Shown: positions 1 through 59,003 of the stretch, one piece after another
Position numbering within the stretch: position 1 is the stretch's first letter
Layout: the number at the start of each line of letters is the position of its first letter
From: an uncultured Psychroflexus sp.
Lineage (GTDB): Bacteria > Bacteroidota > Bacteroidia > Flavobacteriales > Flavobacteriaceae
Direction: 5' to 3'
DNA length: 59,003 nt
Assembly: GCA_913062845.1 (NCBI GenBank)
Contig: CAJXVZ010000015.1
Coordinates: forward strand, 1-59,003
Position numbers and translations under genes: made by a program
Notes under the pieces: generated by a model
Database searches by the model: none
The model's input: only the letters and a program-made list of their open reading frames with translations
Told to the model about the DNA's origin: nothing

Positions 1-1
1 A

Positions 2-301
2 GAAGCACTCAGGAATACCTGTGAAGTTATCAATGCGAAAGATAGCATATTTGAAAAGGCATTACTTGCCCTAGTACTAATTTCGTACATACAGCCTTTT
101 ATGGATGGTAATAAAAGAACAGCTAGGATCGTAAGTAATGCTATTTTATTGAATTACAACTATTGTCCCTTATCTTTTCGAACTGTGGATTCTATTGATT
201 ACAAAAAGGCTATGCTTTTGTTTTATGAACAAAATAACATTTCCAATTTCAAGGAGATTTTTATCAATCAATTTGAATTTGCAGTGAATACCTATTTTTA
301 G
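2..301 (+). CDS. Fic/DOC family protein, C-terminal part (5' end outside window)
   Basis: The reading frame is open from base 2, before the first ATG at 101, so the gene starts upstream of the window. The visible part contains the Fic core loop read as QPFMDGNKRTAR (codons 92-127). Fic enzymes transfer AMP or other phosphate-containing groups from nucleotides to target proteins; the loop HPFx(D/E)GN(G/K)R supplies the catalytic His and the phosphate-binding residues. Here the His position is Gln (CAG at 92-94), while the Asp, Gly-Asn and Arg are kept. The tail after the loop is helical in character and ends at TAG. The missing N-terminus prevents any statement on an inhibitory helix or DNA-binding domain. 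It converges on rmuC. Confidence 0.8.
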   Translation, partial: EALRNTCEVINAKDSIFEKALLALVLISYIQPFMDGNKRTARIVSNAILLNYNYCPLSFRTVDSIDYKKAMLLFYEQNNISNFKEIFINQFEFAVNTYF

Positions 302-423
302 GACTTACGATAAACAAATAGAAAAAAATAATATTTTTAATAATCAAAAAATACAGGCTTAGATTTATTTTCGCTATTTAATTAGTGAGAATAGTTAACA
401 ATTTTCTTTCAATATTTTTTCAT

Positions 424-1785
424 TCACTCCCCAATCAACCCCTGATCCGCTTTTTTGATCCACTTAGGACTGATCTGTTTGTTGGTTTTAACGCCGAGCT
501 CCTGCAGTTTTTCGATGTCTTTGACCAGGTTTTGCTGACCGGTCAGTTTCTTCATGGCAGATTTATAGGCAGTATCTGTTGAGTTTATACGTCTGCCCAG
601 CGTTTCTAATTCATCGAGAAGGTTGGAAAACTTATCGTACAAATTACTGGCATGATTGGCGATTTCGTTGGCGTTCTGTTGCTGCTTTTCATTACTCCAG
701 ATCATATCAACTGTTCTCAGGGTTGAGAGCAGAGTAGTAGGACTTACCAGTAAAATGTTATCCTTAAATGCAGAATAATAGAAATTCTGGTCTTCATTTT
801 GAGCTAAATACAAAGCCGGTTCAATTGGGATAAACATCAAAACAAAATCAGGTGATTTTTTATAGCCCAGATCCTGATAGTTTTTATCGCTTAATTGCTT
901 GATGTGGTTTTTAAGGGATTTAATGTGTGCTTTTAAGTGCAAAGCCCTTTCTGTTTCCTCTTCAGCATTCACATAGCGTTCATAAGCCGTTAAACTTACC
1001 TTGGAATCTATGATCATTTGCTTTTCGTTCGGCAGATTGATGACAACATCAGGCATAAATCGCGAGCCTTCATCATCAGTAAAGCTTTGTTGTACATCGT
1101 ATTCTCTGCCTTTAGTCAGTCCGGATTTTTCCAAAACACGTTCGAGGATCAATTCGCCCCAGTTGCCCTGGGTTTTGCTTTCGCCTTTCAGGGCTTTTGT
1201 CAGTTTGTCGGCCTCTTCGCTCATCTTTCGGTTCTCATCATTAAGTTGTTTGATGATCTCGTCAAGACGGGTATGCTTTTCATTAAAATTATCCTGATTT
1301 TTCTGAACCTTTTCCTCAAAATTTTTGATCTTCTCTTTTAGCGGGTTTAGGATTTGCTCAATATTTTCTTTATTGGAAACCGTGAATTTCTGTGATTTTT
1401 GGTCTAAGATTTTATTAGCCAGATTTTCGAATTCTTTGGTAAACTTTTCCTGAAGATTTTCGATTTCTGTTTTTTGATGGTCCAGTTTTTCCTGAAGAAA
1501 TTTGTTTTCAGATTGGATACGGGTCAGTTGTGTGGCGATTTCGTCTTTGTCTTCTCTGATCTGATCTCTTTCCGTTTTCAGGATCTCAAGGTCTTTGTCG
1601 TGCTCAGTCTTTAGGTCACTGATCTGTTTTTCAAAATAACCAATTTGAGTTTTGAGTTGACTGTTTTGTTCCTGCCATTGGCTGTCTTTGGCTTTTTGAG
1701 AAAGACCGGCTACATATTTGCCGAGCAAAAAACCAATGCCAAGACCTATCAATATGGTCAATATCGGAATAAAAACTTCCATCAT
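424..1785 (-). CDS. rmuC: DNA recombination protein RmuC
   Basis: This 453-residue protein has the RmuC layout: one N-terminal membrane helix (about residues 5-27), a long Lys/Glu-rich coiled coil (about 30-190), then the conserved RmuC domain (about 200-420) with the stretches GNWGELILERVLEKSG and PDVVINLPNEKQMIIDSKV. RmuC proteins limit inversion at short inverted repeats; the domain is related to PD-(D/E)XK nucleases, and the DSKVSL segment carries the expected acidic/Lys residues. Two ATG codons stand in tandem (1783-1785 and 1780-1782). The first abuts the purL stop codon, so the two genes are probably co-transcribed and translationally coupled. Nothing looks broken. Confidence 0.93.
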   Translation of the reverse strand: MMEVFIPILTILIGLGIGFLLGKYVAGLSQKAKDSQWQEQNSQLKTQIGYFEKQISDLKTEHDKDLEILKTERDQIREDKDEIATQLTRIQSENKFLQEKLDHQKTEIENLQEKFTKEFENLANKILDQKSQKFTVSNKENIEQILNPLKEKIKNFEEKVQKNQDNFNEKHTRLDEIIKQLNDENRKMSEEADKLTKALKGESKTQGNWGELILERVLEKSGLTKGREYDVQQSFTDDEGSRFMPDVVINLPNEKQMIIDSKVSLTAYERYVNAEEETERALHLKAHIKSLKNHIKQLSDKNYQDLGYKKSPDFVLMFIPIEPALYLAQNEDQNFYYSAFKDNILLVSPTTLLSTLRTVDMIWSNEKQQQNANEIANHASNLYDKFSNLLDELETLGRRINSTDTAYKSAMKKLTGQQNLVKDIEKLQELGVKTNKQISPKWIKKADQGLIGE

Positions 1786-4700
1786 TTACTGTTCTAATTT
1801 TGAAATATTTCCATCTTTAAGCCATTGCGCGGCATTTTCAAATGCCAGCAACCATGGTGTTATTTTATCTTCTGTTCTGTCTTTAGGGTAATAGGCCCAA
1901 TTCCATGGGAAAATCGAACGCTCCAAATGTGGCATCATCACCAGATGCCTGCCTGATTTGTCTGTTAGAATGGCTGTATTATATTGTGAACCGTTCGGAT
2001 TTGCCGGAAACGCATCATAGGCGTATTTCCCTACAATATTGTAATTTTCTTTTGCATACGGAAAACTGAATTTACCTTCACCATGTGCGGACCAAATCCC
2101 GAGTTTCATGCCTGCCAAATTAGACAGCATCACCGAATTGTTGTTTTGTATTTCAACTGAAGTAAACTGACACTCAAATTTATGTGAATCGTTATGTAGC
2201 ATTTTGGGTTTTTCATCATCTTCGGTATGAAGGAGTCCAAGTTCAATAAACAATTGGCAACCATTACAAACCCCAAGTGACAGGGTATCTTCTCTTTGGA
2301 AGAAATTGTATAATGCTGTTTTGGCTTTTTCATTATAGAGGAAACTTCCGGCCCAGCCTTTGGCACTGCCTAAAACATCAGAATTGGAGAACCCGCCTAC
2401 TGCTGCCAAAAACTGAATGTCTTCCAGATTTTCCCGACCTGAAATCAAATCGGTCATATGGATATCCTTAACTCTGAATCCCGCAAGATCTAATGCTTTT
2501 GCCATTTCACGTTCAGAGTTAGATCCCTTTTCACGAATAATAGCCGCTAAGGGTTTTTTTCGGGATGGTTTTTTAACCTTTCCAACAAAATTCTGTGGAA
2601 ATACATATTGTAAAGCCTGGCTTTTGTAGTTTTTGAAACGTTCTTCGGCCAGATGAACAGGTGTTTGATTTTTGTCCAATTCAAAAGAAGTTTTATACCA
2701 AAGGTCTCTACATTTCGCTACATCGAACTTAAAGGTTTTCTGCTGATGACTTATCGTTAAGAAGCGTTGACGAACACATCTGCCAATTTTAAAGAATTCA
2801 ATGTTTTGTTTCTTTAGATATTTTTCAACAGCTTCGTCTTCTCTGGCCTGTATGACTATGCCTGAATTTTCAGCAAAAAGAATTTTAATGATATCGTAAT
2901 CATCAAAAACGCTAAGATCAATATCGGCACTGACATTAATATCAGAAAAGCACATTTCAAGCAGACTCGTGATCAAACCACCTGAAGAAATATCATGTCC
3001 AGCTAGAAGTAGATCCTTTTTGATCAATTCCTGAATGGCATCAAAAGCATTTTTAAAAAATTGAGCATCTTTAATTTCAGGTGTGTCCTTACCAATCTTA
3101 CTTATAGTTTGAGCGAAAGATGAACCTCCAAGCTTAAAATTATCCCGGCTCATATTGATATAATAAAGACTATCGCCATTGACTTGCATGACCGGTTCAA
3201 CCACCTGGGCAATATTGTCACAGTGCCCTGCCGCGGAAATGATTACTGTTCCAGGTGATAATACGTCTTTATCGGGATATTTCTGCTTCATAGACAAGGA
3301 ATCTTTTCCGGTAGGAATATTGATGCCTAGATCTATGGCAAATTGTGATGCTGCCTCTACAGCTTCGTAAAGTCTGGCATCCTCACCAGGATTTTTACAA
3401 GGCCACATCCAATTGGCTGACAATGAAACAGATTTTAAGCCTTTTTCTAAAGGTGCCCAAATTAAATTCGTCAAAGCTTCTGCAATTGAATTTTGTGATC
3501 CCGCTTTAGGGCTTATTAATCCTGAAATCGGCGAGTGCCCAATGGAAGTTGCAATACCATGATCGCCTTCATAATCCAGAGCAACTACCCCGCAATTGTT
3601 CAGCGGTAGTTGTAATCGGCCGACGGTTTGTTGTTTTGCTACCCGGCCTGAAACACAGCGATCAACCTTGTTGGTGAGCCAGTCTTTACAAGCCACAGCT
3701 TCCAGCTGAAGCACTTTTTCCAAATAGGTCTTTGGTGTTTCAGGGTTATATTTGACGTCTTCATAGTTATTTTTAATCACCTTATCCTGCATGACAGTCT
3801 TAGGAGAGTTGCCAAATAAGTGCGCCAGATCCAGATCCATGGGCTTATCTCCATTGGTTTCGCTTTCAAATACAAACCTATGGTCACCGGTGATCACACC
3901 GACTTCATAAAATGGTGCACGTTCACGTTCTGCAATTTTTTTAAGTGTTTCTGTATCTTCAGCAGATAAGATGAGTCCCATTCTCTCCTGAGATTCATTG
4001 CCAATTAACTCTTTTGCAGACAGTGTATGGTCGCCAACAGGTAGTTTGTCCAAATTAATATGACCTCCGGTTTCTTCTACGAGTTCACTTAGACAGTTCA
4101 AATGGCCGCCCGCACCATGATCGTGTATGGAGATGATTGGATTATCTGTCGCTTCCACTAAGGCGCGAATCGCATTTGATACTCGTTTTTGCATTTCAGG
4201 GTTAGCCCGCTGCACAGCGTTGAGTTCGATATGGCTTTCCTGGTTGCCGGTATCAGCGGAAGATACAGCTGCACCTCCCATACCAATTCTGTAATTGTCC
4301 CCGCCCAGAATAATGATCCTGTCACCTTTTTTAGGTGTGTTTTTTTGTGCTTGTTTTTTTAAGCCATAGCCAACGCCACCAGCCAACATAATCACCTTAT
4401 CGTAAGCTAAAGTTTGATCATTTTCAGCATGTTCAAAAGTGAGTAAAGATCCACAAATTAAAGGTTGTCCAAACTTATTTCCAAAATCTGAAGCACCGTT
4501 TGAAGCCTTGATCAATATGTCCAGGGGCGTTTGATAAAGCCAGGCTCTTGGTTTAATAGCTTTTTCCCAGGCTTTTTGGTCATTTAATCTTGAATATGAT
4601 GTCATGTAAACCGCTGTTCCGGCTAATGGAATTGATCCGCGACCTCCAGCCATTCTGTCTCTTATCTCGCCGCCACTTCCTGTGGCTGCACCATTGAAAG

Positions 4701-5469
4701 GTTCAACTGTGGTTGGAAAATTATGGGTTTCAGCTTTCAGAGATATTACTGACTGAACACTTCTGTTTTTATAGAAAGAGGCTTCATCGGCTTTTTCCGG
4801 TGAAAATTGATTGATTTTAGGACCATTTATAAAAGCTACATTGTCTTTGTAGGCTGAAACAATTTCATTACTGTTTTTTCTAGACGTTTTCTTTATTAAT
4901 GAAAATAAAGATTCTCCTTTTACTTTACCATCGATGATAAATTCTCCATTGAATATTTTATGTCTGCAATGTTCAGAATTTACTTGAGAAAATCCAAAGA
5001 CTTCAGCATCGGTTAGAGGTCTTTTGATCTTTTTACTCACATCTTCAAGATACTCTATTTCGTCTTCACTCAAAGCCAGACCTTCAGACTCATTGTAGGC
5101 CGAAATGTCCTCAATATTGATTACAGAATCAGCTTGAGTGTGCACATCGAAAATATGATCGTCTAAAGTTTCATATTTTTGAAAAAGCATGTAGTCAAAA
5201 GCTGTAAAGTCTTTTTCAACAGCAGTCAGTTCTTCAATACGTTCAACACCTTCAATCCCCATATTTTTAGTGATTTCAACGGCATTTGTAGACCATGGAG
5301 AAATCATGTTGGCACGAGGTCCTATGAAGTATTTGTCAGTTGTCGAGTTCGAAACCTGTTCAGCTTCACCAAATAGCCAAAAAAGCTTTTTGAGCTCCGT
5401 ATCAGTGAATGATTCACGGTGAACCACTGCAAAATATAATGAAGAATCTTTAGAAAAAAATGAAATCAT
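1786..5469 (-). CDS. purL: Phosphoribosylformylglycinamidine synthase (single-chain PurL)
   Basis: PurL converts FGAR, glutamine and ATP to FGAM in purine synthesis. At 1227 residues this is the long single-chain form: an N-terminal PurS-like domain, a linker, two AIRS-like ATP-binding halves, and a C-terminal class I glutamine amidotransferase. The glutaminase nucleophile is Cys1068 in LGVCNGCQ, and the His/Glu pair is in PHLERSIFP near the C-terminus. FGAM-synthase signatures are visible, for example SVISLKAETHNFPTTVEPF, HDHGAGGHLNCLSEL and HDISSGGLITSLLEM. It starts at ATG 5469, about 30 nt below a TAnnTTTG promoter-like site, and is followed directly by rmuC. The rest of the purine pathway is not adjacent. 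Confidence 0.96.
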   Translation of the reverse strand: MISFFSKDSSLYFAVVHRESFTDTELKKLFWLFGEAEQVSNSTTDKYFIGPRANMISPWSTNAVEITKNMGIEGVERIEELTAVEKDFTAFDYMLFQKYETLDDHIFDVHTQADSVINIEDISAYNESEGLALSEDEIEYLEDVSKKIKRPLTDAEVFGFSQVNSEHCRHKIFNGEFIIDGKVKGESLFSLIKKTSRKNSNEIVSAYKDNVAFINGPKINQFSPEKADEASFYKNRSVQSVISLKAETHNFPTTVEPFNGAATGSGGEIRDRMAGGRGSIPLAGTAVYMTSYSRLNDQKAWEKAIKPRAWLYQTPLDILIKASNGASDFGNKFGQPLICGSLLTFEHAENDQTLAYDKVIMLAGGVGYGLKKQAQKNTPKKGDRIIILGGDNYRIGMGGAAVSSADTGNQESHIELNAVQRANPEMQKRVSNAIRALVEATDNPIISIHDHGAGGHLNCLSELVEETGGHINLDKLPVGDHTLSAKELIGNESQERMGLILSAEDTETLKKIAERERAPFYEVGVITGDHRFVFESETNGDKPMDLDLAHLFGNSPKTVMQDKVIKNNYEDVKYNPETPKTYLEKVLQLEAVACKDWLTNKVDRCVSGRVAKQQTVGRLQLPLNNCGVVALDYEGDHGIATSIGHSPISGLISPKAGSQNSIAEALTNLIWAPLEKGLKSVSLSANWMWPCKNPGEDARLYEAVEAASQFAIDLGINIPTGKDSLSMKQKYPDKDVLSPGTVIISAAGHCDNIAQVVEPVMQVNGDSLYYINMSRDNFKLGGSSFAQTISKIGKDTPEIKDAQFFKNAFDAIQELIKKDLLLAGHDISSGGLITSLLEMCFSDINVSADIDLSVFDDYDIIKILFAENSGIVIQAREDEAVEKYLKKQNIEFFKIGRCVRQRFLTISHQQKTFKFDVAKCRDLWYKTSFELDKNQTPVHLAEERFKNYKSQALQYVFPQNFVGKVKKPSRKKPLAAIIREKGSNSEREMAKALDLAGFRVKDIHMTDLISGRENLEDIQFLAAVGGFSNSDVLGSAKGWAGSFLYNEKAKTALYNFFQREDTLSLGVCNGCQLFIELGLLHTEDDEKPKMLHNDSHKFECQFTSVEIQNNNSVMLSNLAGMKLGIWSAHGEGKFSFPYAKENYNIVGKYAYDAFPANPNGSQYNTAILTDKSGRHLVMMPHLERSIFPWNWAYYPKDRTEDKITPWLLAFENAAQWLKDGNISKLEQ

Positions 5470-5498
5470 AGTAAGTGTTAGCTTAATGCAATAAACTG

Positions 5499-5506
5499 CA
5501 AAAATA
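5499..5506 (-). promoter_or_regulatory. Probable purL promoter (-7 element TATTTTTG)
   Basis: The minus strand reads TATTTTTG, matching the Bacteroidetes -7 consensus TAnnTTTG, 30 nt upstream of the purL ATG. No TTG stands at the ideal -33 distance. An adjacent perfect 6-bp palindrome with a 2-nt centre, CAACAATTTTGTTG (5507-5520), lies in the core promoter and could be an operator, but it is AT-rich and may be chance. Confidence 0.5.
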
Positions 5507-5680
5507 CAACAATTTTGTTGTCAGCTAAATGCATATGAGGGATTTTGAAATAAAGTGAATTTTTCAATAAAAAAGCTATGTCTGCCAGACCAAAGGATTT
5601 AGATCAAACAATGCTATTAATCATATCTATACTTGTCATACTTTAAAGTCAAAATCATGCTATTTTCCTGATTTAAGCAT

Positions 5681-6496
5681 TTACCACCACACAACAAAAT
5701 ATTCAAAATACTCACCAGCTTCAGTTTTTTCCCAGACCAGTCGGGCACGTTTGTCTTTTAATTTTGGTTTGAGCCTTTCTTCGGCTTCCTCAAAATTATA
5801 CCAGTGCTTATTTGTTTCAGGTTTACATGTCCAATCCGGTTTGTCGGGAACATGATAAATACTCTTTTTGTATCTAAAGCTCTTAAATTCCTCAAAATTC
5901 ATATAGATTCCGGAAACGCAATTGGCATTGATATTTGTGGGTTTTAGAGTTGTTACTTTATTTTTTAGAAATAGTTTGGCTTTAAAGCAGCAGTAACTTT
6001 TTATATCATCACTTTTAATACTGTTCAAAACATCAGGATGCTCCCCTAATGGAATCTGATGTGATTTTAGTTTATTGATCTTGTAGTCTAATCGGTCCTT
6101 CAGATTAGGGCCAATCCAAAATGTAAGATCATCAAATTGATTCTCGCCTGTAAAGACATATAGTTTATATACCAGTTCAATATGTATCCACCTTTGCTTC
6201 AGCTGATCGAAACAAATAAAATCTACTTCACCAAGAGTTTTCTCCTCTGAATTTATCTGGAAACTGTGAATAATATCTGTGAACCTTGTTGAAGCCCTTA
6301 AATAGGCTAAAAAAAATAATTCGGCTCGCTTACCCAGATATTTATTTTTAGAAAGTGCTTCAATGGAATCTTTAATTGATAGAATTTCAACCTTCTCTTT
6401 TGTTTCAAAAAAATCAGCACCAAGAATCTCCTTATTTATGATGAGTTGAGGTGTATCTAAAAATCCCTGGTATTGTCTTTTAAGAGTTTCAATCAA
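5681..6496 (-). CDS. DUF1853 family protein
   Basis: A 271-residue protein with features I recall from DUF1853: RAELFFLAYL (Glu59), LGEVDFICFD (Glu90, Asp92), WIHIELVYKLYVF (Glu107, Lys111) and WIGPNLKDRLDYKINKL. The family has no assigned function; the order of acidic residues followed by E...K resembles PD-(D/E)XK nuclease folds, which is inference only. No signal peptide or membrane helix. The start is TTG (minus strand, 6496-6494), forming a TTGA overlap with the deoD stop codon, and no ATG lies near the N-terminus. That makes a translationally coupled last gene of a deoC-deoD-DUF1853 operon likely. Confidence 0.75.
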   Translation of the reverse strand: MIETLKRQYQGFLDTPQLIINKEILGADFFETKEKVEILSIKDSIEALSKNKYLGKRAELFFLAYLRASTRFTDIIHSFQINSEEKTLGEVDFICFDQLKQRWIHIELVYKLYVFTGENQFDDLTFWIGPNLKDRLDYKINKLKSHQIPLGEHPDVLNSIKSDDIKSYCCFKAKLFLKNKVTTLKPTNINANCVSGIYMNFEEFKSFRYKKSIYHVPDKPDWTCKPETNKHWYNFEEAEERLKPKLKDKRARLVWEKTEAGEYFEYFVVWW

Positions 6497-7197
6497 TCTA
6501 GTAGGGTTTCTAGTCCGATTTTTACCATATCTCCAAAGCTTTGTTCACGTTCTTTGGCAGAAGTCAGTTCACCTGTTACCAGAGAGTCGGAAATAGTGAG
6601 TATTCCAAGTGCTTTTGCCTTGTGCTTGGCGGCTACAGTGTATAGAACTGCAACTTCCATTTCCACACAAAGTACATTATAAGCAGACCATATATTGTAA
6701 TAATCTTTATGATCAGCATAAAAAATATCAGAAGAAAAAACATTACCAGCGTGAAAACTTATTTTTTCCGACTTGGCAAAATCTACCGCTTTTTGAAATA
6801 GTTCGTAATTAGCTGTAGGTGAAAAATGCGCGGCATGAAAGCGTTGCTGATTTAAAGCAGAATTCGTGGATGCCGACATGGCTATCACGACGTCCCTTAA
6901 TCCAATCTCTCTTTGAAGAGATCCTGCACTACCTACTCTTATTAATGTATTCACATCGTAATCCTCAATCAACTCTTCAATGTAAATGCCTGCTGACGGC
7001 ATGCCCATACCTGTACCCTGAACAGATACCCTCTCTCCTTTGTAATAACCGGTAAAACCAAGCATGTTTCTTACCTTATTGTAGCATTTGGCATCTTCGA
7101 GAAAGGTCTCAGCTATCCATTGGGCACGTAGAGGATCTCCGGGTAATAGTATTTTTGGTGATATTTCGCCTTTTTTGGCTTCTATGTGTATGCTCAT
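6493..7197 (-). CDS. deoD: Purine-nucleoside phosphorylase, DeoD type
   Basis: A 234-residue protein, the normal length for hexameric bacterial PNP, which splits purine (deoxy)nucleosides with phosphate into base and (deoxy)ribose-1-phosphate. Family signatures: HIEAKKGEISPKILLPGDPLR at the N-terminus, the phosphate-binding RVGSAGSLQ loop, VEMEVAVLYTVA around the ribose-contacting Met/Glu, and the catalytic Asp in LTISDSLVTGE. It lies 2 nt downstream of deoC, the usual partner in deoxynucleoside catabolism, and overlaps the DUF1853 gene by 4 nt. Confidence 0.95.
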   Translation of the reverse strand: MSIHIEAKKGEISPKILLPGDPLRAQWIAETFLEDAKCYNKVRNMLGFTGYYKGERVSVQGTGMGMPSAGIYIEELIEDYDVNTLIRVGSAGSLQREIGLRDVVIAMSASTNSALNQQRFHAAHFSPTANYELFQKAVDFAKSEKISFHAGNVFSSDIFYADHKDYYNIWSAYNVLCVEMEVAVLYTVAAKHKAKALGILTISDSLVTGELTSAKEREQSFGDMVKIGLETLLD

Positions 7198-7199
7198 AA

Positions 7200-7856
7200 T
7201 TAATAGCTTTTGTCTGAGATTTTACCCTCAATGATTTCTACGCCGGAAGATGTTCCTAATCTTGAAACTCCTAAGTCTATATATTTTTTTGCTGTTTCAA
7301 TATCTCTGATACCACCTGATGCTTTGATCAAAGTGTCCTTAGAGATGTTATTTCTCATGATTTTTACAGCTTCGATGGTGGCGCCATGTGCGCCGAAACC
7401 TGTAGATGTTTTGATATAGTCCGCGTCGGATTCAGAAACTATTTGACTTATTTTAGCCAGTTCTTCATCAGTAAGTAAACTTATTTCAACAATCACTTTC
7501 AGGATGCGATTACCAATTACTTTTTTTATATCATTAATTTCACGGACTAAGCTTTCATACGATTTGTCCTTCAGCAAACTGATATTGATTACCATATCAA
7601 TCTCATCTGCTCCGTTCTGAATGGCATCTTTGGCTTCAAATATTTTTGTTGCGGTTGTATTTTGTCCAAGGGGAAACCCAATAACTGTACAGATTTTTGG
7701 AGATTTGTCGATAAGCACTGTGGAGGCAAGTTTTACAAAATGCGGGTGTATGCAAACAGAAGCAAAATTGTGAAGAACGGCCTCTTGACAAAGGATTTCT
7801 ATCTCCTCTTTTTTGGTATCAGGTTTTAGTAGTGTGTGATCAATATACTGATTCAT
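7200..7856 (-). CDS. deoC: Deoxyribose-phosphate aldolase
   Basis: A 218-residue class I aldolase that cleaves 2-deoxyribose-5-phosphate into glyceraldehyde-3-phosphate and acetaldehyde. The Schiff-base lysine is Lys149 in DYIKTSTGFG, with the second active-site lysine Lys178 in LIKASGGIRD. Asp87 in GADEIDMVIN matches the catalytic Asp region. First gene of the deoC-deoD-DUF1853 set. The 233-bp region upstream is shared with the divergent rpsL gene; I could not find a convincing TAnnTTTG site for deoC. Confidence 0.95.
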   Translation of the reverse strand: MNQYIDHTLLKPDTKKEEIEILCQEAVLHNFASVCIHPHFVKLASTVLIDKSPKICTVIGFPLGQNTTATKIFEAKDAIQNGADEIDMVINISLLKDKSYESLVREINDIKKVIGNRILKVIVEISLLTDEELAKISQIVSESDADYIKTSTGFGAHGATIEAVKIMRNNISKDTLIKASGGIRDIETAKKYIDLGVSRLGTSSGVEIIEGKISDKSY

Positions 7857-8022
7857 TATATTTTTTCAGGTTTTAAATTCTTGATGTAAAATAAACAATT
7901 TTTCTTTTTAAAAGCAGCATTATTTTTAATCAATTTGGTGTTTGTTTGTGCGGCATTTTAAAACCTTCTGAAATACAATAAATTAATTTTTAAAATAAAT
8001 CAAATTTTACTTTAGGCTTTAG

Positions 8023-8054
8023 TTTGTTTTACAAAAAAAATATTTCTACATTTG
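8023..8054 (+). promoter_or_regulatory. Promoter of the ribosomal protein supercluster
   Basis: TTTG at 8023-8026, a 20-nt spacer, then TACATTTG at 8047-8054. This is a close match to the Bacteroidetes sigma-A promoter consensus (TTTG/TTG, 17-23 nt, TAnnTTTG). Transcription would begin near 8060, giving a leader of about 30 nt before the rpsL ATG at 8090. It is the only strong site I found ahead of the 31-gene run. Confidence 0.75.
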
Positions 8055-8089
8055 CAAACCCGAAAAAAAAGGGTAATTTAAATAGTATT

Positions 8090-8464
8090 ATGCCAACAAT
8101 TTCACAATTAGTAAGAAAAGGAAGAAAGACCGCTACTAAGAAGAGTAAATCGGCTGCTTTGGATTCTTGTCCTCAGAGACGTGGCGTATGTACGCGTGTT
8201 TACACTACAACACCTAAAAAACCTAATTCAGCAATGCGTAAAGTTGCTCGTGTTAGATTAACAAATGGTAAGGAGGTGAACGCATACATCCCAGGTGAAG
8301 GACATAACCTCCAGGAGCACTCGATAGTATTAGTAAGAGGTGGGAGAGTTAAAGATTTGCCTGGTGTTAGGTACCACATAGTAAGAGGTGCTTTAGATAC
8401 AGCAGGAGTAGAAGGAAGACTGCAACGCCGTTCAAAATATGGCGCAAAACGTCCAAAAAAATAA
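8090..8464 (+). CDS. rpsL: 30S ribosomal protein S12
   Basis: S12 sits at the decoding centre. The start is the ATG of [11 protein letters not shown]; a longer in-frame reading from 8024 would begin inside the promoter and is rejected. The 124-residue product keeps Lys43 ([10 protein letters not shown]) and Lys88 (GGRVKDLPG), the sites where substitutions give streptomycin resistance, so it reads as the sensitive type. Asp89 is the residue methylthiolated by RimO in many bacteria. First gene of the str part of the cluster. Confidence 0.97.
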
Positions 8465-8556
8465 ATCATTTAAATGTTTAATGGCTGGATTGAGCTGTTT
8501 TTGAATTTTATGAAATTAAAAAACCAATAAGGCCTTAAGCAAAAACTCAATTAGAC

Positions 8557-9033
8557 ATGAGAAAAAGATTAGCAAAAAAACGTTCCATATTACCGGATCC
8601 AAAGTTTAATGACACTTTGGTAACAAGGTTTGTAAATATGATGATGTGGGACGGAAAGAAATCAGTTGCATTCGACATATTCTATCAAACAATGGATATT
8701 GTTGAAGAGAAAAAGCAAGACGAAGAAAAAACTGCTTTAGAGCTTTGGAAAGACGCTCTTTCTAATGTAATGCCTCACGTTGAGGTTAGAAGCAGAAGAG
8801 TTGGTGGAGCTACATTCCAGATTCCTACACCTATAAGACCAGATCGAAAAGTTTCCACAGCAATGAAGTGGTTAATACTTTTCGCAAGAAAACGTAATGA
8901 AAAATCTATGCCGGCCAAACTGGCTGCAGAGATTTTGGCAGCAGCAAAAGAAGAAGGCGCTGCTGTAAAAAAGCGTGTTGATACCCATAGAATGGCAGAA
9001 GCTAATAAAGCATTTTCACACTTTAGATTCTAA
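8557..9033 (+). CDS. rpsG: 30S ribosomal protein S7
   Basis: A 158-residue S7, which nucleates the 30S head by binding the 3' domain of 16S rRNA. Recognisable by MRKRLAKKR at the N-terminus, [16 protein letters not shown] and the C-terminal [15 protein letters not shown]. It follows rpsL after a 92-nt spacer with no obvious terminator and lies 5 nt ahead of fusA. Confidence 0.97.
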
Positions 9034-9038
9034 ATAAA

Positions 9039-11168
9039 ATGGCACAAAGAGATTTAAAATATACAAGAAATATAGGAATTGCAGCACATATTGATGCTGG
9101 AAAAACTACCACTACAGAACGTATATTGTACTATACTGGTGTTTCTCATAAAATTGGAGAAGTTCACGATGGTGCAGCTACTATGGACTGGATGGAGCAG
9201 GAGCAGGAGAGAGGTATTACTATTACTTCTGCAGCCACAACCTGTACGTGGAAATTTCCTATGGAAAATGCACAACCAACTCCTGAAACTAAAGATTACA
9301 ATTTTAATATCATTGATACTCCCGGACACGTTGACTTTACAGTTGAAGTTAACAGATCTCTAAGAGTATTGGATGGTCTTGTCTTCTTATTTAGTGCTGT
9401 TGACGGTGTTGAGCCTCAGTCTGAAACTAACTGGAGACTTGCAGATAACTACAAGGTTCCAAGAATGGGCTTTGTGAATAAAATGGACCGTCAGGGTTCT
9501 GATTTCTTAGCGGTTTGCCAGCAGGTTAAAGAAATGTTGGGTTCCAATGCTGTTCCTATCGTTCTTCCAATTGGTGAAGAAGCCGATTTCAAAGGAATTG
9601 TAGATCTCGTTAAGAACAGAGCTATTATCTGGCATGAAGAAACTCTTGGTTCTACTTTTGAGGAAATAGATATCCCTGAAGAATTAAAAGCTGAAGCAGC
9701 TGAATTAAGAGCAAAATTGATTGAGGAAGTTGCGGTTTATGACGAAGAGCTTCTTGAGAAATTCATGGAGGATGAAACCTCTATTTCAGAAGAAGAGATT
9801 CATGCAGCTTTAAGAGCGGCTGTAATGGATATGTCTATCATACCTATGATTTGCGGTTCGGCATTTAAGAATAAAGGTGTTCAGTTTCTTTTGGATGCTG
9901 TATGCAGATATTTACCATCTCCAATAGATAAAGATGATATCGTTGGAACAGATCCTGATACAGGTGAAGAAATATCTCGTAAGCCTAACGTAAATGAACC
10001 TTTTTCTGCTTTGGCGTTTAAGATTGCAACAGACCCGTTTGTAGGTCGTCTGGCCTTCTTTAGAGCGTATTCAGGTAGACTGGATGCAGGTTCTTATGTA
10101 ATGAACAACCGTTCAGGTAAGAAAGAGCGTATTTCACGTATTTACCAAATGCACTCCAATAAGCAAAATGCTATTGAATATATAGAAGCAGGTGATATTG
10201 GCGCAGCTGTAGGTTTTAAAGATATTAAGACCGGTGATACGCTTTCTGATGAAAAAGAGAGAATTGTTCTCGAGTCAATGAAATTTCCTGATCCTGTAAT
10301 TGGTATTTCTGTTGAGCCTAAAACAAAAGCTGATGTTGATAAATTAGGTATGGCTTTAGCTAAATTAGCAGAAGAAGACCCAACATTTACAGTAAAAACT
10401 GATCATGCATCAGGACAAACTATTATATCTGGTATGGGAGAGCTTCACCTGGACATTATTGTTGACCGATTAAGACGTGAGTTTAAGGTAGAAGTAAATC
10501 AGGGTCAGCCACAGGTTGAATATAAAGAAGCTATTACTCAACGAGCACAGCACAGAGAGGTTTATAAGAAACAATCCGGTGGTCGTGGTAAGTTTGCAGA
10601 TATTGTATTTACTATCGAGCCTGGTGAAGAAGGTAAGGACGGTCTTGAATTTGTTTCCGAAATCAAAGGTGGTAACGTACCAAAAGAATATATACCATCT
10701 GTAGAAAAAGGATTCAAAATGGCTATGGCCAATGGTCCTTTAGCAGGTTACGAGATAGATGCCATGAAAGTGACTTTAACTGACGGATCATATCACGATG
10801 TTGACTCTGATCAGTTATCTTTCGAATTGGCCGCACAATTAGGATTTAAAGCGGCCGCTAAAGCGGCTAAAGCCGTGATCATGGAGCCTATTATGAAACT
10901 GGAAGTACTTACTCCGGAAGAATACATGGGTGATATAGTTGGAGATTTGAACAGAAGAAGAGGGCAAGTCAATAACATGAGTGATCGTGCCGGTTCAAAA
11001 GTAATAAAAGCTGACGTGCCTTTATCAGAAATGTTTGGTTACGTTACTTCTTTGAGAACTTTATCCTCTGGTAGAGCAACATCTACTATGGAATTTTCGC
11101 ACTACGCTGAAACACCTTCTAATATATCTGAAGAAGTTATTAACGCTGCTAAAGGTATTGAAGCTTAA
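9039..11168 (+). CDS. fusA: Elongation factor G
   Basis: A 709-residue translocation GTPase. G1 is [12 protein letters not shown] near residues 16-27, the switch II region is DTPGHVDF, and G4 is [10 protein letters not shown]. Domains II-V follow, with [17 protein letters not shown]-like and [19 protein letters not shown] segments of domains IV and V. Length and motifs fit ordinary EF-G1 rather than a paralogue. In many bacteria tuf follows; here rpsJ follows after 11 nt. Confidence 0.97.
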
Positions 11169-11179
11169 ATCTAAAGAAA

Positions 11180-11485
11180 ATGAGTCAAAAAATCAGAATA
11201 AAATTAAAATCTTACGATCACAATCTGGTTGACAAATCAGCTGATAAAATCGTAAAAACCGTAAAAACAACAGGGGCAATCGTAACGGGGCCTATTCCTT
11301 TGCCTACTAAGAAAAAGATTTTCACAGTGTTGAGATCACCTCACGTTAATAAGAAATCCAGAGAACAATTTAGACTGGATTCTTACAAAAGACTTCTGGA
11401 CATCTATAGCTCTTCATCAAAAACTATTGATGCTTTGATGAAACTTGAGTTGCCAAGTGGTGTTGAGGTAGAAATAAAAGTATAA
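11180..11485 (+). CDS. rpsJ: 30S ribosomal protein S10
   Basis: A 101-residue S10, part of the 30S head and, as NusE in other bacteria, an antitermination partner of NusB/NusG. Starts [14 protein letters not shown] and includes [11 protein letters not shown] and [13 protein letters not shown], all diagnostic. First gene of the S10 segment, joined to fusA without a promoter that I can see. Confidence 0.97.
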
Positions 11486-11512
11486 TTAAATAACAAATTA
11501 AATTAATATAAA

Positions 11513-12127
11513 ATGTCTGGGTTATTAGGAAAAAAAATCGGTATGACCAGTCTTTATGACGAGAACGGGAAGAACATTCCTTGTACAGTTATAGAAGCTG
11601 GGCCATGTACCGTTACCCAAGTCAGAACCAAAGCGGTTGACGGGTATGACGCTCTTCAACTTGGTTTCGATGACAAAACAGACAAAAGCTCCACAATGGC
11701 CGAAAAGGGTCATTTTAAAAAGGCTAATACATCTGTAAAACGTAAAGTTGTCGAATTCCAAGATTTTAAGGATGAGTTTAAATTAGGTGACAACGTTACT
11801 GTTGGCATCTTCAAAGAAGGTGAATTTGTAGATGTATCCGGTATATCTAAAGGTAAAGGCTTTCAGGGTGTTGTAAAACGTCATGGATTCGCTGGGTCAG
11901 AAAGAACTCACGGTCAGCAAAGCATGCTCAGGGCTCCAGGTTCTGTAGGTGCCGCTTCTTATCCTGCTCGTATCTTTAAAGGTATGAAAATGGGTGGCCA
12001 AATGGGTAGTAAAAAAGTAAAAGTCACTAACCTTAGAGTGTTGAAAGTAGTTGAGGATAAAAACTTAATTATTGTCAAAGGATGTGTTCCTGGACATAAA
12101 AACACTTACTTAACAATCAGAAAATAA
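11513..12127 (+). CDS. rplC: 50S ribosomal protein L3
   Basis: A 204-residue L3, which helps initiate 50S assembly. The loop [15 protein letters not shown] reaches toward the peptidyl transferase centre, and [15 protein letters not shown] contains the glutamine that PrmB methylates in other bacteria. The stop codon overlaps the rplD start by one base (TAATG). Confidence 0.97.
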
Positions 12128-12756
12128 TGAAAGTAGAGGTTTTAGATATAAAAGGAAAGAGTACTGGCAGATCTGTTGAACTTACAGACTCGGTATTTGG
12201 TATAGAGCCAAACGAACATGCGGTCTATTTAGATGTGAAACAGCATCTTGCCAGCAAAAGACAAGGTACGCACAAAGCCAAGGAGAGAGCTGAGATCAAA
12301 GGAAGTACAAGAAAGATCAAAAAGCAAAAAGGTACTGGTACGGCCAGAGCCGGTAGTATAAAGTCACCTGTTTTTAGAGGTGGTGGTAGAGTTTTTGGTC
12401 CTAGGCCAAGAGATTACAGATTCAAGTTAAACAAAAAGCTCAAGCGTTTAGCAAGAGCGTCTGCACTTTCTCAAAAGACTAAGGATAAGGAACTTTTAAT
12501 TGTTGAAGATTTTTCATTTGAAGCGCCAAAAACAAAAGAATTTTTACAGGTTTTAGAAAATCTAAAGCTTAACGATAAAAAATCTTTATTTGTGTTTGCA
12601 GATGCAAATAATAATGTATATTTGTCGTCCCGTAATTTGAAGAGACATAATGTCTTAACAAGCTCAGAATTAAATACTTACAGGATTTTAAATAATGATG
12701 TTTTAGTGCTTTCTGAGTCGGTAATTGAGAAATTAGAACAAAACTTGAGTCAATAA
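12127..12756 (+). CDS. rplD: 50S ribosomal protein L4
   Basis: A 209-residue L4. The basic exit-tunnel loop is [17 protein letters not shown] followed by [12 protein letters not shown]. In E. coli L4 also represses the S10 operon through its leader; no comparable leader is evident here. The start ATG shares one base with the rplC stop. Confidence 0.97.
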
Positions 12757-12759
12757 GTT

Positions 12760-13050
12760 ATGAAAATATTAATAAAACCTATTATTACAGAAAAGGCAAC
12801 TGACGATAGCGAGTTAAATAACCGCTTTGCTTTTTACGTAGATAGAAGAGCAAACAAAATCCAGATCAAGGAAGCTGTTGAATCTTCTTACGGTGTAAGT
12901 GTTGACAAAGTTAGAACAATGAATATTAAACCAACGGTTAAAACCAAATACACGAAAACTGGGATTGTTTCTGCAAAGTCAGATCATCTTAAGAAAGCAG
13001 TTGTTCAGGTTGCCGATGGGGATACAATAGATTTATACAGTAATCTTTAA
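12760..13050 (+). CDS. rplW: 50S ribosomal protein L23
   Basis: A 96-residue L23 near the tunnel exit, where it contacts trigger factor and SRP in other bacteria. Begins MKILIKPIITEKATD, with the family stretch RRANKIQIKEAVES. Starts 3 nt after rplD. Confidence 0.96.
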   Translation: MKILIKPIITEKATDDSELNNRFAFYVDRRANKIQIKEAVESSYGVSVDKVRTMNIKPTVKTKYTKTGIVSAKSDHLKKAVVQVADGDTIDLYSNL

Positions 13051-13059
13051 TTATAAGAC

Positions 13060-13884
13060 ATGCCTGTAAAAAAATTAAAACCAATAACGCCAGGTCAGCG
13101 ATTTAAAGTAGTAAATGGCTTCGACACGATTACTACTGATAAGCCGGAAAAGTCTTTACTTGCTCCGTTAAAAAAATCTGGTGGTCGAAACAATCAAGGA
13201 AAAATGACTATGCGCTATCGCGGTGGTGGTCATAAGAGAAGATATAGAATCATCGACTTTAAGCGAAACAAAGTCGACATGGATGCTACCGTAAAATCTA
13301 TTGAATATGATCCAAACAGAACCGCTTTTATCGCGTTAGTTCAATACACGGATGGTGAGAAAAGATATATAATTGCTCCAAGCGGATTGAAAGTTGGTCA
13401 GACTGTTAAATCTGGTGATAATGCATCTGCCGATATAGGAAATGCTTTACCACTTTCCAATATTCCTTTTGGATCTATAATTTCTTGTATAGAGCTGGTG
13501 CCCGGAAATGGTGCTGTTATGGTAAGGAGTGCCGGAACATTTGCACAACTTGTTGCTAAGGAAGGTAAGTATGTAACTATTAAGTTGCCTTCGGGTGAAA
13601 CACGTTTGATATTATCAGATTGTAAAGCAATGATAGGTGCTGTTTCTAATAGTGATCATCAATTGTTAGTTTCTGGTAAGGCAGGACGAAGCAGATGGTT
13701 AGGTAGAAGACCAAGAACAAGACCGGTTGTTATGAACCCTGTTGATCACCCAATGGGTGGTGGTGAAGGTAGAGCTTCGGGAGGTCATCCAAGATCAAGA
13801 AAAGGTATACCTGCAAAAGGCTTTAAGACCAGGTCACTTACTAAATCAAGTAATAAACATATTTTAGAACGTAAAAAGAAATAA
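13060..13884 (+). CDS. rplB: 50S ribosomal protein L2
   Basis: A 274-residue L2, required for subunit association and close to the peptidyl transferase centre. [15 protein letters not shown] and the C-terminal [14 protein letters not shown] with the conserved histidine (GGHPRSRKG) are intact. Confidence 0.97.
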
Positions 13885-13887
13885 AAC

Positions 13888-14157
13888 ATGGCAAGATCAT
13901 TAAAAAAAGGACCTTACGTTCATTACAAGTTAGAGAGAAAGGTGGCTCAAAACGTTGAGTCAGGAAAGAAGACAGTTATCAAAACATGGTCTAGAGCCTC
14001 AATGATTACACCGGATTTTGTCGGTCAGACTATTGGTGTTCATAACGGAAAGCAATTTGTACCAGTTTTTGTTACAGAGAACATGGTTGGTCATAAGTTA
14101 GGTGAATTTTCTCCAACTAGAACATTTAGAGGTCACGCCGCTGGTAAAAAGAAATAA
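13888..14157 (+). CDS. rpsS: 30S ribosomal protein S19
   Basis: An 89-residue S19 of the 30S head. [35 protein letters not shown] and [13 protein letters not shown] are typical. Starts 3 nt after rplB. Confidence 0.97.
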
Positions 14158-14179
14158 ATAATTACGATAGTAAATTATC

Positions 14180-14587
14180 ATGGGAGTTAGAAAAAAACAA
14201 CGTGCTGAAGCTATAAAAGAACAAAAGTCAAATTTGGCCTTTGCTAAATTGAATAATTGTCCTACTTCACCAAGAAAAATGCGATTAGTTACTGATTTAA
14301 TCAGGGGAATGGAAGTTGAGAGAGCACTTCAGGTCCTTAAATTCAGTAAAAAAGAAGCTGCTCAACGTGTAGAGAAATTATTGCTTTCGGCTATTGCAAA
14401 CTGGCAGCAAAAAAAAGAGGATGCAGATATTGAGCAAGCTGGTTTGTTTGTGAAAGAGATCAAAGTTGACAGTGCCAGAGTTTTAAAAAGATTAAGACCA
14501 GCACCTCAGGGTAGAGCGCATAGAATAAGAAAACGTTCTAACCATGTGACGATAATTTTAGGTGAAAACAATAATTTAGAAAGTTAA
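14180..14587 (+). CDS. rplV: 50S ribosomal protein L22
   Basis: A 135-residue L22 that lines the exit tunnel. [19 protein letters not shown] marks the N-terminus, and [16 protein letters not shown] is the beta-hairpin that reaches into the tunnel and can carry macrolide-resistance changes. No anomaly seen. Confidence 0.97.
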
Positions 14588-14595
14588 AAATCATT

Positions 14596-15309
14596 ATGGG
14601 ACAAAAAACTAACCCGATAGGTAATAGATTAGGAATCATAAGAGGTTGGGAATCCAACTGGTATGGTGGTAGTGATTATGGTGATAACTTGGCGGAAGAC
14701 GATAAGATCAGACAATATATTCATGCCAGACTTTCTAAAGCCAGTGTTTCCAGAGTTATCATTGAACGTACTTTAAAAATTGTTACAGTAACAATAACCA
14801 CGGCAAGACCAGGTATTATTATCGGTAAAGGTGGTCAGGAAGTTGATAAACTTAAAGAAGAGCTTAAAAAATTAACCAGCAAGGAAGTTCAGGTTAATAT
14901 TTTTGAGATCAAAAGACCGGAATTGGACGCCTTTCTTGTGGCATCGAGCATAGCAAGACAGGTTGAAAACAGAATATCTTACAGAAGAGCTATAAAGATG
15001 GCTATATCTGCAACGATGAGAATGAATGCTGAAGGTATTAAAATTCAAATTGCCGGTAGATTGAATGGTGCTGAAATGGCCCGTGTAGAATCTTATAAGG
15101 AAGGAAGAATACCATTATCAACCTTTAGAGCAGATATCGATTATGCTTTAGTAGAAGCTCATACGACTTACGGGAGACTAGGTATAAAAGTATGGATTAT
15201 GAAGGGTGAGGTTTATGGAAAAAGAGAACTTTCACCACTTGTAGGATTACAGAAAAAAGGAGGTAAGAATACTAAGTCAGGCAGATCAAGAGCCAGACGT
15301 AGAAAATAA
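14596..15309 (+). CDS. rpsC: 30S ribosomal protein S3
   Basis: A 237-residue S3 with an N-terminal KH domain (GxxG loop in [15 protein letters not shown]) and the C-terminal domain including [15 protein letters not shown]. It forms part of the mRNA entry channel. The C-terminus is a short basic tail ending RSRARRRK. Confidence 0.97.
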
Positions 15310-15320
15310 AAAATGTAAGC

Positions 15321-15740
15321 ATGTTACAGCCAAGAAAAACTAAATATAGAAAACAACAAAAAGGTCGTATGAAAGGTGTGTCCGGAAGGGGACACAGACT
15401 TTCCAATGGAACTTTCGGTTTAAAATCCCTTGATTCTTCTTTTATAACAGCAAGACAAATTGAGGCCGGCCGTATTGCAGCCACAAGATTTATGAAAAGA
15501 GAGGGTTCTTTATGGATTAAGATTTTTCCGGATAAACCAATCACTAAGAAACCCCTTGAGGTTCGTATGGGTAAAGGTAAAGGTGCAGTAGAATATTATG
15601 CTGCAGTGGTTAAACCAGGTAGAATCATGTTCGAAATAGGTGGTGTTTCTCAGGATGTAGCGAAGGAGGCTTTAAGGCTTGCAGCACAGAAATTACCGGT
15701 TAGAACTAAGTTTGTTGTGGCTAGAGATTATCAAGAATAA
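15321..15740 (+). CDS. rplP: 50S ribosomal protein L16
   Basis: A 139-residue L16, a late-assembling protein near the A-site tRNA elbow. Begins [16 protein letters not shown] and keeps [21 protein letters not shown]. The stop is 7 nt before rpmC. Confidence 0.97.
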
Positions 15741-15747
15741 AAAAGTT

Positions 15748-15939
15748 ATGAAACAATCTGAAATTATAAATTTATCTGACGCTGATTTGCTTGAAGCATA
15801 TCAAACAACTAAGCAAAAGGTATCTGAGTTAAAAATGGCGCACACATTAACGCCACTGGAAAATCCTATGCAAATCAGGACTCATAGAAGAACTGCTGCA
15901 AGGTTAAATACCGAAATCAGTAAAAGAAATTTAGTTTAA
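15748..15939 (+). CDS. rpmC: 50S ribosomal protein L29
   Basis: A 63-residue L29 from the ATG of MKQSEIINLSDADLLE. A longer in-frame reading from 15679 lies inside rplP and does not resemble L29, so it is rejected. L29 sits at the tunnel exit beside L23. Family segments LKMAHTLTPLENPMQIR and RRTAARLNTEI are present. Confidence 0.95.
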   Translation: MKQSEIINLSDADLLEAYQTTKQKVSELKMAHTLTPLENPMQIRTHRRTAARLNTEISKRNLV

Positions 15940-15951
15940 TTCTTCGATAAA

Positions 15952-16209
15952 ATGGAAAAAAGAAATTTAAGAAAGGAGCGTATCGGTGTTGTAACCAGCA
16001 ACAAAATGCTTAAGTCCATAGTAGTGTCTGAAGTTAAGAAGATCAAGCACCCAATATACGGTAAGTTCGTATTGAAAACAAAAAAATATGTTGCTCATGA
16101 TGAAAAGGAGACGTGTAATGAGGGCGACACAGTAAAAATAATGGAAACTAGACCTTTAAGTAAGACAAAGCGTTGGAGGTTAGTTGATATAATTGAAAGA
16201 GCTAAATAA
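15952..16209 (+). CDS. rpsQ: 30S ribosomal protein S17
   Basis: An 85-residue OB-fold protein binding 16S r[22 protein letters not shown] and the closing [18 protein letters not shown] are diagnostic. Confidence 0.96.
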
Positions 16210-16211
16210 TC

Positions 16212-16580
16212 ATGGTACAACAGGAATCAAGACTTAGAGTTGCTGACAATACCGGAGCTAAACAGGTTTTAGTGATCAGGGTATTAGGTGGTACAAAGAA
16301 AAGATATGCAAGTGTAGGCGATAAGGTAGTAGTAAGTGTTAAAGAAGCTACACCTAATGGTAACATTAAAAAAGGAGCTGTTTCTACAGCTGTTATCGTC
16401 AGAACAAATAAAGAAGTAAGAAGACCGGATGGTTCTTACATCAGATTTGACGACAATGCCTGTGTATTACTTAATCCAACAGGTGAGATGCGAGGAACCC
16501 GTGTTTTCGGTCCCGTTGCAAAAGAGCTAAGAGATAATAAATTTATGAAGATTGTTTCATTGGCACCTGAAGTGCTTTAA
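16212..16580 (+). CDS. rplN: 50S ribosomal protein L14
   Basis: A 122-residue L14 at the subunit interface, the binding site of RsfS in other bacteria. [18 protein letters not shown] and [20 protein letters not shown] are intact. Starts 2 nt after rpsQ. Confidence 0.97.
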
Positions 16581-16590
16581 AACTTTAATA

Positions 16591-16905
16591 ATGAAAAAGT
16601 TTAAAATAAAAACAGGAGATACTGTAAAAGTAATAGCTGGTGAAGACAAAGGTCAGGAAGGTAAGGTCTTAAAAGTATTACAGGATAGCGACAAAGTGAT
16701 TGTTGAATCTGTAAATATGATCAAAAAGCACCTGAAGCCGAGTGCTCAGAATCCTCAGGGAGGAATCCAGGAAAAAGAAGCGCCTATTCATATTTCAAAT
16801 GTCGCTTTAATGGATAAAGATGGAAATCCAACCAGAGTCCGTTTTGAAGTTCAGGATGGGAAAAAAGTAAGGGTTTCTACAAGAACTAACGAAGTAATAA
16901 GCTAG
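16591..16905 (+). CDS. rplX: 50S ribosomal protein L24
   Basis: A 104-residue L24, one of the assembly-initiating 50S proteins. The start is the ATG of [17 protein letters not shown], which opens the KOW motif ([13 protein letters not shown]). An earlier in-frame ATG at 16552 lies within rplN and is not used. The stop is 2 nt before rplE. Confidence 0.95.
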
Positions 16906-16907
16906 AG

Positions 16908-17459
16908 ATGGAATATATACCTAGATTAAAAGACGAATACAAAAACAGAGTGGTTAAAAATCTTATTAAGGAATTTAGCTACTCCAATGTAATGCAAGCC
17001 CCAAAACTTCAAAAGATTGTTTTGAGTAGAGGTGTTGGCGATGCAATAGCAGATAAGAAATTAATAGATCACGCTGTAGATGAACTAAGTAGGATTGCTG
17101 GTCAAAAGGCAGTCGCTACGGTATCTAAAAAAGACGTTGCTTCTTTCAAACTTAGAAAAGGTATGCCAATTGGTGCAAAAGTAACCTTGAGGGGAGACAG
17201 AATGTATGAATTTTTAGACAGGCTCATCACTTCAGCTTTACCCCGAGTTAGGGACTTCAGTGGTATAAAATCTGATGGTTTTGACGGTAGAGGTAATTAC
17301 AATCTTGGGATTACAGAACAAATCATTTTCCCTGAGATCAACATAGACAAAGTAAATCGTATTTCTGGTATGGACATCACTTTTGTAACCACAGCAGAAA
17401 CAGATAAAGAAGCAAAAGCATTATTAACAGAATTAGGATTGCCCTTTAAAAAGAATTAG
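16908..17459 (+). CDS. rplE: 50S ribosomal protein L5
   Basis: A 183-residue L5, which binds 5S rRNA and contacts P-site t[35 protein letters not shown] and [12 protein letters not shown] are the family blocks. Confidence 0.97.
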
Positions 17460-17463
17460 TAGT

Positions 17464-17733
17464 ATGGCTAAAGAATCAATGAAAGCACGTGAAGTTAAAC
17501 GTGAAAAACTTGTAGAAAAATACGCTGAAAAGCGGAAGAAGTTAAAAGAGGCAGGAGATTATGAGGCTTTGCAAAAACTCCCAAAAAATTCTTCACCGGT
17601 AAGATTACACAACAGATGTAAGCTTACAGGAAGACCTAAGGGATATATGAGAACATTCGGAATTTCAAGAGTAATGTTCAGAGAGATGGCAAACAAAGGT
17701 TTAATTCCAGGTGTTAAAAAAGCAAGCTGGTAA
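17464..17733 (+). CDS. rpsN: 30S ribosomal protein S14 (zinc-free form)
   Basis: An 89-residue S14. It keeps only one cysteine ([15 protein letters not shown]) and has the longer N-terminal half typical of the C-minus form. The short zinc-binding S14 instead has a CxxC...CxxC ribbon in about 61 residues. The protein helps assemble the 30S head and should not need zinc. Confidence 0.96.
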
Positions 17734-17751
17734 TATTTAAAAATATTAAAA

Positions 17752-18150
17752 ATGAATTTAGATCCTGTATCAGATTACTTAACCAGAATTAGAAATGCTG
17801 TAGCTGCCGGACACAGAACGGTTGAAATCCCGGCTTCTAATCTTAAAAAAGAGATGACAAAAATTCTTTTTGATCAAGGTTATATATTGAGTTATAAATT
17901 TATGGATGATGATAAGCAAGGCATGATCAAAATTGCTTTGAAATATGATAAACAATCTCAAGAGCCAGTCATTAAAAAGATCCAGAGAATTAGTAAACCC
18001 GGTTTAAGAAAATATGCTGGTCACGATGGAATCCCCAGAGTTTTAAATGGTTTGGGTATTTCAATTGTGTCTACATCCAAAGGTCTTATGACTGGTAAAC
18101 AAGCTAAAAAAGCTAATGTTGGTGGTGAATTACTTTGCTACATATATTAA
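17752..18150 (+). CDS. rpsH: 30S ribosomal protein S8
   Basis: A 132-residue S8, a primary 16S binder and in E. coli the translational repressor of the spc operon. Begins MNLDPVSDYLTRIRNA and ends STSKGLMTGKQAKKANVGGE, both characteristic. Confidence 0.97.
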   Translation: MNLDPVSDYLTRIRNAVAAGHRTVEIPASNLKKEMTKILFDQGYILSYKFMDDDKQGMIKIALKYDKQSQEPVIKKIQRISKPGLRKYAGHDGIPRVLNGLGISIVSTSKGLMTGKQAKKANVGGELLCYIY

Positions 18151-18167
18151 AAGATTAAAAATTAGTT

Positions 18168-18710
18168 ATGTCTAGAATAGGAAATAGTCCAGTTGCAATA
18201 CCACAAGGTGTCGATGTAAAAATCGGTGATGGTGAAATCACTGTCAAAGGTAAGTTAGGTGAACTTAACCAAAAATTTGAGGATGTTGTTGTTAAACAGG
18301 AAGACGGACAAATTGTGGTTGAAAGATCTGATGAGAGTAAAGCATCTAAATCCAAACATGGTTTGTATAGAGCTCTAATTAACAACATGATCGAAGGTGT
18401 AACCAATGGTTTTACAAAAGAACTTGAACTGGTTGGCGTTGGTTATAGAGCAAGTAATCAAGGACAAAAATTAGATATTGCCATAGGTTTTTCTCATAAC
18501 ATTGTTTTTGATTTGGCTCCTGAAGTTAAAGTCGAAACAATCACAGAAAAAGGTAAAAATCCAAGAATAAAGCTGACCTCTCATGACAAACAATTAGTGA
18601 GCCAGGTTGCAGCAAAAATTAGATCATATAGAAAACCTGAACCATACAAGGGTAAAGGTATTAAATATGTAGGTGAATATATTAGAAGAAAAGCAGGTAA
18701 ATCAGCATAA
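18168..18710 (+). CDS. rplF: 50S ribosomal protein L6
   Basis: A 180-residue L6 with two related domains, near the factor-binding site. [17 protein letters not shown] opens it and [21 protein letters not shown] closes it. Confidence 0.97.
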
Positions 18711-18712
18711 TC

Positions 18713-19063
18713 ATGAGATTTTCTAAACAAAAAAGAAGAAAAAAGATTCATCAGAGAATCAGAAGAACAATAACAGGTACAGCTGCGAAGCCTAGATTGT
18801 CTGTATACAGAAGTAATTTTGAGATATACGCTCAACTCATTGACGATGTAAATGGTGTCACACTTGCTTCAGCATCTTCAAGAACTGATGCAGATAAGAA
18901 CAAGCCAAAAATTGAAAGATCTAAGGCTGTAGGTGTTGCAATAGCTGAGAAGGCTAGCAAGTTAGATATAAAAGAAGTTGCTTTTGACAGAAGCGGTTAC
19001 TTATATCATGGAAGAGTAAAATCATTAGCAGAAGGCGCTAGAGAAGGTGGCTTAAAATTTTAA
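18713..19063 (+). CDS. rplR: 50S ribosomal protein L18
   Basis: A 116-residue L18, a 5S rRNA binder. A basic N-terminal arm precedes [18 protein letters not shown], and the C-terminus carries [21 protein letters not shown]. Confidence 0.97.
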
Positions 19064-19066
19064 AGT

Positions 19067-19591
19067 ATGTATCAAAATTATAAAAACGTAGAATTTGTAA
19101 AACCAGGAGGTTTAGATCTTAAAGACAGACTTGTTGGCGTACAACGTGTAACTAAAGTAACAAAGGGTGGTCGTGCATTTGGTTTTTCTGCTATTGTAGT
19201 AGTTGGTAATGAAGACGGTGTTGTTGGGCACGGTTTAGGAAAATCAAAAGAAGTTGCCGATGCTATAGCAAAAGCAGTGGAGGATGCTAAAAAGAACCTA
19301 ATTAGAATACCACTTAATAAAGGCACATTACCACACGAGCAAAAAGGTAAATATGCCGGAGCTAAAGTTTCTTTGTTTCCTGCTTCAGAAGGTACGGGTG
19401 TTATCGCCGGTGGTCCAACAAGGATAGTGTTGGAATCTGTTGGTGTTCATGACGTATTATCAAAAAATCAGGGATCAACAAACCCTCATAATGTAGTAAA
19501 AGCTACTTTTGATGCGCTTTTACAATTAAGAAATGTTGAAATGGTTGCCAAGCAGAGAGGTATATCCATTGATAAAGTATATAACGGTTAA
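19067..19591 (+). CDS. rpsE: 30S ribosomal protein S5
   Basis: A 174-residue S5 with the double-stranded-RNA-binding-like N-terminal domain ([21 protein letters not shown]) and the C-terminal [20 protein letters not shown]5 contributes to fidelity and mRNA entry. Confidence 0.97.
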
Positions 19592-19602
19592 TAGCTTTTG
19601 AA

Positions 19603-19785
19603 ATGTCGAAAATATTAGTTACAAAAACGAAAAGTGCAATAAAGAGAACAAAACAGCAAAAGCTGACTCTTGAAGCCTTAGGACTTAAAAAAATAGGCCA
19701 AAGTGTAGAACATCAGGATACCCCAAATATATTGGGTATGGTTGAAAAAGTGAGTCACTTGGTAAGTGTAGAAAAGATCAAATAA
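19603..19785 (+). CDS. rpmD: 50S ribosomal protein L30
   Basis: A 60-residue L30: [27 protein letters not shown] split over its usual positions, then [17 protein letters not shown]. Length and position between rpsE and rplO are standard. Confidence 0.95.
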
Positions 19786-19796
19786 GATTACTAGCT

Positions 19797-20249
19797 ATGA
19801 AATTACATACATTAAAACCAAATAAAGGATCTGTAAAAGGAAAAACTAAGCGTCTCGGAAGAGGTGAAGGTTCTGGTACAGGTGACACCGCCGGGCGTGG
19901 GCACAAAGGTGCCAAGTCAAGATCAGGTTATTCCAGAAAAATAGGTTTTGAAGGTGGACAAATGCCACTTCAAAGAAGAATACCTAAGTTTGGATTCAAT
20001 AATATGAATAGAAAAGTTTACAAACCAGTAAACCTTTCAGATCTTCAGAATTTGGTTGATGAAAATAAGATTAAGGATTCTATAGACGTCGAAACTTTTC
20101 AATCTCTGGGGCTCATAAAGAAAAACGATTTGGTTAAGATATTAGCTAAAGGTGATTTAAACTCTAAATTAACGGTTAAAGCGCATAAGTTTTCAAAGAC
20201 GGCAAAGGAAGCTATTGAGAAAGCTGGAGGTGAAGCGATAACACTTTAA
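19797..20249 (+). CDS. rplO: 50S ribosomal protein L15
   Basis: A 150-residue L15 with its Gly/Arg-rich N-terminal arm ([20 protein letters not shown]) that threads into 23S rRNA, and [18 protein letters not shown]. It ends 10 nt before secY. Confidence 0.97.
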
Positions 20250-20259
20250 TATTTATTCA

Positions 20260-21603
20260 ATGCAATTTATTGAAACGATAAAAAATATTTGGAAAATCGA
20301 AGAGCTCAAGAACAGAATTATTCTGACCTTGGGCTTACTCGTCGTTTACAGATTTGGTGCTCAGGTAGTATTACCGGGAATTGACGCTTCACAACTTGCA
20401 AATTTAGGTTCGCAGACAGAGGATGGTATTCTTGGTTTACTTAATGCTTTTACAGGTGGTGCATTTTCAAATGCTTCTGTATTTGCTCTGGGAATTATGC
20501 CTTACATTTCTGCATCGATCGTTGTTCAATTAATGACAATAGCCATTCCATATCTTCAAAAATTGCAAAAAGAGGGTGAAAGCGGAACCAAAAAAATAAC
20601 CCAGATTACGAGATGGCTTACCATCGGAATTACACTTGTCCAAGGTCCGGGATATATCTATAACTTATACAGAATATTGCCTAATGGTGCATTCCTTGTT
20701 CAAAGTGATACTATATTTATCGCTTCTGCTGTAATCATACTTACCGCTGGATGTATTTTTGCCATGTGGTTAGGTGAAAAAATTACAGATAAGGGTGTAG
20801 GTAATGGTATATCATTATTGATTATGGTAGGTATTATAGCTACATTGCCTCAGTCTTTTGCTCAGGAACTCGCTTCGAGAACTGGTGATGATGGTTCTGG
20901 TGGACTTATTCTTATTTTGATTGAACTTGTTATTTGGTTTGTGATTATTTTGGCTTCAGTTTACTTGGTTAAAGCAGTCAGACAAATACCGGTTCAATAT
21001 GCAAGAAAAAACGCCTCAGGTAAATACGAGAAAAGTATTTTTGGTGGTGCCAGACAATTTATACCCTTAAAGCTTAATGCCTCTGGGGTTATGCCGATTA
21101 TTTTTGCGCAGGCCATTATGTTTGTGCCCGCTACGATAGCTGGCTTGTTCGATTCAGCAGCAGCTAAAGGTTTTGCCGCCGAATTCAATGATATGTTCGG
21201 ACTGTGGTATAACGTTGTGTTTGGAGTATTAATTATAATATTTACATATTTCTATACCGCCATTACAGTTCCTACGAACAAAATGGCAGATGATCTAAAG
21301 AGAAGTGGTGGTTTCATTCCGGGTATAAGACCTGGTACGGAAACGGCTGAATATTTAGATAAGATAATGTCTCAAATTACTTTACCCGGATCAGTTTTCC
21401 TCGCGATAATCGCTGTATTTCCGGCGTTTGTTGTAACGCTTTTAGGTGTGCAGGCAGGTTGGGCATTATTTTTTGGAGGGACATCATTGCTTATTATGGT
21501 AGGTGTTGCGATAGATACAATAGATCAAATAAATGTTTATTTGTTAAATAAGCATTACGACGGATTAATGAAATCAGGTAAAAACAGAAAAGCAGTAGCA
21601 TAA
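20260..21603 (+). CDS. secY: Preprotein translocase subunit SecY
   Basis: A 447-residue channel subunit of the Sec translocon with about ten membrane helices. The plug-region serine/glycine-rich segment [40 protein letters not shown], and the cytoplasmic loop with [16 protein letters not shown] (before the helices that dock SecA/ribosome) are present. adk and map, which follow secY in many bacteria, are absent; infA follows after 2 nt. Confidence 0.97.
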
Positions 21604-21605
21604 TT

Positions 21606-21821
21606 ATGGCTAAACAACCCTCAATAGAACAGGACGGAACTATTATTGAAGCATTGTCTAATGCAATGTTTAGAGTAGAACTTGAAAATGAGCACGTTGT
21701 AACAGCTCATATATCCGGTAAAATGAGAATGCATTATATCAAACTTTTACCAGGTGATAAAGTAAAATTAGAAATGAGTCCCTATGATCTCACAAAAGGA
21801 CGTATAACATACAGATACTAA
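21606..21821 (+). CDS. infA: Translation initiation factor IF-1
   Basis: A 71-residue OB-fold protein that occupies the A site during initiation. [35 protein letters not shown] and [11 protein letters not shown] are all family landmarks. Directly upstream of rpmJ. Confidence 0.97.
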
Positions 21822-21825
21822 AATT

Positions 21826-21942
21826 ATGAAAGTAAGAGCATCTATAAAAAAGAGAAGTGCAGATTGCAAAATCGTAAGACGTAAAGGTCGTCTTTATGTC
21901 ATCAACAAGAAGAATCCTAAGTTTAAACAAAGACAAGGTTAA
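21826..21942 (+). CDS. rpmJ: 50S ribosomal protein L36 (zinc-free form)
   Basis: A 38-codon gene between infA and rpsM. The translation begins [15 protein letters not shown] and ends [11 protein letters not shown], unmistakably L36. Of the four zinc ligands in the usual C-x2-C-x12-C-x4-H ribbon only Cys14 remains, so this is the C-minus form that cannot hold zinc. Spacing to both neighbours is 2-4 nt. Confidence 0.95.
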
Positions 21943-21944
21943 TT

Positions 21945-22319
21945 ATGGCAAGAATAGCAGGTGTAGATATCCCTAAACACAAAAGAGGAATCATTTCCCT
22001 TACCTACATTTATGGTATTGGTAAGTCAAGAGCAAAAAGAATTCTTGAAGAAGCTAAAGTTGATATCAACAAGAAGGTTTCTGATTGGGACGATAAGGAT
22101 ATTGCAGGAGTAAGAAATGCAGTTTCTCAGTTCACTATCGAAGGTGAATTAAGATCTCAGACTCAAATGAACATCAAGAGACTTATGGACATAGGTTGTT
22201 ACAGAGGTATCAGACACAGAACAGGTTTACCATTAAGAGGTCAGCGTACCAAGAACAACTCACGTACCAGAAAAGGTCGTAGAAAAACTGTAGCAAATAA
22301 GAAAAAAGTAACTAAATAA
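21945..22319 (+). CDS. rpsM: 30S ribosomal protein S13
   Basis: A 124-residue S13, in the 30S head at the bridge to the 50S subunit. Begins [17 protein letters not shown], with [15 protein letters not shown] (helix-hairpin-helix) and a C-terminus rich in Lys/Arg. Confidence 0.97.
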
Positions 22320-22321
22320 TC

Positions 22322-22705
22322 ATGGCTAAAACCAATACTAAAAAGCGTAAAGTCACTACAGATGCTTTTGGAGAAGCGCACATCTTTGCCTCTTTCAATA
22401 ACATCATTATTTCTCTTACAAACAATAACGGAGAAGTTATTTCCTGGTCATCTGCTGGTAAGATGGGCTTTAGAGGTAGCAAGAAAAATACGCCTTACGC
22501 TGCTCAACTGGCAGCAGAAGATGCAAGTAAAGTTGCCCATGAAGCCGGGCTACGAAAAGTGAAAGTCTTTGTAAAAGGCCCTGGTAATGGGAGAGAATCT
22601 GCTATCCGTTCAATCCACAACGCAGGGATCGAGGTAACAGAAATTATTGATGTAACGCCAATACCTCATAACGGTTGTCGTCCACCTAAAAGAAGACGAG
22701 TTTAA
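22322..22705 (+). CDS. rpsK: 30S ribosomal protein S11
   Basis: A 127-residue S11 of the platform, near the anti-Shine-Dalgarno end of 16S r[22 protein letters not shown] and [19 protein letters not shown] are diagnostic. Confidence 0.97.
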
Positions 22706-22771
22706 TTTTAATATTTAACAACTTGGTTATCGAAGGAAAGACCTTAATTCATAACCGCAAATAAATTTTTT

Positions 22772-23377
22772 ATGGCAAGATATACTGGTCCAAAAACAAA
22801 AATTGCTCGTAAATTCGGCGAGCCTATCTTCGGCGATGATAAATCGTTTGAAAAGAAAAAATATCCACCGGGCCAACACGGCAATAATAAAAGACGTGGA
22901 AAAAAGTCTGAGTATGCTATCCAGTTGATGGAAAAGCAAAAAGCTAAATATACGTACGGTATACTTGAACGTCAATTCAGAAATATGTTTGAAAAAGCCA
23001 CAAGGGCTAAAGGTATAACGGGTGAAGTTTTACTTCAGATGTGTGAAAAGCGTTTAGATAATGTGGTTTACAGGCTTGGATTATCCCCTTCAAGAAGAGG
23101 TGCCAGACAGTTGGTTTCTCACAAACATATTACGGTTAACGGTGAAATCGTCAACATTCCTTCATATCAACTTAAGGTAAATGATGTTATTGGTGTAAGA
23201 GAAAAATCAAAATCTCTTAGCGTTATTGATGAATCATTATCAAACTCTTCGGCTGTTTACGAATGGTTGAGTTGGAACTCAGACAAAAAGGAAGGTACTT
23301 TTGTAAGTGTTCCTCAAAGAACTCAAATACCTGAAAATATCAATGAGCAGTTTATTGTCGAACTATACTCTAAATAA
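22772..23377 (+). CDS. rpsD: 30S ribosomal protein S4
   Basis: A 201-residue S4, a primary 16S binder. N-terminal [18 protein letters not shown], then the S4 RNA-binding domain ([39 protein letters not shown]). The 66-nt gap from rpsK is the longest inside the alpha segment; I see neither terminator nor promoter in it. Confidence 0.97.
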
Positions 23378-23398
23378 TAAATTAGATACTACAACACT

Positions 23399-24391
23399 AT
23401 GGCATTATTCAATTTCCAAAAGCCCGATAAAGTAATTATGATAGACTCATCTGAGTTTGAAGGTATCTTCGAATTCAGACCGCTTGAACCAGGTTATGGT
23501 TTAACAGTAGGGAATGCTCTTCGCAGAGTTTTGCTATCTTCTTTAGAAGGTTTTGCAATAACTTCTGTAAAGATTGAGGGTGTTGAGCACGAGTTTTCAA
23601 CAATTCCTGGAGTTGTCGAAGACGTAACAGAAATCATATTAAACCTTAAGCAAGTAAGGTTTAAACAACAAATAGAAGGTACAGACACAGAATCTGCAGT
23701 GATAAGTGTTTCTAACCAGACACAAATGACCGCTGGCGACTTCCAAAAGCATTTGTCTGGATTTCAAATCTTAAATCCTGACTTTGTAATTTGTAATATG
23801 GATAAAAGTGTATCCATTAACATGCAAATCACAATTGAAAAGGGTAGAGGTTATGTTACAGCTGAAGAAAACAAGAAGGAAGAAGCTTCTCTAGGTACTA
23901 TTTTCACAGACTCTATTTATACACCTATAAAAAACGTAAAATATAGTATTGAAAACTATAGGGTAGAACAAAAAACGGATTATGAAAAGTTAGTTTTTGA
24001 AATCGTAACGGATGGTTCTATTCATCCTAAGGATGCACTTACTGAAGCCGCTAAAACATTAATTCATCATTTTATGTTGTTCTCTGATGAAAGAATAACA
24101 TTAGAAACTGAAGAAATGGCTCAAACTGAAACTTATGATGAAGAAGCCCTTCACATGAGACAGTTACTTAAGTCCAAATTGTCAGACCTTGATCTGTCGG
24201 TTAGAGCATTGAATTGTTTAAAAGCAGCTGAAGTTGAAACTCTTGGAGACCTCGTTTCTTATAACAAGAATGACTTGATGAAATTTAGAAACTTCGGTAA
24301 AAAATCATTAACTGAACTAGAAGAGCTTGTAAGTAATAAAGGACTTGATTTTGGAATGGACTTATCAAGATATAACCTTGATAAAGACTAG
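23399..24391 (+). CDS. rpoA: RNA polymerase subunit alpha
   Basis: A 330-residue alpha subunit. The N-terminal dimerisation/assembly domain (about 1-230) contains [20 protein letters not shown]; an acidic linker precedes the C-terminal domain (about 255-320) with [20 protein letters not shown] and [14 protein letters not shown], which contacts UP elements and activators. Flanked by rpsD and rplQ as in other bacteria. Confidence 0.97.
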
Positions 24392-24417
24392 TAAAGACCT
24401 GATAAAACATTAATAAA

Positions 24418-24972
24418 ATGAGACACGGTAAAAAAAATAATCACTTAAGTCGCAAGTCTGCACACAGAAAGTCGATGTTGGCAAATATGGCTTGCTCCTT
24501 AATTGAACATAAGAGAATAAACACAACAACAGCAAAAGCGAAGGCCTTAAGAGTTTTTGTAGAGCCTCTGATCACTAAATCAAAAGAGGATACTACACAT
24601 AACAGAAGATTGGTTTTTGCTAAGTTGAGAGATAAGTATGCAGTATCTGAATTATTCAGAGAAGTTGCACCTAAAGTAGCATCCAGACCCGGTGGCTACA
24701 CGAGAGTGATCAAATTAGGTCATCGTCTTGGTGATGCTGCTGATATGGCTATGATTGAACTTGTAGACTTCAACGAACTTTATAATCCTAAAGGTAAGAA
24801 GAAGAAAAAATCTACACGTAGAGCAGGTAAAAAAGTATCCACAGATAATACTGGTCCTAAAGATCAAGTTTCAGAAGAGAAGCCTGAGGTTGAGGAACCA
24901 AAATCTGAGGAAAAGCCAAAGGAAGAAAGCAAAGCTGAAGAATCAAAATCAAAAGATGAGGATAAGCAATAG
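24418..24972 (+). CDS. rplQ: 50S ribosomal protein L17 with charged C-terminal extension
   Basis: The first 125 or so residues are ordinary L17 ([40 protein letters not shown]). A Lys-rich patch and then about 45 residues made almost wholly of Glu, Lys, Ser, Asp and Pro follow, giving 184 residues against roughly 120-130 in E. coli. Such tails are seen in Bacteroidetes L17; the role is unknown to me. Last gene of the supercluster, followed by an intrinsic terminator. Confidence 0.96.
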
Positions 24973-24994
24973 AATCAATATCATTTGGAATTAA

Positions 24995-25002
24995 TAATTT
25001 TG
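24995..25002 (+). promoter_or_regulatory. Possible carA promoter (-7 element TAATTTTG) overlapping the upstream terminator
   Basis: TAATTTTG fits TAnnTTTG and ends one base before the rplQ terminator stem. Initiation about 7 nt downstream would begin inside the left arm of that stem and give a carA leader of about 40 nt. No well-spaced TTG is present at -33, so this is tentative. Confidence 0.4.
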
Positions 25003-25033
25003 AGGGATAAATGTTATATTTATCCCTTTTTTT
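25003..25033 (+). terminator. Intrinsic terminator of the ribosomal supercluster
   Basis: Perfect 10-bp stem AGGGATAAAT / ATTTATCCCT with a 5-nt loop, followed by an uninterrupted T-tract. It lies 30 nt after the rplQ stop and only 15 nt before the carA ATG. Confidence 0.88.
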
Positions 25034-25048
25034 ATAACTATATATCAT

Positions 25049-26149
25049 ATGCGTTACAACAAGAAAAGAGATGCTTTACTTTTATTAGAAGACGGTACTA
25101 TGTTCAGAGGAAAAGCCGTTTCCGATAATCAGGATACAGCTTTTGGCGAGATTTGTTTTAATACGGGAATGACCGGATATCAGGAAATTTTTACTGACCC
25201 TTCTTATTATGGACAGCTTATGGTTACTACAAATGCTCATATTGGCAATTATGGTACAAAGTCAGACGAAAGTCAATCAGATACTCCTAAAATCGCAGGT
25301 CTTATTTGTAAAAATTTCAGCTATAATCCATCCAGATCCTCATCCGATAAATCGCTCGAAGATTTTTTAAATGATGTAAATTTATTTGCTATTTCTGATG
25401 TTGATACCAGAGCACTAGTAAGGCATATCAGAACACATGGTGCTATGAATGCGGTGATCTCAACGAGAACCGAGGAGATTGAAACGTTGAAAAGCGAACT
25501 AAATGCGTATCCGAAAATGGACGGATTGGAACTCGCCTCAAAAGTATCTACCAAAGCACCTTATTATTATGGCGACAAAAATTCAAAATACAAGGTTTCC
25601 GTTTTAGATCTTGGTGTTAAAACCAATATTCTAAGACATATATCAGACAGAAATACATATTTAAAAGTTTTTCCATACGATTCTTCTTTCGAAGATTTGA
25701 TGTCTTTTGAGCCGGATGCTATTTTTCTTTCAAATGGTCCAGGCGATCCGCAGCCATTAGAATCAGCAATCGCACTGACCAAAAAATCTCTTGAGAAAAA
25801 TATGCCAACTTTTGGAATTTGTCTGGGTCATCAGATTATTTCTTTATCTCAGGGTATTTCAACCTTTAAGATGCATCACGGGCATAGAGGCATAAACCAT
25901 CCCGTGATGAATCTTGTCACCGGTAAATCTGAAATTACTTCTCAGAATCATGGTTTTTCTGTTAATATCGACGAAGCAAAAAGTGCTGAAAATATCGAAA
26001 TAACACATATCCATCTTAACGACAAGACCTTAGCCGGAATTAGAATTACCGGAAAACCTTGCTTTTCGGTGCAGTACCATCCTGAAGCTGGTCCTGGACC
26101 AAATGATGCTAATTATCTTTTTGATGATTTCTATAAGATGTATGCATAA
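25049..26149 (+). CDS. carA: Carbamoyl-phosphate synthase small subunit
   Basis: The 366-residue glutaminase subunit supplies ammonia to CarB for carbamoyl phosphate (pyrimidine and arginine synthesis). The N-terminal CPSase small-chain domain contains FNTGMTGYQEIFTDPSY; the C-terminal class I amidotransferase has the triad Cys258 (FGICLGHQ), His344 and Glu346 (QYHPEAGPG). carB is not in the window. It stands immediately behind the rplQ terminator and ends in a bidirectional terminator shared with the fasciclin gene. Confidence 0.96.
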   Translation: MRYNKKRDALLLLEDGTMFRGKAVSDNQDTAFGEICFNTGMTGYQEIFTDPSYYGQLMVTTNAHIGNYGTKSDESQSDTPKIAGLICKNFSYNPSRSSSDKSLEDFLNDVNLFAISDVDTRALVRHIRTHGAMNAVISTRTEEIETLKSELNAYPKMDGLELASKVSTKAPYYYGDKNSKYKVSVLDLGVKTNILRHISDRNTYLKVFPYDSSFEDLMSFEPDAIFLSNGPGDPQPLESAIALTKKSLEKNMPTFGICLGHQIISLSQGISTFKMHHGHRGINHPVMNLVTGKSEITSQNHGFSVNIDEAKSAENIEITHIHLNDKTLAGIRITGKPCFSVQYHPEAGPGPNDANYLFDDFYKMYA

Positions 26150-26176
26150 AAAAAGACAGCCGAAAGCTGTCTTTTT
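26150..26176. terminator. Bidirectional terminator between carA and the fasciclin gene
   Basis: Perfect 11-bp inverted repeat AAAAAGACAGC / GCTGTCTTTTT with a 5-nt loop. The T-tract forms the outer stem on each strand, so it can serve carA (+) and the convergent fasciclin gene (-). Confidence 0.88.
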
Positions 26177-26200
26177 GGTTTCATACTAAGCCTATCATAT

Positions 26201-26716
26201 TTAAGGCATCACTACTGTATCAATAACGTGAATAAAACCATTTGAACTTTTGACATCTGTCTTAATTACTTTGGAATAGTTTCCTTTAGTATCCATTAAC
26301 GAGACGCCACCGTCTTTAAGCATTAAGGTTAACTTTCCGCCCTGGACCGTTTCAATTTCAAGCTTACCACCATTCTTTTTTATGGCGGCTAACACATCTT
26401 TAGCCATCAAATTTCCTTTTATGACGTGATAGGTTAAAACAGCCTGAAGTGTTTCTTTGTTTTCAGGTTTCAGTAAATTTTGAACTGTATTCTCAGGCAA
26501 TTTTTCAAATGCCGAATTAACAGGAGCGAATACGGTAAACGGACCTTCTGAGGATAGAACATCAACAAGTCCTGCTGCTTTTACAGCAGTGACTAAAGTG
26601 GAGAAATCATCAAGGCTGGCTGCATTTTCAACGATTGTTTTTGAAGATTGCGCATTTACATTGACAACTGTTGCAAACACCAATACTAATTTGATTGTCT
26701 TAATTAAATATTTCAT
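26201..26716 (-). CDS. Secreted fasciclin-domain protein
   Basis: A 171-residue protein with a signal peptide (about residues 1-22, ending VNVNA before QSS) and a single FAS1 domain. The H1 motif is GPFTVFAPVNSAFEKLP; YHVIKGNLMAKDVL and the closing GFIHVIDTVVMP follow. FAS1 domains mediate adhesion or ligand binding; the substrate is unknown. It is encoded against the direction of carA and eno, breaking what is often a carA-eno-gltA run. Confidence 0.9.
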   Translation of the reverse strand: MKYLIKTIKLVLVFATVVNVNAQSSKTIVENAASLDDFSTLVTAVKAAGLVDVLSSEGPFTVFAPVNSAFEKLPENTVQNLLKPENKETLQAVLTYHVIKGNLMAKDVLAAIKKNGGKLEIETVQGGKLTLMLKDGGVSLMDTKGNYSKVIKTDVKSSNGFIHVIDTVVMP

Positions 26717-26913
26717 AGGTTTTTATTTATTGTTTTTGCATATTTATATAATTAATATTTTGTAATTGAAAAAACATTAAAAAATTAACGACTTTACATA
26801 AACTGTTTACTCAAATTGTCAAATTACTAAAACGATATCGCTAATTATGCTAAAATATTGATTTTTAATTAATGAAAACTTAATACTTATTTCGTAAATT
26901 GCATAAAAATTAA

Positions 26914-28215
<1,302 letters not shown>

Positions 28216-28240
28216 AACTGATATATATCAGTGAATGACA

Positions 28241-28290
28241 AACCTGTTCGACTTAATTTTAACGATTAGTTAAGTTGAACGGGTTTTTTT
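28241..28290 (+). terminator. Intrinsic terminator after eno
   Basis: A 16-bp stem (AACCTGTTCGACTTAA paired with TTAAGTTGAACGGGTT, two G-U pairs) around a 13-nt loop, continued by a run of T. It starts 25 nt after the eno stop. Confidence 0.82.
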
Positions 28291-28328
28291 ATGTGGACGA
28301 CTTAACGCGTATTTAACAATTCATTCAT

Positions 28329-28336
28329 TATTTTTG
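28329..28336 (+). promoter_or_regulatory. Possible gltA promoter (-7 element TATTTTTG)
   Basis: TATTTTTG fits TAnnTTTG, lies 38 nt before the gltA ATG and is located between the eno terminator and gltA. No clear -33 TTG. Confidence 0.42.
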
Positions 28337-28373
28337 AAGGAATTAAAACAGTAATAAAAATAAAATATAACAC

Positions 28374-29657
28374 ATGACTGCTAAAATTGAATTTGACGGA
28401 AAACACTACGAATTACCTGTCGTTGTTGGTACAGAAAATGAACATGCCATCGACATTTCTAAATTAAGATCATCATCCGGTGGACTTATCACAATTGATC
28501 CTGGTTTTAAGAATACAGGCTCTTGTGAAAGTGCCATAACTTTTTTGGATGGTGAACAAGGTATACTGCGTTACAGAGGTTATTCCATCGAAGAATTAGC
28601 AGAAAATGCAAGCTTTCTTGAAGTGGCCTATCTTTTAATATTTGGTGAATTACCCAATCAGGCGACTTTAGATAAATTTCATGAAGATATCAAAAATGAA
28701 TCTCAGGTAGATGAGGAGATGAAAAAAATTCTTGATGGATTTCCACGTTCTGCACATCCTATGGGCGTAGTTTCCTCTCTCACGAGTGCACTTATTGCTT
28801 TTAATCCCTCTTCCGTCAATGTAAGCTCAGAAGAAGCCATGTATAAGTCTATTGTAAAACTATTGGCTAAATTTCCTGTTTTGTGTGCATGGGCGCTGAG
28901 AAAAAGAACCGGTCAACCACTGGATTATGGGGATAGTTCATTGGGTTATGTAGAGAATATCTTAAAGATGATGTTCAAAAAAGCCAATGAGGATTACAAA
29001 ATAAATCCAATCATAGCTTCAGCACTTAATAAACTTTTGATTCTTCACGCAGATCATGAACAAAACTGTTCTACGTCTACTGTTAGAATTGTAGGCTCAT
29101 CGCATGCAGGTTTATTCGTTTCAATTTCAGCAGGTGTTTCTGCACTTTGGGGACCATTGCATGGAGGTGCTAACCAGGCAGTGATTGAAATGCTTGAAGG
29201 TATTAAAGAAGATGGTGGTGATACCAAAAAATACATGGCAAAAGCAAAAGACAAAGACGACCCATTCAGATTAATGGGCTTTGGACATAGAGTTTACAAA
29301 AACTTTGATCCACGGGCCAAAATCATAAAAAAATCTGCTGATGAAGTGCTTGGAGACTTGGGTATAAAAGACCCTATTCTCGACATTGCAAAAGGGCTTG
29401 AAAAAGAAGCCTTAGAAGATGACTATTTCGTTAAGCGTAAATTATATCCAAATGTAGATTTCTATTCAGGTATCATATACAGAGCGCTTGGCATACCAAC
29501 TGAAATGTTCACAGTTATGTTTGCACTGGGTCGTTTGCCTGGTTGGATTTCGCAGTGGAGAGAAATGCGTTTAAAGAAGGAACCGATAGGAAGACCAAGA
29601 CAAGTCTATGTTGGTGAAAATCACAGACCGTTTGTAGACATTAATAACAGAAAATAA
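28374..29657 (+). CDS. gltA: Citrate synthase
   Basis: A 427-residue enzyme condensing acetyl-CoA and oxaloacetate. The catalytic residues are His263 (PLHGGANQAV), His305 (MGFGHRVYKNFDPR) and Asp362 (NVDFYSG), matching the His264, His305 and Asp362 of the E. coli enzyme as I remember it; HADHEQNCST supplies the substrate-binding His. Length and motifs indicate the hexameric type II form. The azurin-like gene starts 15 nt after its stop and is probably co-transcribed. Confidence 0.97.
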   Translation: MTAKIEFDGKHYELPVVVGTENEHAIDISKLRSSSGGLITIDPGFKNTGSCESAITFLDGEQGILRYRGYSIEELAENASFLEVAYLLIFGELPNQATLDKFHEDIKNESQVDEEMKKILDGFPRSAHPMGVVSSLTSALIAFNPSSVNVSSEEAMYKSIVKLLAKFPVLCAWALRKRTGQPLDYGDSSLGYVENILKMMFKKANEDYKINPIIASALNKLLILHADHEQNCSTSTVRIVGSSHAGLFVSISAGVSALWGPLHGGANQAVIEMLEGIKEDGGDTKKYMAKAKDKDDPFRLMGFGHRVYKNFDPRAKIIKKSADEVLGDLGIKDPILDIAKGLEKEALEDDYFVKRKLYPNVDFYSGIIYRALGIPTEMFTVMFALGRLPGWISQWREMRLKKEPIGRPRQVYVGENHRPFVDINNRK

Positions 29658-29671
29658 TTAAATTAAAATTT

Positions 29672-30181
29672 ATGAATTTTTATAAGGTATTAAGTTTAAG
29701 CTTACTCATTTTTATGATGTCTTGTGGCAACTCTCAGGACAAAAAGGAAAAAGAAGACGATACATTTCAAATCAATAAGGTAGAAGCAGATACTCCCGAA
29801 AATGATGGCGTCACAGAAGTAATTTTAACCGGGAATGATCAAATGCGTTTTAACTTATCAGAAATAAAGGTTAACGCAGGCGATAAGGTGAAGTTGACCT
29901 TAAAACATACCGGTAAACTCGGAGTTGAAGTCATGGGGCACAATTTTGTATTGCTAAAGCCGGATGTTGAGCGTAATGAATTTGCCAAAGCAGCTGTTGA
30001 TGCTAAAGCAAATGACTATATTCCGGAAGGCACGGATGACGTGATTGTGCACACTGAAATGATTGGCGGTGGTCAGGAAACTAGTATTGAGTTTGATGCA
30101 CCTGAAAAAGGAACGTACGAGTTTATTTGTAGTTTCCCGGGTCATGTCGCTTTGATGAATGGTAAATTTATTGTAGAATAA
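29672..30181 (+). CDS. Azurin-like blue copper lipoprotein
   Basis: A 169-residue protein with a lipoprotein signal (Cys18 in MMSCGNSQ), a charged linker (about 20-45) and a cupredoxin domain. The type 1 copper ligands are His90 (MGHNFVLL), Cys153, His158 and Met162; the Cys-x4-His-x3-Met spacing equals that of azurin. Azurins carry single electrons between respiratory partners; here it would be membrane-anchored in the periplasm or at the outer membrane. It follows gltA closely and is closed by a strong terminator. The redox partner cannot be inferred. Confidence 0.9.
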   Translation: MNFYKVLSLSLLIFMMSCGNSQDKKEKEDDTFQINKVEADTPENDGVTEVILTGNDQMRFNLSEIKVNAGDKVKLTLKHTGKLGVEVMGHNFVLLKPDVERNEFAKAAVDAKANDYIPEGTDDVIVHTEMIGGGQETSIEFDAPEKGTYEFICSFPGHVALMNGKFIVE

Positions 30182-30203
30182 AACAATTTTATATTACATC
30201 TGT

Positions 30204-30236
30204 AAAACACCCAAAGTAATTTGCTTTGGGTGTTTT
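30204..30236 (+). terminator. Intrinsic terminator after the azurin-like gene
   Basis: Perfect 13-bp stem AAAACACCCAAAG / CTTTGGGTGTTTT with a 7-nt loop; the right arm ends in T4. It probably closes the gltA-azurin unit and could act on either strand. Confidence 0.85.
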
Positions 30237-30252
30237 GCTTTGTTTTTGCCAT

Positions 30253-30280
30253 TTTGTTAGAGAAAAGTAGTGTATTTTTG
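30253..30280 (+). promoter_or_regulatory. Probable promoter of the 30304 gene
   Basis: TTTG at 30253-30256 and TATTTTTG at 30273-30280 with a 16-nt spacer, slightly shorter than ideal. A start near 30287 would give a leader of under 20 nt before the TTG start codon at 30304. Confidence 0.5.
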
Positions 30281-30303
30281 ATGGTATAAAATAGTCCCAA
30301 CAT

Positions 30304-31038
30304 TTGAAAAAAACTTTTGAACATAATGGCAAACTGGCGAAAATACTCTTAAAAGAGAACATTTATTGGTTTATAGCATTGCTAATAATAATTTCTGTTT
30401 ATTATTATATAAAAGGTGAACAATTTGTTCTGCGTGCATTTTTTATAACAACAATGGCTGTGATCTTCTTTATATATAATCTGCCAAATTTCATAATTTA
30501 TTATGGCTATTACAAAGAAAATAAAAACACTAAAATTAAGATTGACACCGAATCTAATAGCATTAGAATTGTAAAAAATTGTATATCAAAACAATACAAA
30601 ATAACGGAAATTGAATCCTCGGTTTATCATTTAGGGATTTATCACAAAAATCGGATTGACAATGCAAGACGTTGGAAAATGTTAAGTTCTGAACTCGCTT
30701 ATTGGGATTTGGAATTTAAAAATGGTGATAGATATTACATTTCAAATTCAGTTGTTGACTTTTTACATAAAGAGCCTTTTATAGAAAACACAAAATATAG
30801 ATTTAGATTTTTCCCATACATTAATAAATCCGATAATAAAGAAGCTATTGATTCAGAAAAAGAAGTGGAGCGGATAATAGAAAGGAGAAAGGAAAAGAGC
30901 CTAACTGAAATATTTGTAGAGAAGTTTAAAACAAAATCCGAAACCGAATTGAAGGACATTTTGAATAATAAGTCGAATTATCAGAATGAAGCAGTTGAAG
31001 CTGCTGAAATACTGATGAAAAATAAAAACGTTGGGTAA
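30304..31038 (+). CDS. Membrane protein of unknown function with PH-like middle region
   Basis: A 244-residue protein I do not recognise. The start is TTG (TTG-AAA-AAA-ACT), since no ATG lies between the promoter-like site and the first hydrophobic segment. Two membrane helices (about residues 22-38 and 44-65) are followed by a soluble region of beta character (KIDTESNSIRIVKN to LEFKNGDRYYISN) that resembles the bacterial PH-like domains of small membrane proteins. That resemblance is a guess from pattern only. The C-terminal third is highly charged and helical. It stands between a terminator and a 297-bp empty spacer, in a stretch of lineage-specific genes. Confidence 0.65.
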   Translation: MKKTFEHNGKLAKILLKENIYWFIALLIIISVYYYIKGEQFVLRAFFITTMAVIFFIYNLPNFIIYYGYYKENKNTKIKIDTESNSIRIVKNCISKQYKITEIESSVYHLGIYHKNRIDNARRWKMLSSELAYWDLEFKNGDRYYISNSVVDFLHKEPFIENTKYRFRFFPYINKSDNKEAIDSEKEVERIIERRKEKSLTEIFVEKFKTKSETELKDILNNKSNYQNEAVEAAEILMKNKNVG

Positions 31039-31335
31039 CACTATGTATCTTTAATGGCGAGGTTTGGGATACCAAAAACTATCGGAAGAAACCAACCCCG
31101 AAGCTTCCGGAGGGATTTATTTGCTAACTTTACTTTTCAAAAACAAAGGGTAATACTATTGTGGTCAAACAAACAAGACCAATCGAAAAAAGGTCGACCT
31201 ATTTCAACATAATACATAAGCTCTAAATCCTGGAATTATTTGCTATGCTTTATAAACAAAATATATGTGTAAATTGGTAATATTGCAATACACCATGTAT
31301 AGTGTAATCCCTTTTAGCTAAATAAATTGTGAATT

Positions 31336-31830
31336 ATGAATAAAATAACAATGCTGATTTGCTTACTATTTGTAAGCACGAGTTCCTTCGCTCAACATGT
31401 CAATATCCCAATGGATTTGAAACTTGAAAACGCAGAAGATTATAAGAAAACCGAACAACTGGTTCTGAACTCAATTGAGTGGTTATCGAAAACCCCTGTT
31501 TCTGTAAATCCAAATAAGCGAAAGGAGATTAATGCTTTTTTGATGAAATGGATGAGCGGAAGTCCAACAGTTTCAATAGAATTAGTTGCCGGTATTGTTC
31601 CCCTTGATTGTGCTGACTGCTTAATGTCGTTTTTGAGTGGTTGGACTAAATATAGTCTCGAAAATAACTATGCGAAGTACAAAGTTAAATGCGCGCTAGC
31701 CGGGGCTGAAAACGCAATTGAATTCTATAAAATGAATAAATCTGAAATTGGGAAAAATTCAGATATGGAAAAAATCATAAAACAACAGAAAAAAGGTAAA
31801 CTGGAAAAATATATTAAATCAAAATTCTAA
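31336..31830 (+). CDS. Secreted protein of unknown function
   Basis: A 164-residue protein with a clear signal peptide (MNKITMLICLLFVSTSSFA, cleavage before QHV). The mature part is mainly helical, contains three cysteines, two of them in PLDCADCLMSF, and ends in a Lys-rich helix. I do not recognise the family. The DCADC pair might be redox-active or bind metal, but no fold supports this. It has its own spacer on both sides, so it is probably monocistronic. Confidence 0.65.
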   Translation: MNKITMLICLLFVSTSSFAQHVNIPMDLKLENAEDYKKTEQLVLNSIEWLSKTPVSVNPNKRKEINAFLMKWMSGSPTVSIELVAGIVPLDCADCLMSFLSGWTKYSLENNYAKYKVKCALAGAENAIEFYKMNKSEIGKNSDMEKIIKQQKKGKLEKYIKSKF

Positions 31831-32140
31831 AAGTACATATTACAAAATAGCTATCGGCACTTGATATTGTTGGATTTTTGGATTGATTATTTCTATTTTC
31901 AAGATTGAAAAATAAAAGCTAAACTTCTTTGGTTAAACAAATAATATTTAACGATATATGGTCAAACTATGTCATTTTAATGCATAGATGGCATTGTTTT
32001 CTATTTTTCGTTCAAATATTTAAATTTAAAATAGGATATTTGCCCGTTTAAGTTAACATTTTTCCCAAGACCTCTTAAGAGTAGATTTTATTTTATCGGT
32101 CATTATTTTTTTAAAAGTCTAGAACATTTAAAATTGAAAT
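31831..32140 (+). other. AT-rich spacer with no feature seen
   Basis: 310 bases between two secreted-protein genes. I see no open frame with coding character, no hairpin with a T-tract, no repeats and no convincing TAnnTTTG site (the nearest, ending in GATATTTG near 32040, is imperfect). Confidence 0.5.
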
Positions 32141-32637
32141 ATGAAAATACAACTCTTGATATTTACAGTGTTTTTTTAATAAGTAGTTTTAAAATCAATG
32201 CACAGACAGAGTATGGAATAAAAGCAGGTACAAATATATCCAAGTACACAGGGGATATGCTTTTCAATGATGTTTACAATTACAGGTTTGGATTTTATGG
32301 CGGAGGTTTTCTAAACATTACAATAAATGAAAAGTTAAAAATCCAAACTGAATTATTTTTTGCACAACAAGGATCAAATTTTGTCATAAAAGATATAGAA
32401 ATTTCATAATCTGTAGATCAACCTCCGATAATAGGAGACTCTAAAACTAAAATCGTAGAATCGACTATATCTATTCCGGTTTTGGCTCAATATTATTTAT
32501 CTGATAATTTTTATATTGAGACTGGACCACAAGTTGGTTTTATTATAGACAGAAATGAAGAGATTGTTGAATCTCCTGTAAATGATCCTAGTTTTAATAA
32601 TGTCCCTGAGTTTGAGTGCTTTCTTTACAGGCTTTAG
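32141..32637 (+). pseudogene. Decayed outer-membrane beta-barrel (porin family) gene
   Basis: Read from ATG 32141, a signal-peptide-like MKIQLLIFTVFF hits a stop at once. One more T in the T7 tract at 32171-32177 would continue it into LISSFKINAQTEYGIKAGTN, the usual start of a mature Bacteroidetes beta-barrel protein of the PF13568 type (inferred from pattern). Barrel strands follow (YRFGFYGGGFLNI, KLKIQTELFFAQQG), then an in-frame TAA at 32407-32409. Coding continues in the same frame (ISIPVLAQYYLSDNFYIETGPQVG) to 32637. The C-terminal strands are missing: the reading ends inside a perfect 17-bp palindrome. So there is one frameshift, one nonsense codon and a 3' truncation. The thioredoxin-like gene starts 24 nt later. 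Confidence 0.75.
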
Positions 32638-32656
32638 ACAGCACTCAAACTCAGGG
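32604..32656. repeat. Perfect 17-bp inverted repeat at the end of the beta-barrel remnant
   Basis: CCCTGAGTTTGAGTGCT (32604-32620) and its exact complement AGCACTCAAACTCAGGG (32640-32656) are separated by 19 nt. No T-tract follows, so it is not a textbook terminator. It covers the truncation point of the upstream pseudogene and ends 4 nt before the ATG of the next gene, so an RNA hairpin here would sit on that gene's start. Confidence 0.85.
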
Positions 32657-32660
32657 AAAG

Positions 32661-33086
32661 ATGAAATTATTTTTATCATTAATATTCTTAATTTTTCTCT
32701 GTAAGACTTCATTTTCTCAAGAAGTAGAAATGATCACCGATTGGGAGATTGCAAAAGAAAAAGCTATTCATGAAAATAAGCTGATTTTGATCATTTTAAC
32801 GGGAAGTGAATGGTGTGCTCCTTGCAAAAAAATGGATAAAAACCTTATAAACAACCTGGAATTTCAAGAATATGCAAATCAAAAATTAGTTGTGTTTTTA
32901 ATAGATCTGCCGAAAACACTTGTTATCGACAGCGAACTTTATCAGAATTATTTGAAATTCAAAAACAGATATAAGTCGGATGCTTTGCCATCGCTTATTC
33001 ATACAAAAAGCGATGGAACAAAAATTAATACTTTAAAAGGGAAATTGTTTAAGTTAAAAAATATGATTCAGCAGCTAAAAGTTTAA
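32661..33086 (+). CDS. Secreted thioredoxin-like protein
   Basis: A 141-residue protein from the ATG of MKLFLSLIFLIFL; the longer in-frame reading from 32616 runs through the palindrome and would spoil the signal peptide. Signal peptide about 1-20 (ending SFSQ). A thioredoxin-fold domain of the thioredoxin_7/DUF255 kind follows, with the active site WCAPC (Cys52, Cys55) and SDALPSLIHTKSDGT around the cis-Pro. It probably reduces or isomerises disulfides, or handles cytochrome or metal partners in the periplasm. The neighbouring genes give no hint to the partner. Confidence 0.85.
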   Translation: MKLFLSLIFLIFLCKTSFSQEVEMITDWEIAKEKAIHENKLILIILTGSEWCAPCKKMDKNLINNLEFQEYANQKLVVFLIDLPKTLVIDSELYQNYLKFKNRYKSDALPSLIHTKSDGTKINTLKGKLFKLKNMIQQLKV

Positions 33087-33135
33087 AAAACCTATGATTT
33101 AAAATTCAAAATCACATTTAGCTTAGAAATATGAT

Positions 33136-33143
33136 TAAATTTG
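33136..33143 (+). promoter_or_regulatory. Possible promoter of the 33192 gene (-7 element TAAATTTG)
   Basis: TAAATTTG fits TAnnTTTG, about 49 nt ahead of the ATG at 33192. The nearest upstream match to a -33 element, TTTA at 33117-33120, is poor. Confidence 0.38.
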
Positions 33144-33191
33144 CGCATCAAATCAAAGTCGTAATTTCTTCATTCTATAAATAATCAAACT

Positions 33192-33524
33192 ATGTTAGGC
33201 ATTATCTTTTTATACTGGGTCGGTAAGTACTACTTCAAGCTTGCAGAAAAATACAACAAAAGTAAATGGGGTTTTGCCATTTTGGGAATAGCGGCCTATT
33301 ACTCAGGCATTCTATTTGCCTCTTTAACTATAGGCATTTTGTTAGGGCTTTATGCACCTGAATTAATTGATGGAATAAATGATACACTTTTCGGAATAAT
33401 GATGTTGCCCTTTGGCTTTTTGATGACTTTTGGTCTCTACAAGTTTCTTAAAATGACCTGGGAAAAAAATGAGTCACCTCAGAATGAAATAACGGAGATT
33501 AGCAACAACCAAAACTTCAGATAG
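33192..33524 (+). CDS. Small multi-pass membrane protein of unknown function
   Basis: A 110-residue protein with three probable membrane helices (about 2-12 with a basic [12 protein letters not shown] segment after it, 26-50 and 62-82) and a polar tail. I do not recognise a family. The spacer after it (33525-33806) carries only a perfect AT-only palindrome (33669-33684) and the promoter-like element of the next gene. Confidence 0.6.
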
Positions 33525-33782
33525 TCGTAATCTGCCTGTTTCGTTTGTCTGGTCGTTTTAAAGATTTTGTATAAGCTCTTAATGTAGTTATTAGTATTCC
33601 GGGCTTTTACGAAGTGTTTTTGAATTCTTATATTGATTCGTCAATCCAAAAAATGGATGATTAAGCATAATTTTTATAAAAATTCAAACTTGTAAAAACT
33701 AAGTCTGTCCTACGAATTCTTATTCAGAGAAACCATTTAAGCTTATTGAATTTTTTAATGCTGTTTTTTAAGGCAATATTTC

Positions 33783-33790
33783 TACATTTG
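33783..33790 (+). promoter_or_regulatory. Probable promoter of the sodium:solute symporter gene
   Basis: TACATTTG, within the same TTTCTACATTTGC context as the rpsL promoter, ends 16 nt before the TTG start codon at 33807. The expected leader is only about 10 nt. No -33 TTG at the ideal distance. Confidence 0.5.
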
Positions 33791-33806
33791 CCCAAACGCT
33801 ATTCTA

Positions 33807-35252
33807 TTGGGTCCAACAGAAATATTACTACTTATTGTTGCTTATTTTGTCGTATTGGTCGGCATATCTTTCCTCACTCAAAAAAGCGGAAGTAATGAAG
33901 AATTTTTTAAAGCCAATAACAAATCGCCTTGGTATTTAGTCGCTTTTGGAATGATCGGCGCTTCCTTAAGCGGAGTGACTTTTATATCTATTCCAGGGAC
34001 TGTAGAAACATCAGGCTTTAGTTATTTTCAGGTTGTTTTAGGTTACACCATTGGTTATGCCGTAATCAGTTTGGTGCTTTTGCCTTTGTACTACAAACTC
34101 CAATTGACGTCAATTTATACTTATCTCGAGCAACGCTATGGCTTTTACGCATACAAGACCGGAGCATCTTTCTTTCTGTTGTCCCGAATAGTGGGTGCAA
34201 GTTTCAGGCTGTTCCTTGTTGCCGGTGTTTTACAGCTTATCGTTTTTAATGAACTCCATATCCCTTTTTACATCACTGTAACCATTACCATTATCTTGAT
34301 ATGGGTTTATACATTCAAGAGTGGCATCAAAACCATTGTTTGGACAGATAGTCTGCAGACCTTATTCATGTTGATCTCTCTTGGCGTCTCTATCGTACTG
34401 CTCATGCATGATATGGATATTTCATTTTCAGGGATTTCAGATTACCTTGAGACGCAGGAAACGTTTAAGATGTTCTTTTTTGAAGACTGGCATTCAGGTG
34501 ATTTCTTTTTTAAGCAATTCATATCCGGTGCTTTTATTGCAATTGTGATGACCGGCCTCGACCAGGATATGATGCAAAAAAATCTGACTTGTCCTAATTT
34601 GAAAGATGCCCAGAAAAATATTTTTTCATTTACCATTATTTTGACGATTGTAAATTTTCTATTCCTGTTCTTAGGTTTGCTGCTCACAGATTACGCTAAT
34701 TCTAATGGCATTTCAGCTGAAAAAGATGATTTGTTTCCCGCCATTGCCATGAGTGGTGACCTGGGATTGGCGGTGAGTATTTTCTTTTTACTTGGACTTA
34801 TCGCCGCGGCCTACTCCAGTGCAGATAGTGCATTAACCTCACTTACAACTTCATTCAGTATTGATATTCTCAATATAGAAAAACGTTATCCAAAAGCAAG
34901 GCAGGTCAAGGTCAGAAAAATGACACATGTAGGGGTTTCCTTGGTTCTCATTCTGACTATGTTACTTTTTGAATACGCTATACAGGACAAGAGTGTCATC
35001 AATAAACTCTTTCAGTTTGCAGGTTATACTTACGGGCCATTATTAGGTTTATTCGCCTTGGGCATGTTTACCAAATGGAAAATTAAAGACCGGTTTATTC
35101 CGATAGTAGCTGTTTTATCTCCCATTTTGTCATTTCTTATCAGCTGGATCTGTTCTGAATGGTTTAATTTTGAATTCGGGTTTTTTATTCTGATTCTCAA
35201 TGGTTTTCTGACCTTTCTCGGTTTAGTATTGATTCGTGTGAAGCATAACTAA
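33807..35252 (+). CDS. Sodium:solute symporter (SSS family)
   Basis: A 481-residue transporter with about 13 membrane helices. Family segments: GMIGASLSGVTFISIPG near residue 55, GASFRLFLVAGVLQL, and LIAAAYSSADSALTSLTTSFSID, which carries the Ser/Ala positions of the second sodium site. The substrate cannot be told. The start is TTG: the translation MGPTEILLLIVAYF aligns with the normal N-terminus and no ATG lies between it and the promoter-like element. Its last 30 nt overlap the end of the convergent CoA-binding-protein gene. Confidence 0.9.
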   Translation: MGPTEILLLIVAYFVVLVGISFLTQKSGSNEEFFKANNKSPWYLVAFGMIGASLSGVTFISIPGTVETSGFSYFQVVLGYTIGYAVISLVLLPLYYKLQLTSIYTYLEQRYGFYAYKTGASFFLLSRIVGASFRLFLVAGVLQLIVFNELHIPFYITVTITIILIWVYTFKSGIKTIVWTDSLQTLFMLISLGVSIVLLMHDMDISFSGISDYLETQETFKMFFFEDWHSGDFFFKQFISGAFIAIVMTGLDQDMMQKNLTCPNLKDAQKNIFSFTIILTIVNFLFLFLGLLLTDYANSNGISAEKDDLFPAIAMSGDLGLAVSIFFLLGLIAAAYSSADSALTSLTTSFSIDILNIEKRYPKARQVKVRKMTHVGVSLVLILTMLLFEYAIQDKSVINKLFQFAGYTYGPLLGLFALGMFTKWKIKDRFIPIVAVLSPILSFLISWICSEWFNFEFGFFILILNGFLTFLGLVLIRVKHN

Positions 35253-35582
35253 ATTACAGGCGATTTCGTAGGCAATGTTGTTTTCCTCAAGAATTTTTAC
35301 CAGTTCCGGATTTTCTGTACCCGGATTGAATATGACTCTTTTGGGTTTCAGTTGCAGGATGTAGTCGTAATATTCAGGCTGAAATCTGGCGCTCAGGTAA
35401 AGCGTCACCGTATGTAGATCTTCAAACTGAACTTTGTCTTTTTGCACCTCAACGCCGGAAATGCGCATCTGTCTTCGTGCTATGGCTTCAACTTTATGGC
35501 CTTTAGATTGTAATAGATGTAAAGCTTTGTAGGCATAACGTTCAGGTTTGTCAGAGGCGCCAATGATCAATGTTTTTTTCAT
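35223..35582 (-). CDS. CoA-binding domain protein
   Basis: A 119-residue Rossmann-fold protein of the CoA_binding_2 type: TLIIGASDKPERYAYKAL at the N-terminus is the nucleotide-binding turn and PKRVIFNPGTENPELV the conserved second half. Stand-alone members bind CoA or similar nucleotides; the cellular role is unknown. The 3' end overlaps the convergent symporter gene by 30 nt, so transcripts from the two would be antisense to each other there. Confidence 0.85.
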   Translation of the reverse strand: MKKTLIIGASDKPERYAYKALHLLQSKGHKVEAIARRQMRISGVEVQKDKVQFEDLHTVTLYLSARFQPEYYDYILQLKPKRVIFNPGTENPELVKILEENNIAYEIACNLVMLHTNQY

Positions 35583-35596
35583 GCTAATATGTTTTT

Positions 35597-35678
35597 AAAA
35601 CCACAGAGTGCACAAAGTTACTCACAAAGGCCACAAAGCCTCGTGAACTTTGCGCATTATTTGTGACCTTGGTGGTTT
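35597..35678. repeat. Imperfect inverted repeat of CACAAAG / CTTTG(T/C)G type
   Basis: The left arm begins AAAACCACAGAGTGCACAAAG and contains repeated CACAAAG words. The right arm contains CTTTGCGC, TTTGTGACCTTGGTGGTTT and is its rough complement. The arms could form a long imperfect hairpin between the CoA-binding gene and the BCCT gene. It resembles intergenic palindromic elements I have seen in other Bacteroidetes sequences; copy number here cannot be judged. Confidence 0.6.
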
Positions 35679-35715
35679 CCTATGGTTCAGCTCAGGGTAA
35701 CTCCAGATGAAAGTA

Positions 35716-37227
35716 TCAAGAATCGATTTGTTTATCTTTTCTCAGACTTTTCAACAAGGATAAACTTACAAAAAACAAAATAATGGCAAAGGGCAGTCCC
35801 GTCGAAATAGATGCTGATTGTAAGGCAGAAAGTCCACCACCTACCAATAGAGCAATGGCGATAGCACCTTCCATAAAAGCCCAAAATACTTTTTGTCCTT
35901 TTGGAGCATCAAGCTTACCGCCGGAAGTCATAAAATCCACGACCAGAGAGCCACTGTCTGATGAGGTTATAAAAAAAGTGGCAACCAGGAAAATGCAAAG
36001 TGCAGCCGTAATGTCATAAAAAGGTAGCTCTTCAAGCATTTTGAATAAGGCCAGAGAGCTGTCTTTAGAAACCACACTGGCCAGATCCGCTACGCCATTC
36101 AATTGCATATCCAGAGCAGTTCCACCAAACACAGACATCCATAAAAATGAAAACAGTGCAGGTACCAGTAATCCGTAAATAGCTATTTCTCTTATGGTTC
36201 TGCCTTTTGAAATCCTGGCTATAAAAGTACCTACAAAAGGTGACCAGGAAATCCACCAAAGCCAGTAAAACATAGACCAACCTTTAAACCATTGACCTTC
36301 TTCAGCGTATTGATTTCTAAAAGTACTCATCTGAAACAGATCTCTGATATACAATCCCAGATTTTCTACGAATCCGTCAAACAAATATGCAGTTGAACCT
36401 ATGATCAAAATAAAAATGAATAATATACAGGCCAGGATGATATTGAGATTACTCAGGTACTTCAAACCTTTATTTAAACCAGAAAGTACGGAAGCCGTTG
36501 CAATTAAAGTGATACCAACAATTGAAAGGATTTGTAATGTTTTACCATTAGGCACTTCTGTTAATAGTGAAACCCCTGAAGAAAATTGAACCGCCCCAAA
36601 GCCAAGAGTTGTTGCCAGACCAAACAGCGTTGCCAGAACTGCCACAACATCTATAGCATAGCCTGCTCCGGTGGACATCCACTTGCCAAACAAAGGTTTT
36701 AAGGTTGACTTAATGGATAGAGGTGTATTTTTGTTAAAAGTAAAATAGGCTAAAGCTACGCCCATCAAAGCATAAATTGCCCAGACATGAAAGCCGTAAT
36801 GCAGAAAGGTATGCTTCATAGCTACCCTGGATTTTTCCAGATCGGACATTCCAGCGTCTATAGGATTGTTAAAATTGAGCATAGGCTCAGCTACACTAAA
36901 ATAAACCAGACCAATGCCCATGCCGGCAGAAAAAAGCATAGCTACCCAGGAAAATTTGCTAAAGTCTGGCTTTGCGTTGGCACCGCCTATTTTGATCTTG
37001 CCTAATTTGCTTACTGCAAGATAGACCACAAAAAACAGAAAATAATTGATAGCAATATTTACCAGCCATCCCAAATTTTTTGACATGAAACCCCTGAAAC
37101 CTGAAAATGCAGCTTCAGCCTGTTGATCAAAGATGATCGTCAGTGATACAAAAATAAGGGTGATCATCGCAGCAGGAACAAAAACAGGAATTGATATGTT
37201 AAAATATTTATTCTTTATGTTCTGCAT
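35716..37227 (-). CDS. BCCT family transporter
   Basis: A 503-residue transporter with about 12 helices. BCCT landmarks: GMGIGLVYFSVAEPM (Gly-rich helix 3 with aromatic residues), the WAIYALMGVALAYF stretch, YWLWWISWSPFVGTFIARIS (Trp-rich helix of the substrate site) and FFITSSDSGSLVVDFMTSGG. BCCT carriers import quaternary ammonium compounds such as betaine, choline or carnitine with Na+ or H+, mostly as osmoprotectants. No long charged C-terminal osmosensor tail is present. It starts 9 nt after a methyltransferase gene, which suggests co-transcription. Confidence 0.92.
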   Translation of the reverse strand: MQNIKNKYFNISIPVFVPAAMITLIFVSLTIIFDQQAEAAFSGFRGFMSKNLGWLVNIAINYFLFFVVYLAVSKLGKIKIGGANAKPDFSKFSWVAMLFSAGMGIGLVYFSVAEPMLNFNNPIDAGMSDLEKSRVAMKHTFLHYGFHVWAIYALMGVALAYFTFNKNTPLSIKSTLKPLFGKWMSTGAGYAIDVVAVLATLFGLATTLGFGAVQFSSGVSLLTEVPNGKTLQILSIVGITLIATASVLSGLNKGLKYLSNLNIILACILFIFILIIGSTAYLFDGFVENLGLYIRDLFQMSTFRNQYAEEGQWFKGWSMFYWLWWISWSPFVGTFIARISKGRTIREIAIYGLLVPALFSFLWMSVFGGTALDMQLNGVADLASVVSKDSSLALFKMLEELPFYDITAALCIFLVATFFITSSDSGSLVVDFMTSGGKLDAPKGQKVFWAFMEGAIAIALLVGGGLSALQSASISTGLPFAIILFFVSLSLLKSLRKDKQIDS

Positions 37228-37236
37228 ATTGTGTTT

Positions 37237-38220
37237 TTAACCTTTTGAACTGCCGTTTATGATTTTAAATTTATTTTCGTTATCAGATGTTTTTTCCAAA
37301 TGTAAGACTCCAAAATTAAAGTATGTGCCTGCTAAGCTCTCATCTTCACTTGGAATAAGAAGTTTTGAATAATAATCATTTTCTATACCGTGTCTGATAT
37401 TCGCAGAATACAATTTACCGGTTTCACTTTGATTAAAAAAGCCTGCGCCTAAAACAGTTTTATGGCAATAAAAGTCTTCAAAGGGTTCCGGTTCATTTTC
37501 AAACTCAAAGTCAAACCAGTTCTCCAGTATAACAGAAGGATGTACGTATTCCGGATCATTGCTCTTGAAAGGTTCTTTTTCAACCAGATGCCTGTTTAGG
37601 TTAGCCCAGATGCAGAGGATATGAGAACCTTTTTTGAGATTGTTTTTTGCAATGGTATCGTAAAGTTGATAAAGCAGATCGTTTCTTTCATCTTTAATGT
37701 CTTCATTCTCAAAGTAAACACCGTTTGTGGCAGGTTTCTCGTAAGTTACTTTATGAAAAGGATATAAAATTGGCGGGTTAAAAGAAGCTAATGCATATTT
37801 AAAATCCTTGTTTTGGGCGACCTTGTTTAAATCGTAATTGTAAAAATTAACGGCCTGTTCTAAGCCTTCAGATTGTGTTACAAAGCTTTGAAAGTCTCCA
37901 ATTTCAAATTGTTTGATATCCGGTAAAAATCTGTTGATTCGATCTTTGGCATAAGTAATGGCTTGTGGGTTAATATCAACCGATATAACTCTCGGATATT
38001 TTTTTGAGAGTAATAAAGCCGTATGGTAAGCTGTTCCTGTCCCGATATCAAGGGCAGGCAGGTCTTGCTCATGGCTGTGTTCTAAAAAATAGTTCATGGC
38101 ATTGGCTACCGCCTTTGTCATGGCAGACACAACAAATTCCCCTCTTTCTACACCTATTTCTGATATTTCCTTTTCTATTGATGTTTTTACATCGTTCCAT
38201 TCCATAGTATTTGGCATCAT
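37237..38220 (-). CDS. Class I SAM-dependent methyltransferase, unassigned
   Basis: A 327-residue protein with the Rossmann methyltransferase motifs: motif I ALDIGTGTAYHTALLL (about 56-71), an acidic residue after VISVDINPQ, and NPP at 148-150 in ASFNPPILYP. The N/D-P-P motif usually marks N-methylation of adenine, glutamine or amino groups, but the rest does not match PrmC, RlmF or TrmN6 well enough to name it. The C-terminal third is unfamiliar. Its 3' end is 9 nt from the BCCT transporter, so the two probably share a transcript; whether they share a substrate is open. Confidence 0.75.
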   Translation of the reverse strand: MMPNTMEWNDVKTSIEKEISEIGVERGEFVVSAMTKAVANAMNYFLEHSHEQDLPALDIGTGTAYHTALLLSKKYPRVISVDINPQAITYAKDRINRFLPDIKQFEIGDFQSFVTQSEGLEQAVNFYNYDLNKVAQNKDFKYALASFNPPILYPFHKVTYEKPATNGVYFENEDIKDERNDLLYQLYDTIAKNNLKKGSHILCIWANLNRHLVEKEPFKSNDPEYVHPSVILENWFDFEFENEPEPFEDFYCHKTVLGAGFFNQSETGKLYSANIRHGIENDYYSKLLIPSEDESLAGTYFNFGVLHLEKTSDNENKFKIINGSSKG

Positions 38221-38349
38221 TTTTTTGCCACAAAATACAAACCCTTAGGTCTTGGAATGCTTAAATTAAGATACCTTATAATAACTTTATTATACTGCTA
38301 ACATATAAAAGCGGTCATCAAGTAAATTCTATCTCTCGTCAATTACAGA

Positions 38350-41300
38350 TTAGTCTTTAGTAACATCCGGATATTCAGGTTTTGGTGGATAGCTTACTTT
38401 GTTTTTTTCTAAATCTTTTAATACAATTTCAATGGCTTTTTCAAGTTGAGGATCTTTACCTTGCATGACTTCTTTTGGCCATTGTTCCACTTCAATATCA
38501 GGAGCCACGCCTTCATTTTCAATATTGAAGCCGTCCTCGTTGTAGAAGGCTACATTAGGAGCAGTAACCGAGCCGCCATCAATAAATTCCGGATAACCTA
38601 AGACACCAACCAATCCGCCCCAAGTTCTTTTGCCTATGACAGTTCCAAGATTAAAACGCTTGAACAGATAGGGTAGGTAATCACCACCGGAACCGGCAGT
38701 CTCATCTATCAGCATGACCTTAGGGCCATGAATGGTACCGCTCGGAGCTATCAGGTCTTTGCCATATCTAAAATCCCAGGAAGATTGATAAGGTTTTCTC
38801 AAATGGTCAATATAGTAGTCGGCCAACTGTCCGCCGCCATTAAAGCGTTCATCGATGATCACGGCCTTTTTATTCACTTGTGGGTAGAAGTATCTTTTGA
38901 AGTATTCATGCCCTGCTGTTGTCGTATTAGGCACATACACATAAGCCACCTGACCATTTGTAGCTTCATTAACCTTCTTAATATTGCCTTCAATCCAGTC
39001 TCTGTTTCGCAATGATGACTCGCTTCCAACAGGGACAACACTCACCATTCTGGCATTATTTCCATCTGAATTTTCGCTAAGCGTCAGGTTGACTATTTTT
39101 CCTGAAGTATTTTCAAAGGCGGCGTAGAGGTTATCATCCGCAGTCAGGTTTTTTCCATTTACAGCAATAATGTAGTCGCCTATTTCAGCATTTACGCCGG
39201 GTTCGGTAAGTGGTGAACGAAGACCAGGATTCCAGTTTAAGCCGCCATAAATTTTTGAAATCTGATAGCGGTTATTATTCACCTTATAATCTGCGCCCAG
39301 TAAGCCTCCGGGAATATAATCCGGATTGTTGAGGTTATCACCGCGGCTGCCAAAGCGGTGATGTCCCACGCCAAGCTCACTGCACATCCATTGCATGATA
39401 CGGTACAGATCACTTTTGCAGGAAATATCAGGAAGGAGAACTTCGTATTTTGTCTTCATCGCTTCCCAGTCCACGCCATGCATACCTGGGTCATAAAAGT
39501 AATCCCGGTTTACTCGCCAGGTTTCGTAAAATATGTTCGGCCATTCTTCTCTCGGGTCTATTTTGATTTTAATGGCATTGGTATCCAGCATACCGTTTTC
39601 AGGTTTTTTGCCAACAGCTGATATTCCCCAGGCGCCATCATTTCTAAACAACATTTTTTTGCCCTTTGCTGCAATCTCAAAATAATCGGCAGGCATTATA
39701 GTTTCTGCTTTTCTCTCTTTTAGATCATAAGACATTAAAGAAGAGCTTCCATTTTGAGCACCAGACACAAAGTACAATTTTCCTTCTTCAGGACTTGCCA
39801 AATTGGAATACATGCCTTCATTAACCGGTAAACTGATGATGCGATTAAAAATACCATCCCAGTCAATTCTTATGGTTTCATCTTCTTTTTTGTCCTTGTC
39901 TTTTTTTTCATCTTTTTCTTCTTTTTCTTCTGCTTCTTCAATCACTTCCATATCATTTCGTCTGGCCAGCGGAGATTGTAAGTCTTTTTGAAGTGTTACC
40001 AGATATATCGAATTGGTCATTTCCATATCCTGATTAGACTGATCAAACCAATTCACCACAGGTCCGGCATCCGTTGAAGCCAGTATGAAAAGGTATTTTC
40101 CACTGCTGTCAAAGGTGGGTTCGGTAACGTTGGAAAGCCCGTCACTTAGGGCATAAGCTTTTTTCTCCTCAAGACTGTATGCAAATGCCTGTTCAAAATT
40201 GGTTTCAATGATTTTGGTGTAGCTTATCCATTTTGAATCTTTAGACCATGAACCAAACAGGTCGCGATAGACTCCTGGTGTATACAACTCATCCGAATCG
40301 ATCTTGGTTACTTTTTTTGATGAGACATCAGCCACATAAAGCGATCTGCTGTTATCTACAAAAGCAATTTTCTTAGAATCCGGAGACCAATAGGGGTAGG
40401 CGTAAAAACCGGCACCGTTAAGTTTGATCTTATTAATGTCTTCATTTTCAAAATTTTTGATGTGTAATTCATATTCACCGGATTCATCTGAAAAATATGC
40501 CAGATGTTTGGCATCAGGAGACCATTTCGGGTACTTCTCGTGAACACCGGTGGTTTGTGTCAGATTAATCACATCACCATATTTTTCAGGAATAGTCACA
40601 ATATCTCCTCTGAAATCTATGGCAACCCTCGAAGCTGAAGGTGACACTCCTGCGCTTCTGATATATTGACTACCGGATACATACCTTTCTCTGAGTTCAA
40701 GCAGGTCAGTGGCTATGCCAACTTTAATCCTTTTGTTTGAATTTGATTTTTTATCATGCTCAAAAAGGTAGCCGGCTTGTTCATAAATAAGCTGTTCTCC
40801 ATTGGCATTCAGACTTAAAACACCAAAATCATCATAGTCTGTATGTTGCTGTATCTGTTTGGTATTGGTATCGTAGGAGAACAAATTAAACTCACCATTA
40901 CGGTCACTTCTAAAATAAAGTGTGTTACCAACCCATTGAGGGTCAGCTTCATTACTGTAGGTCTTTGGTTTTGGTATTTCTACAACTTCATTTGTTGACA
41001 GATCCATGATCCAGATGCGTCCAAGTGTTCCGCCACGGTAATGTTTCCACTGGTTAAAAACTTCGTAGTTTGGCACATAAGCCAGATATTTTCCATCGGC
41101 AGAATAACTTCCTCTGAAACCGGTAGGGATTGGCAGTTCTTTAGGTTGTCCACCTTCTGTATTTATGGTATATAATTTTGAATGTCTGTTTGTAAATGTT
41201 GTTCTTGGAGAACTGAATAAAACCGATTTTCCGTCGGATGTAAAATCCAATACTCTGTCCCAGGTTGGGTGCCAGGTCAGCCTTTTAGGCACACCTCCTG

Positions 41301-41592
41301 TAGACGGCACGATAAACACGTCGGTGTTACCGTCATATTCAGCATTGAAGGCAATCATAGTGCCGTCCGGTGAAAACACAGGATTTGATTCCACACCTTC
41401 ATCAATGGTCAGTCTTTTTGGATTTTCACCATCTCTGTCTGCAATCCAAAGGTCTTCTGCATAAATAAATGCAATATGCTTTTCACTGATGGCTGGTGAA
41501 TGCATCAGTCTGGTATCTTCAGTATTCTGAGCAATGGTATATAGCGGTAAAACAAGAAAAATATAAAACAGATTGAATTTGAAGTATGACAT
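38350..41592 (-). CDS. Tricorn-like protease (S41 family, beta-propeller plus PDZ)
   Basis: A 1080-residue protein with a signal peptide (about 1-21). The N-terminal beta-propellers with TolB-like repeats (SPDGTMIAFNAEYDGNTDVF, SPDAKHLAYFSDESGEYELH) span to about residue 590; an acidic Lys/Glu linker follows near 555-575. Then come a core domain, a PDZ domain (about 770-850) and the S41 peptidase fold. His744 (LGVGHHRFG) and Ser968 (ETAGSGGDYLP) correspond to His746 and Ser965 of archaeal tricorn. It likely degrades peptides in the periplasm. An M28 peptidase lies directly upstream on the same strand. Confidence 0.93.
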   Translation of the reverse strand: MSYFKFNLFYIFLVLPLYTIAQNTEDTRLMHSPAISEKHIAFIYAEDLWIADRDGENPKRLTIDEGVESNPVFSPDGTMIAFNAEYDGNTDVFIVPSTGGVPKRLTWHPTWDRVLDFTSDGKSVLFSSPRTTFTNRHSKLYTINTEGGQPKELPIPTGFRGSYSADGKYLAYVPNYEVFNQWKHYRGGTLGRIWIMDLSTNEVVEIPKPKTYSNEADPQWVGNTLYFRSDRNGEFNLFSYDTNTKQIQQHTDYDDFGVLSLNANGEQLIYEQAGYLFEHDKKSNSNKRIKVGIATDLLELRERYVSGSQYIRSAGVSPSASRVAIDFRGDIVTIPEKYGDVINLTQTTGVHEKYPKWSPDAKHLAYFSDESGEYELHIKNFENEDINKIKLNGAGFYAYPYWSPDSKKIAFVDNSRSLYVADVSSKKVTKIDSDELYTPGVYRDLFGSWSKDSKWISYTKIIETNFEQAFAYSLEEKKAYALSDGLSNVTEPTFDSSGKYLFILASTDAGPVVNWFDQSNQDMEMTNSIYLVTLQKDLQSPLARRNDMEVIEEAEEKEEKDEKKDKDKKEDETIRIDWDGIFNRIISLPVNEGMYSNLASPEEGKLYFVSGAQNGSSSLMSYDLKERKAETIMPADYFEIAAKGKKMLFRNDGAWGISAVGKKPENGMLDTNAIKIKIDPREEWPNIFYETWRVNRDYFYDPGMHGVDWEAMKTKYEVLLPDISCKSDLYRIMQWMCSELGVGHHRFGSRGDNLNNPDYIPGGLLGADYKVNNNRYQISKIYGGLNWNPGLRSPLTEPGVNAEIGDYIIAVNGKNLTADDNLYAAFENTSGKIVNLTLSENSDGNNARMVSVVPVGSESSLRNRDWIEGNIKKVNEATNGQVAYVYVPNTTTAGHEYFKRYFYPQVNKKAVIIDERFNGGGQLADYYIDHLRKPYQSSWDFRYGKDLIAPSGTIHGPKVMLIDETAGSGGDYLPYLFKRFNLGTVIGKRTWGGLVGVLGYPEFIDGGSVTAPNVAFYNEDGFNIENEGVAPDIEVEQWPKEVMQGKDPQLEKAIEIVLKDLEKNKVSYPPKPEYPDVTKD

Positions 41593-41656
41593 GAGAATTA
41601 AGGTTTAAGTTTGCCTAAAATTAAGTAATTTTCACATATTAAATTGAAGCGTAGGT

Positions 41657-42625
41657 TTAAATATTCTGATCAAGTATTCTGACCGCTTTTGTTATAGTTT
41701 CCACAGCTTTGAGAAAGAAATCAGAATTGATGTTTTCAAAGGTATCTGTAGGTTGATGGTAATCCTTATGATCTTCTACACCAAAATAAATAAAAGGTAT
41801 ATCCTTTTCATGAAAGAGCCGATGATCAGAAGCGTAGGTCCAGTCATCTATTGCAGGATTATCGGGCTCATCATGTCCAAATTTTAGTTGAACAGCACTG
41901 TCTTGGCTTAATTTTTTTAGCAGAGGTTTGAATTCAGGATAGTGGTAAGTACCACAGGCATAAAGTTCATTTTTATTGTTGTGTGATATCATGTCCATAT
42001 TGATGTTCATTACGATGTCGTTTAGTGGCAGCGGATAGTTTTCAAGAAAATACTTACCGCCCAGAGATGAAATTTCTTCACCATCCAGAGCTGTGAAGAT
42101 AAGATTATGCTGAGGTGGGTTTTGTTTGAAATATTTAGCCATACTTATTAAGGCAACTACACCAGAAGCATTATCATCTGCACCGTTATAGATTTCACCA
42201 TTTTGAACACCAAGATGATCATGATGGGCGGAAATAATAATGGTTTTATCCGTATTGCCTCTAATTATGCCAATTACATTTCCTCCGTAAACTGTGGTAT
42301 CCGGGATTTTGTCAGCTCCTTCAAGACTATCTGTAACAGGATAAATTTGCTGTCTGAATTCATCCTGAAAAGTGTATGAGAATTTCTGAATAAAACCTCC
42401 AGAAGCAAAAGGTTCGAGCCTAATATCCTCAAATTCTAGTGCAATGAATTTTTGAGCTTTAAGATTTCCTGGTGTGCCGAAAAAACGTCCCTGCATACTG
42501 TCATGGCTTATAATTTTGAGATATTCAAGTAATTCAGACTTTTTAATTATTATTTCGTCTTTTCTATTCTTACAGGAGAGAACTACAGTAAATAAAATTA
42601 GAAGTAAAATAAATTTTGCTTTCAT
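41657..42625 (-). CDS. M28 family zinc aminopeptidase, lipoprotein
   Basis: The chosen start is the ATG at 42625, giving 322 residues with a lipoprotein signal (Cys18 in TVVLSCKN); a TTG reading from 42658 would add 11 residues in front of it. Two-zinc M28 signatures: His134 and Asp136 in SAHHDHLG, Asp151 in NGADDNASG, Glu183/Glu184 in LDGEEIS, Asp211 in NMDMIS and His290 in DYHQPTDT. These peptidases trim N-terminal residues from peptides. Together with the adjacent tricorn-like protease it may form a periplasmic peptide-breakdown pair (inference from position). Confidence 0.92.
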   Translation of the reverse strand: MKAKFILLLILFTVVLSCKNRKDEIIIKKSELLEYLKIISHDSMQGRFFGTPGNLKAQKFIALEFEDIRLEPFASGGFIQKFSYTFQDEFRQQIYPVTDSLEGADKIPDTTVYGGNVIGIIRGNTDKTIIISAHHDHLGVQNGEIYNGADDNASGVVALISMAKYFKQNPPQHNLIFTALDGEEISSLGGKYFLENYPLPLNDIVMNINMDMISHNNKNELYACGTYHYPEFKPLLKKLSQDSAVQLKFGHDEPDNPAIDDWTYASDHRLFHEKDIPFIYFGVEDHKDYHQPTDTFENINSDFFLKAVETITKAVRILDQNI

Positions 42626-42684
42626 AATGTAGAAGTTTTTCTGTACCAAACTATGCAAAGTTGTTGGTAAATTGAGTAAAATCT

Positions 42685-43422
42685 TTAATAAAGTGGGAAG
42701 TAAATGGTCATTTTACCAAAATCAACATCATCCAAATGCCCCATCATTGTCTCATCTTGTGTGATGAGATGCATGTGCAGATAAGAATCGTGATGTGTAA
42801 AAACACCCTGATGTTCGGTGGAGAAAAAACCGATAATTTCAACATTATTATCTTTTAAATAATAATTCACCTGACCTTGATGCGCTTCTTTTGGTGAAGA
42901 GACCATAGTGCCTTCAGGCAAATTTTGAACATGAATTTTAGCTGACTTAACACGACCCTTAAGTTTGAATGCAAATGGTCTTTTTCTGTCTTTCGTTTTT
43001 TTATCGATAAAGATCTCTAGATGTTCAATGTTACGAATTGAGTCCGGTAATTTAATTTCTTGCCATTGCTTAACTTCTGCTGAGACAAAGAAGGGTGCAG
43101 ATACATTAAACGAAGTTTCAACCTGCATACTTTTGTTAGTTTTTACCTTTGAAATATAGCTTACCCCGTCATTTATCAGTATTTCACCTTGTAAGCCCTC
43201 CAAAGGACCCAGACCATAAAGATTATTTTTATTCGAAATGCTGTCCAGTTTTATTTTTCCCTCAAGCTCTCCTTTCCACATGACATTCTTCATGGCACTT
43301 ACGATTTTTACATCCGGATAATTGAAGCCTTTTTTTGTCTGAGGTGATGTACAACTTTGAAATAAAAACATACTTACCAGCAATAATAAAAGCATGTGAA
43401 GACGATTAATTTTATGATTCAT
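42685..43422 (-). CDS. Acetolactate decarboxylase-like lipoprotein, probably diverged
   Basis: A 245-residue protein from the ATG at 43422 (a TTG lies two codons earlier), with a lipoprotein signal (Cys24 in FLFQSCTSP). The body matches the alpha-acetolactate decarboxylase family by LGPLEGLQGEILINDGVSY (Glu80), PFAFKLKGRVKSAKIH and YLHMHLITQDETMMGH, whose His216, His218 and His229 equal the zinc ligands HxH-x10-H. Compared by memory with the Bacillus brevis enzyme, its catalytic Arg appears as His164 and the C-terminal catalytic Glu falls beyond the end of this shorter protein. So fold and zinc site are likely, activity doubtful. It is 26 nt upstream of the transcribed end of no pathway partner: neighbours are an M28 peptidase and a DUF2200 gene, not ilv or butanediol genes. 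Confidence 0.72.
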   Translation of the reverse strand: MNHKINRLHMLLLLLVSMFLFQSCTSPQTKKGFNYPDVKIVSAMKNVMWKGELEGKIKLDSISNKNNLYGLGPLEGLQGEILINDGVSYISKVKTNKSMQVETSFNVSAPFFVSAEVKQWQEIKLPDSIRNIEHLEIFIDKKTKDRKRPFAFKLKGRVKSAKIHVQNLPEGTMVSSPKEAHQGQVNYYLKDNNVEIIGFFSTEHQGVFTHHDSYLHMHLITQDETMMGHLDDVDFGKMTIYFPLY

Positions 43423-43439
43423 ATTCAAGTTTTAAGGAC

Positions 43440-43805
43440 TTACTTTGTTCGTAATATTTTTTCCATTTTTCTGCCTTTGGCCAGTTCATCGACGAGCTTG
43501 TCCAGATAGCGCACTTTTTGTGTGAGCTCATTATCAATATCTTCAATGCGGTAGCCGCAAATCACACCTTTGATGAGGTTCGCATTCGGATTAAGATTGG
43601 CATGATCAAAAAAAGTTTCAAAAGTAACCTTGTTATCAATCCATTTTTGCAATTGATCATCATCAAAACCGGTTAACCAGGTTATCACCTGATGTAATTC
43701 TTCTTTAGTTCGTCCTTTCTTTTCAACTTTTGTGACGTAATGTGGATATACAGATGAAAAAGTCATTTTGGCGATGCGTTCATTGTGTTTGGCTGTGGTT
43801 TTCAT
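43440..43805 (-). CDS. DUF2200 family protein
   Basis: A 121-residue soluble protein with the conserved DUF2200 text: [53 protein letters not shown] and [20 protein letters not shown]. The function of the family is not known to me. It lies 17 nt upstream of the acetolactate-decarboxylase-like gene and downstream of the sucC terminator. Confidence 0.9.
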
Positions 43806-43831
43806 AATTTTAAAGATAATATAATAAATGT

Positions 43832-43859
43832 AAAAACCCCTAAGATTATCTCTTAGAGG
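43832..43859 (-). terminator. Intrinsic terminator after sucC
   Basis: On the minus strand: CCTCTAAG, a 7-nt loop, CTTAGGGG (8-bp stem with one G-U pair), then TTTTT. It begins about 32 nt after the sucC stop codon and separates sucC from the DUF2200 gene. Confidence 0.72.
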
Positions 43860-43891
43860 TCATTAAAAAACTCAAATATATAATAATGAAG

Positions 43892-45085
43892 TTAACTTAA
43901 CACTTCCTGAACTTTGTCAGCAGCTTCCTGAAAAAGTACGGCACTTTCTACATTAAGTCCGGAGTTGTCTATAATTTCTTTGGCAAGATCGGCGTTTGTA
44001 CCCTGTAATCTTACAATGATTGGCACTTTAATTTGATCACCCAGATTTTTATAAGCTTCAACCACACCTTCAGCAACACGGTCACAGCGGACAATACCGC
44101 CAAATATATTAATGAGTATGGCTTCTACCTTTTCATCTTTAAGGATTAATCTGAAGGCTTCTTCTACACGTTTTGCATCGGCTGTTCCACCAACATCAAG
44201 GAAGTTTGCAGGTTCACCACCAGCTTGTTTGATCAGGTCCATTGTGGCCATAGCCAGTCCGGCACCATTAACCATACAACCAACATTACCATCAAGGTTG
44301 ACATAACTCAAACCAGCTTCTTTAGCTTCAACTTCAGCAGGGTCTTCCTCTCTTACATCTCTTAACACCTGGTAATCTTTATGTCTGAATAAGGCTGAAT
44401 CATCAAGAGTTACTTTAGAATCTACAGCAAGAATGTTGTCATCACTTGTTTTTAATACAGGATTAATTTCAAATAAAGATGAATCGGACTCTGTGTAAGC
44501 TTTATAAAGCGCAGAAACAAATTTTGTCATTTCTTTAAACGCTTTACCTGATAAACCTAGGTTGAAAGCAACTTTTCTGGCTTGAAAAGGGAGTAAGCCT
44601 GTCGCAGGATCTACAACTTCAGTAAAAATTTTATCAGGTGTATTCTCTGCTACTGTTTCAATGTCCATACCACCTTCAGGAGAATACATGATCATATTTT
44701 TGCCCTGGGCACGATCGAGTAATACGGACATGTAGTATTCTTCCGGTTCGCTGTCACCAGGATAGTAAACATCTTCAGCAACAAGTACCTGATGCACTTT
44801 TTTACCTTCTTTTGAAGTTTGTGGTGTAACCAGATTCATACCAATGATTTCAACGGCAATTTCTTTAACCTCTTTGAGGTTTTTTGCGAGCTTTACGCCA
44901 CCGCCTTTTCCACGACCACCGGCGTGAACCTGAGCTTTTATGACATGCCAGCCTGTACCGGTTTCTTCAGTGAGTTTTTTTGCTGCTTCCACAGCCTCGT
45001 CGGGTGTCGTCGCAACAATACCACGCTGAATGTTAACACCAAAACTATTGAGAATTTCTTTACCTTGATATTCGTGAAGATTCAT
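43892..45085 (-). CDS. sucC: Succinyl-CoA ligase (ADP-forming) subunit beta
   Basis: A 397-residue ATP-grasp subunit of the TCA-cycle enzyme. MNLHEYQGKEILNSFGV opens the ATP-grasp fold; KAQVHAGGRGKGGGVK is the Gly-rich nucleotide loop; SLFEINPVLK and DGNVGCMVNGAGLAMATMD, with NIFGGIVRCDRVAEG, belong to the CoA-ligase C-terminal domain. sucD is not adjacent. A strong Bacteroidetes-type promoter lies just upstream. Confidence 0.96.
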   Translation of the reverse strand: MNLHEYQGKEILNSFGVNIQRGIVATTPDEAVEAAKKLTEETGTGWHVIKAQVHAGGRGKGGGVKLAKNLKEVKEIAVEIIGMNLVTPQTSKEGKKVHQVLVAEDVYYPGDSEPEEYYMSVLLDRAQGKNMIMYSPEGGMDIETVAENTPDKIFTEVVDPATGLLPFQARKVAFNLGLSGKAFKEMTKFVSALYKAYTESDSSLFEINPVLKTSDDNILAVDSKVTLDDSALFRHKDYQVLRDVREEDPAEVEAKEAGLSYVNLDGNVGCMVNGAGLAMATMDLIKQAGGEPANFLDVGGTADAKRVEEAFRLILKDEKVEAILINIFGGIVRCDRVAEGVVEAYKNLGDQIKVPIIVRLQGTNADLAKEIIDNSGLNVESAVLFQEAADKVQEVLS

Positions 45086-45113
45086 AATCTAAAATTATAA
45101 TTTTTGAATTCCA

Positions 45114-45143
45114 CAAAAGTAATAATTTATCATTTTGGGACAA
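45114..45143 (-). promoter_or_regulatory. Promoter of sucC
   Basis: On the minus strand TTG (45143-45141), exactly 19 nt, then TACTTTTG (45121-45114). This fits TTG-N19-TAnnTTTG completely and lies 29 nt from the sucC ATG. The best promoter in the window after that of rpsL. Confidence 0.75.
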
Positions 45144-45171
45144 CTATTTTAGGCTTAATTATGATTTTAAG

Positions 45172-45367
45172 TGAGTAGTCGGTAGTCGGTATTCAGTATT
45201 CAGTGTTCAGTATTCAGTGTTCAGTAATCAGTGTTCAGTAATCAGTGTTCAGTAATCAGTGTTCAGTAATCAGTGTTCAGTTATCAGTGTTCAGTGTTCA
45301 GTAATCAGTGTTCAGTATTCAGTGTTCAGTAATCAGTGTTCAGTATTCAGTAGGCAGTAAGCAATTG
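45172..45367. repeat. Heptanucleotide array (TCAGTNN)n, 23 perfectly phased units
   Basis: From 45193 to 45353 every seventh base starts TCAGT; the last two bases alternate mainly between GT and AA or AT, so TCAGTGT-TCAGTAA pairs form a 14-nt higher order. Degenerate units flank it (TGAGTAG, TCGGTAG, TCGGTAT on the left; GCAGTAA, GCAATTG on the right). It lies between the divergent sucC and FAH-family genes, upstream of the sucC promoter. Confidence 0.95.
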
Positions 45368-45510
45368 TAAGTAGAAGGTAATGCAAAGATATGTTCAGGC
45401 AATGTGTATCCGGTAAATGTAGATATTAATTCATCTTCAAGCTCAAGGCTAAGGATTAAATCTTCTCAGTATTAAACAATACGTGTTAATAGCCTTATTA
45501 TATTTACTTG

Positions 45511-45573
45511 TACTAATTTCTCATTACTATATACTCATTACTAAATACTCAATACTACTTACTCAATTCTAAC
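45511..45573. repeat. Second, inverted heptanucleotide array (TACTNAN)n
   Basis: Nine 7-nt units: TACTAAT, TTCTCAT, TACTATA, TACTCAT, TACTAAA, TACTCAA, TACTACT, TACTCAA, TTCTAAC. The complement reads (A/T)TGAGTA, one base different from the (A/T)TCAGT(A/G) of the first array. The two arrays therefore form a degenerate inverted pair about 145 nt apart. Confidence 0.75.
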
Positions 45574-45617
45574 CGGTTTTTAGCTTAATTTTAAATCATT
45601 AAACCTTTTTCAAAGCT

Positions 45618-45625
45618 TACATTTG
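45618..45625 (+). promoter_or_regulatory. Probable promoter of the FAH-cinA-smpB unit (-7 element TACATTTG)
   Basis: TACATTTG, the same word as at rpsL, ends 19 nt before the ATG at 45645. The -33 region lacks a clear TTG. Confidence 0.5.
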
Positions 45626-45644
45626 TGATTTTAGTCAAGAAATT

Positions 45645-46256
45645 ATGAAAATCATCTGTATCGGTCGAAATTATACTGAGCATATTGAAGAGCTTCAAAA
45701 CGAAAAACCTGAAGAACCAGTGGTGTTCATTAAACCGGATTCATCAGTACTTCCAAAATCAAATCCCTTTGTAATTCCTGAATTTTCTGAAGACGTGCAT
45801 TATGAGGTTGAGGTTTTGGTAAAAATCAATCGTTTAGGAAAGTACATCAGTGAGAAATTTGCACACAAATATTATAACGAAATAGGTTTAGGAATAGATT
45901 TTACAGCCAGAGACCTGCAGGCCAAACTTAAGGCCAAAGGTTTGCCCTGGGAAAAGGCCAAAGGCTTCGACGGTGCTACATTGATTGGTAGAAAATGGTT
46001 TGAGAAAGATAAATTTGATCTGAATGACCTGAATTTTAGCTTATCAAAAAATGGAGAAGTCGTTCAAGACGGCAATACAAAATTCATGCTTTGGAAAATA
46101 GATGAATTGATTTCTTATGTTTCTCAATTTTTTACTTTGAAAATAGGAGACATTATATTTACAGGTACGCCTTCAGGCGTTGGTAAGGTCAACGAAGGCG
46201 ATGTGTTGACAGGCAAAATTGAAGATCATAAGGTGTTTAAAGTAAATGTAAAGTAG
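45645..46256 (+). CDS. Fumarylacetoacetate hydrolase family protein
   Basis: A 203-residue FAH-fold enzyme, close to the size of acylpyruvate hydrolases. IGRNYTEHIEELQNEKPE, PVVFIKPDSSVL, the metal-binding HYEVEVLVKI, GIDFTARDLQAKLKAKGLPW and DIIFTGTPSGVG are the family blocks. Members act on acylpyruvates or decarboxylate oxaloacetate; the substrate is not fixed by motif. The next gene, cinA, begins directly after its stop codon, indicating a FAH-cinA-smpB operon. Confidence 0.9.
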   Translation: MKIICIGRNYTEHIEELQNEKPEEPVVFIKPDSSVLPKSNPFVIPEFSEDVHYEVEVLVKINRLGKYISEKFAHKYYNEIGLGIDFTARDLQAKLKAKGLPWEKAKGFDGATLIGRKWFEKDKFDLNDLNFSLSKNGEVVQDGNTKFMLWKIDELISYVSQFFTLKIGDIIFTGTPSGVGKVNEGDVLTGKIEDHKVFKVNVK

Positions 46257-47510
46257 ATGTTTGCAGAAATTATAACTATTGGAGACGAGATATTGATAGG
46301 TCAGATCATTGATACCAATTCGGCATTTTTAGGTAAGCAGCTGAATAGCATTGGTGTTGAAGTTATTCAGATCACCTCGATTAAAGATGAAAAAGACATT
46401 ATACTTAAGGCTCTGGCAGATGCCGAAGAGCGGGCTGACATCATCATAACAACCGGAGGATTAGGGCCAACAAAAGACGACCTGACCAAGCATACGCTGT
46501 GTACATACTTTAATGATGAACTGGTTTTAGATCAAGCCACTCTGGTGCATATTGAAGACATTTTCAGGAAATACATCAGTCATCCGATTTTAGAGGCCAA
46601 TCGCTCACAGGCATATTTGCCATCAAAATGTTTGGCTTTAAAAAATCCATACGGAACAGCGCCGGGAATGTGGTTTGAAAAAGATGGAAAAGTTTTTGTG
46701 TCTATGCCAGGAGTGCCTTTTGAAATGAAATCTCTCGTTAGAAATGAAGTCTTGCCAAGGTTAAAAGATCGATTTAACCGGCCATTTATTTTTCATAAAA
46801 CTGTGTTGACCTATGGTTTAGGCGAAAGTGCAATTGCAGACAAAATTGAAGACTGGGAAAATAATCTGCCGGAGTTCATTAAGCTGGCCTATTTACCAAG
46901 CCTGGGTAGAGTCCGTCTAAGGTTAACCGCCAGAGGTGATGACGAAAACCTGCTGCAGAATGCTATTAATGCTCAGGTTGAAAAATTAAAAGACCATATT
47001 GGAGATATCATCAAAGGCTACGAAGATGAAAATACAATCGAGGAAAATGTTGCCAAACTTATGACTCAAAAGGGTCTTACCCTGGCAACTGCCGAAAGTT
47101 GTACAGGAGGACGTTTAGCTTCCATTTTTACTGAGATTCCCGGTGCATCAGCCTACTTTAAAGGAAGTATAGTGAGTTACGCCACTTCTGCAAAACACGA
47201 TGTCCTGAACATTCCTGAAGATTTTATTCAAAAACACTCGGTGGTTAGCGCAGAAATTACCAAGGAAATGGCTGTTCGGGCAAAAAATATGTTCAAAAGT
47301 GATATAGTTATTGCGACAACGGGCAATGCCGGACCCACAAAAGGCGATAGTGATGCAGAGATAGGAACCGTTTTTATAGCTTTGGCAGATAATGAAGACG
47401 TTATTGTAGAAAAATTCAGTTTTGGAAACCACAGAGAACGTGTCACCAAAAAGGCTGTCAACAAAGCTCTGGAAATGATTTATGACAGATTAAATAAAAG
47501 TGATTTATGA
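46257..47510 (+). CDS. cinA: CinA family protein (MoCF-like domain plus nicotinamide-nucleotide amidase domain)
   Basis: A 417-residue two-domain protein. The N-terminal MoCF/COG1058 domain (about 1-170: [33 protein letters not shown]) is associated with ADP-ribose pyrophosphatase activity in this family. The C-terminal CinA domain (about 255-412: [47 protein letters not shown]) is the NMN deamidase of NAD recycling. The gene is sandwiched without gaps between the FAH gene and smpB (4-nt ATGA overlap). Confidence 0.95.
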
Positions 47511-47971
47511 GTAAGAACAACATTAATATTAAGAACAGAAAAGCCAAATTTCAATATGAGATTTTAGATAAATATACTGCCGGTATAAAGCTTGTAGGAA
47601 CTGAGATCAAATCTATCCGGGATGGAAAGGCTTCTATAGCTGAAAGCTTTTGTGAATTCAACGACCATCAGGAATTGTTTGTAGTTAATATGACTATTGA
47701 AGAGTATTCTCATGCGACACATTTTAACCACAAACCTAAGACTGAACGTAAGCTGTTATTGAACCGAAATGAATTGAAAAAGCTATACAAAGAAGTCAGA
47801 AACACAGGTCTAACCATAATTCCACTACGCTTATTTATCAATGACAGGGGTTTTGCAAAATTACAAATAGCGCTTTGTAAGGGTAAAAAACTTTATGACA
47901 AAAGAGAAGATATCAAAAAACGAGACACCAAAAGGCGTTTAGACAGGGTAAAAAAAGCTTTTAACAATTAG
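47507..47971 (+). CDS. smpB: SsrA-binding protein SmpB
   Basis: A 154-residue partner of tmRNA in trans-translation. [57 protein letters not shown] and the basic C-terminal tail [12 protein letters not shown] are typical. It overlaps cinA by 4 nt. I did not find ssrA in the window. Confidence 0.96.
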
Positions 47972-48024
47972 ATTGTTTCTGCGACTGATGGTTTTGAATA
48001 TATTTAATCCCAAAAATCTACAAC

Positions 48025-48771
48025 ATGAAAAAGTTATTTGTCAATTTATCCTTCATTTTTGTTTTAGCGCTCGTTTTAAAAAGTTGTTCCTTTAAAGAAA
48101 AAATTTACGTTAATCCAGATGGATCCGGAAGTATGGCCTTTCACATGGATGCTTCCCAGCTGATGAAACTGGCTGGCGACGAATTTACCGAGAGTGACAA
48201 ATCTTTTGACTCCATTATGGATTTTAAAACACTTTTGGATGAGAAGAGAGATAGTATTGCCGGGCTGCCGGCAGATCAACAGGCAAAATTTAAGGCCTTG
48301 GAAAAATTCAGGCTTAAAATGAAGATGATGCCCGAAGAACAGGAAATGTCTTTTACCCTGATGACAGATTTTGATAAAGCTTCTGAACTTACAGATATGT
48401 TTTCAGAAATGTCTAATCTTCAGGGATTAGGAGATACTCCAAACCCGGAAGACCAGCCTTTGGCAGCTTTAAGTGGCAATAGTAGCTCAGCTGTAACCTA
48501 TAAATTTGAAAATAATGTTTTTAAAAGAAATGTTGAAGTTATTGACAGAGAACTGCTTAATGCACAAATAGATAGCATTGGGGAAATGGAAATGTTTTTT
48601 CAAAACTCAACTTACAAGCTGGAGTATCATTTTTTTAAACCGGTAAAATCTGTGTCTGATTCTACAGCATTTTTTAGTCAGGACAGAAAAACAGTAACCG
48701 TTGAGAGAAATTTTATGGAATATCTTAAAAACCCTGAAAGCTTCAATATAGAGTTTGTTTTAGAAGATTAG
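48025..48771 (+). CDS. Lipoprotein of unknown function
   Basis: A 248-residue protein with a lipoprotein signal (Cys21 in LVLKSCSFKEK). The mature part begins KIYVNPDGSGSMAFHMDAS, a pattern of secreted Bacteroidetes lipoproteins I cannot tie to a named family. A helical, Met/Glu/Lys-rich middle (about 55-145) and a beta-like C-terminal part follow. It stands 53 nt after smpB with no terminator in between. Confidence 0.7.
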   Translation: MKKLFVNLSFIFVLALVLKSCSFKEKIYVNPDGSGSMAFHMDASQLMKLAGDEFTESDKSFDSIMDFKTLLDEKRDSIAGLPADQQAKFKALEKFRLKMKMMPEEQEMSFTLMTDFDKASELTDMFSEMSNLQGLGDTPNPEDQPLAALSGNSSSAVTYKFENNVFKRNVEVIDRELLNAQIDSIGEMEMFFQNSTYKLEYHFFKPVKSVSDSTAFFSQDRKTVTVERNFMEYLKNPESFNIEFVLED

Positions 48772-48855
48772 TTCATATCAAATCTTAGTCGTCACCAACC
48801 AACCGTAACAATTTTTGCATGCGTTCGTCTCATTGTTACCTTAAACCTTTTAGCA

Positions 48856-51333
48856 TTGAAAAAAATATTCACATCTGCATTTTTATTTATGCTTTATATT
48901 TCATCAGCACAACAGATAAAAGGTGTTGTTTATGACGACAGTGGTAATGTTCTAACGAGTGTAAATGTTTACATCGAAAACACCTACAAAGGCACAACAA
49001 CCAATTTTGATGGCGCTTTTCAGTTGGAGGTTTCAGGACACAAAAATGACCGTTTAGTATTCAAATATCTTGGTTACGAAACAAAATTCGTTGATATAAA
49101 AGAGCTGTCAACAGTCAAGAATATTGAGATAATCTTAAAAACAACACAAACCAATCTTGATGAGGTTGTTGTCAAAGCCGGTGAGAATCCTGCGAACAGG
49201 ATAATCAGAAACGCGATCAAAAACCGGAAGGCAAATTTGGCTAAACGCCTGTCTTACAAAGCAGATTTTTATTCCAAAGGTCTCTGGAAGGTTGAAAATG
49301 TACCGGAAAAGATCTTTGGTCAGGAGGTTGGTGATCTGGATGGTTCATTGGATTCCACCCGAAGTGGTATAGTCTATCTTAGTGAAACGGTTTCAAAGAT
49401 CGCTTTTAAAGCTCCGGATGACTTTAAAGAAAATATCATTGCATCAAAAGTCAGTGGTGATGACAATGGATTCAGTTTTAATTCAGCCCAGGATTTCAAA
49501 AATTCATATTACAACAATACCGTTGAAGTAAATGTACAATTGGTATCTCCGATTGCCGATTTTGCCTTTGATTATTACTCTTACAAGTTAGAGGGTGTTT
49601 TTTATGAGGAAAACGGCTTTTTGGTCAATGAAATTAGAGTTATTCCTAAAAGAGAGAATGATAAGGTGTTCTCGGGTACAATATTCATTGTGGAAGATTC
49701 CTGGGAAATATACGGTATAGATTTGAATACCACCGGGACAAATATCAATGCTACACCGATTGAAAACATCAATTTTAAACAAAATTTCACCTACAATAGT
49801 AAAGATAATTTCTGGGTATTGCTTTCACAGAGTTTTGAATTCAATTGGAAATTGTTTGGTATTTCAGGTTCTGGCAATTTTGTAGCTTCTTACAGTAATT
49901 ATGAATTTAATCCTGAATTTGAAAATGACTTTTTCTCAAAGGAGGTCATGTTTTTTGAAAAATACGCCAATCAGAAAGATAGTCTGTATTGGCAAAAAGC
50001 GAGGCCTTTACCACTAACTGAGGAAGAAGTCAGCGATTATCAAAAAAAAGACAGCATTCAATTGGTTCGGAATTCTAAAAAGTACAAGGATTCTGTAGAT
50101 CAGGCTAATAATAAATTTAAGATACTGGATCCTTTGTTTGGGTACAGCTGGCAAAATTCAACTAAAAATATGTCAGCTGGTTACGGTGGTCTCCTTAATC
50201 TGGGAAGTGCGAACTTCAACACGGTTCAGGGTTTTAATTTTGGCACAGGCTTATACTTTATAAAACGCGATACACTCAATGGTTATCATAAATACTGGAG
50301 ATTAGGCGCAGACTTAAATTACGGTTTGTCTGATGAAAGACTGAGGGCCGTTGGTACTTTTACGAAAAAGTTCAATAATTTTTCTAAACCCTATTTAACC
50401 CTGAGAGGTGGAGTAGAAGCCACAGAGATCAATTCATCCAATACGACCTCGAATATTGCTTTTAATGTTGCAGCCATATTTTTCGAAGAGAACTTTTTAA
50501 AGCTGTACGACAGGCAATTTGTTGAAGCAACTTATTCTACTGAATTGGTAAACGGCATCAGAGCCAGTGCAAATCTGTCTTACCAAAGAAGGAAAGCGCT
50601 CATCAATACGAGAAATGAACATGTTTTCGGCTATGATAAAGGCGGATTTACTTCCAATAACCCTTTGGCATCAGAAGCATTCGGGTCGATATTGTTCCCG
50701 ACTCACCATATTATGAAGCTCAATTTGAATACAAGAATAAGATTTGGACAAACCTATACCACTACACCACGCGGTAAATACAATAATTATTCTGAAAAAT
50801 ATCCGACCTTAAGGCTCAACTACCAAAAAGGTTTTGCGGCAACTGAGTCTGGTTATGGTTACGATTTTTTTAATGTGAACATCAGACAAAATCTGAATCT
50901 TTCACGATTTGGAACACTCAGTTACAGAATAGACGGCGGTTTGTTTTTTAATCAGGACGGAATTAATTTTCTGGATTTTAAACACTTCAACGGAAACCAG
51001 ACCAGAGTAAATGCCGGTGAAAATTATGTTGGAAGATTCAATTTGTTGCCTTACTATGAAAGGTCAACCAATCAAAACCATAGTGAGTTCCATTTTGAAC
51101 ATAATTTTGAAGGTTTTGTGATGAACAGAATACCTTTGCTAAAAAATCTCAAGTCTAATCTGGTCATAGGTTCAAAAAGCCTGTTGATTGATGGCTTTAC
51201 ACCGTACCATGAGTTTTCAGTAGGACTGGATCGCTTAGGTATTGGGAAATTCAGATTTTTAAGGCTGGATTATGTTGTGCCTTACGATGGTGGCTGGCAA
51301 AATGGTGCATTGATTTTTGGGTTGACATTTTAA
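48856..51333 (+). CDS. DUF5686 outer-membrane protein with CarboxypepD_reg-like domain
   Basis: An 825-residue protein. The signal peptide (about 1-18, MKKIFTSAFLFMLYISSAQ) is followed by a carboxypeptidase-regulatory-like beta-sandwich (about 20-95: IKGVVYDDSGNVLTSVNVYI, GTTTNFDGAFQLEV), a conserved middle region (LDEVVVKAGENPANRIIRNA to VRNSKKYKDSVDQ) and a long C-terminal half of amphipathic strands ending in LIFGLTF, as expected for an outer-membrane barrel. The start codon is TTG, as the signal peptide begins directly there and no ATG is in frame upstream. Role unknown; the lipoprotein gene before it may be a partner (84 nt apart). Confidence 0.87.
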   Translation: MKKIFTSAFLFMLYISSAQQIKGVVYDDSGNVLTSVNVYIENTYKGTTTNFDGAFQLEVSGHKNDRLVFKYLGYETKFVDIKELSTVKNIEIILKTTQTNLDEVVVKAGENPANRIIRNAIKNRKANLAKRLSYKADFYSKGLWKVENVPEKIFGQEVGDLDGSLDSTRSGIVYLSETVSKIAFKAPDDFKENIIASKVSGDDNGFSFNSAQDFKNSYYNNTVEVNVQLVSPIADFAFDYYSYKLEGVFYEENGFLVNEIRVIPKRENDKVFSGTIFIVEDSWEIYGIDLNTTGTNINATPIENINFKQNFTYNSKDNFWVLLSQSFEFNWKLFGISGSGNFVASYSNYEFNPEFENDFFSKEVMFFEKYANQKDSLYWQKARPLPLTEEEVSDYQKKDSIQLVRNSKKYKDSVDQANNKFKILDPLFGYSWQNSTKNMSAGYGGLLNLGSANFNTVQGFNFGTGLYFIKRDTLNGYHKYWRLGADLNYGLSDERLRAVGTFTKKFNNFSKPYLTLRGGVEATEINSSNTTSNIAFNVAAIFFEENFLKLYDRQFVEATYSTELVNGIRASANLSYQRRKALINTRNEHVFGYDKGGFTSNNPLASEAFGSILFPTHHIMKLNLNTRIRFGQTYTTTPRGKYNNYSEKYPTLRLNYQKGFAATESGYGYDFFNVNIRQNLNLSRFGTLSYRIDGGLFFNQDGINFLDFKHFNGNQTRVNAGENYVGRFNLLPYYERSTNQNHSEFHFEHNFEGFVMNRIPLLKNLKSNLVIGSKSLLIDGFTPYHEFSVGLDRLGIGKFRFLRLDYVVPYDGGWQNGALIFGLTF

Positions 51334-51357
51334 GAAATAACTCTATTATTGCAATGC

Positions 51358-51373
51358 CACGAATGCACGAATG
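51358..51373. repeat. Tandem CACGAATG duplication
   Basis: Two exact copies of CACGAATG back to back in the spacer after the DUF5686 gene. Very short; noted because it is next to a second octamer array. Confidence 0.5.
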
Positions 51374-51418
51374 TATTATTTAAAATTGAAATTAATTTTA
51401 TAAGTTGAAATAAACCCC

Positions 51419-51466
51419 ATAACCCCATAACCCCATAACCCGATAACCTCATAAACTTATAACCTT
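51419..51466. repeat. Octanucleotide array (ATAACCCC)n in the leader of the RluA-type gene
   Basis: Six phased octamers: ATAACCCC, ATAACCCC, ATAACCCG, ATAACCTC, ATAAACTT, ATAACCTT, decaying toward the start codon, which comes 3 nt after the last unit. A ninefold variant (ATAAACCCC) precedes them. The array occupies the entire expected 5' leader. Confidence 0.85.
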
Positions 51467-51469
51467 TTC

Positions 51470-52138
51470 ATGCCAGACATCATCTACGAAGATAATCACC
51501 TTATAGTCATCAATAAACCGGTAGGTAAATTGGTTCAGGGCGATGCTACAGGAGATGAACCCTTGAGCGAAACTGTTAAATCATACATCAAAAAGAAATA
51601 CAACAAACCCGGTAATGTATATCTTGGTGTGGTACATCGTTTAGACCGGCCTACCAGTGGCGTATTGTTATTTGCTAAAACTTCAAAAGCTCTGTCCAGA
51701 TTAAACAAACAATTCAGTGAGCGGGAAACAAGGAAGACATATTGGGCTTTGGTAGAAAACAAGCCTGAAAAAGAACGTGGTAGATTGGTACATCATCTTA
51801 AACGAAATACTAAACAAAACAAATCTTATGCCTACCCAAAACCGATCAAAGGCTCTAAAAGAGCTGTTTTGAATTATAGTTGGATTAAAAGTTTAAATCA
51901 TTACCATCTTATTGAAATAGATCTTGAAACCGGCCGACACCATCAGATAAGGGCTCAATTGGCAAATATAGGCTGCGTGATCAAGGGCGATTTAAAATAC
52001 GGTGCAAAGCGCAGTAATAATGATGGCGGTATACATTTGCACGCCAAAACACTTCAGATCCAACACCCCGTAAAGAAAAATACAATGACTTTTGAAGCGT
52101 CTTTACCTGAAGATAAATTGTGGCAGGCCTGTCTTTAG
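51470..52138 (+). CDS. RluA family pseudouridine synthase
   Basis: A 222-residue enzyme isomerising uridine to pseudouridine in rRNA or tRNA. The catalytic Asp59 is in VVHRLDRPTSG; LETGRHHQIRAQLANIG is motif III. There is no N-terminal S4 domain, so it is of the short RluA/RluC-like subtype, whose target cannot be told from sequence. The 5' leader is an octamer array; a hairpin terminator follows. Confidence 0.92.
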   Translation: MPDIIYEDNHLIVINKPVGKLVQGDATGDEPLSETVKSYIKKKYNKPGNVYLGVVHRLDRPTSGVLLFAKTSKALSRLNKQFSERETRKTYWALVENKPEKERGRLVHHLKRNTKQNKSYAYPKPIKGSKRAVLNYSWIKSLNHYHLIEIDLETGRHHQIRAQLANIGCVIKGDLKYGAKRSNNDGGIHLHAKTLQIQHPVKKNTMTFEASLPEDKLWQACL

Positions 52139-52150
52139 TTTTGACCAAAA

Positions 52151-52178
52151 AAAACCGGCAATTTTAGCCGGGATTTTT
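52151..52178. terminator. Probable terminator between the pseudouridine synthase and phosphohexomutase genes
   Basis: CCGGC (52155-52159) and GCCGG (52167-52171) form a GC-rich stem, flanked by A4 on the left and, after GA, T5 on the right. It can serve both convergent genes. Confidence 0.65.
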
Positions 52179-52206
52179 GTTATGGTTTATGGCGTTTTTT
52201 TAAGAG

Positions 52207-53922
52207 CTATTCCAAGCCCAATTCCTGTAAGATTTTATCAATTTTGGCATCAAGTTGCTTGGTCACTTCTTCAAAATCTTCAACCTTTTCCAAAGTCTCG
52301 TTTACACTGATGTAAAACTTGATCTTAGGTTCCGTACCACTTGGTCTTGCTGCGACTTTCGTGCCATTCTCTGTATAGTAAATCAATACATTGGATTTTG
52401 GGATAGCAATGTCTAGGGTTTCATGACTCTGCAGATTTTTAGCTTTTGAAGTTTGGTAATCTTCAATCAATACGACCTTTTCACCGCAAATTTCAAGCAA
52501 CGGCTCATTTCTTAAGTCCATCATTTTTTGCTTAATGAGTTTCTGACCTTCAATACCTTTTTTAACCAGCGATATCAGTTTTTCTTTGTAGTAACCATGT
52601 TCAGCATAAAGTTCAATCAGTTTTTCGTATGCAGATGAGTTTTCAGCTTTAAGTTTAGCTGCAATTTCACAAATGAGCAGGGTAGAGGTGACCGCATCTT
52701 TATCTCTTACAAAATCGCCTACCATATAACCAAAGCTCTCTTCGCCACCACCAATAAAGTGTTTATCAGGGAATTTTTTGATGAGGTCTGCAATCCACTT
52801 AAATCCGGTCAGGGTTTCCATATATTCAACGCCATAATTTTCAGTCATGACTTTCATCATAGGTGTAGAAACTATGGTTGAGGCAACAAACTCATTGCCC
52901 TTTAGCTTGTCCTTGTATTGCTCTAATAAGAACCAGGTCATCAAAATCATGGTTTGATTTCCATTCAGCAGTATCATTTCGCCGTGAAGATCTCTTACAG
53001 CAATACCAAGTCTGTCGGAATCTGGATCGGTACCAATCACAATATCGCCCTTGGTTTTTTCAGCAAGGGCTAAAGCCATTTCTAAAGCTTCAGGTTCTTC
53101 AGGATTTGGAGATTTTACTGTTGGGAAATCTCCGTCGGGTTTGGCTTGTTCTTCAACAATCTCAACATGTTTATAACCAGCTTTTTCCAAAACATGAGGT
53201 ATGGATTTGATAGAAGTACCATGTAAGGAAGTAAATACTATTTTCAGGCTATCTCTGGCTCCATCAGGTAAGTTTTGCTGACCATTTTTTACAGAGTCTG
53301 CAATGAATTGCTGGTCCATTTCTTCACCAATCCACTCAATCAATTCTTCATCTTCATTGAAATTGATATCAATGAATTGTAAGTTGTTGATCTCGTTGAT
53401 AATATCATTATCCTGAGGTGGCACCAATTGCCCGCCGTCCTGCCAATAGACTTTGTAACCATTGTATTCCGGTGGATTGTGACTGGCTGTTAGTACAATA
53501 CCGCAATGGCAATCTAATTTTTTTAAGGTGTAAGATAGTTCTGGAGTAGGTCTTAAATCTTCAAAAATATAGACTTTAATACCATTGGCTGAAAAAACAT
53601 CAGCCACAACTTTTGCCAGTGTTTTACTGTTATGTCTGCAATCGTAGGCTATGGCTACCTTATGATCTTCTCCCGGAAGAACCTTTTCAAGGTAAGACGA
53701 AATGCCCTGTGTGTTCTTACCTAAGGTATATTTGTTTATTTTGTTGGTACCAACACCCATGGTTCCACGCATACCTCCTGTACCGAAGTCAATATTTTTG
53801 TAAAAGGCTTCTTCTAAGGTTTTCAGATCGTTTTTGAGCAGATGCTCAACTTCTTTCCTTGTTTCGAGATCGAATGGTTCTGTAGTCCATTCCTGAGCTT
53901 TCTTTAAAATATCTTTATCCAT
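52207..53922 (-). CDS. Phosphohexomutase (phosphoglucomutase/phosphomannomutase family)
   Basis: A 571-residue alpha-D-phosphohexomutase of the PgcA-like length. The active serine is Ser147 (LTASHNPPEYNG); metal-binding Asp299, Asp301 and Asp303 in GTDPDSDRLG; the sugar-binding loop GGEESFGYM; and the phosphate-binding RPSGTEPK near the C-terminus. It interconverts hexose 1- and 6-phosphates, feeding cell-envelope sugars. Last gene after the GT2 gene, 2 nt apart. Confidence 0.94.
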   Translation of the reverse strand: MDKDILKKAQEWTTEPFDLETRKEVEHLLKNDLKTLEEAFYKNIDFGTGGMRGTMGVGTNKINKYTLGKNTQGISSYLEKVLPGEDHKVAIAYDCRHNSKTLAKVVADVFSANGIKVYIFEDLRPTPELSYTLKKLDCHCGIVLTASHNPPEYNGYKVYWQDGGQLVPPQDNDIINEINNLQFIDINFNEDEELIEWIGEEMDQQFIADSVKNGQQNLPDGARDSLKIVFTSLHGTSIKSIPHVLEKAGYKHVEIVEEQAKPDGDFPTVKSPNPEEPEALEMALALAEKTKGDIVIGTDPDSDRLGIAVRDLHGEMILLNGNQTMILMTWFLLEQYKDKLKGNEFVASTIVSTPMMKVMTENYGVEYMETLTGFKWIADLIKKFPDKHFIGGGEESFGYMVGDFVRDKDAVTSTLLICEIAAKLKAENSSAYEKLIELYAEHGYYKEKLISLVKKGIEGQKLIKQKMMDLRNEPLLEICGEKVVLIEDYQTSKAKNLQSHETLDIAIPKSNVLIYYTENGTKVAARPSGTEPKIKFYISVNETLEKVEDFEEVTKQLDAKIDKILQELGLE

Positions 53923-53924
53923 AA

Positions 53925-54875
53925 CTAAATAATTTCTGAGATTTTATACCTGTTTTCTGTAGGCTGATTGTTAATGATAAGTTCACCTAAAAACCCGGCT
54001 ACAAACAATTGAACGCCAATAACCATACTTGCCAGTGCAATATAAAAAAATGGATTGTCAACAACCAGTATTGTTGGCAGATCATTATACAACTTGTAGA
54101 GTTTTAAGGCACCTATAAAAGCAGCTGACAAAAACCCAATGACAAACATCAAAACGCCCCAGGCGCCAAAAAAATGCATCGGTCTTTTTCCGAATTTAGA
54201 AAAGAACCAAAGGGAGATCAGATCCAAAAAGCCGTTGATAAACCTCTCTGCACCGAATTTTGTTTTACCGTATTTTCTTGCCTGGTGAATTACTTCTTTT
54301 TCTTCGATCTTATCAAAACCTTCATTTTTGGCCAAAACGGGAATATAGCGGTGCATTTCTCCTTTGACGTTGATATGTTTAATTACTGCTTTTCTATAAG
54401 CTTTTAGGCCACAATTAAAGTCGTGCAAATGTATGCCTGAGGTTTTTCTGGCTACCAGATTGAATATTTTGGAAGGAATATTTTTAAACAATACAGAGTC
54501 ATACCTTTTCTTTTTCCATCCGGAAAGAATATCCAGGTTCTTTTCCATAAGGATTCTTATCATTTCAGGAATTTCATCCGGATTGTCTTGTAGATCGGCG
54601 TCCATTGTGATGACAATTTCGCCTTCCGCTAGTTTAAAGCCGGCATGAAGCGCTTGTGACTTTCCGTAGTTTCTGGTGAATCTTATACCTTTGACGTTCT
54701 TATCTTCCTGTTTGATTCTGTTTATCGTATCCCATGAACCATCTCTGCTACCATCGTCTATAAAAATGACCTCATAGGCATAGTTGTTCGTTACCATGGC
54801 ATTTTTGATCCCCGAATGCAATTCAATCAGGGATTCGTTTTCGTTTAGTAATGGAATAACTATTGAAACAAACAT
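53925..54875 (-). CDS. Family 2 glycosyltransferase (GtrB/DPM1-like) with two membrane helices
   Basis: A 316-residue enzyme. The GT-A domain has VSIVIPLLNENES, IFIDDGSRDGSWD (about 38-50) and the metal-binding ITMDADLQDNPDEIPEM (DxD 92-94). Two C-terminal helices (about 235-260 and 272-300) match GtrB/ArnC-type enzymes that transfer a sugar to polyprenyl phosphate. The adjacent phosphohexomutase could supply sugar-1-phosphate. It overlaps the upstream DUF4199 gene by one base. Confidence 0.92.
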   Translation of the reverse strand: MFVSIVIPLLNENESLIELHSGIKNAMVTNNYAYEVIFIDDGSRDGSWDTINRIKQEDKNVKGIRFTRNYGKSQALHAGFKLAEGEIVITMDADLQDNPDEIPEMIRILMEKNLDILSGWKKKRYDSVLFKNIPSKIFNLVARKTSGIHLHDFNCGLKAYRKAVIKHINVKGEMHRYIPVLAKNEGFDKIEEKEVIHQARKYGKTKFGAERFINGFLDLISLWFFSKFGKRPMHFFGAWGVLMFVIGFLSAAFIGALKLYKLYNDLPTILVVDNPFFYIALASMVIGVQLFVAGFLGELIINNQPTENRYKISEII

Positions 54876-55378
54876 TAGCTCTTTTTAATTAAACCTATGA
54901 CTAATGAAATAACAAAGGATTTTAAAAGAATGGAGATTAAATTTATGGTTGCAATACTAAAAGGAGATACAAAAGCTTTGGTCATATCTTTGGCTTGCTG
55001 AATTTGCTCTTCAGTCATGTTTCCGCTTTCCTTTTCAATTGCTTTATAACTTTCTTCTAGTGAAGCAGTTATGAATTCGGGTTCAATTTGGTTGTAATGA
55101 AAATAGGTGTAAACCGCATAAATTAATCCGGCAATGACACCTGTTATCAAACCAATCTTCAGAGCATCACTTATTTTTAAAATGTTGGCATTATCAATTT
55201 TGTACTGATTGATAGGAAAAAATACGACCAAAACAGCTACAATTACACTGATAATCGATTGAATAAATGTTGATTCTAATTCGAATTTGAAGTTGAAATA
55301 AAGTAAAAAAGCAGAAAATAGACCAAATATAAGTCCGAATAGTGAAGACTGTCTTTTGTAGTCTGGTTGGTTTTCCAT
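54875..55378 (-). CDS. DUF4199 family membrane protein
   Basis: A 167-residue protein with four likely membrane helices (about 12-30, 36-54, 72-92, 140-164) and a soluble stretch EESYKAIEKESGNMTEEQIQ between the third and fourth, the DUF4199 layout. Function unknown. Its stop codon shares a base with the GT2 start codon, so it leads a three-gene operon with the glycosyltransferase and phosphohexomutase. Confidence 0.85.
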   Translation of the reverse strand: MENQPDYKRQSSLFGLIFGLFSAFLLYFNFKFELESTFIQSIISVIVAVLVVFFPINQYKIDNANILKISDALKIGLITGVIAGLIYAVYTYFHYNQIEPEFITASLEESYKAIEKESGNMTEEQIQQAKDMTKAFVSPFSIATINLISILLKSFVISLVIGLIKKS

Positions 55379-55538
55379 GGTATTTATTAATTTATTTTAA
55401 TTTGGTTTTAATGCATGTGTAAAGATAAAACAAATCAAAAGAGTATCAGGTATTGTATGTCTGATTTTAGAGACATTGGCTAACCTGAATTTTTTTAAAT
55501 TTTAATGGTAGATAAATTTTTTATATCCAAAAAAATAT

Positions 55539-55546
55539 TAATTTTG
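55539..55546 (+). promoter_or_regulatory. Candidate promoter of the tRNA-Arg region (-7 element TAATTTTG)
   Basis: TAATTTTG followed by CAGTCCG. It is the only plus-strand TAnnTTTG match I found between the DUF4199 gene and the tRNA. If used, its transcript would pass through all three tRNA-like copies before reaching the real tRNA, 265 nt away. Confidence 0.4.
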
Positions 55547-55563
55547 CAGTCCGATTTGTGAAA

Positions 55564-55606
55564 GGTTGCATAGCTTCCTGAAATAAATTCAGGACAAGCA
55601 GCATAA
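55564..55606 (+). repeat. Degenerate tRNA-like copy with TCCTGAA palindrome
   Basis: GGTTGCATAGCT resembles the tRNA-Arg 5' end GGTCGCGTAGCT (10 of 12 bases). It is followed by a 7-bp hairpin TCCTGAA-ATAAA-TTCAGGA (55576-55594) and an AAGCAG word as in the anticodon arm. It reads as a diverged relative of the two exact copies downstream. Confidence 0.5.
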
Positions 55607-55608
55607 AA

Positions 55609-55673
55609 GGTCGCGTAGCTCAGCTGTCCCGAAGTTTCGGGATGCCTTCTAAGCAGACCATGACATATTGAAA
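55609..55673 (+). repeat. Chimeric tRNA-Arg copy A
   Basis: GGTCGCGTAGCTCAGCTG is identical to tRNA-Arg positions 1-18. The palindrome TCCCGAAGTTTCGGGA (55627-55642) replaces the rest of the D arm, then TGCCTTCTAAGCAGAC repeats the anticodon arm exactly. The sequence then departs (CATGACATATTGAAA); no T arm or acceptor 3' strand exists. It is identical to copy B over all 65 nt. Confidence 0.85.
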
Positions 55674-55720
55674 ATAAAATACCAGTGTTGGGGTTGAGAA
55701 TCCCAGTCAAGCTGGAATAA

Positions 55721-55785
55721 GGTCGCGTAGCTCAGCTGTCCCGAAGTTTCGGGATGCCTTCTAAGCAGACCATGACATATTGAAA
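55721..55785 (+). repeat. Chimeric tRNA-Arg copy B
   Basis: Same 65 nt as copy A at a distance of 112 nt, ending 34 nt before the real tRNA. The preserved blocks are the tRNA 5' half and anticodon loop CTTCTAA, joined by the 7-bp palindrome TCCCGAA-GT-TTCGGGA (55739-55754). The 5' strand of the anticodon stem is altered, so only 3 bp of that stem can form. Confidence 0.85.
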
Positions 55786-55819
55786 TTTACAACTACAGAT
55801 AAGTAGTTTACATAAATCC

Positions 55820-55893
55820 GGTCGCGTAGCTCAGCTGGATAGAGCATCTGCCTTCTAAGCAGACGGTCACAGGTTCGAATCCTGTCGCGATCA
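55820..55893 (+). tRNA. tRNA-Arg (anticodon TCT)
   Basis: A 74-nt cloverleaf: acceptor GGTCGCG / CGCGATC (one G-U pair), D arm GCTC...GAGC, anticodon arm TCTGC-CTTCTAA-GCAGA with anticodon TCT, T arm ACAGG-TTCGAAT-CCTGT, discriminator A. The CCA end is not encoded. It reads AGA (and possibly AGG) codons, which are common in the surrounding genes. A strong terminator begins 10 nt downstream. Confidence 0.96.
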
Positions 55894-55903
55894 CGACTAG
55901 CAC

Positions 55904-55935
55904 AAAACCACGCTGAATTTTCAGCGTGGTTTTTA
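55904..55935 (+). terminator. Intrinsic terminator of tRNA-Arg
   Basis: Perfect 14-bp stem AAAACCACGCTGAA / TTCAGCGTGGTTTT with a 2-base loop, running into further T residues. Confidence 0.88.
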
Positions 55936-55953
55936 TATTTTAGACCAGCGTCA

Positions 55954-56060
55954 AAAGCAAGCTTTTGTAAGCGCAGGCTAAAATATAAAAACCAGGACTG
56001 CGATAGCAGTGGTTTTGTATTTCCAGCATTGAGCGCATTCAGGATCTGTAATCCTGATCA
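55954..56060 (+). repeat. Downstream repeat unit 1 (terminator-related)
   Basis: Starts AAAGCAAGCTTTTGTAAGCG and contains the hairpin ACTGC-GATA-GCAGT, GTGGTTTTGTA, TTTCCAGC and a GATCTGTAATCC tail. The complement of its middle (ACAAAACCAC...TGGTTTTTATATTTTAG) matches the tRNA terminator and the bases behind it, so it is an inverted relative of that terminator. Unit 2 repeats it at an offset of exactly 120 nt over the first 66 bases. Confidence 0.8.
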
Positions 56061-56073
56061 ATTACCTTTTTCT

Positions 56074-56208
56074 AAAGCAAGCTTTTGTAAGCGCAGGCTA
56101 AAATATAAAAACCATAACTGCGATAGCAGTGGTTTTGTACACGCCTGCCGGGCAGGCCAGGTTTCCAGCTTTGAACGCATTCAAGATTTGTAAGCCATTC
56201 GCGATCAC
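56074..56208 (+). repeat. Downstream repeat unit 2 with inserted GC palindrome and tRNA 3'-end echo
   Basis: Bases 56074-56139 repeat unit 1 with two substitutions near CCATAACTGC. Then GCCTGCC-G-GGCAGGC (56143-56157), a perfect 7-bp palindrome, interrupts the unit before TTTCCAGC resumes at 56162. It ends TCGCGATCAC (56199-56208), identical to the tRNA 3' end plus the next base (55885-55894). Confidence 0.8.
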
Positions 56209-56406
56209 AACAGTATCCTTCTCGATTTCCTGAACATAGACCCTGAAGGCCTATTAAACTTTATAAAGAGCAATAGAAATAGGCATAAAATGCTGAAAGA
56301 AATTAGAATAAAAAGATTCAAAAATCTTTATACAGCTTCCTCGTTTAATAGGTGTAAATTACTTTTTACGAATTTTCTACGATTCCACACGCTCCACTAT
56401 AGATCC
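56209..56406 (+). pseudogene. Possible remnant of an AAA/OLD-type ATPase N-terminus
   Basis: An open stretch reads ...NIDPEGLLNFIKSNRNRHK, then MLKEIRIKRFKNLYTASS from ATG 56290, which looks like the first strand of SMC/RecF/OLD-type ATPases. The sequence after it (NRCKLLFTNFLRFHTLHY) shows no Walker A motif, and the frame stops within 130 nt. Either a degraded fragment or chance. Confidence 0.22.
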
Positions 56407-56519
56407 ATAAAATTCAATAAAATCCGTCAATGAATAATACGGTGATCCTATTTTTTCTTAGTTTTTATTATGCTTTAAAAGTTCAAAAGTACTATTTTAT
56501 AGAAATGGATAATTTTTAA
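56407..56519 (+). other. Spacer before the kinase gene end
   Basis: AT-rich; no gene, hairpin with T-tract or repeat seen. Confidence 0.4.
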
Positions 56520-58861
56520 CTACTTCTGGTCAGGTAAGCTAAAACTAAATGTACTGCCTTTTCCGGCTTTACTGTTTATATTCAATTTGCCATTATGTTT
56601 CTCTATAAATTCTTTGCAGATCAATAGACCCAGTCCGGTGCCTTTTTCCTGAGCTGTACCTCTTTTTGATTTTGTGGCATTCAATTGATAGAGCTCTTCA
56701 ATAGTATCCTGATCCATGCCTATACCATTGTCTTCAATACTTATTTCAGTGTAACCCTTATATTTCACAGTTTCAATACAAATTTCTCCATTTTCGTTGG
56801 TGTACTTTATGGCATTGGATAATAAATTTCTGATTATAGAATCAAACATATTTCGGTCTGCAAATACCGTCATTGCACTGTTATATGCGTATTTTATGGC
56901 AATAGATTTTTTCTTTGCAATAGGCTCAAAAAGGTTCACTATTTCAACAATTTCTTTATGTAGTTGAAGTTCTTTAGGATTGAAGAGCATTTTGGTTTTT
57001 TCAGTGCGATACCAATCCAGTAAATTCTCAAGCAGGAAAACAGAGTTTTTAGTAGAAACATTCAAATGCTCAAAAATCGTTTTCAACTCCTTTTTGTTGA
57101 AGGTGTCGAAGTCTTCTAAAAGCATATGAGTCAACTCCTGAATGTTTGTTAATGGTCCTTTCAGGTCATGTCCTATGATTGAAAAGAATTTGTCTTTAGT
57201 AGCATTTGAGAGTTTTAATTGTTCTTCATTTTTCTTTTGTTCATCTATATTACTACAAACGATGTAGGCTTTAGAATAGGTACCCCTCTCGTTATATATG
57301 AATTTTGCCCGGTTTCTTACCTAGATATAGTGACCTTTCTTGTGCTTTAGCCTGAACTCATAGGTATGCGTCTCTGCCTGATTTTCTATAGCATTAAAGA
57401 GACCGCTAATAATTTGATCTCTGTCTTCGGGATGTATGATATCGGCAATATCCTGTGTAGAATTTCCCAGTTTTTCATCCTCGGCATAGCCAAAAAGTTT
57501 TGTGTATGCCGGCGATACGTATAGGATTTTATAATCACTACTAAAAATGATCAGAGCATCTGCAGTATTTTCAGCTAAAGATTTGAATTTAATTTCGCTT
57601 TCCCTCAAAGCATCTTCTGCCTTTTTTCGGTAGTCTATGTCTCTTGCAACGGTAAGGATACGATCGGTGTCATGAAGTTTAACGATCTTGAGGTTCACTT
57701 CAACCCAGAAATTTTCACCATTTTTTCGCTTTGATAACCACTCGAAAGTATGGTCACCATTTTTGAAAACCTTCTTAAGTTCTTTTTTGAGTTTTTGAAG
57801 ATCAAAACCCTTATCGACTGCTGAAGCTTTTCCCAGTTCAACTGAAAGAATTTCTTCTTTTGAATGATAACCATAGAGCTTTAATGTTGCATCATTGCAA
57901 TCTATCATCTCCATAGTTTCAATATCATGAATCGCTATTGATTCAGAAGTTGCATTGTATATTTCTTTCAGGTATTTTTCACTGTCTTTGAGTTGTTTTT
58001 GGGCAATACGCTTATCATTGATATCTCTGACAACAGCGAGATAGATATCTTCGCCTATGTACATTCTTTTCAGACTTACTTCTACCCAGAAGTGTTCCCC
58101 GTTTTTCTTTTTTGCAATCCATTCAAATAAATGTCTGTTATTTTCATGGGCTTTAATTCCGTGAGAAGCTATTTCTTTTTCCCCATAACCCTCGACCATT
58201 GCTGAAAGGTCTTTTACCTTTTTCCTTAGTATGTCCTTTTTGGATGTATAGCCATACATTTTGTAAGCAGCTTCGTTACAATCATATATTTCGTGGGTTA
58301 AAACATCATATATGATTATTGCCTCTGAGGTGGCATTAAAAATGCGATTGAGTTTTCTTTTACTGTCTTTAAGTTTATTTTGAATATTTATGAGCTCACT
58401 GATATCCCGTCCTGTGGATATAAAATGTTCCCGGAAGGGAATGCTGTCCATGGATAAATACTGATCTGTTTTTTCAAAATATTTCACCCATCTGTGCGGT
58501 TCACCGGTTGCAAAGATTTTTCTTACAATTGGTAAAAATTCCTTAAGTGCTTTTTCGCCGAATATTTCATTGGTGTACATACCCAAAACCTCAGATTTGG
58601 TTTTTCCCCAGGCTCTGAGTGCCGAAATATTAACATCTGCAAGAATCCAGTTAACAATATCATCATTATCGTCTTTTACAATTTTCCAGACATGGACTTC
58701 ATCTACAAGCGCGTCAAATATTTGAACATAGCTCTTTTCGTTTAAAACAGGACGACTTGAAGCGTTCTTTGCCTTAAGCAATGATAACTCTTTTTTGAGA
58801 TGAGTATTCTCATCTTGAAGGATCTTGATTTTTTTTTATCTGTTTTAGAATTCAATTCCAT
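56520..58861 (-). pseudogene. PAS-domain sensor histidine kinase, disrupted by TAG and a frameshift
   Basis: In one continuous frame the minus strand encodes four PAS-type domains (the fourth begins FKSLAENTADALIIF). A TAG (57323-57321) follows HKKGHYI, and translation continues in the same frame with VRNRAKFIYNERGTYSKAYIV. PAS/PAC domains normally read HYIWVRNRA here, so TAG most simply replaces TGG (Trp). After it come the HisKA box FFSIIGHDLKGPL and a HATPase domain (N box LLSNAIKYTNENG, G1 DNGIGMD, G2 GTGLGLLICKEF). At the 5' end, ATG 58861 opens MELNSKTDKKK, but the A9 tract (58829-58837) is one base short of joining the frame of IKILQDENTHLKKELSLLKAK. As written, no intact kinase can be made; 56520-57134 could at most yield an isolated ATPase half. 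Confidence 0.8.
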
Positions 58862-58904
58862 TAACAAGAAATAATTTGAATATCCGTAATTACACCTACT
58901 TTAT

Positions 58905-58912
58905 TATATTTG
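58905..58912 (+). promoter_or_regulatory. Possible promoter of the transposase gene (TATATTTG)
   Basis: TATATTTG fits TAnnTTTG, 25 nt before the ATG at 58937. AT-rich surroundings make chance matches easy. Confidence 0.3.
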
Positions 58913-58936
58913 TATGAATCACAGATAATTAAAGAT

Positions 58937-59003
58937 ATGAATTTATTTACGTTTACTGCCCATTTTAAAGATGAAAATACTTGCAGAAATCACTTTAAAG
59001 CTC
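58937..59003 (+). mobile_element. IS1595-like transposase, N-terminal fragment (continues beyond window)
   Basis: Twenty-two codons are visible: MNLFTFTAHFKDENTCRNHF followed by KA. This is the start I associate with IS1595/ISXO2-type transposases, in which FxxHFxxExxCRxHF leads into a zinc ribbon. The IS end should lie between 58862 and 58936, but I could not define a terminal inverted repeat without the other end. It lies head-to-head with the broken kinase gene. Confidence 0.6.

Follow-up and report, generated by a model that had tools for sequence, protein, structure and literature searches.

What are identical chimeric copies of tRNA halves doing in front of an intact tRNA-Arg gene? The arrangement lies in a 59,003-nucleotide stretch of DNA from an uncultured Psychroflexus sp. 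(GenBank assembly GCA_913062845.1, contig CAJXVZ010000015.1, positions 1 to 59,003; hereafter the window). An original prediction, made from the letters of this stretch, offered two readings of the copies: RNAs transcribed with the tRNA and serving as decoys or tRNA-half-like molecules, or a mobile palindromic repeat that had captured tRNA sequence. Here we follow the arrangement through the draft genome of the window (G000, 155 contigs), its congeners and other Bacteroidota.

Chimeric units at the tRNA-Arg(UCU) locus

The window does contain chimeric tRNA-half copies preceding a real tRNA-Arg gene (Table 1), as had been predicted. The two complete units are 100% identical across 67 nt, two more than the 65 nt first given, and the tRNA 30-45 portion of both is TGCCTTCTAAGCAGAC, whereas the spacers behind them are unlike each other in sequence. 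The diverged third unit had also been recognized correctly; its palindrome is altered on both arms, TCCTGAA/TTCAGGA versus TCCCGAA/TTCGGGA in units 1 and 2. The strict palindrome pattern occurs at two sites in the window versus none in 100 shuffled sequences. When we searched the G000 draft genome with positions 55550-55950, we found no further copies of the window units, so that the prospect of an ordinary repeat with many copies far from tRNA genes did not materialize. The window locus itself yielded no GIY-YIG open reading frame (ORF).

Table 1. Features of the tRNA-Arg(UCU) locus, in window coordinates
Feature	Position	Strand	Description
Promoter-like element TATTAATTTTGCA	55536..55548	+	Upstream of all three units
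Decayed third unit	55564..55603	+	tRNA 1-12 with 2 mismatches (55564-55575), palindrome TCCTGAAATAAATTCAGGA (55576-55594), short tail
5' fragment unit 1	55607..55673	+	tRNA 1-18 (55609-55626), palindrome TCCCGAAGTTTCGGGA (55627-55642), tRNA 30-45 (55643-55658), tail
5' fragment unit 2	55719..55785	+	tRNA 1-18 (55721-55738), palindrome TCCCGAAGTTTCGGGA (55739-55754), tRNA 30-45 (55755-55770), tail
Intact tRNA-Arg(UCU), anticodon TCT	55820..55893 (end 55893/4)	+	RF00005 match, 72.2 bits
Terminator-like perfect inverted repeat, 14-bp arms	55904..55933	+	Downstream of tRNA-Arg
Weak candidate for a decayed 3' remnant (T arm)	56040..56056	+	Score 18, marginal
Decayed 3' remnant of tRNA-Arg, positions 48-75, ending CGCGATCAC	56181..56208	+	Score 26

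Co-transcription of the units with tRNA-Arg(UCU) is likely, because the promoter-like element stands before all of them and the 34 nt up to its end are identical in four genomes (G000, G010, G011 and G014). We call the element promoter-like on the basis of TAnnTTTG, which we take to be the Bacteroidota consensus. The original prediction had further remarked that the 3' part of the tRNA is missing. This holds for the window units but not for the pattern as a whole, since 3' halves occur downstream of many tRNA genes, including the remnant at 56181-56208. The prediction had overlooked these downstream remnants, along with a similar layout around roughly half of the G000 tRNA genes examined.

Two other features of the window may be recorded here. 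Past the tRNA-Arg terminator lies a 30-nt direct repeat, TCAAAAGCAAGCTTTTGTAAGCGCAGGCTA (55951-55980 and 56071-56100), and by eye we saw look-alikes with different stem letters behind a tRNA-Arg (L023) and a tRNA-Pro (L074). An S4-Flavobacteria ribosomal protein leader (RF03141) is located at 22725-22756.

Partial self-copies beside tRNA genes

For a survey of whole genomes, the sequence of each tRNA was sought within 700 nt of its own gene (E <= 0.005, intact tRNAs masked). Partial self-copies accompanied 17 of 32 distinct tRNA genes in G000, where a few of the 35 tRNA matches in all lie at contig ends and fall outside the 32. They accompanied 12 of 39 distinct genes in the congener G010, 2 of 35 in the congener G020 and, in a Bradyrhizobium control (G433), 1 of the 31 tRNAs examined out of 51. 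Antisense and reversed tRNA queries gave no match in any of these four genomes, and queries with the sequence of another tRNA gave a single match each in G000 and G010. Self-fragments of tRNAs are thus a multi-locus pattern in G000 and not local to the window; G020 shows that the pattern can be almost absent within the genus.

The fragments have a polarity. In G000, all 15 upstream matches fell in the 5' half of the tRNA and 15 of 16 downstream matches in the 3' half. Exceptions were more numerous in G010, with 8 upstream matches from the 3' half (beside 14 from the 5' half) and 3 downstream matches from the 5' half (beside 26 from the 3' half); much of this stems from arrays. One G010 match, at a tRNA-Arg with anticodon tcg (L324), looks like chance. 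A typical upstream piece, found before tRNA-Val, reads GGGTGCGTAGCTC-tcccgatagttatcggga-TGGTTTAGAGCATC, and a typical downstream piece, after tRNA-Val, reads GTCAGGGGTTC-ccccgaagcttcgggg-CCTTCGCACCCAC.

Palindromes often take the place of the D, anticodon or T loop of a fragment. Anticodon-arm versions occur at tRNA-Asn of G010 and tRNA-Arg of G018, and by eye the replacement extends to two arms in a number of fragments (L132, L156, L173 and L179 among them), while some of the short 3' pieces are uninterrupted. Fragment junctions cluster at the D loop and the T loop in a histogram that includes loci selected by pattern; the fragment list from G000, G010 and G020 is free of such selection. Two arrays stood out for their form. 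At L287 (G010), 3' ends of tRNA-Lys (positions 58-74), each after the same TTTATGCTGAGCTTGTCGAAGTA stretch, are arrayed between and behind two tRNA-Lys genes. The longest array of D-loop type that we met, L276 (G171), comprises 11 matches, ten of them listed 67-68 nt apart.

Palindromes in and around the fragments

Perfect palindromes with arms of length 6 or more were found in or beside 18 of 23 fragments versus 23 of 336 control windows in G000, 20 of 42 versus 19 of 231 in G010, and 2 of 2 versus 3 of 27 in G020. About half of the G010 fragments therefore have no perfect palindrome, which counts against a homing origin, though 12 of those 22 belong to a single tRNA-Lys array, which was counted from each of two tRNAs.

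The palindrome by itself does occur elsewhere: the strict TCCCGA...TCGGGA form has 29 sites in G000 (the pattern read backward has none), 11 of them within 200 nt of a listed tRNA. Three further strict sites at the end of contig C21 stand, by eye, beside tRNA-Arg-like sequence. The palindromes belong to several sequence families, among them TCCCGA/TCGGGA and CCGCCTGAGGCGG, and nested palindromes are present (L051). A palindrome of the same family at 13195-13212 of G000 contig C37 (L098) lies in what by eye appears to be a cobalamin riboswitch leader.

Small GIY-YIG ORFs beside tRNA genes

A PF01541 search of G000 and eight congeneric genomes yielded 55 distinct small ORFs of the GIY-YIG family. 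Almost half of them (27/55) lie within 700 nt of a tRNA gene, and all 27 are on the strand of that tRNA; the binomial tail for this proximity is 3e-31 if some 2% of the genome, by our estimate, is that close to a tRNA. The other 28 have no tRNA within 700 nt, which counts against homing. Among the 27, 22 adjoin a tRNA gene with self-fragments, the exceptions being L043, L262, L269, L271 and L273. This count leaves out the pattern-selected loci that inflate another version of the same linkage (44/50).

Two layouts recur. In the downstream form the order is tRNA, terminator, GIY-YIG ORF and 3' half; in the upstream form it is 5' half, GIY-YIG ORF and tRNA. In several loci the end of the nuclease ORF falls inside the tRNA fragment. 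The tRNA-Asn locus of G010 combines upstream 5' pieces with two units of nuclease plus fragment and has nearly the same palindrome throughout. Most tRNA fragments are without a GIY-YIG ORF.

The eight tRNA-linked proteins that we scanned are short, 87-121 aa from stop to stop, and PF01541 scored above its cut-off in all of them. In these eight, Pfam revealed no separate DNA-binding domain; an extra T5orf172 match in two of them overlaps the same stretch. Homing enzymes usually carry a separate DNA-binding part. The catalytic residues are kept among 47 tRNA-linked sequences (Tyr in 44/45, the two Tyr-x-Gly positions in 45/46 and 45/46, Arg in 45/46, Glu in 41/42), and dN/dS was about 0.08-0.23 in the 8 pairs, out of 10, that had usable dS, with dS itself mostly above 1. 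Judged by these residues and low ratios, the tRNA-linked ORFs look like working genes.

The phylogeny of the nucleases follows tRNA identity in part. A tree of 76 GIY-YIG proteins under 18 labels, "no tRNA" included, required 26 label changes against a shuffled mean of 44.7, and none of 200 shuffles was as low; the tree was built on only 93 columns, its tRNA-Met label mixes tRNA types, and the label of L014 was set by hand. Clustering was evident for Asn (4 changes versus 12.3), Phe, Arg-tct and Leu-taa, with no shuffle of 500 as low, although three of the four Leu-taa rows come from one locus; Arg-acg, Cys and Ala did not cluster. One clade with support 100/96 has eight of its nine rows at tRNA-Asn, spanning Bacteroidales to Psychroflexus, and the ninth lies 3.4 kb from a tRNA-Asn. 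Asn-linked ORFs nevertheless occupy at least three places in the tree. ORFs without a tRNA mostly keep to themselves, 25 of 29 falling in two clades of their own. A structured-RNA search at gathering scores, covering 20 of the 26 tRNA-less GIY-YIG loci, gave as its sole match a group I intron at L206, a Nitrospirota record.

Distribution across Bacteroidota

Scanning one genome per species for a D arm joined to a palindrome gave at least 119 loci, of which we analysed 80. Of the 89 D-loop matches in these 80 loci, 57 have a tRNA on their own strand no more than 600 nt downstream, and in 53 the agreement with that tRNA reaches 11 or more of 13 nt; the other 32 are without such a tRNA in the stretch examined. 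Chance matches are expected in a scan of this size, and we therefore count only those beside a matching tRNA. By record title, the tRNA-linked loci among the 80 analysed belong to Bacteroidota or Balneolaceae with one exception, a Candidatus Gracilibacteria MAG in which three copies stand ahead of tRNA-Met. The tRNA-linked Bacteroidota records represent several classes. In an even draw of the phylum, the strict D-loop pattern was present in 13 of 395 genomes and its backward control in 1 of 395. The strict pattern is one spelling among many, and its exact form is uncommon per genome.

The corresponding T-loop pattern was found in 7 of 80 genomes of the family, and its backward control in none of the 80. 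A tRNA lies upstream of 17 of its 21 distinct matches; every one of these 17 agrees with the 5' (T-stem) side of that tRNA at 9 or more of 10 nt, while 11 agree with the 3' end as well. The pattern stands beside a matching tRNA in G000 and in four other genera (G439, G445, G468 and G486). In two further genera the match was by eye a D-arm piece (G444) or had no tRNA near (G450).

Viruses were considered as a vehicle and set aside: six viral contigs match the D-loop pattern, but none has a same-strand tRNA downstream of the match. In the literature searched, by titles and the starts of abstracts and with few subscription journals covered, we found no earlier description of palindromed tRNA halves.

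Occupied and unoccupied loci in relatives

A single pair of genomes offered an occupied and an unoccupied version of one locus. In the close relatives G009 and G012, the flanks of a tRNA-Arg gene are 85% and 96% identical, and G012 is about 200 nt longer ahead of the tRNA. The extra stretch holds a 5' fragment with palindromes in its D and anticodon arms and is without a nuclease.

At the window locus, G000, G010, G011 and G014 share the upstream genes and promoter region and carry different fragments. G000 has the two D-arm-type units, of which G010 retains a decayed trace. A 5' piece upstream is combined with a nuclease and a 3' piece downstream in both G014 and G011, the 5' piece of G011 being short. 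G020 has one similar unit, and the tRNA-Arg of G009, in different surroundings, has none. At 67-74% identity in a test gene, these relatives are too distant for fine mapping of events.

One locus of G009 (L258) looked at first sight like a freely moved element, with a GIY-YIG ORF of the tRNA-Arg clade between tRNA-Arg fragments and no intact tRNA. More than 1 kb of the tRNA-Arg downstream flank is also present there, which indicates that a larger segment was duplicated; the locus is therefore no clear demonstration of mobility.

A proposed homing origin for the fragments

We propose that the window units are relics of selfish elements of the GIY-YIG homing type that targeted tRNA genes, together with nuclease-free, tandemly amplified derivatives, an explanation to which we give an even chance of being right. 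Fragments, polarity, palindromes and the linkage of the nuclease to tRNA and fragment are there to be seen in the genomes; from them we infer cutting, homing, immunity through the palindrome and the descent of the window array from such an element. By placement and partial clustering in the tree, the tRNA is a putative target of the adjoining nuclease.

The nuclease would cut its cognate tRNA gene in the conserved loops, and repair would copy the element in. Because the element would supply a replacement half, an intact tRNA gene would be restored and the old half displaced. The displaced half would retain, or require, a palindrome where its D, anticodon or T loop had been, and the palindrome would also destroy the nuclease site there. 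Arrays like that of the window could then arise once the nuclease is lost and recombination amplifies the units in tandem. Several observations weigh against this mechanism. The presumed cut site is still present in the regenerated tRNA, and homing therefore needs some rule by which self-cleavage is avoided. The window locus yielded no nuclease, the one occupied and unoccupied pair differs by an insertion that lacks one, and five of the 27 ORFs near tRNAs have no fragment beside them. Nearly fragment-free G020, the scatter of Asn-linked ORFs in the tree and the catalytic-domain-only proteins count on the same side. Homing also leaves a single common palindrome motif across targets unexplained.

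A broader, joint reading can be put forward only tentatively, and we lean against its holding in full: much of the Bacteroidota complement of small, single-domain GIY-YIG proteins would consist of homing nucleases for tRNA genes, with every lineage adapted to a single tRNA; these nucleases would persist in essential genes without intron or intein by way of a replacement half-gene; the displaced half would be uncuttable through a palindrome in the cut loop; and the window array would be a nuclease-free derivative.

Known systems resemble parts of what we describe. Downstream of the E. coli tyrT tRNA stand 178-bp tandem repeats, each with a piece of the tRNA 3' end. The likeness to our loci lies in the tandem units behind a tRNA, each with its 3'-end piece; tyrT is one locus, and we know of no palindromed loops or GIY-YIG gene in its repeats.

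A parallel to the nuclease is SegB, a GIY-YIG enzyme of T-even phages described as cutting inside tRNA genes with the aid of a motif, RAWTSGAAC, and as required for tandem amplification of tRNA-Tyr together with segB (PMC13096335). In our own reading, the reverse complement of this motif, GTTCSAWTY, appears to fit the tRNA T loop, and many of our downstream fragments start or are interrupted at the T loop. As with SegB and other free-standing GIY-YIG homing endonucleases, the nuclease gene stands beside tRNA genes, and in the SegB system tRNA and nuclease are amplified in tandem, with microhomology between the 5' end of the tRNA and the 3' end of the nuclease (PMC13096335). SegB differs in belonging to phages and, in the portion of that account available to us, in having no palindromed broken halves reported (PMC13096335), whereas the Bacteroidota ORFs that we scanned consist of the catalytic domain only.

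For the replacement half, the precedent comes from the mORFs of fungal mitochondria (atp6, atp9, cox2 and nad3 of Allomyces/Glomus), endonuclease elements that, as far as the source was available to us, enter a gene and bring a replacement 3' end (PMC3630166). The matching feature is the displaced native end beyond the nuclease, which in our case takes the order tRNA, GIY-YIG ORF and a fragment from about position 8-20 to 75, with shorter fragments at other loci. Unlike the mitochondrial protein genes entered by mORFs, as the same portion of the source describes them (PMC3630166), the targets here would be bacterial chromosomal tRNA genes, either the 5' or the 3' half may be displaced, and loops are turned palindromic.

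Alternative explanations

The most durable alternative does without homing. Slippage or recombination would make partial tandem copies, only a copy that leaves the tRNA intact would survive, interspersed palindromes would land in the spare piece, and GIY-YIG genes would be passengers. Since most fragments are without a GIY-YIG ORF, tandem duplication and palindrome insertion could indeed explain fragments without homing. The several palindrome families and the nested palindromes agree with this explanation, and the arrays, spacer included, are plainly tandem, as in the array of G171 and in G018, where two matches are 86 nt apart. We nevertheless consider duplication and decay doubtful, as it leaves unexplained why 27 of the 55 small GIY-YIG ORFs adjoin tRNAs, invariably sharing their strand and often lying between gene and fragment, why nuclease clades track tRNA identity, and why palindromes occupy the same loops across many genera.

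A functional leader RNA, in which units transcribed with the tRNA act as decoys, regulators or processing signals, is in our judgement improbable. It would make sense of the promoter-like site upstream of all units and of the one palindrome that has changed and still pairs. The predicted leader fold beats all 100 shuffles (z -4.65), largely from the palindromes and from pairing between repeats, yet the intact tRNA pairs its acceptor, anticodon and T arms within itself and has its D arm in another hairpin. The units are poorly conserved at the window locus within the genus, moreover, and many tRNAs show no unit. The decoy or tRNA-half function suggested in the original prediction is thus left unsupported, and of its two readings the mobile element is favoured.

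Scars of attachment sites, left at tRNA genes by integrase-type elements such as genomic islands or prophages, are a very improbable source. The integration of genetic elements has been named among the origins of tRNA gene fragments; the account, in the portion open to us, describes partial and non-canonical tRNA genes close to such elements, takes Thermococcaceae as its worked set and nowhere in its main text uses the terms Bacteroid, Flavobacter, GIY-YIG or homing (PMC9897764). At one of our loci (L021 216-1418, G015), an ORF that by eye resembles a tyrosine recombinase comes immediately after tRNA-Arg(tct). Integration should, however, duplicate an uninterrupted block, whereas loops have been replaced in the copies described here; many of these are 5' halves, they frequently occur more than once, and at many loci they stand tens of nucleotides away from the gene.

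Palindromic repeats can be mobile in their own right, the palindromic elements of Rickettsia and the GC clusters of yeast mitochondria being other examples. REP/RAYT palindromes mobilized by a Y1 transposase might have captured tRNA pieces, and G000 does contain three matches to Y1_Tnp, two of them strong and one weaker. We hold this to be highly improbable: six exact tRNA-palindrome strings do not occur in the 2-3 kb examined on the flanks of the three Y1 genes of G000, which have other inverted repeats, and the fragment-rich G010 has only weak Y1 matches. Short inserted palindromes with shared sequence are a likeness to REP/RAYT systems as described in the parts of the source available to us (PMC3733652); unlike those and other palindromic repeats, the palindromes here are concentrated in broken tRNA arms, with no Y1 link found at the three Y1 loci of G000. 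An assembly artefact, conceivable in a draft of 155 contigs, is hardly credible given that the two spacers of the window differ in sequence and that comparable arrays turn up in G010, assembled as one contig, and in G171 within a single contig of 3.67 Mb; the single-contig G020 has a comparable unit.

Conclusion

The pattern is suggestive of a selfish element whose targets are tRNA genes and which spares a working copy. If true, this would explain the small GIY-YIG genes beside tRNAs in Bacteroidota together with the tRNA pieces and palindromes around them, and selfish DNA could occupy essential RNA genes without splicing. The cognate tRNA, the cut loop and the resistance conferred by the palindrome would be predictions whose sequences are ready for testing. 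Annotators of tRNAs and small RNAs would also be warned that fragments of this kind should probably be read as scars, not as tRNA genes.
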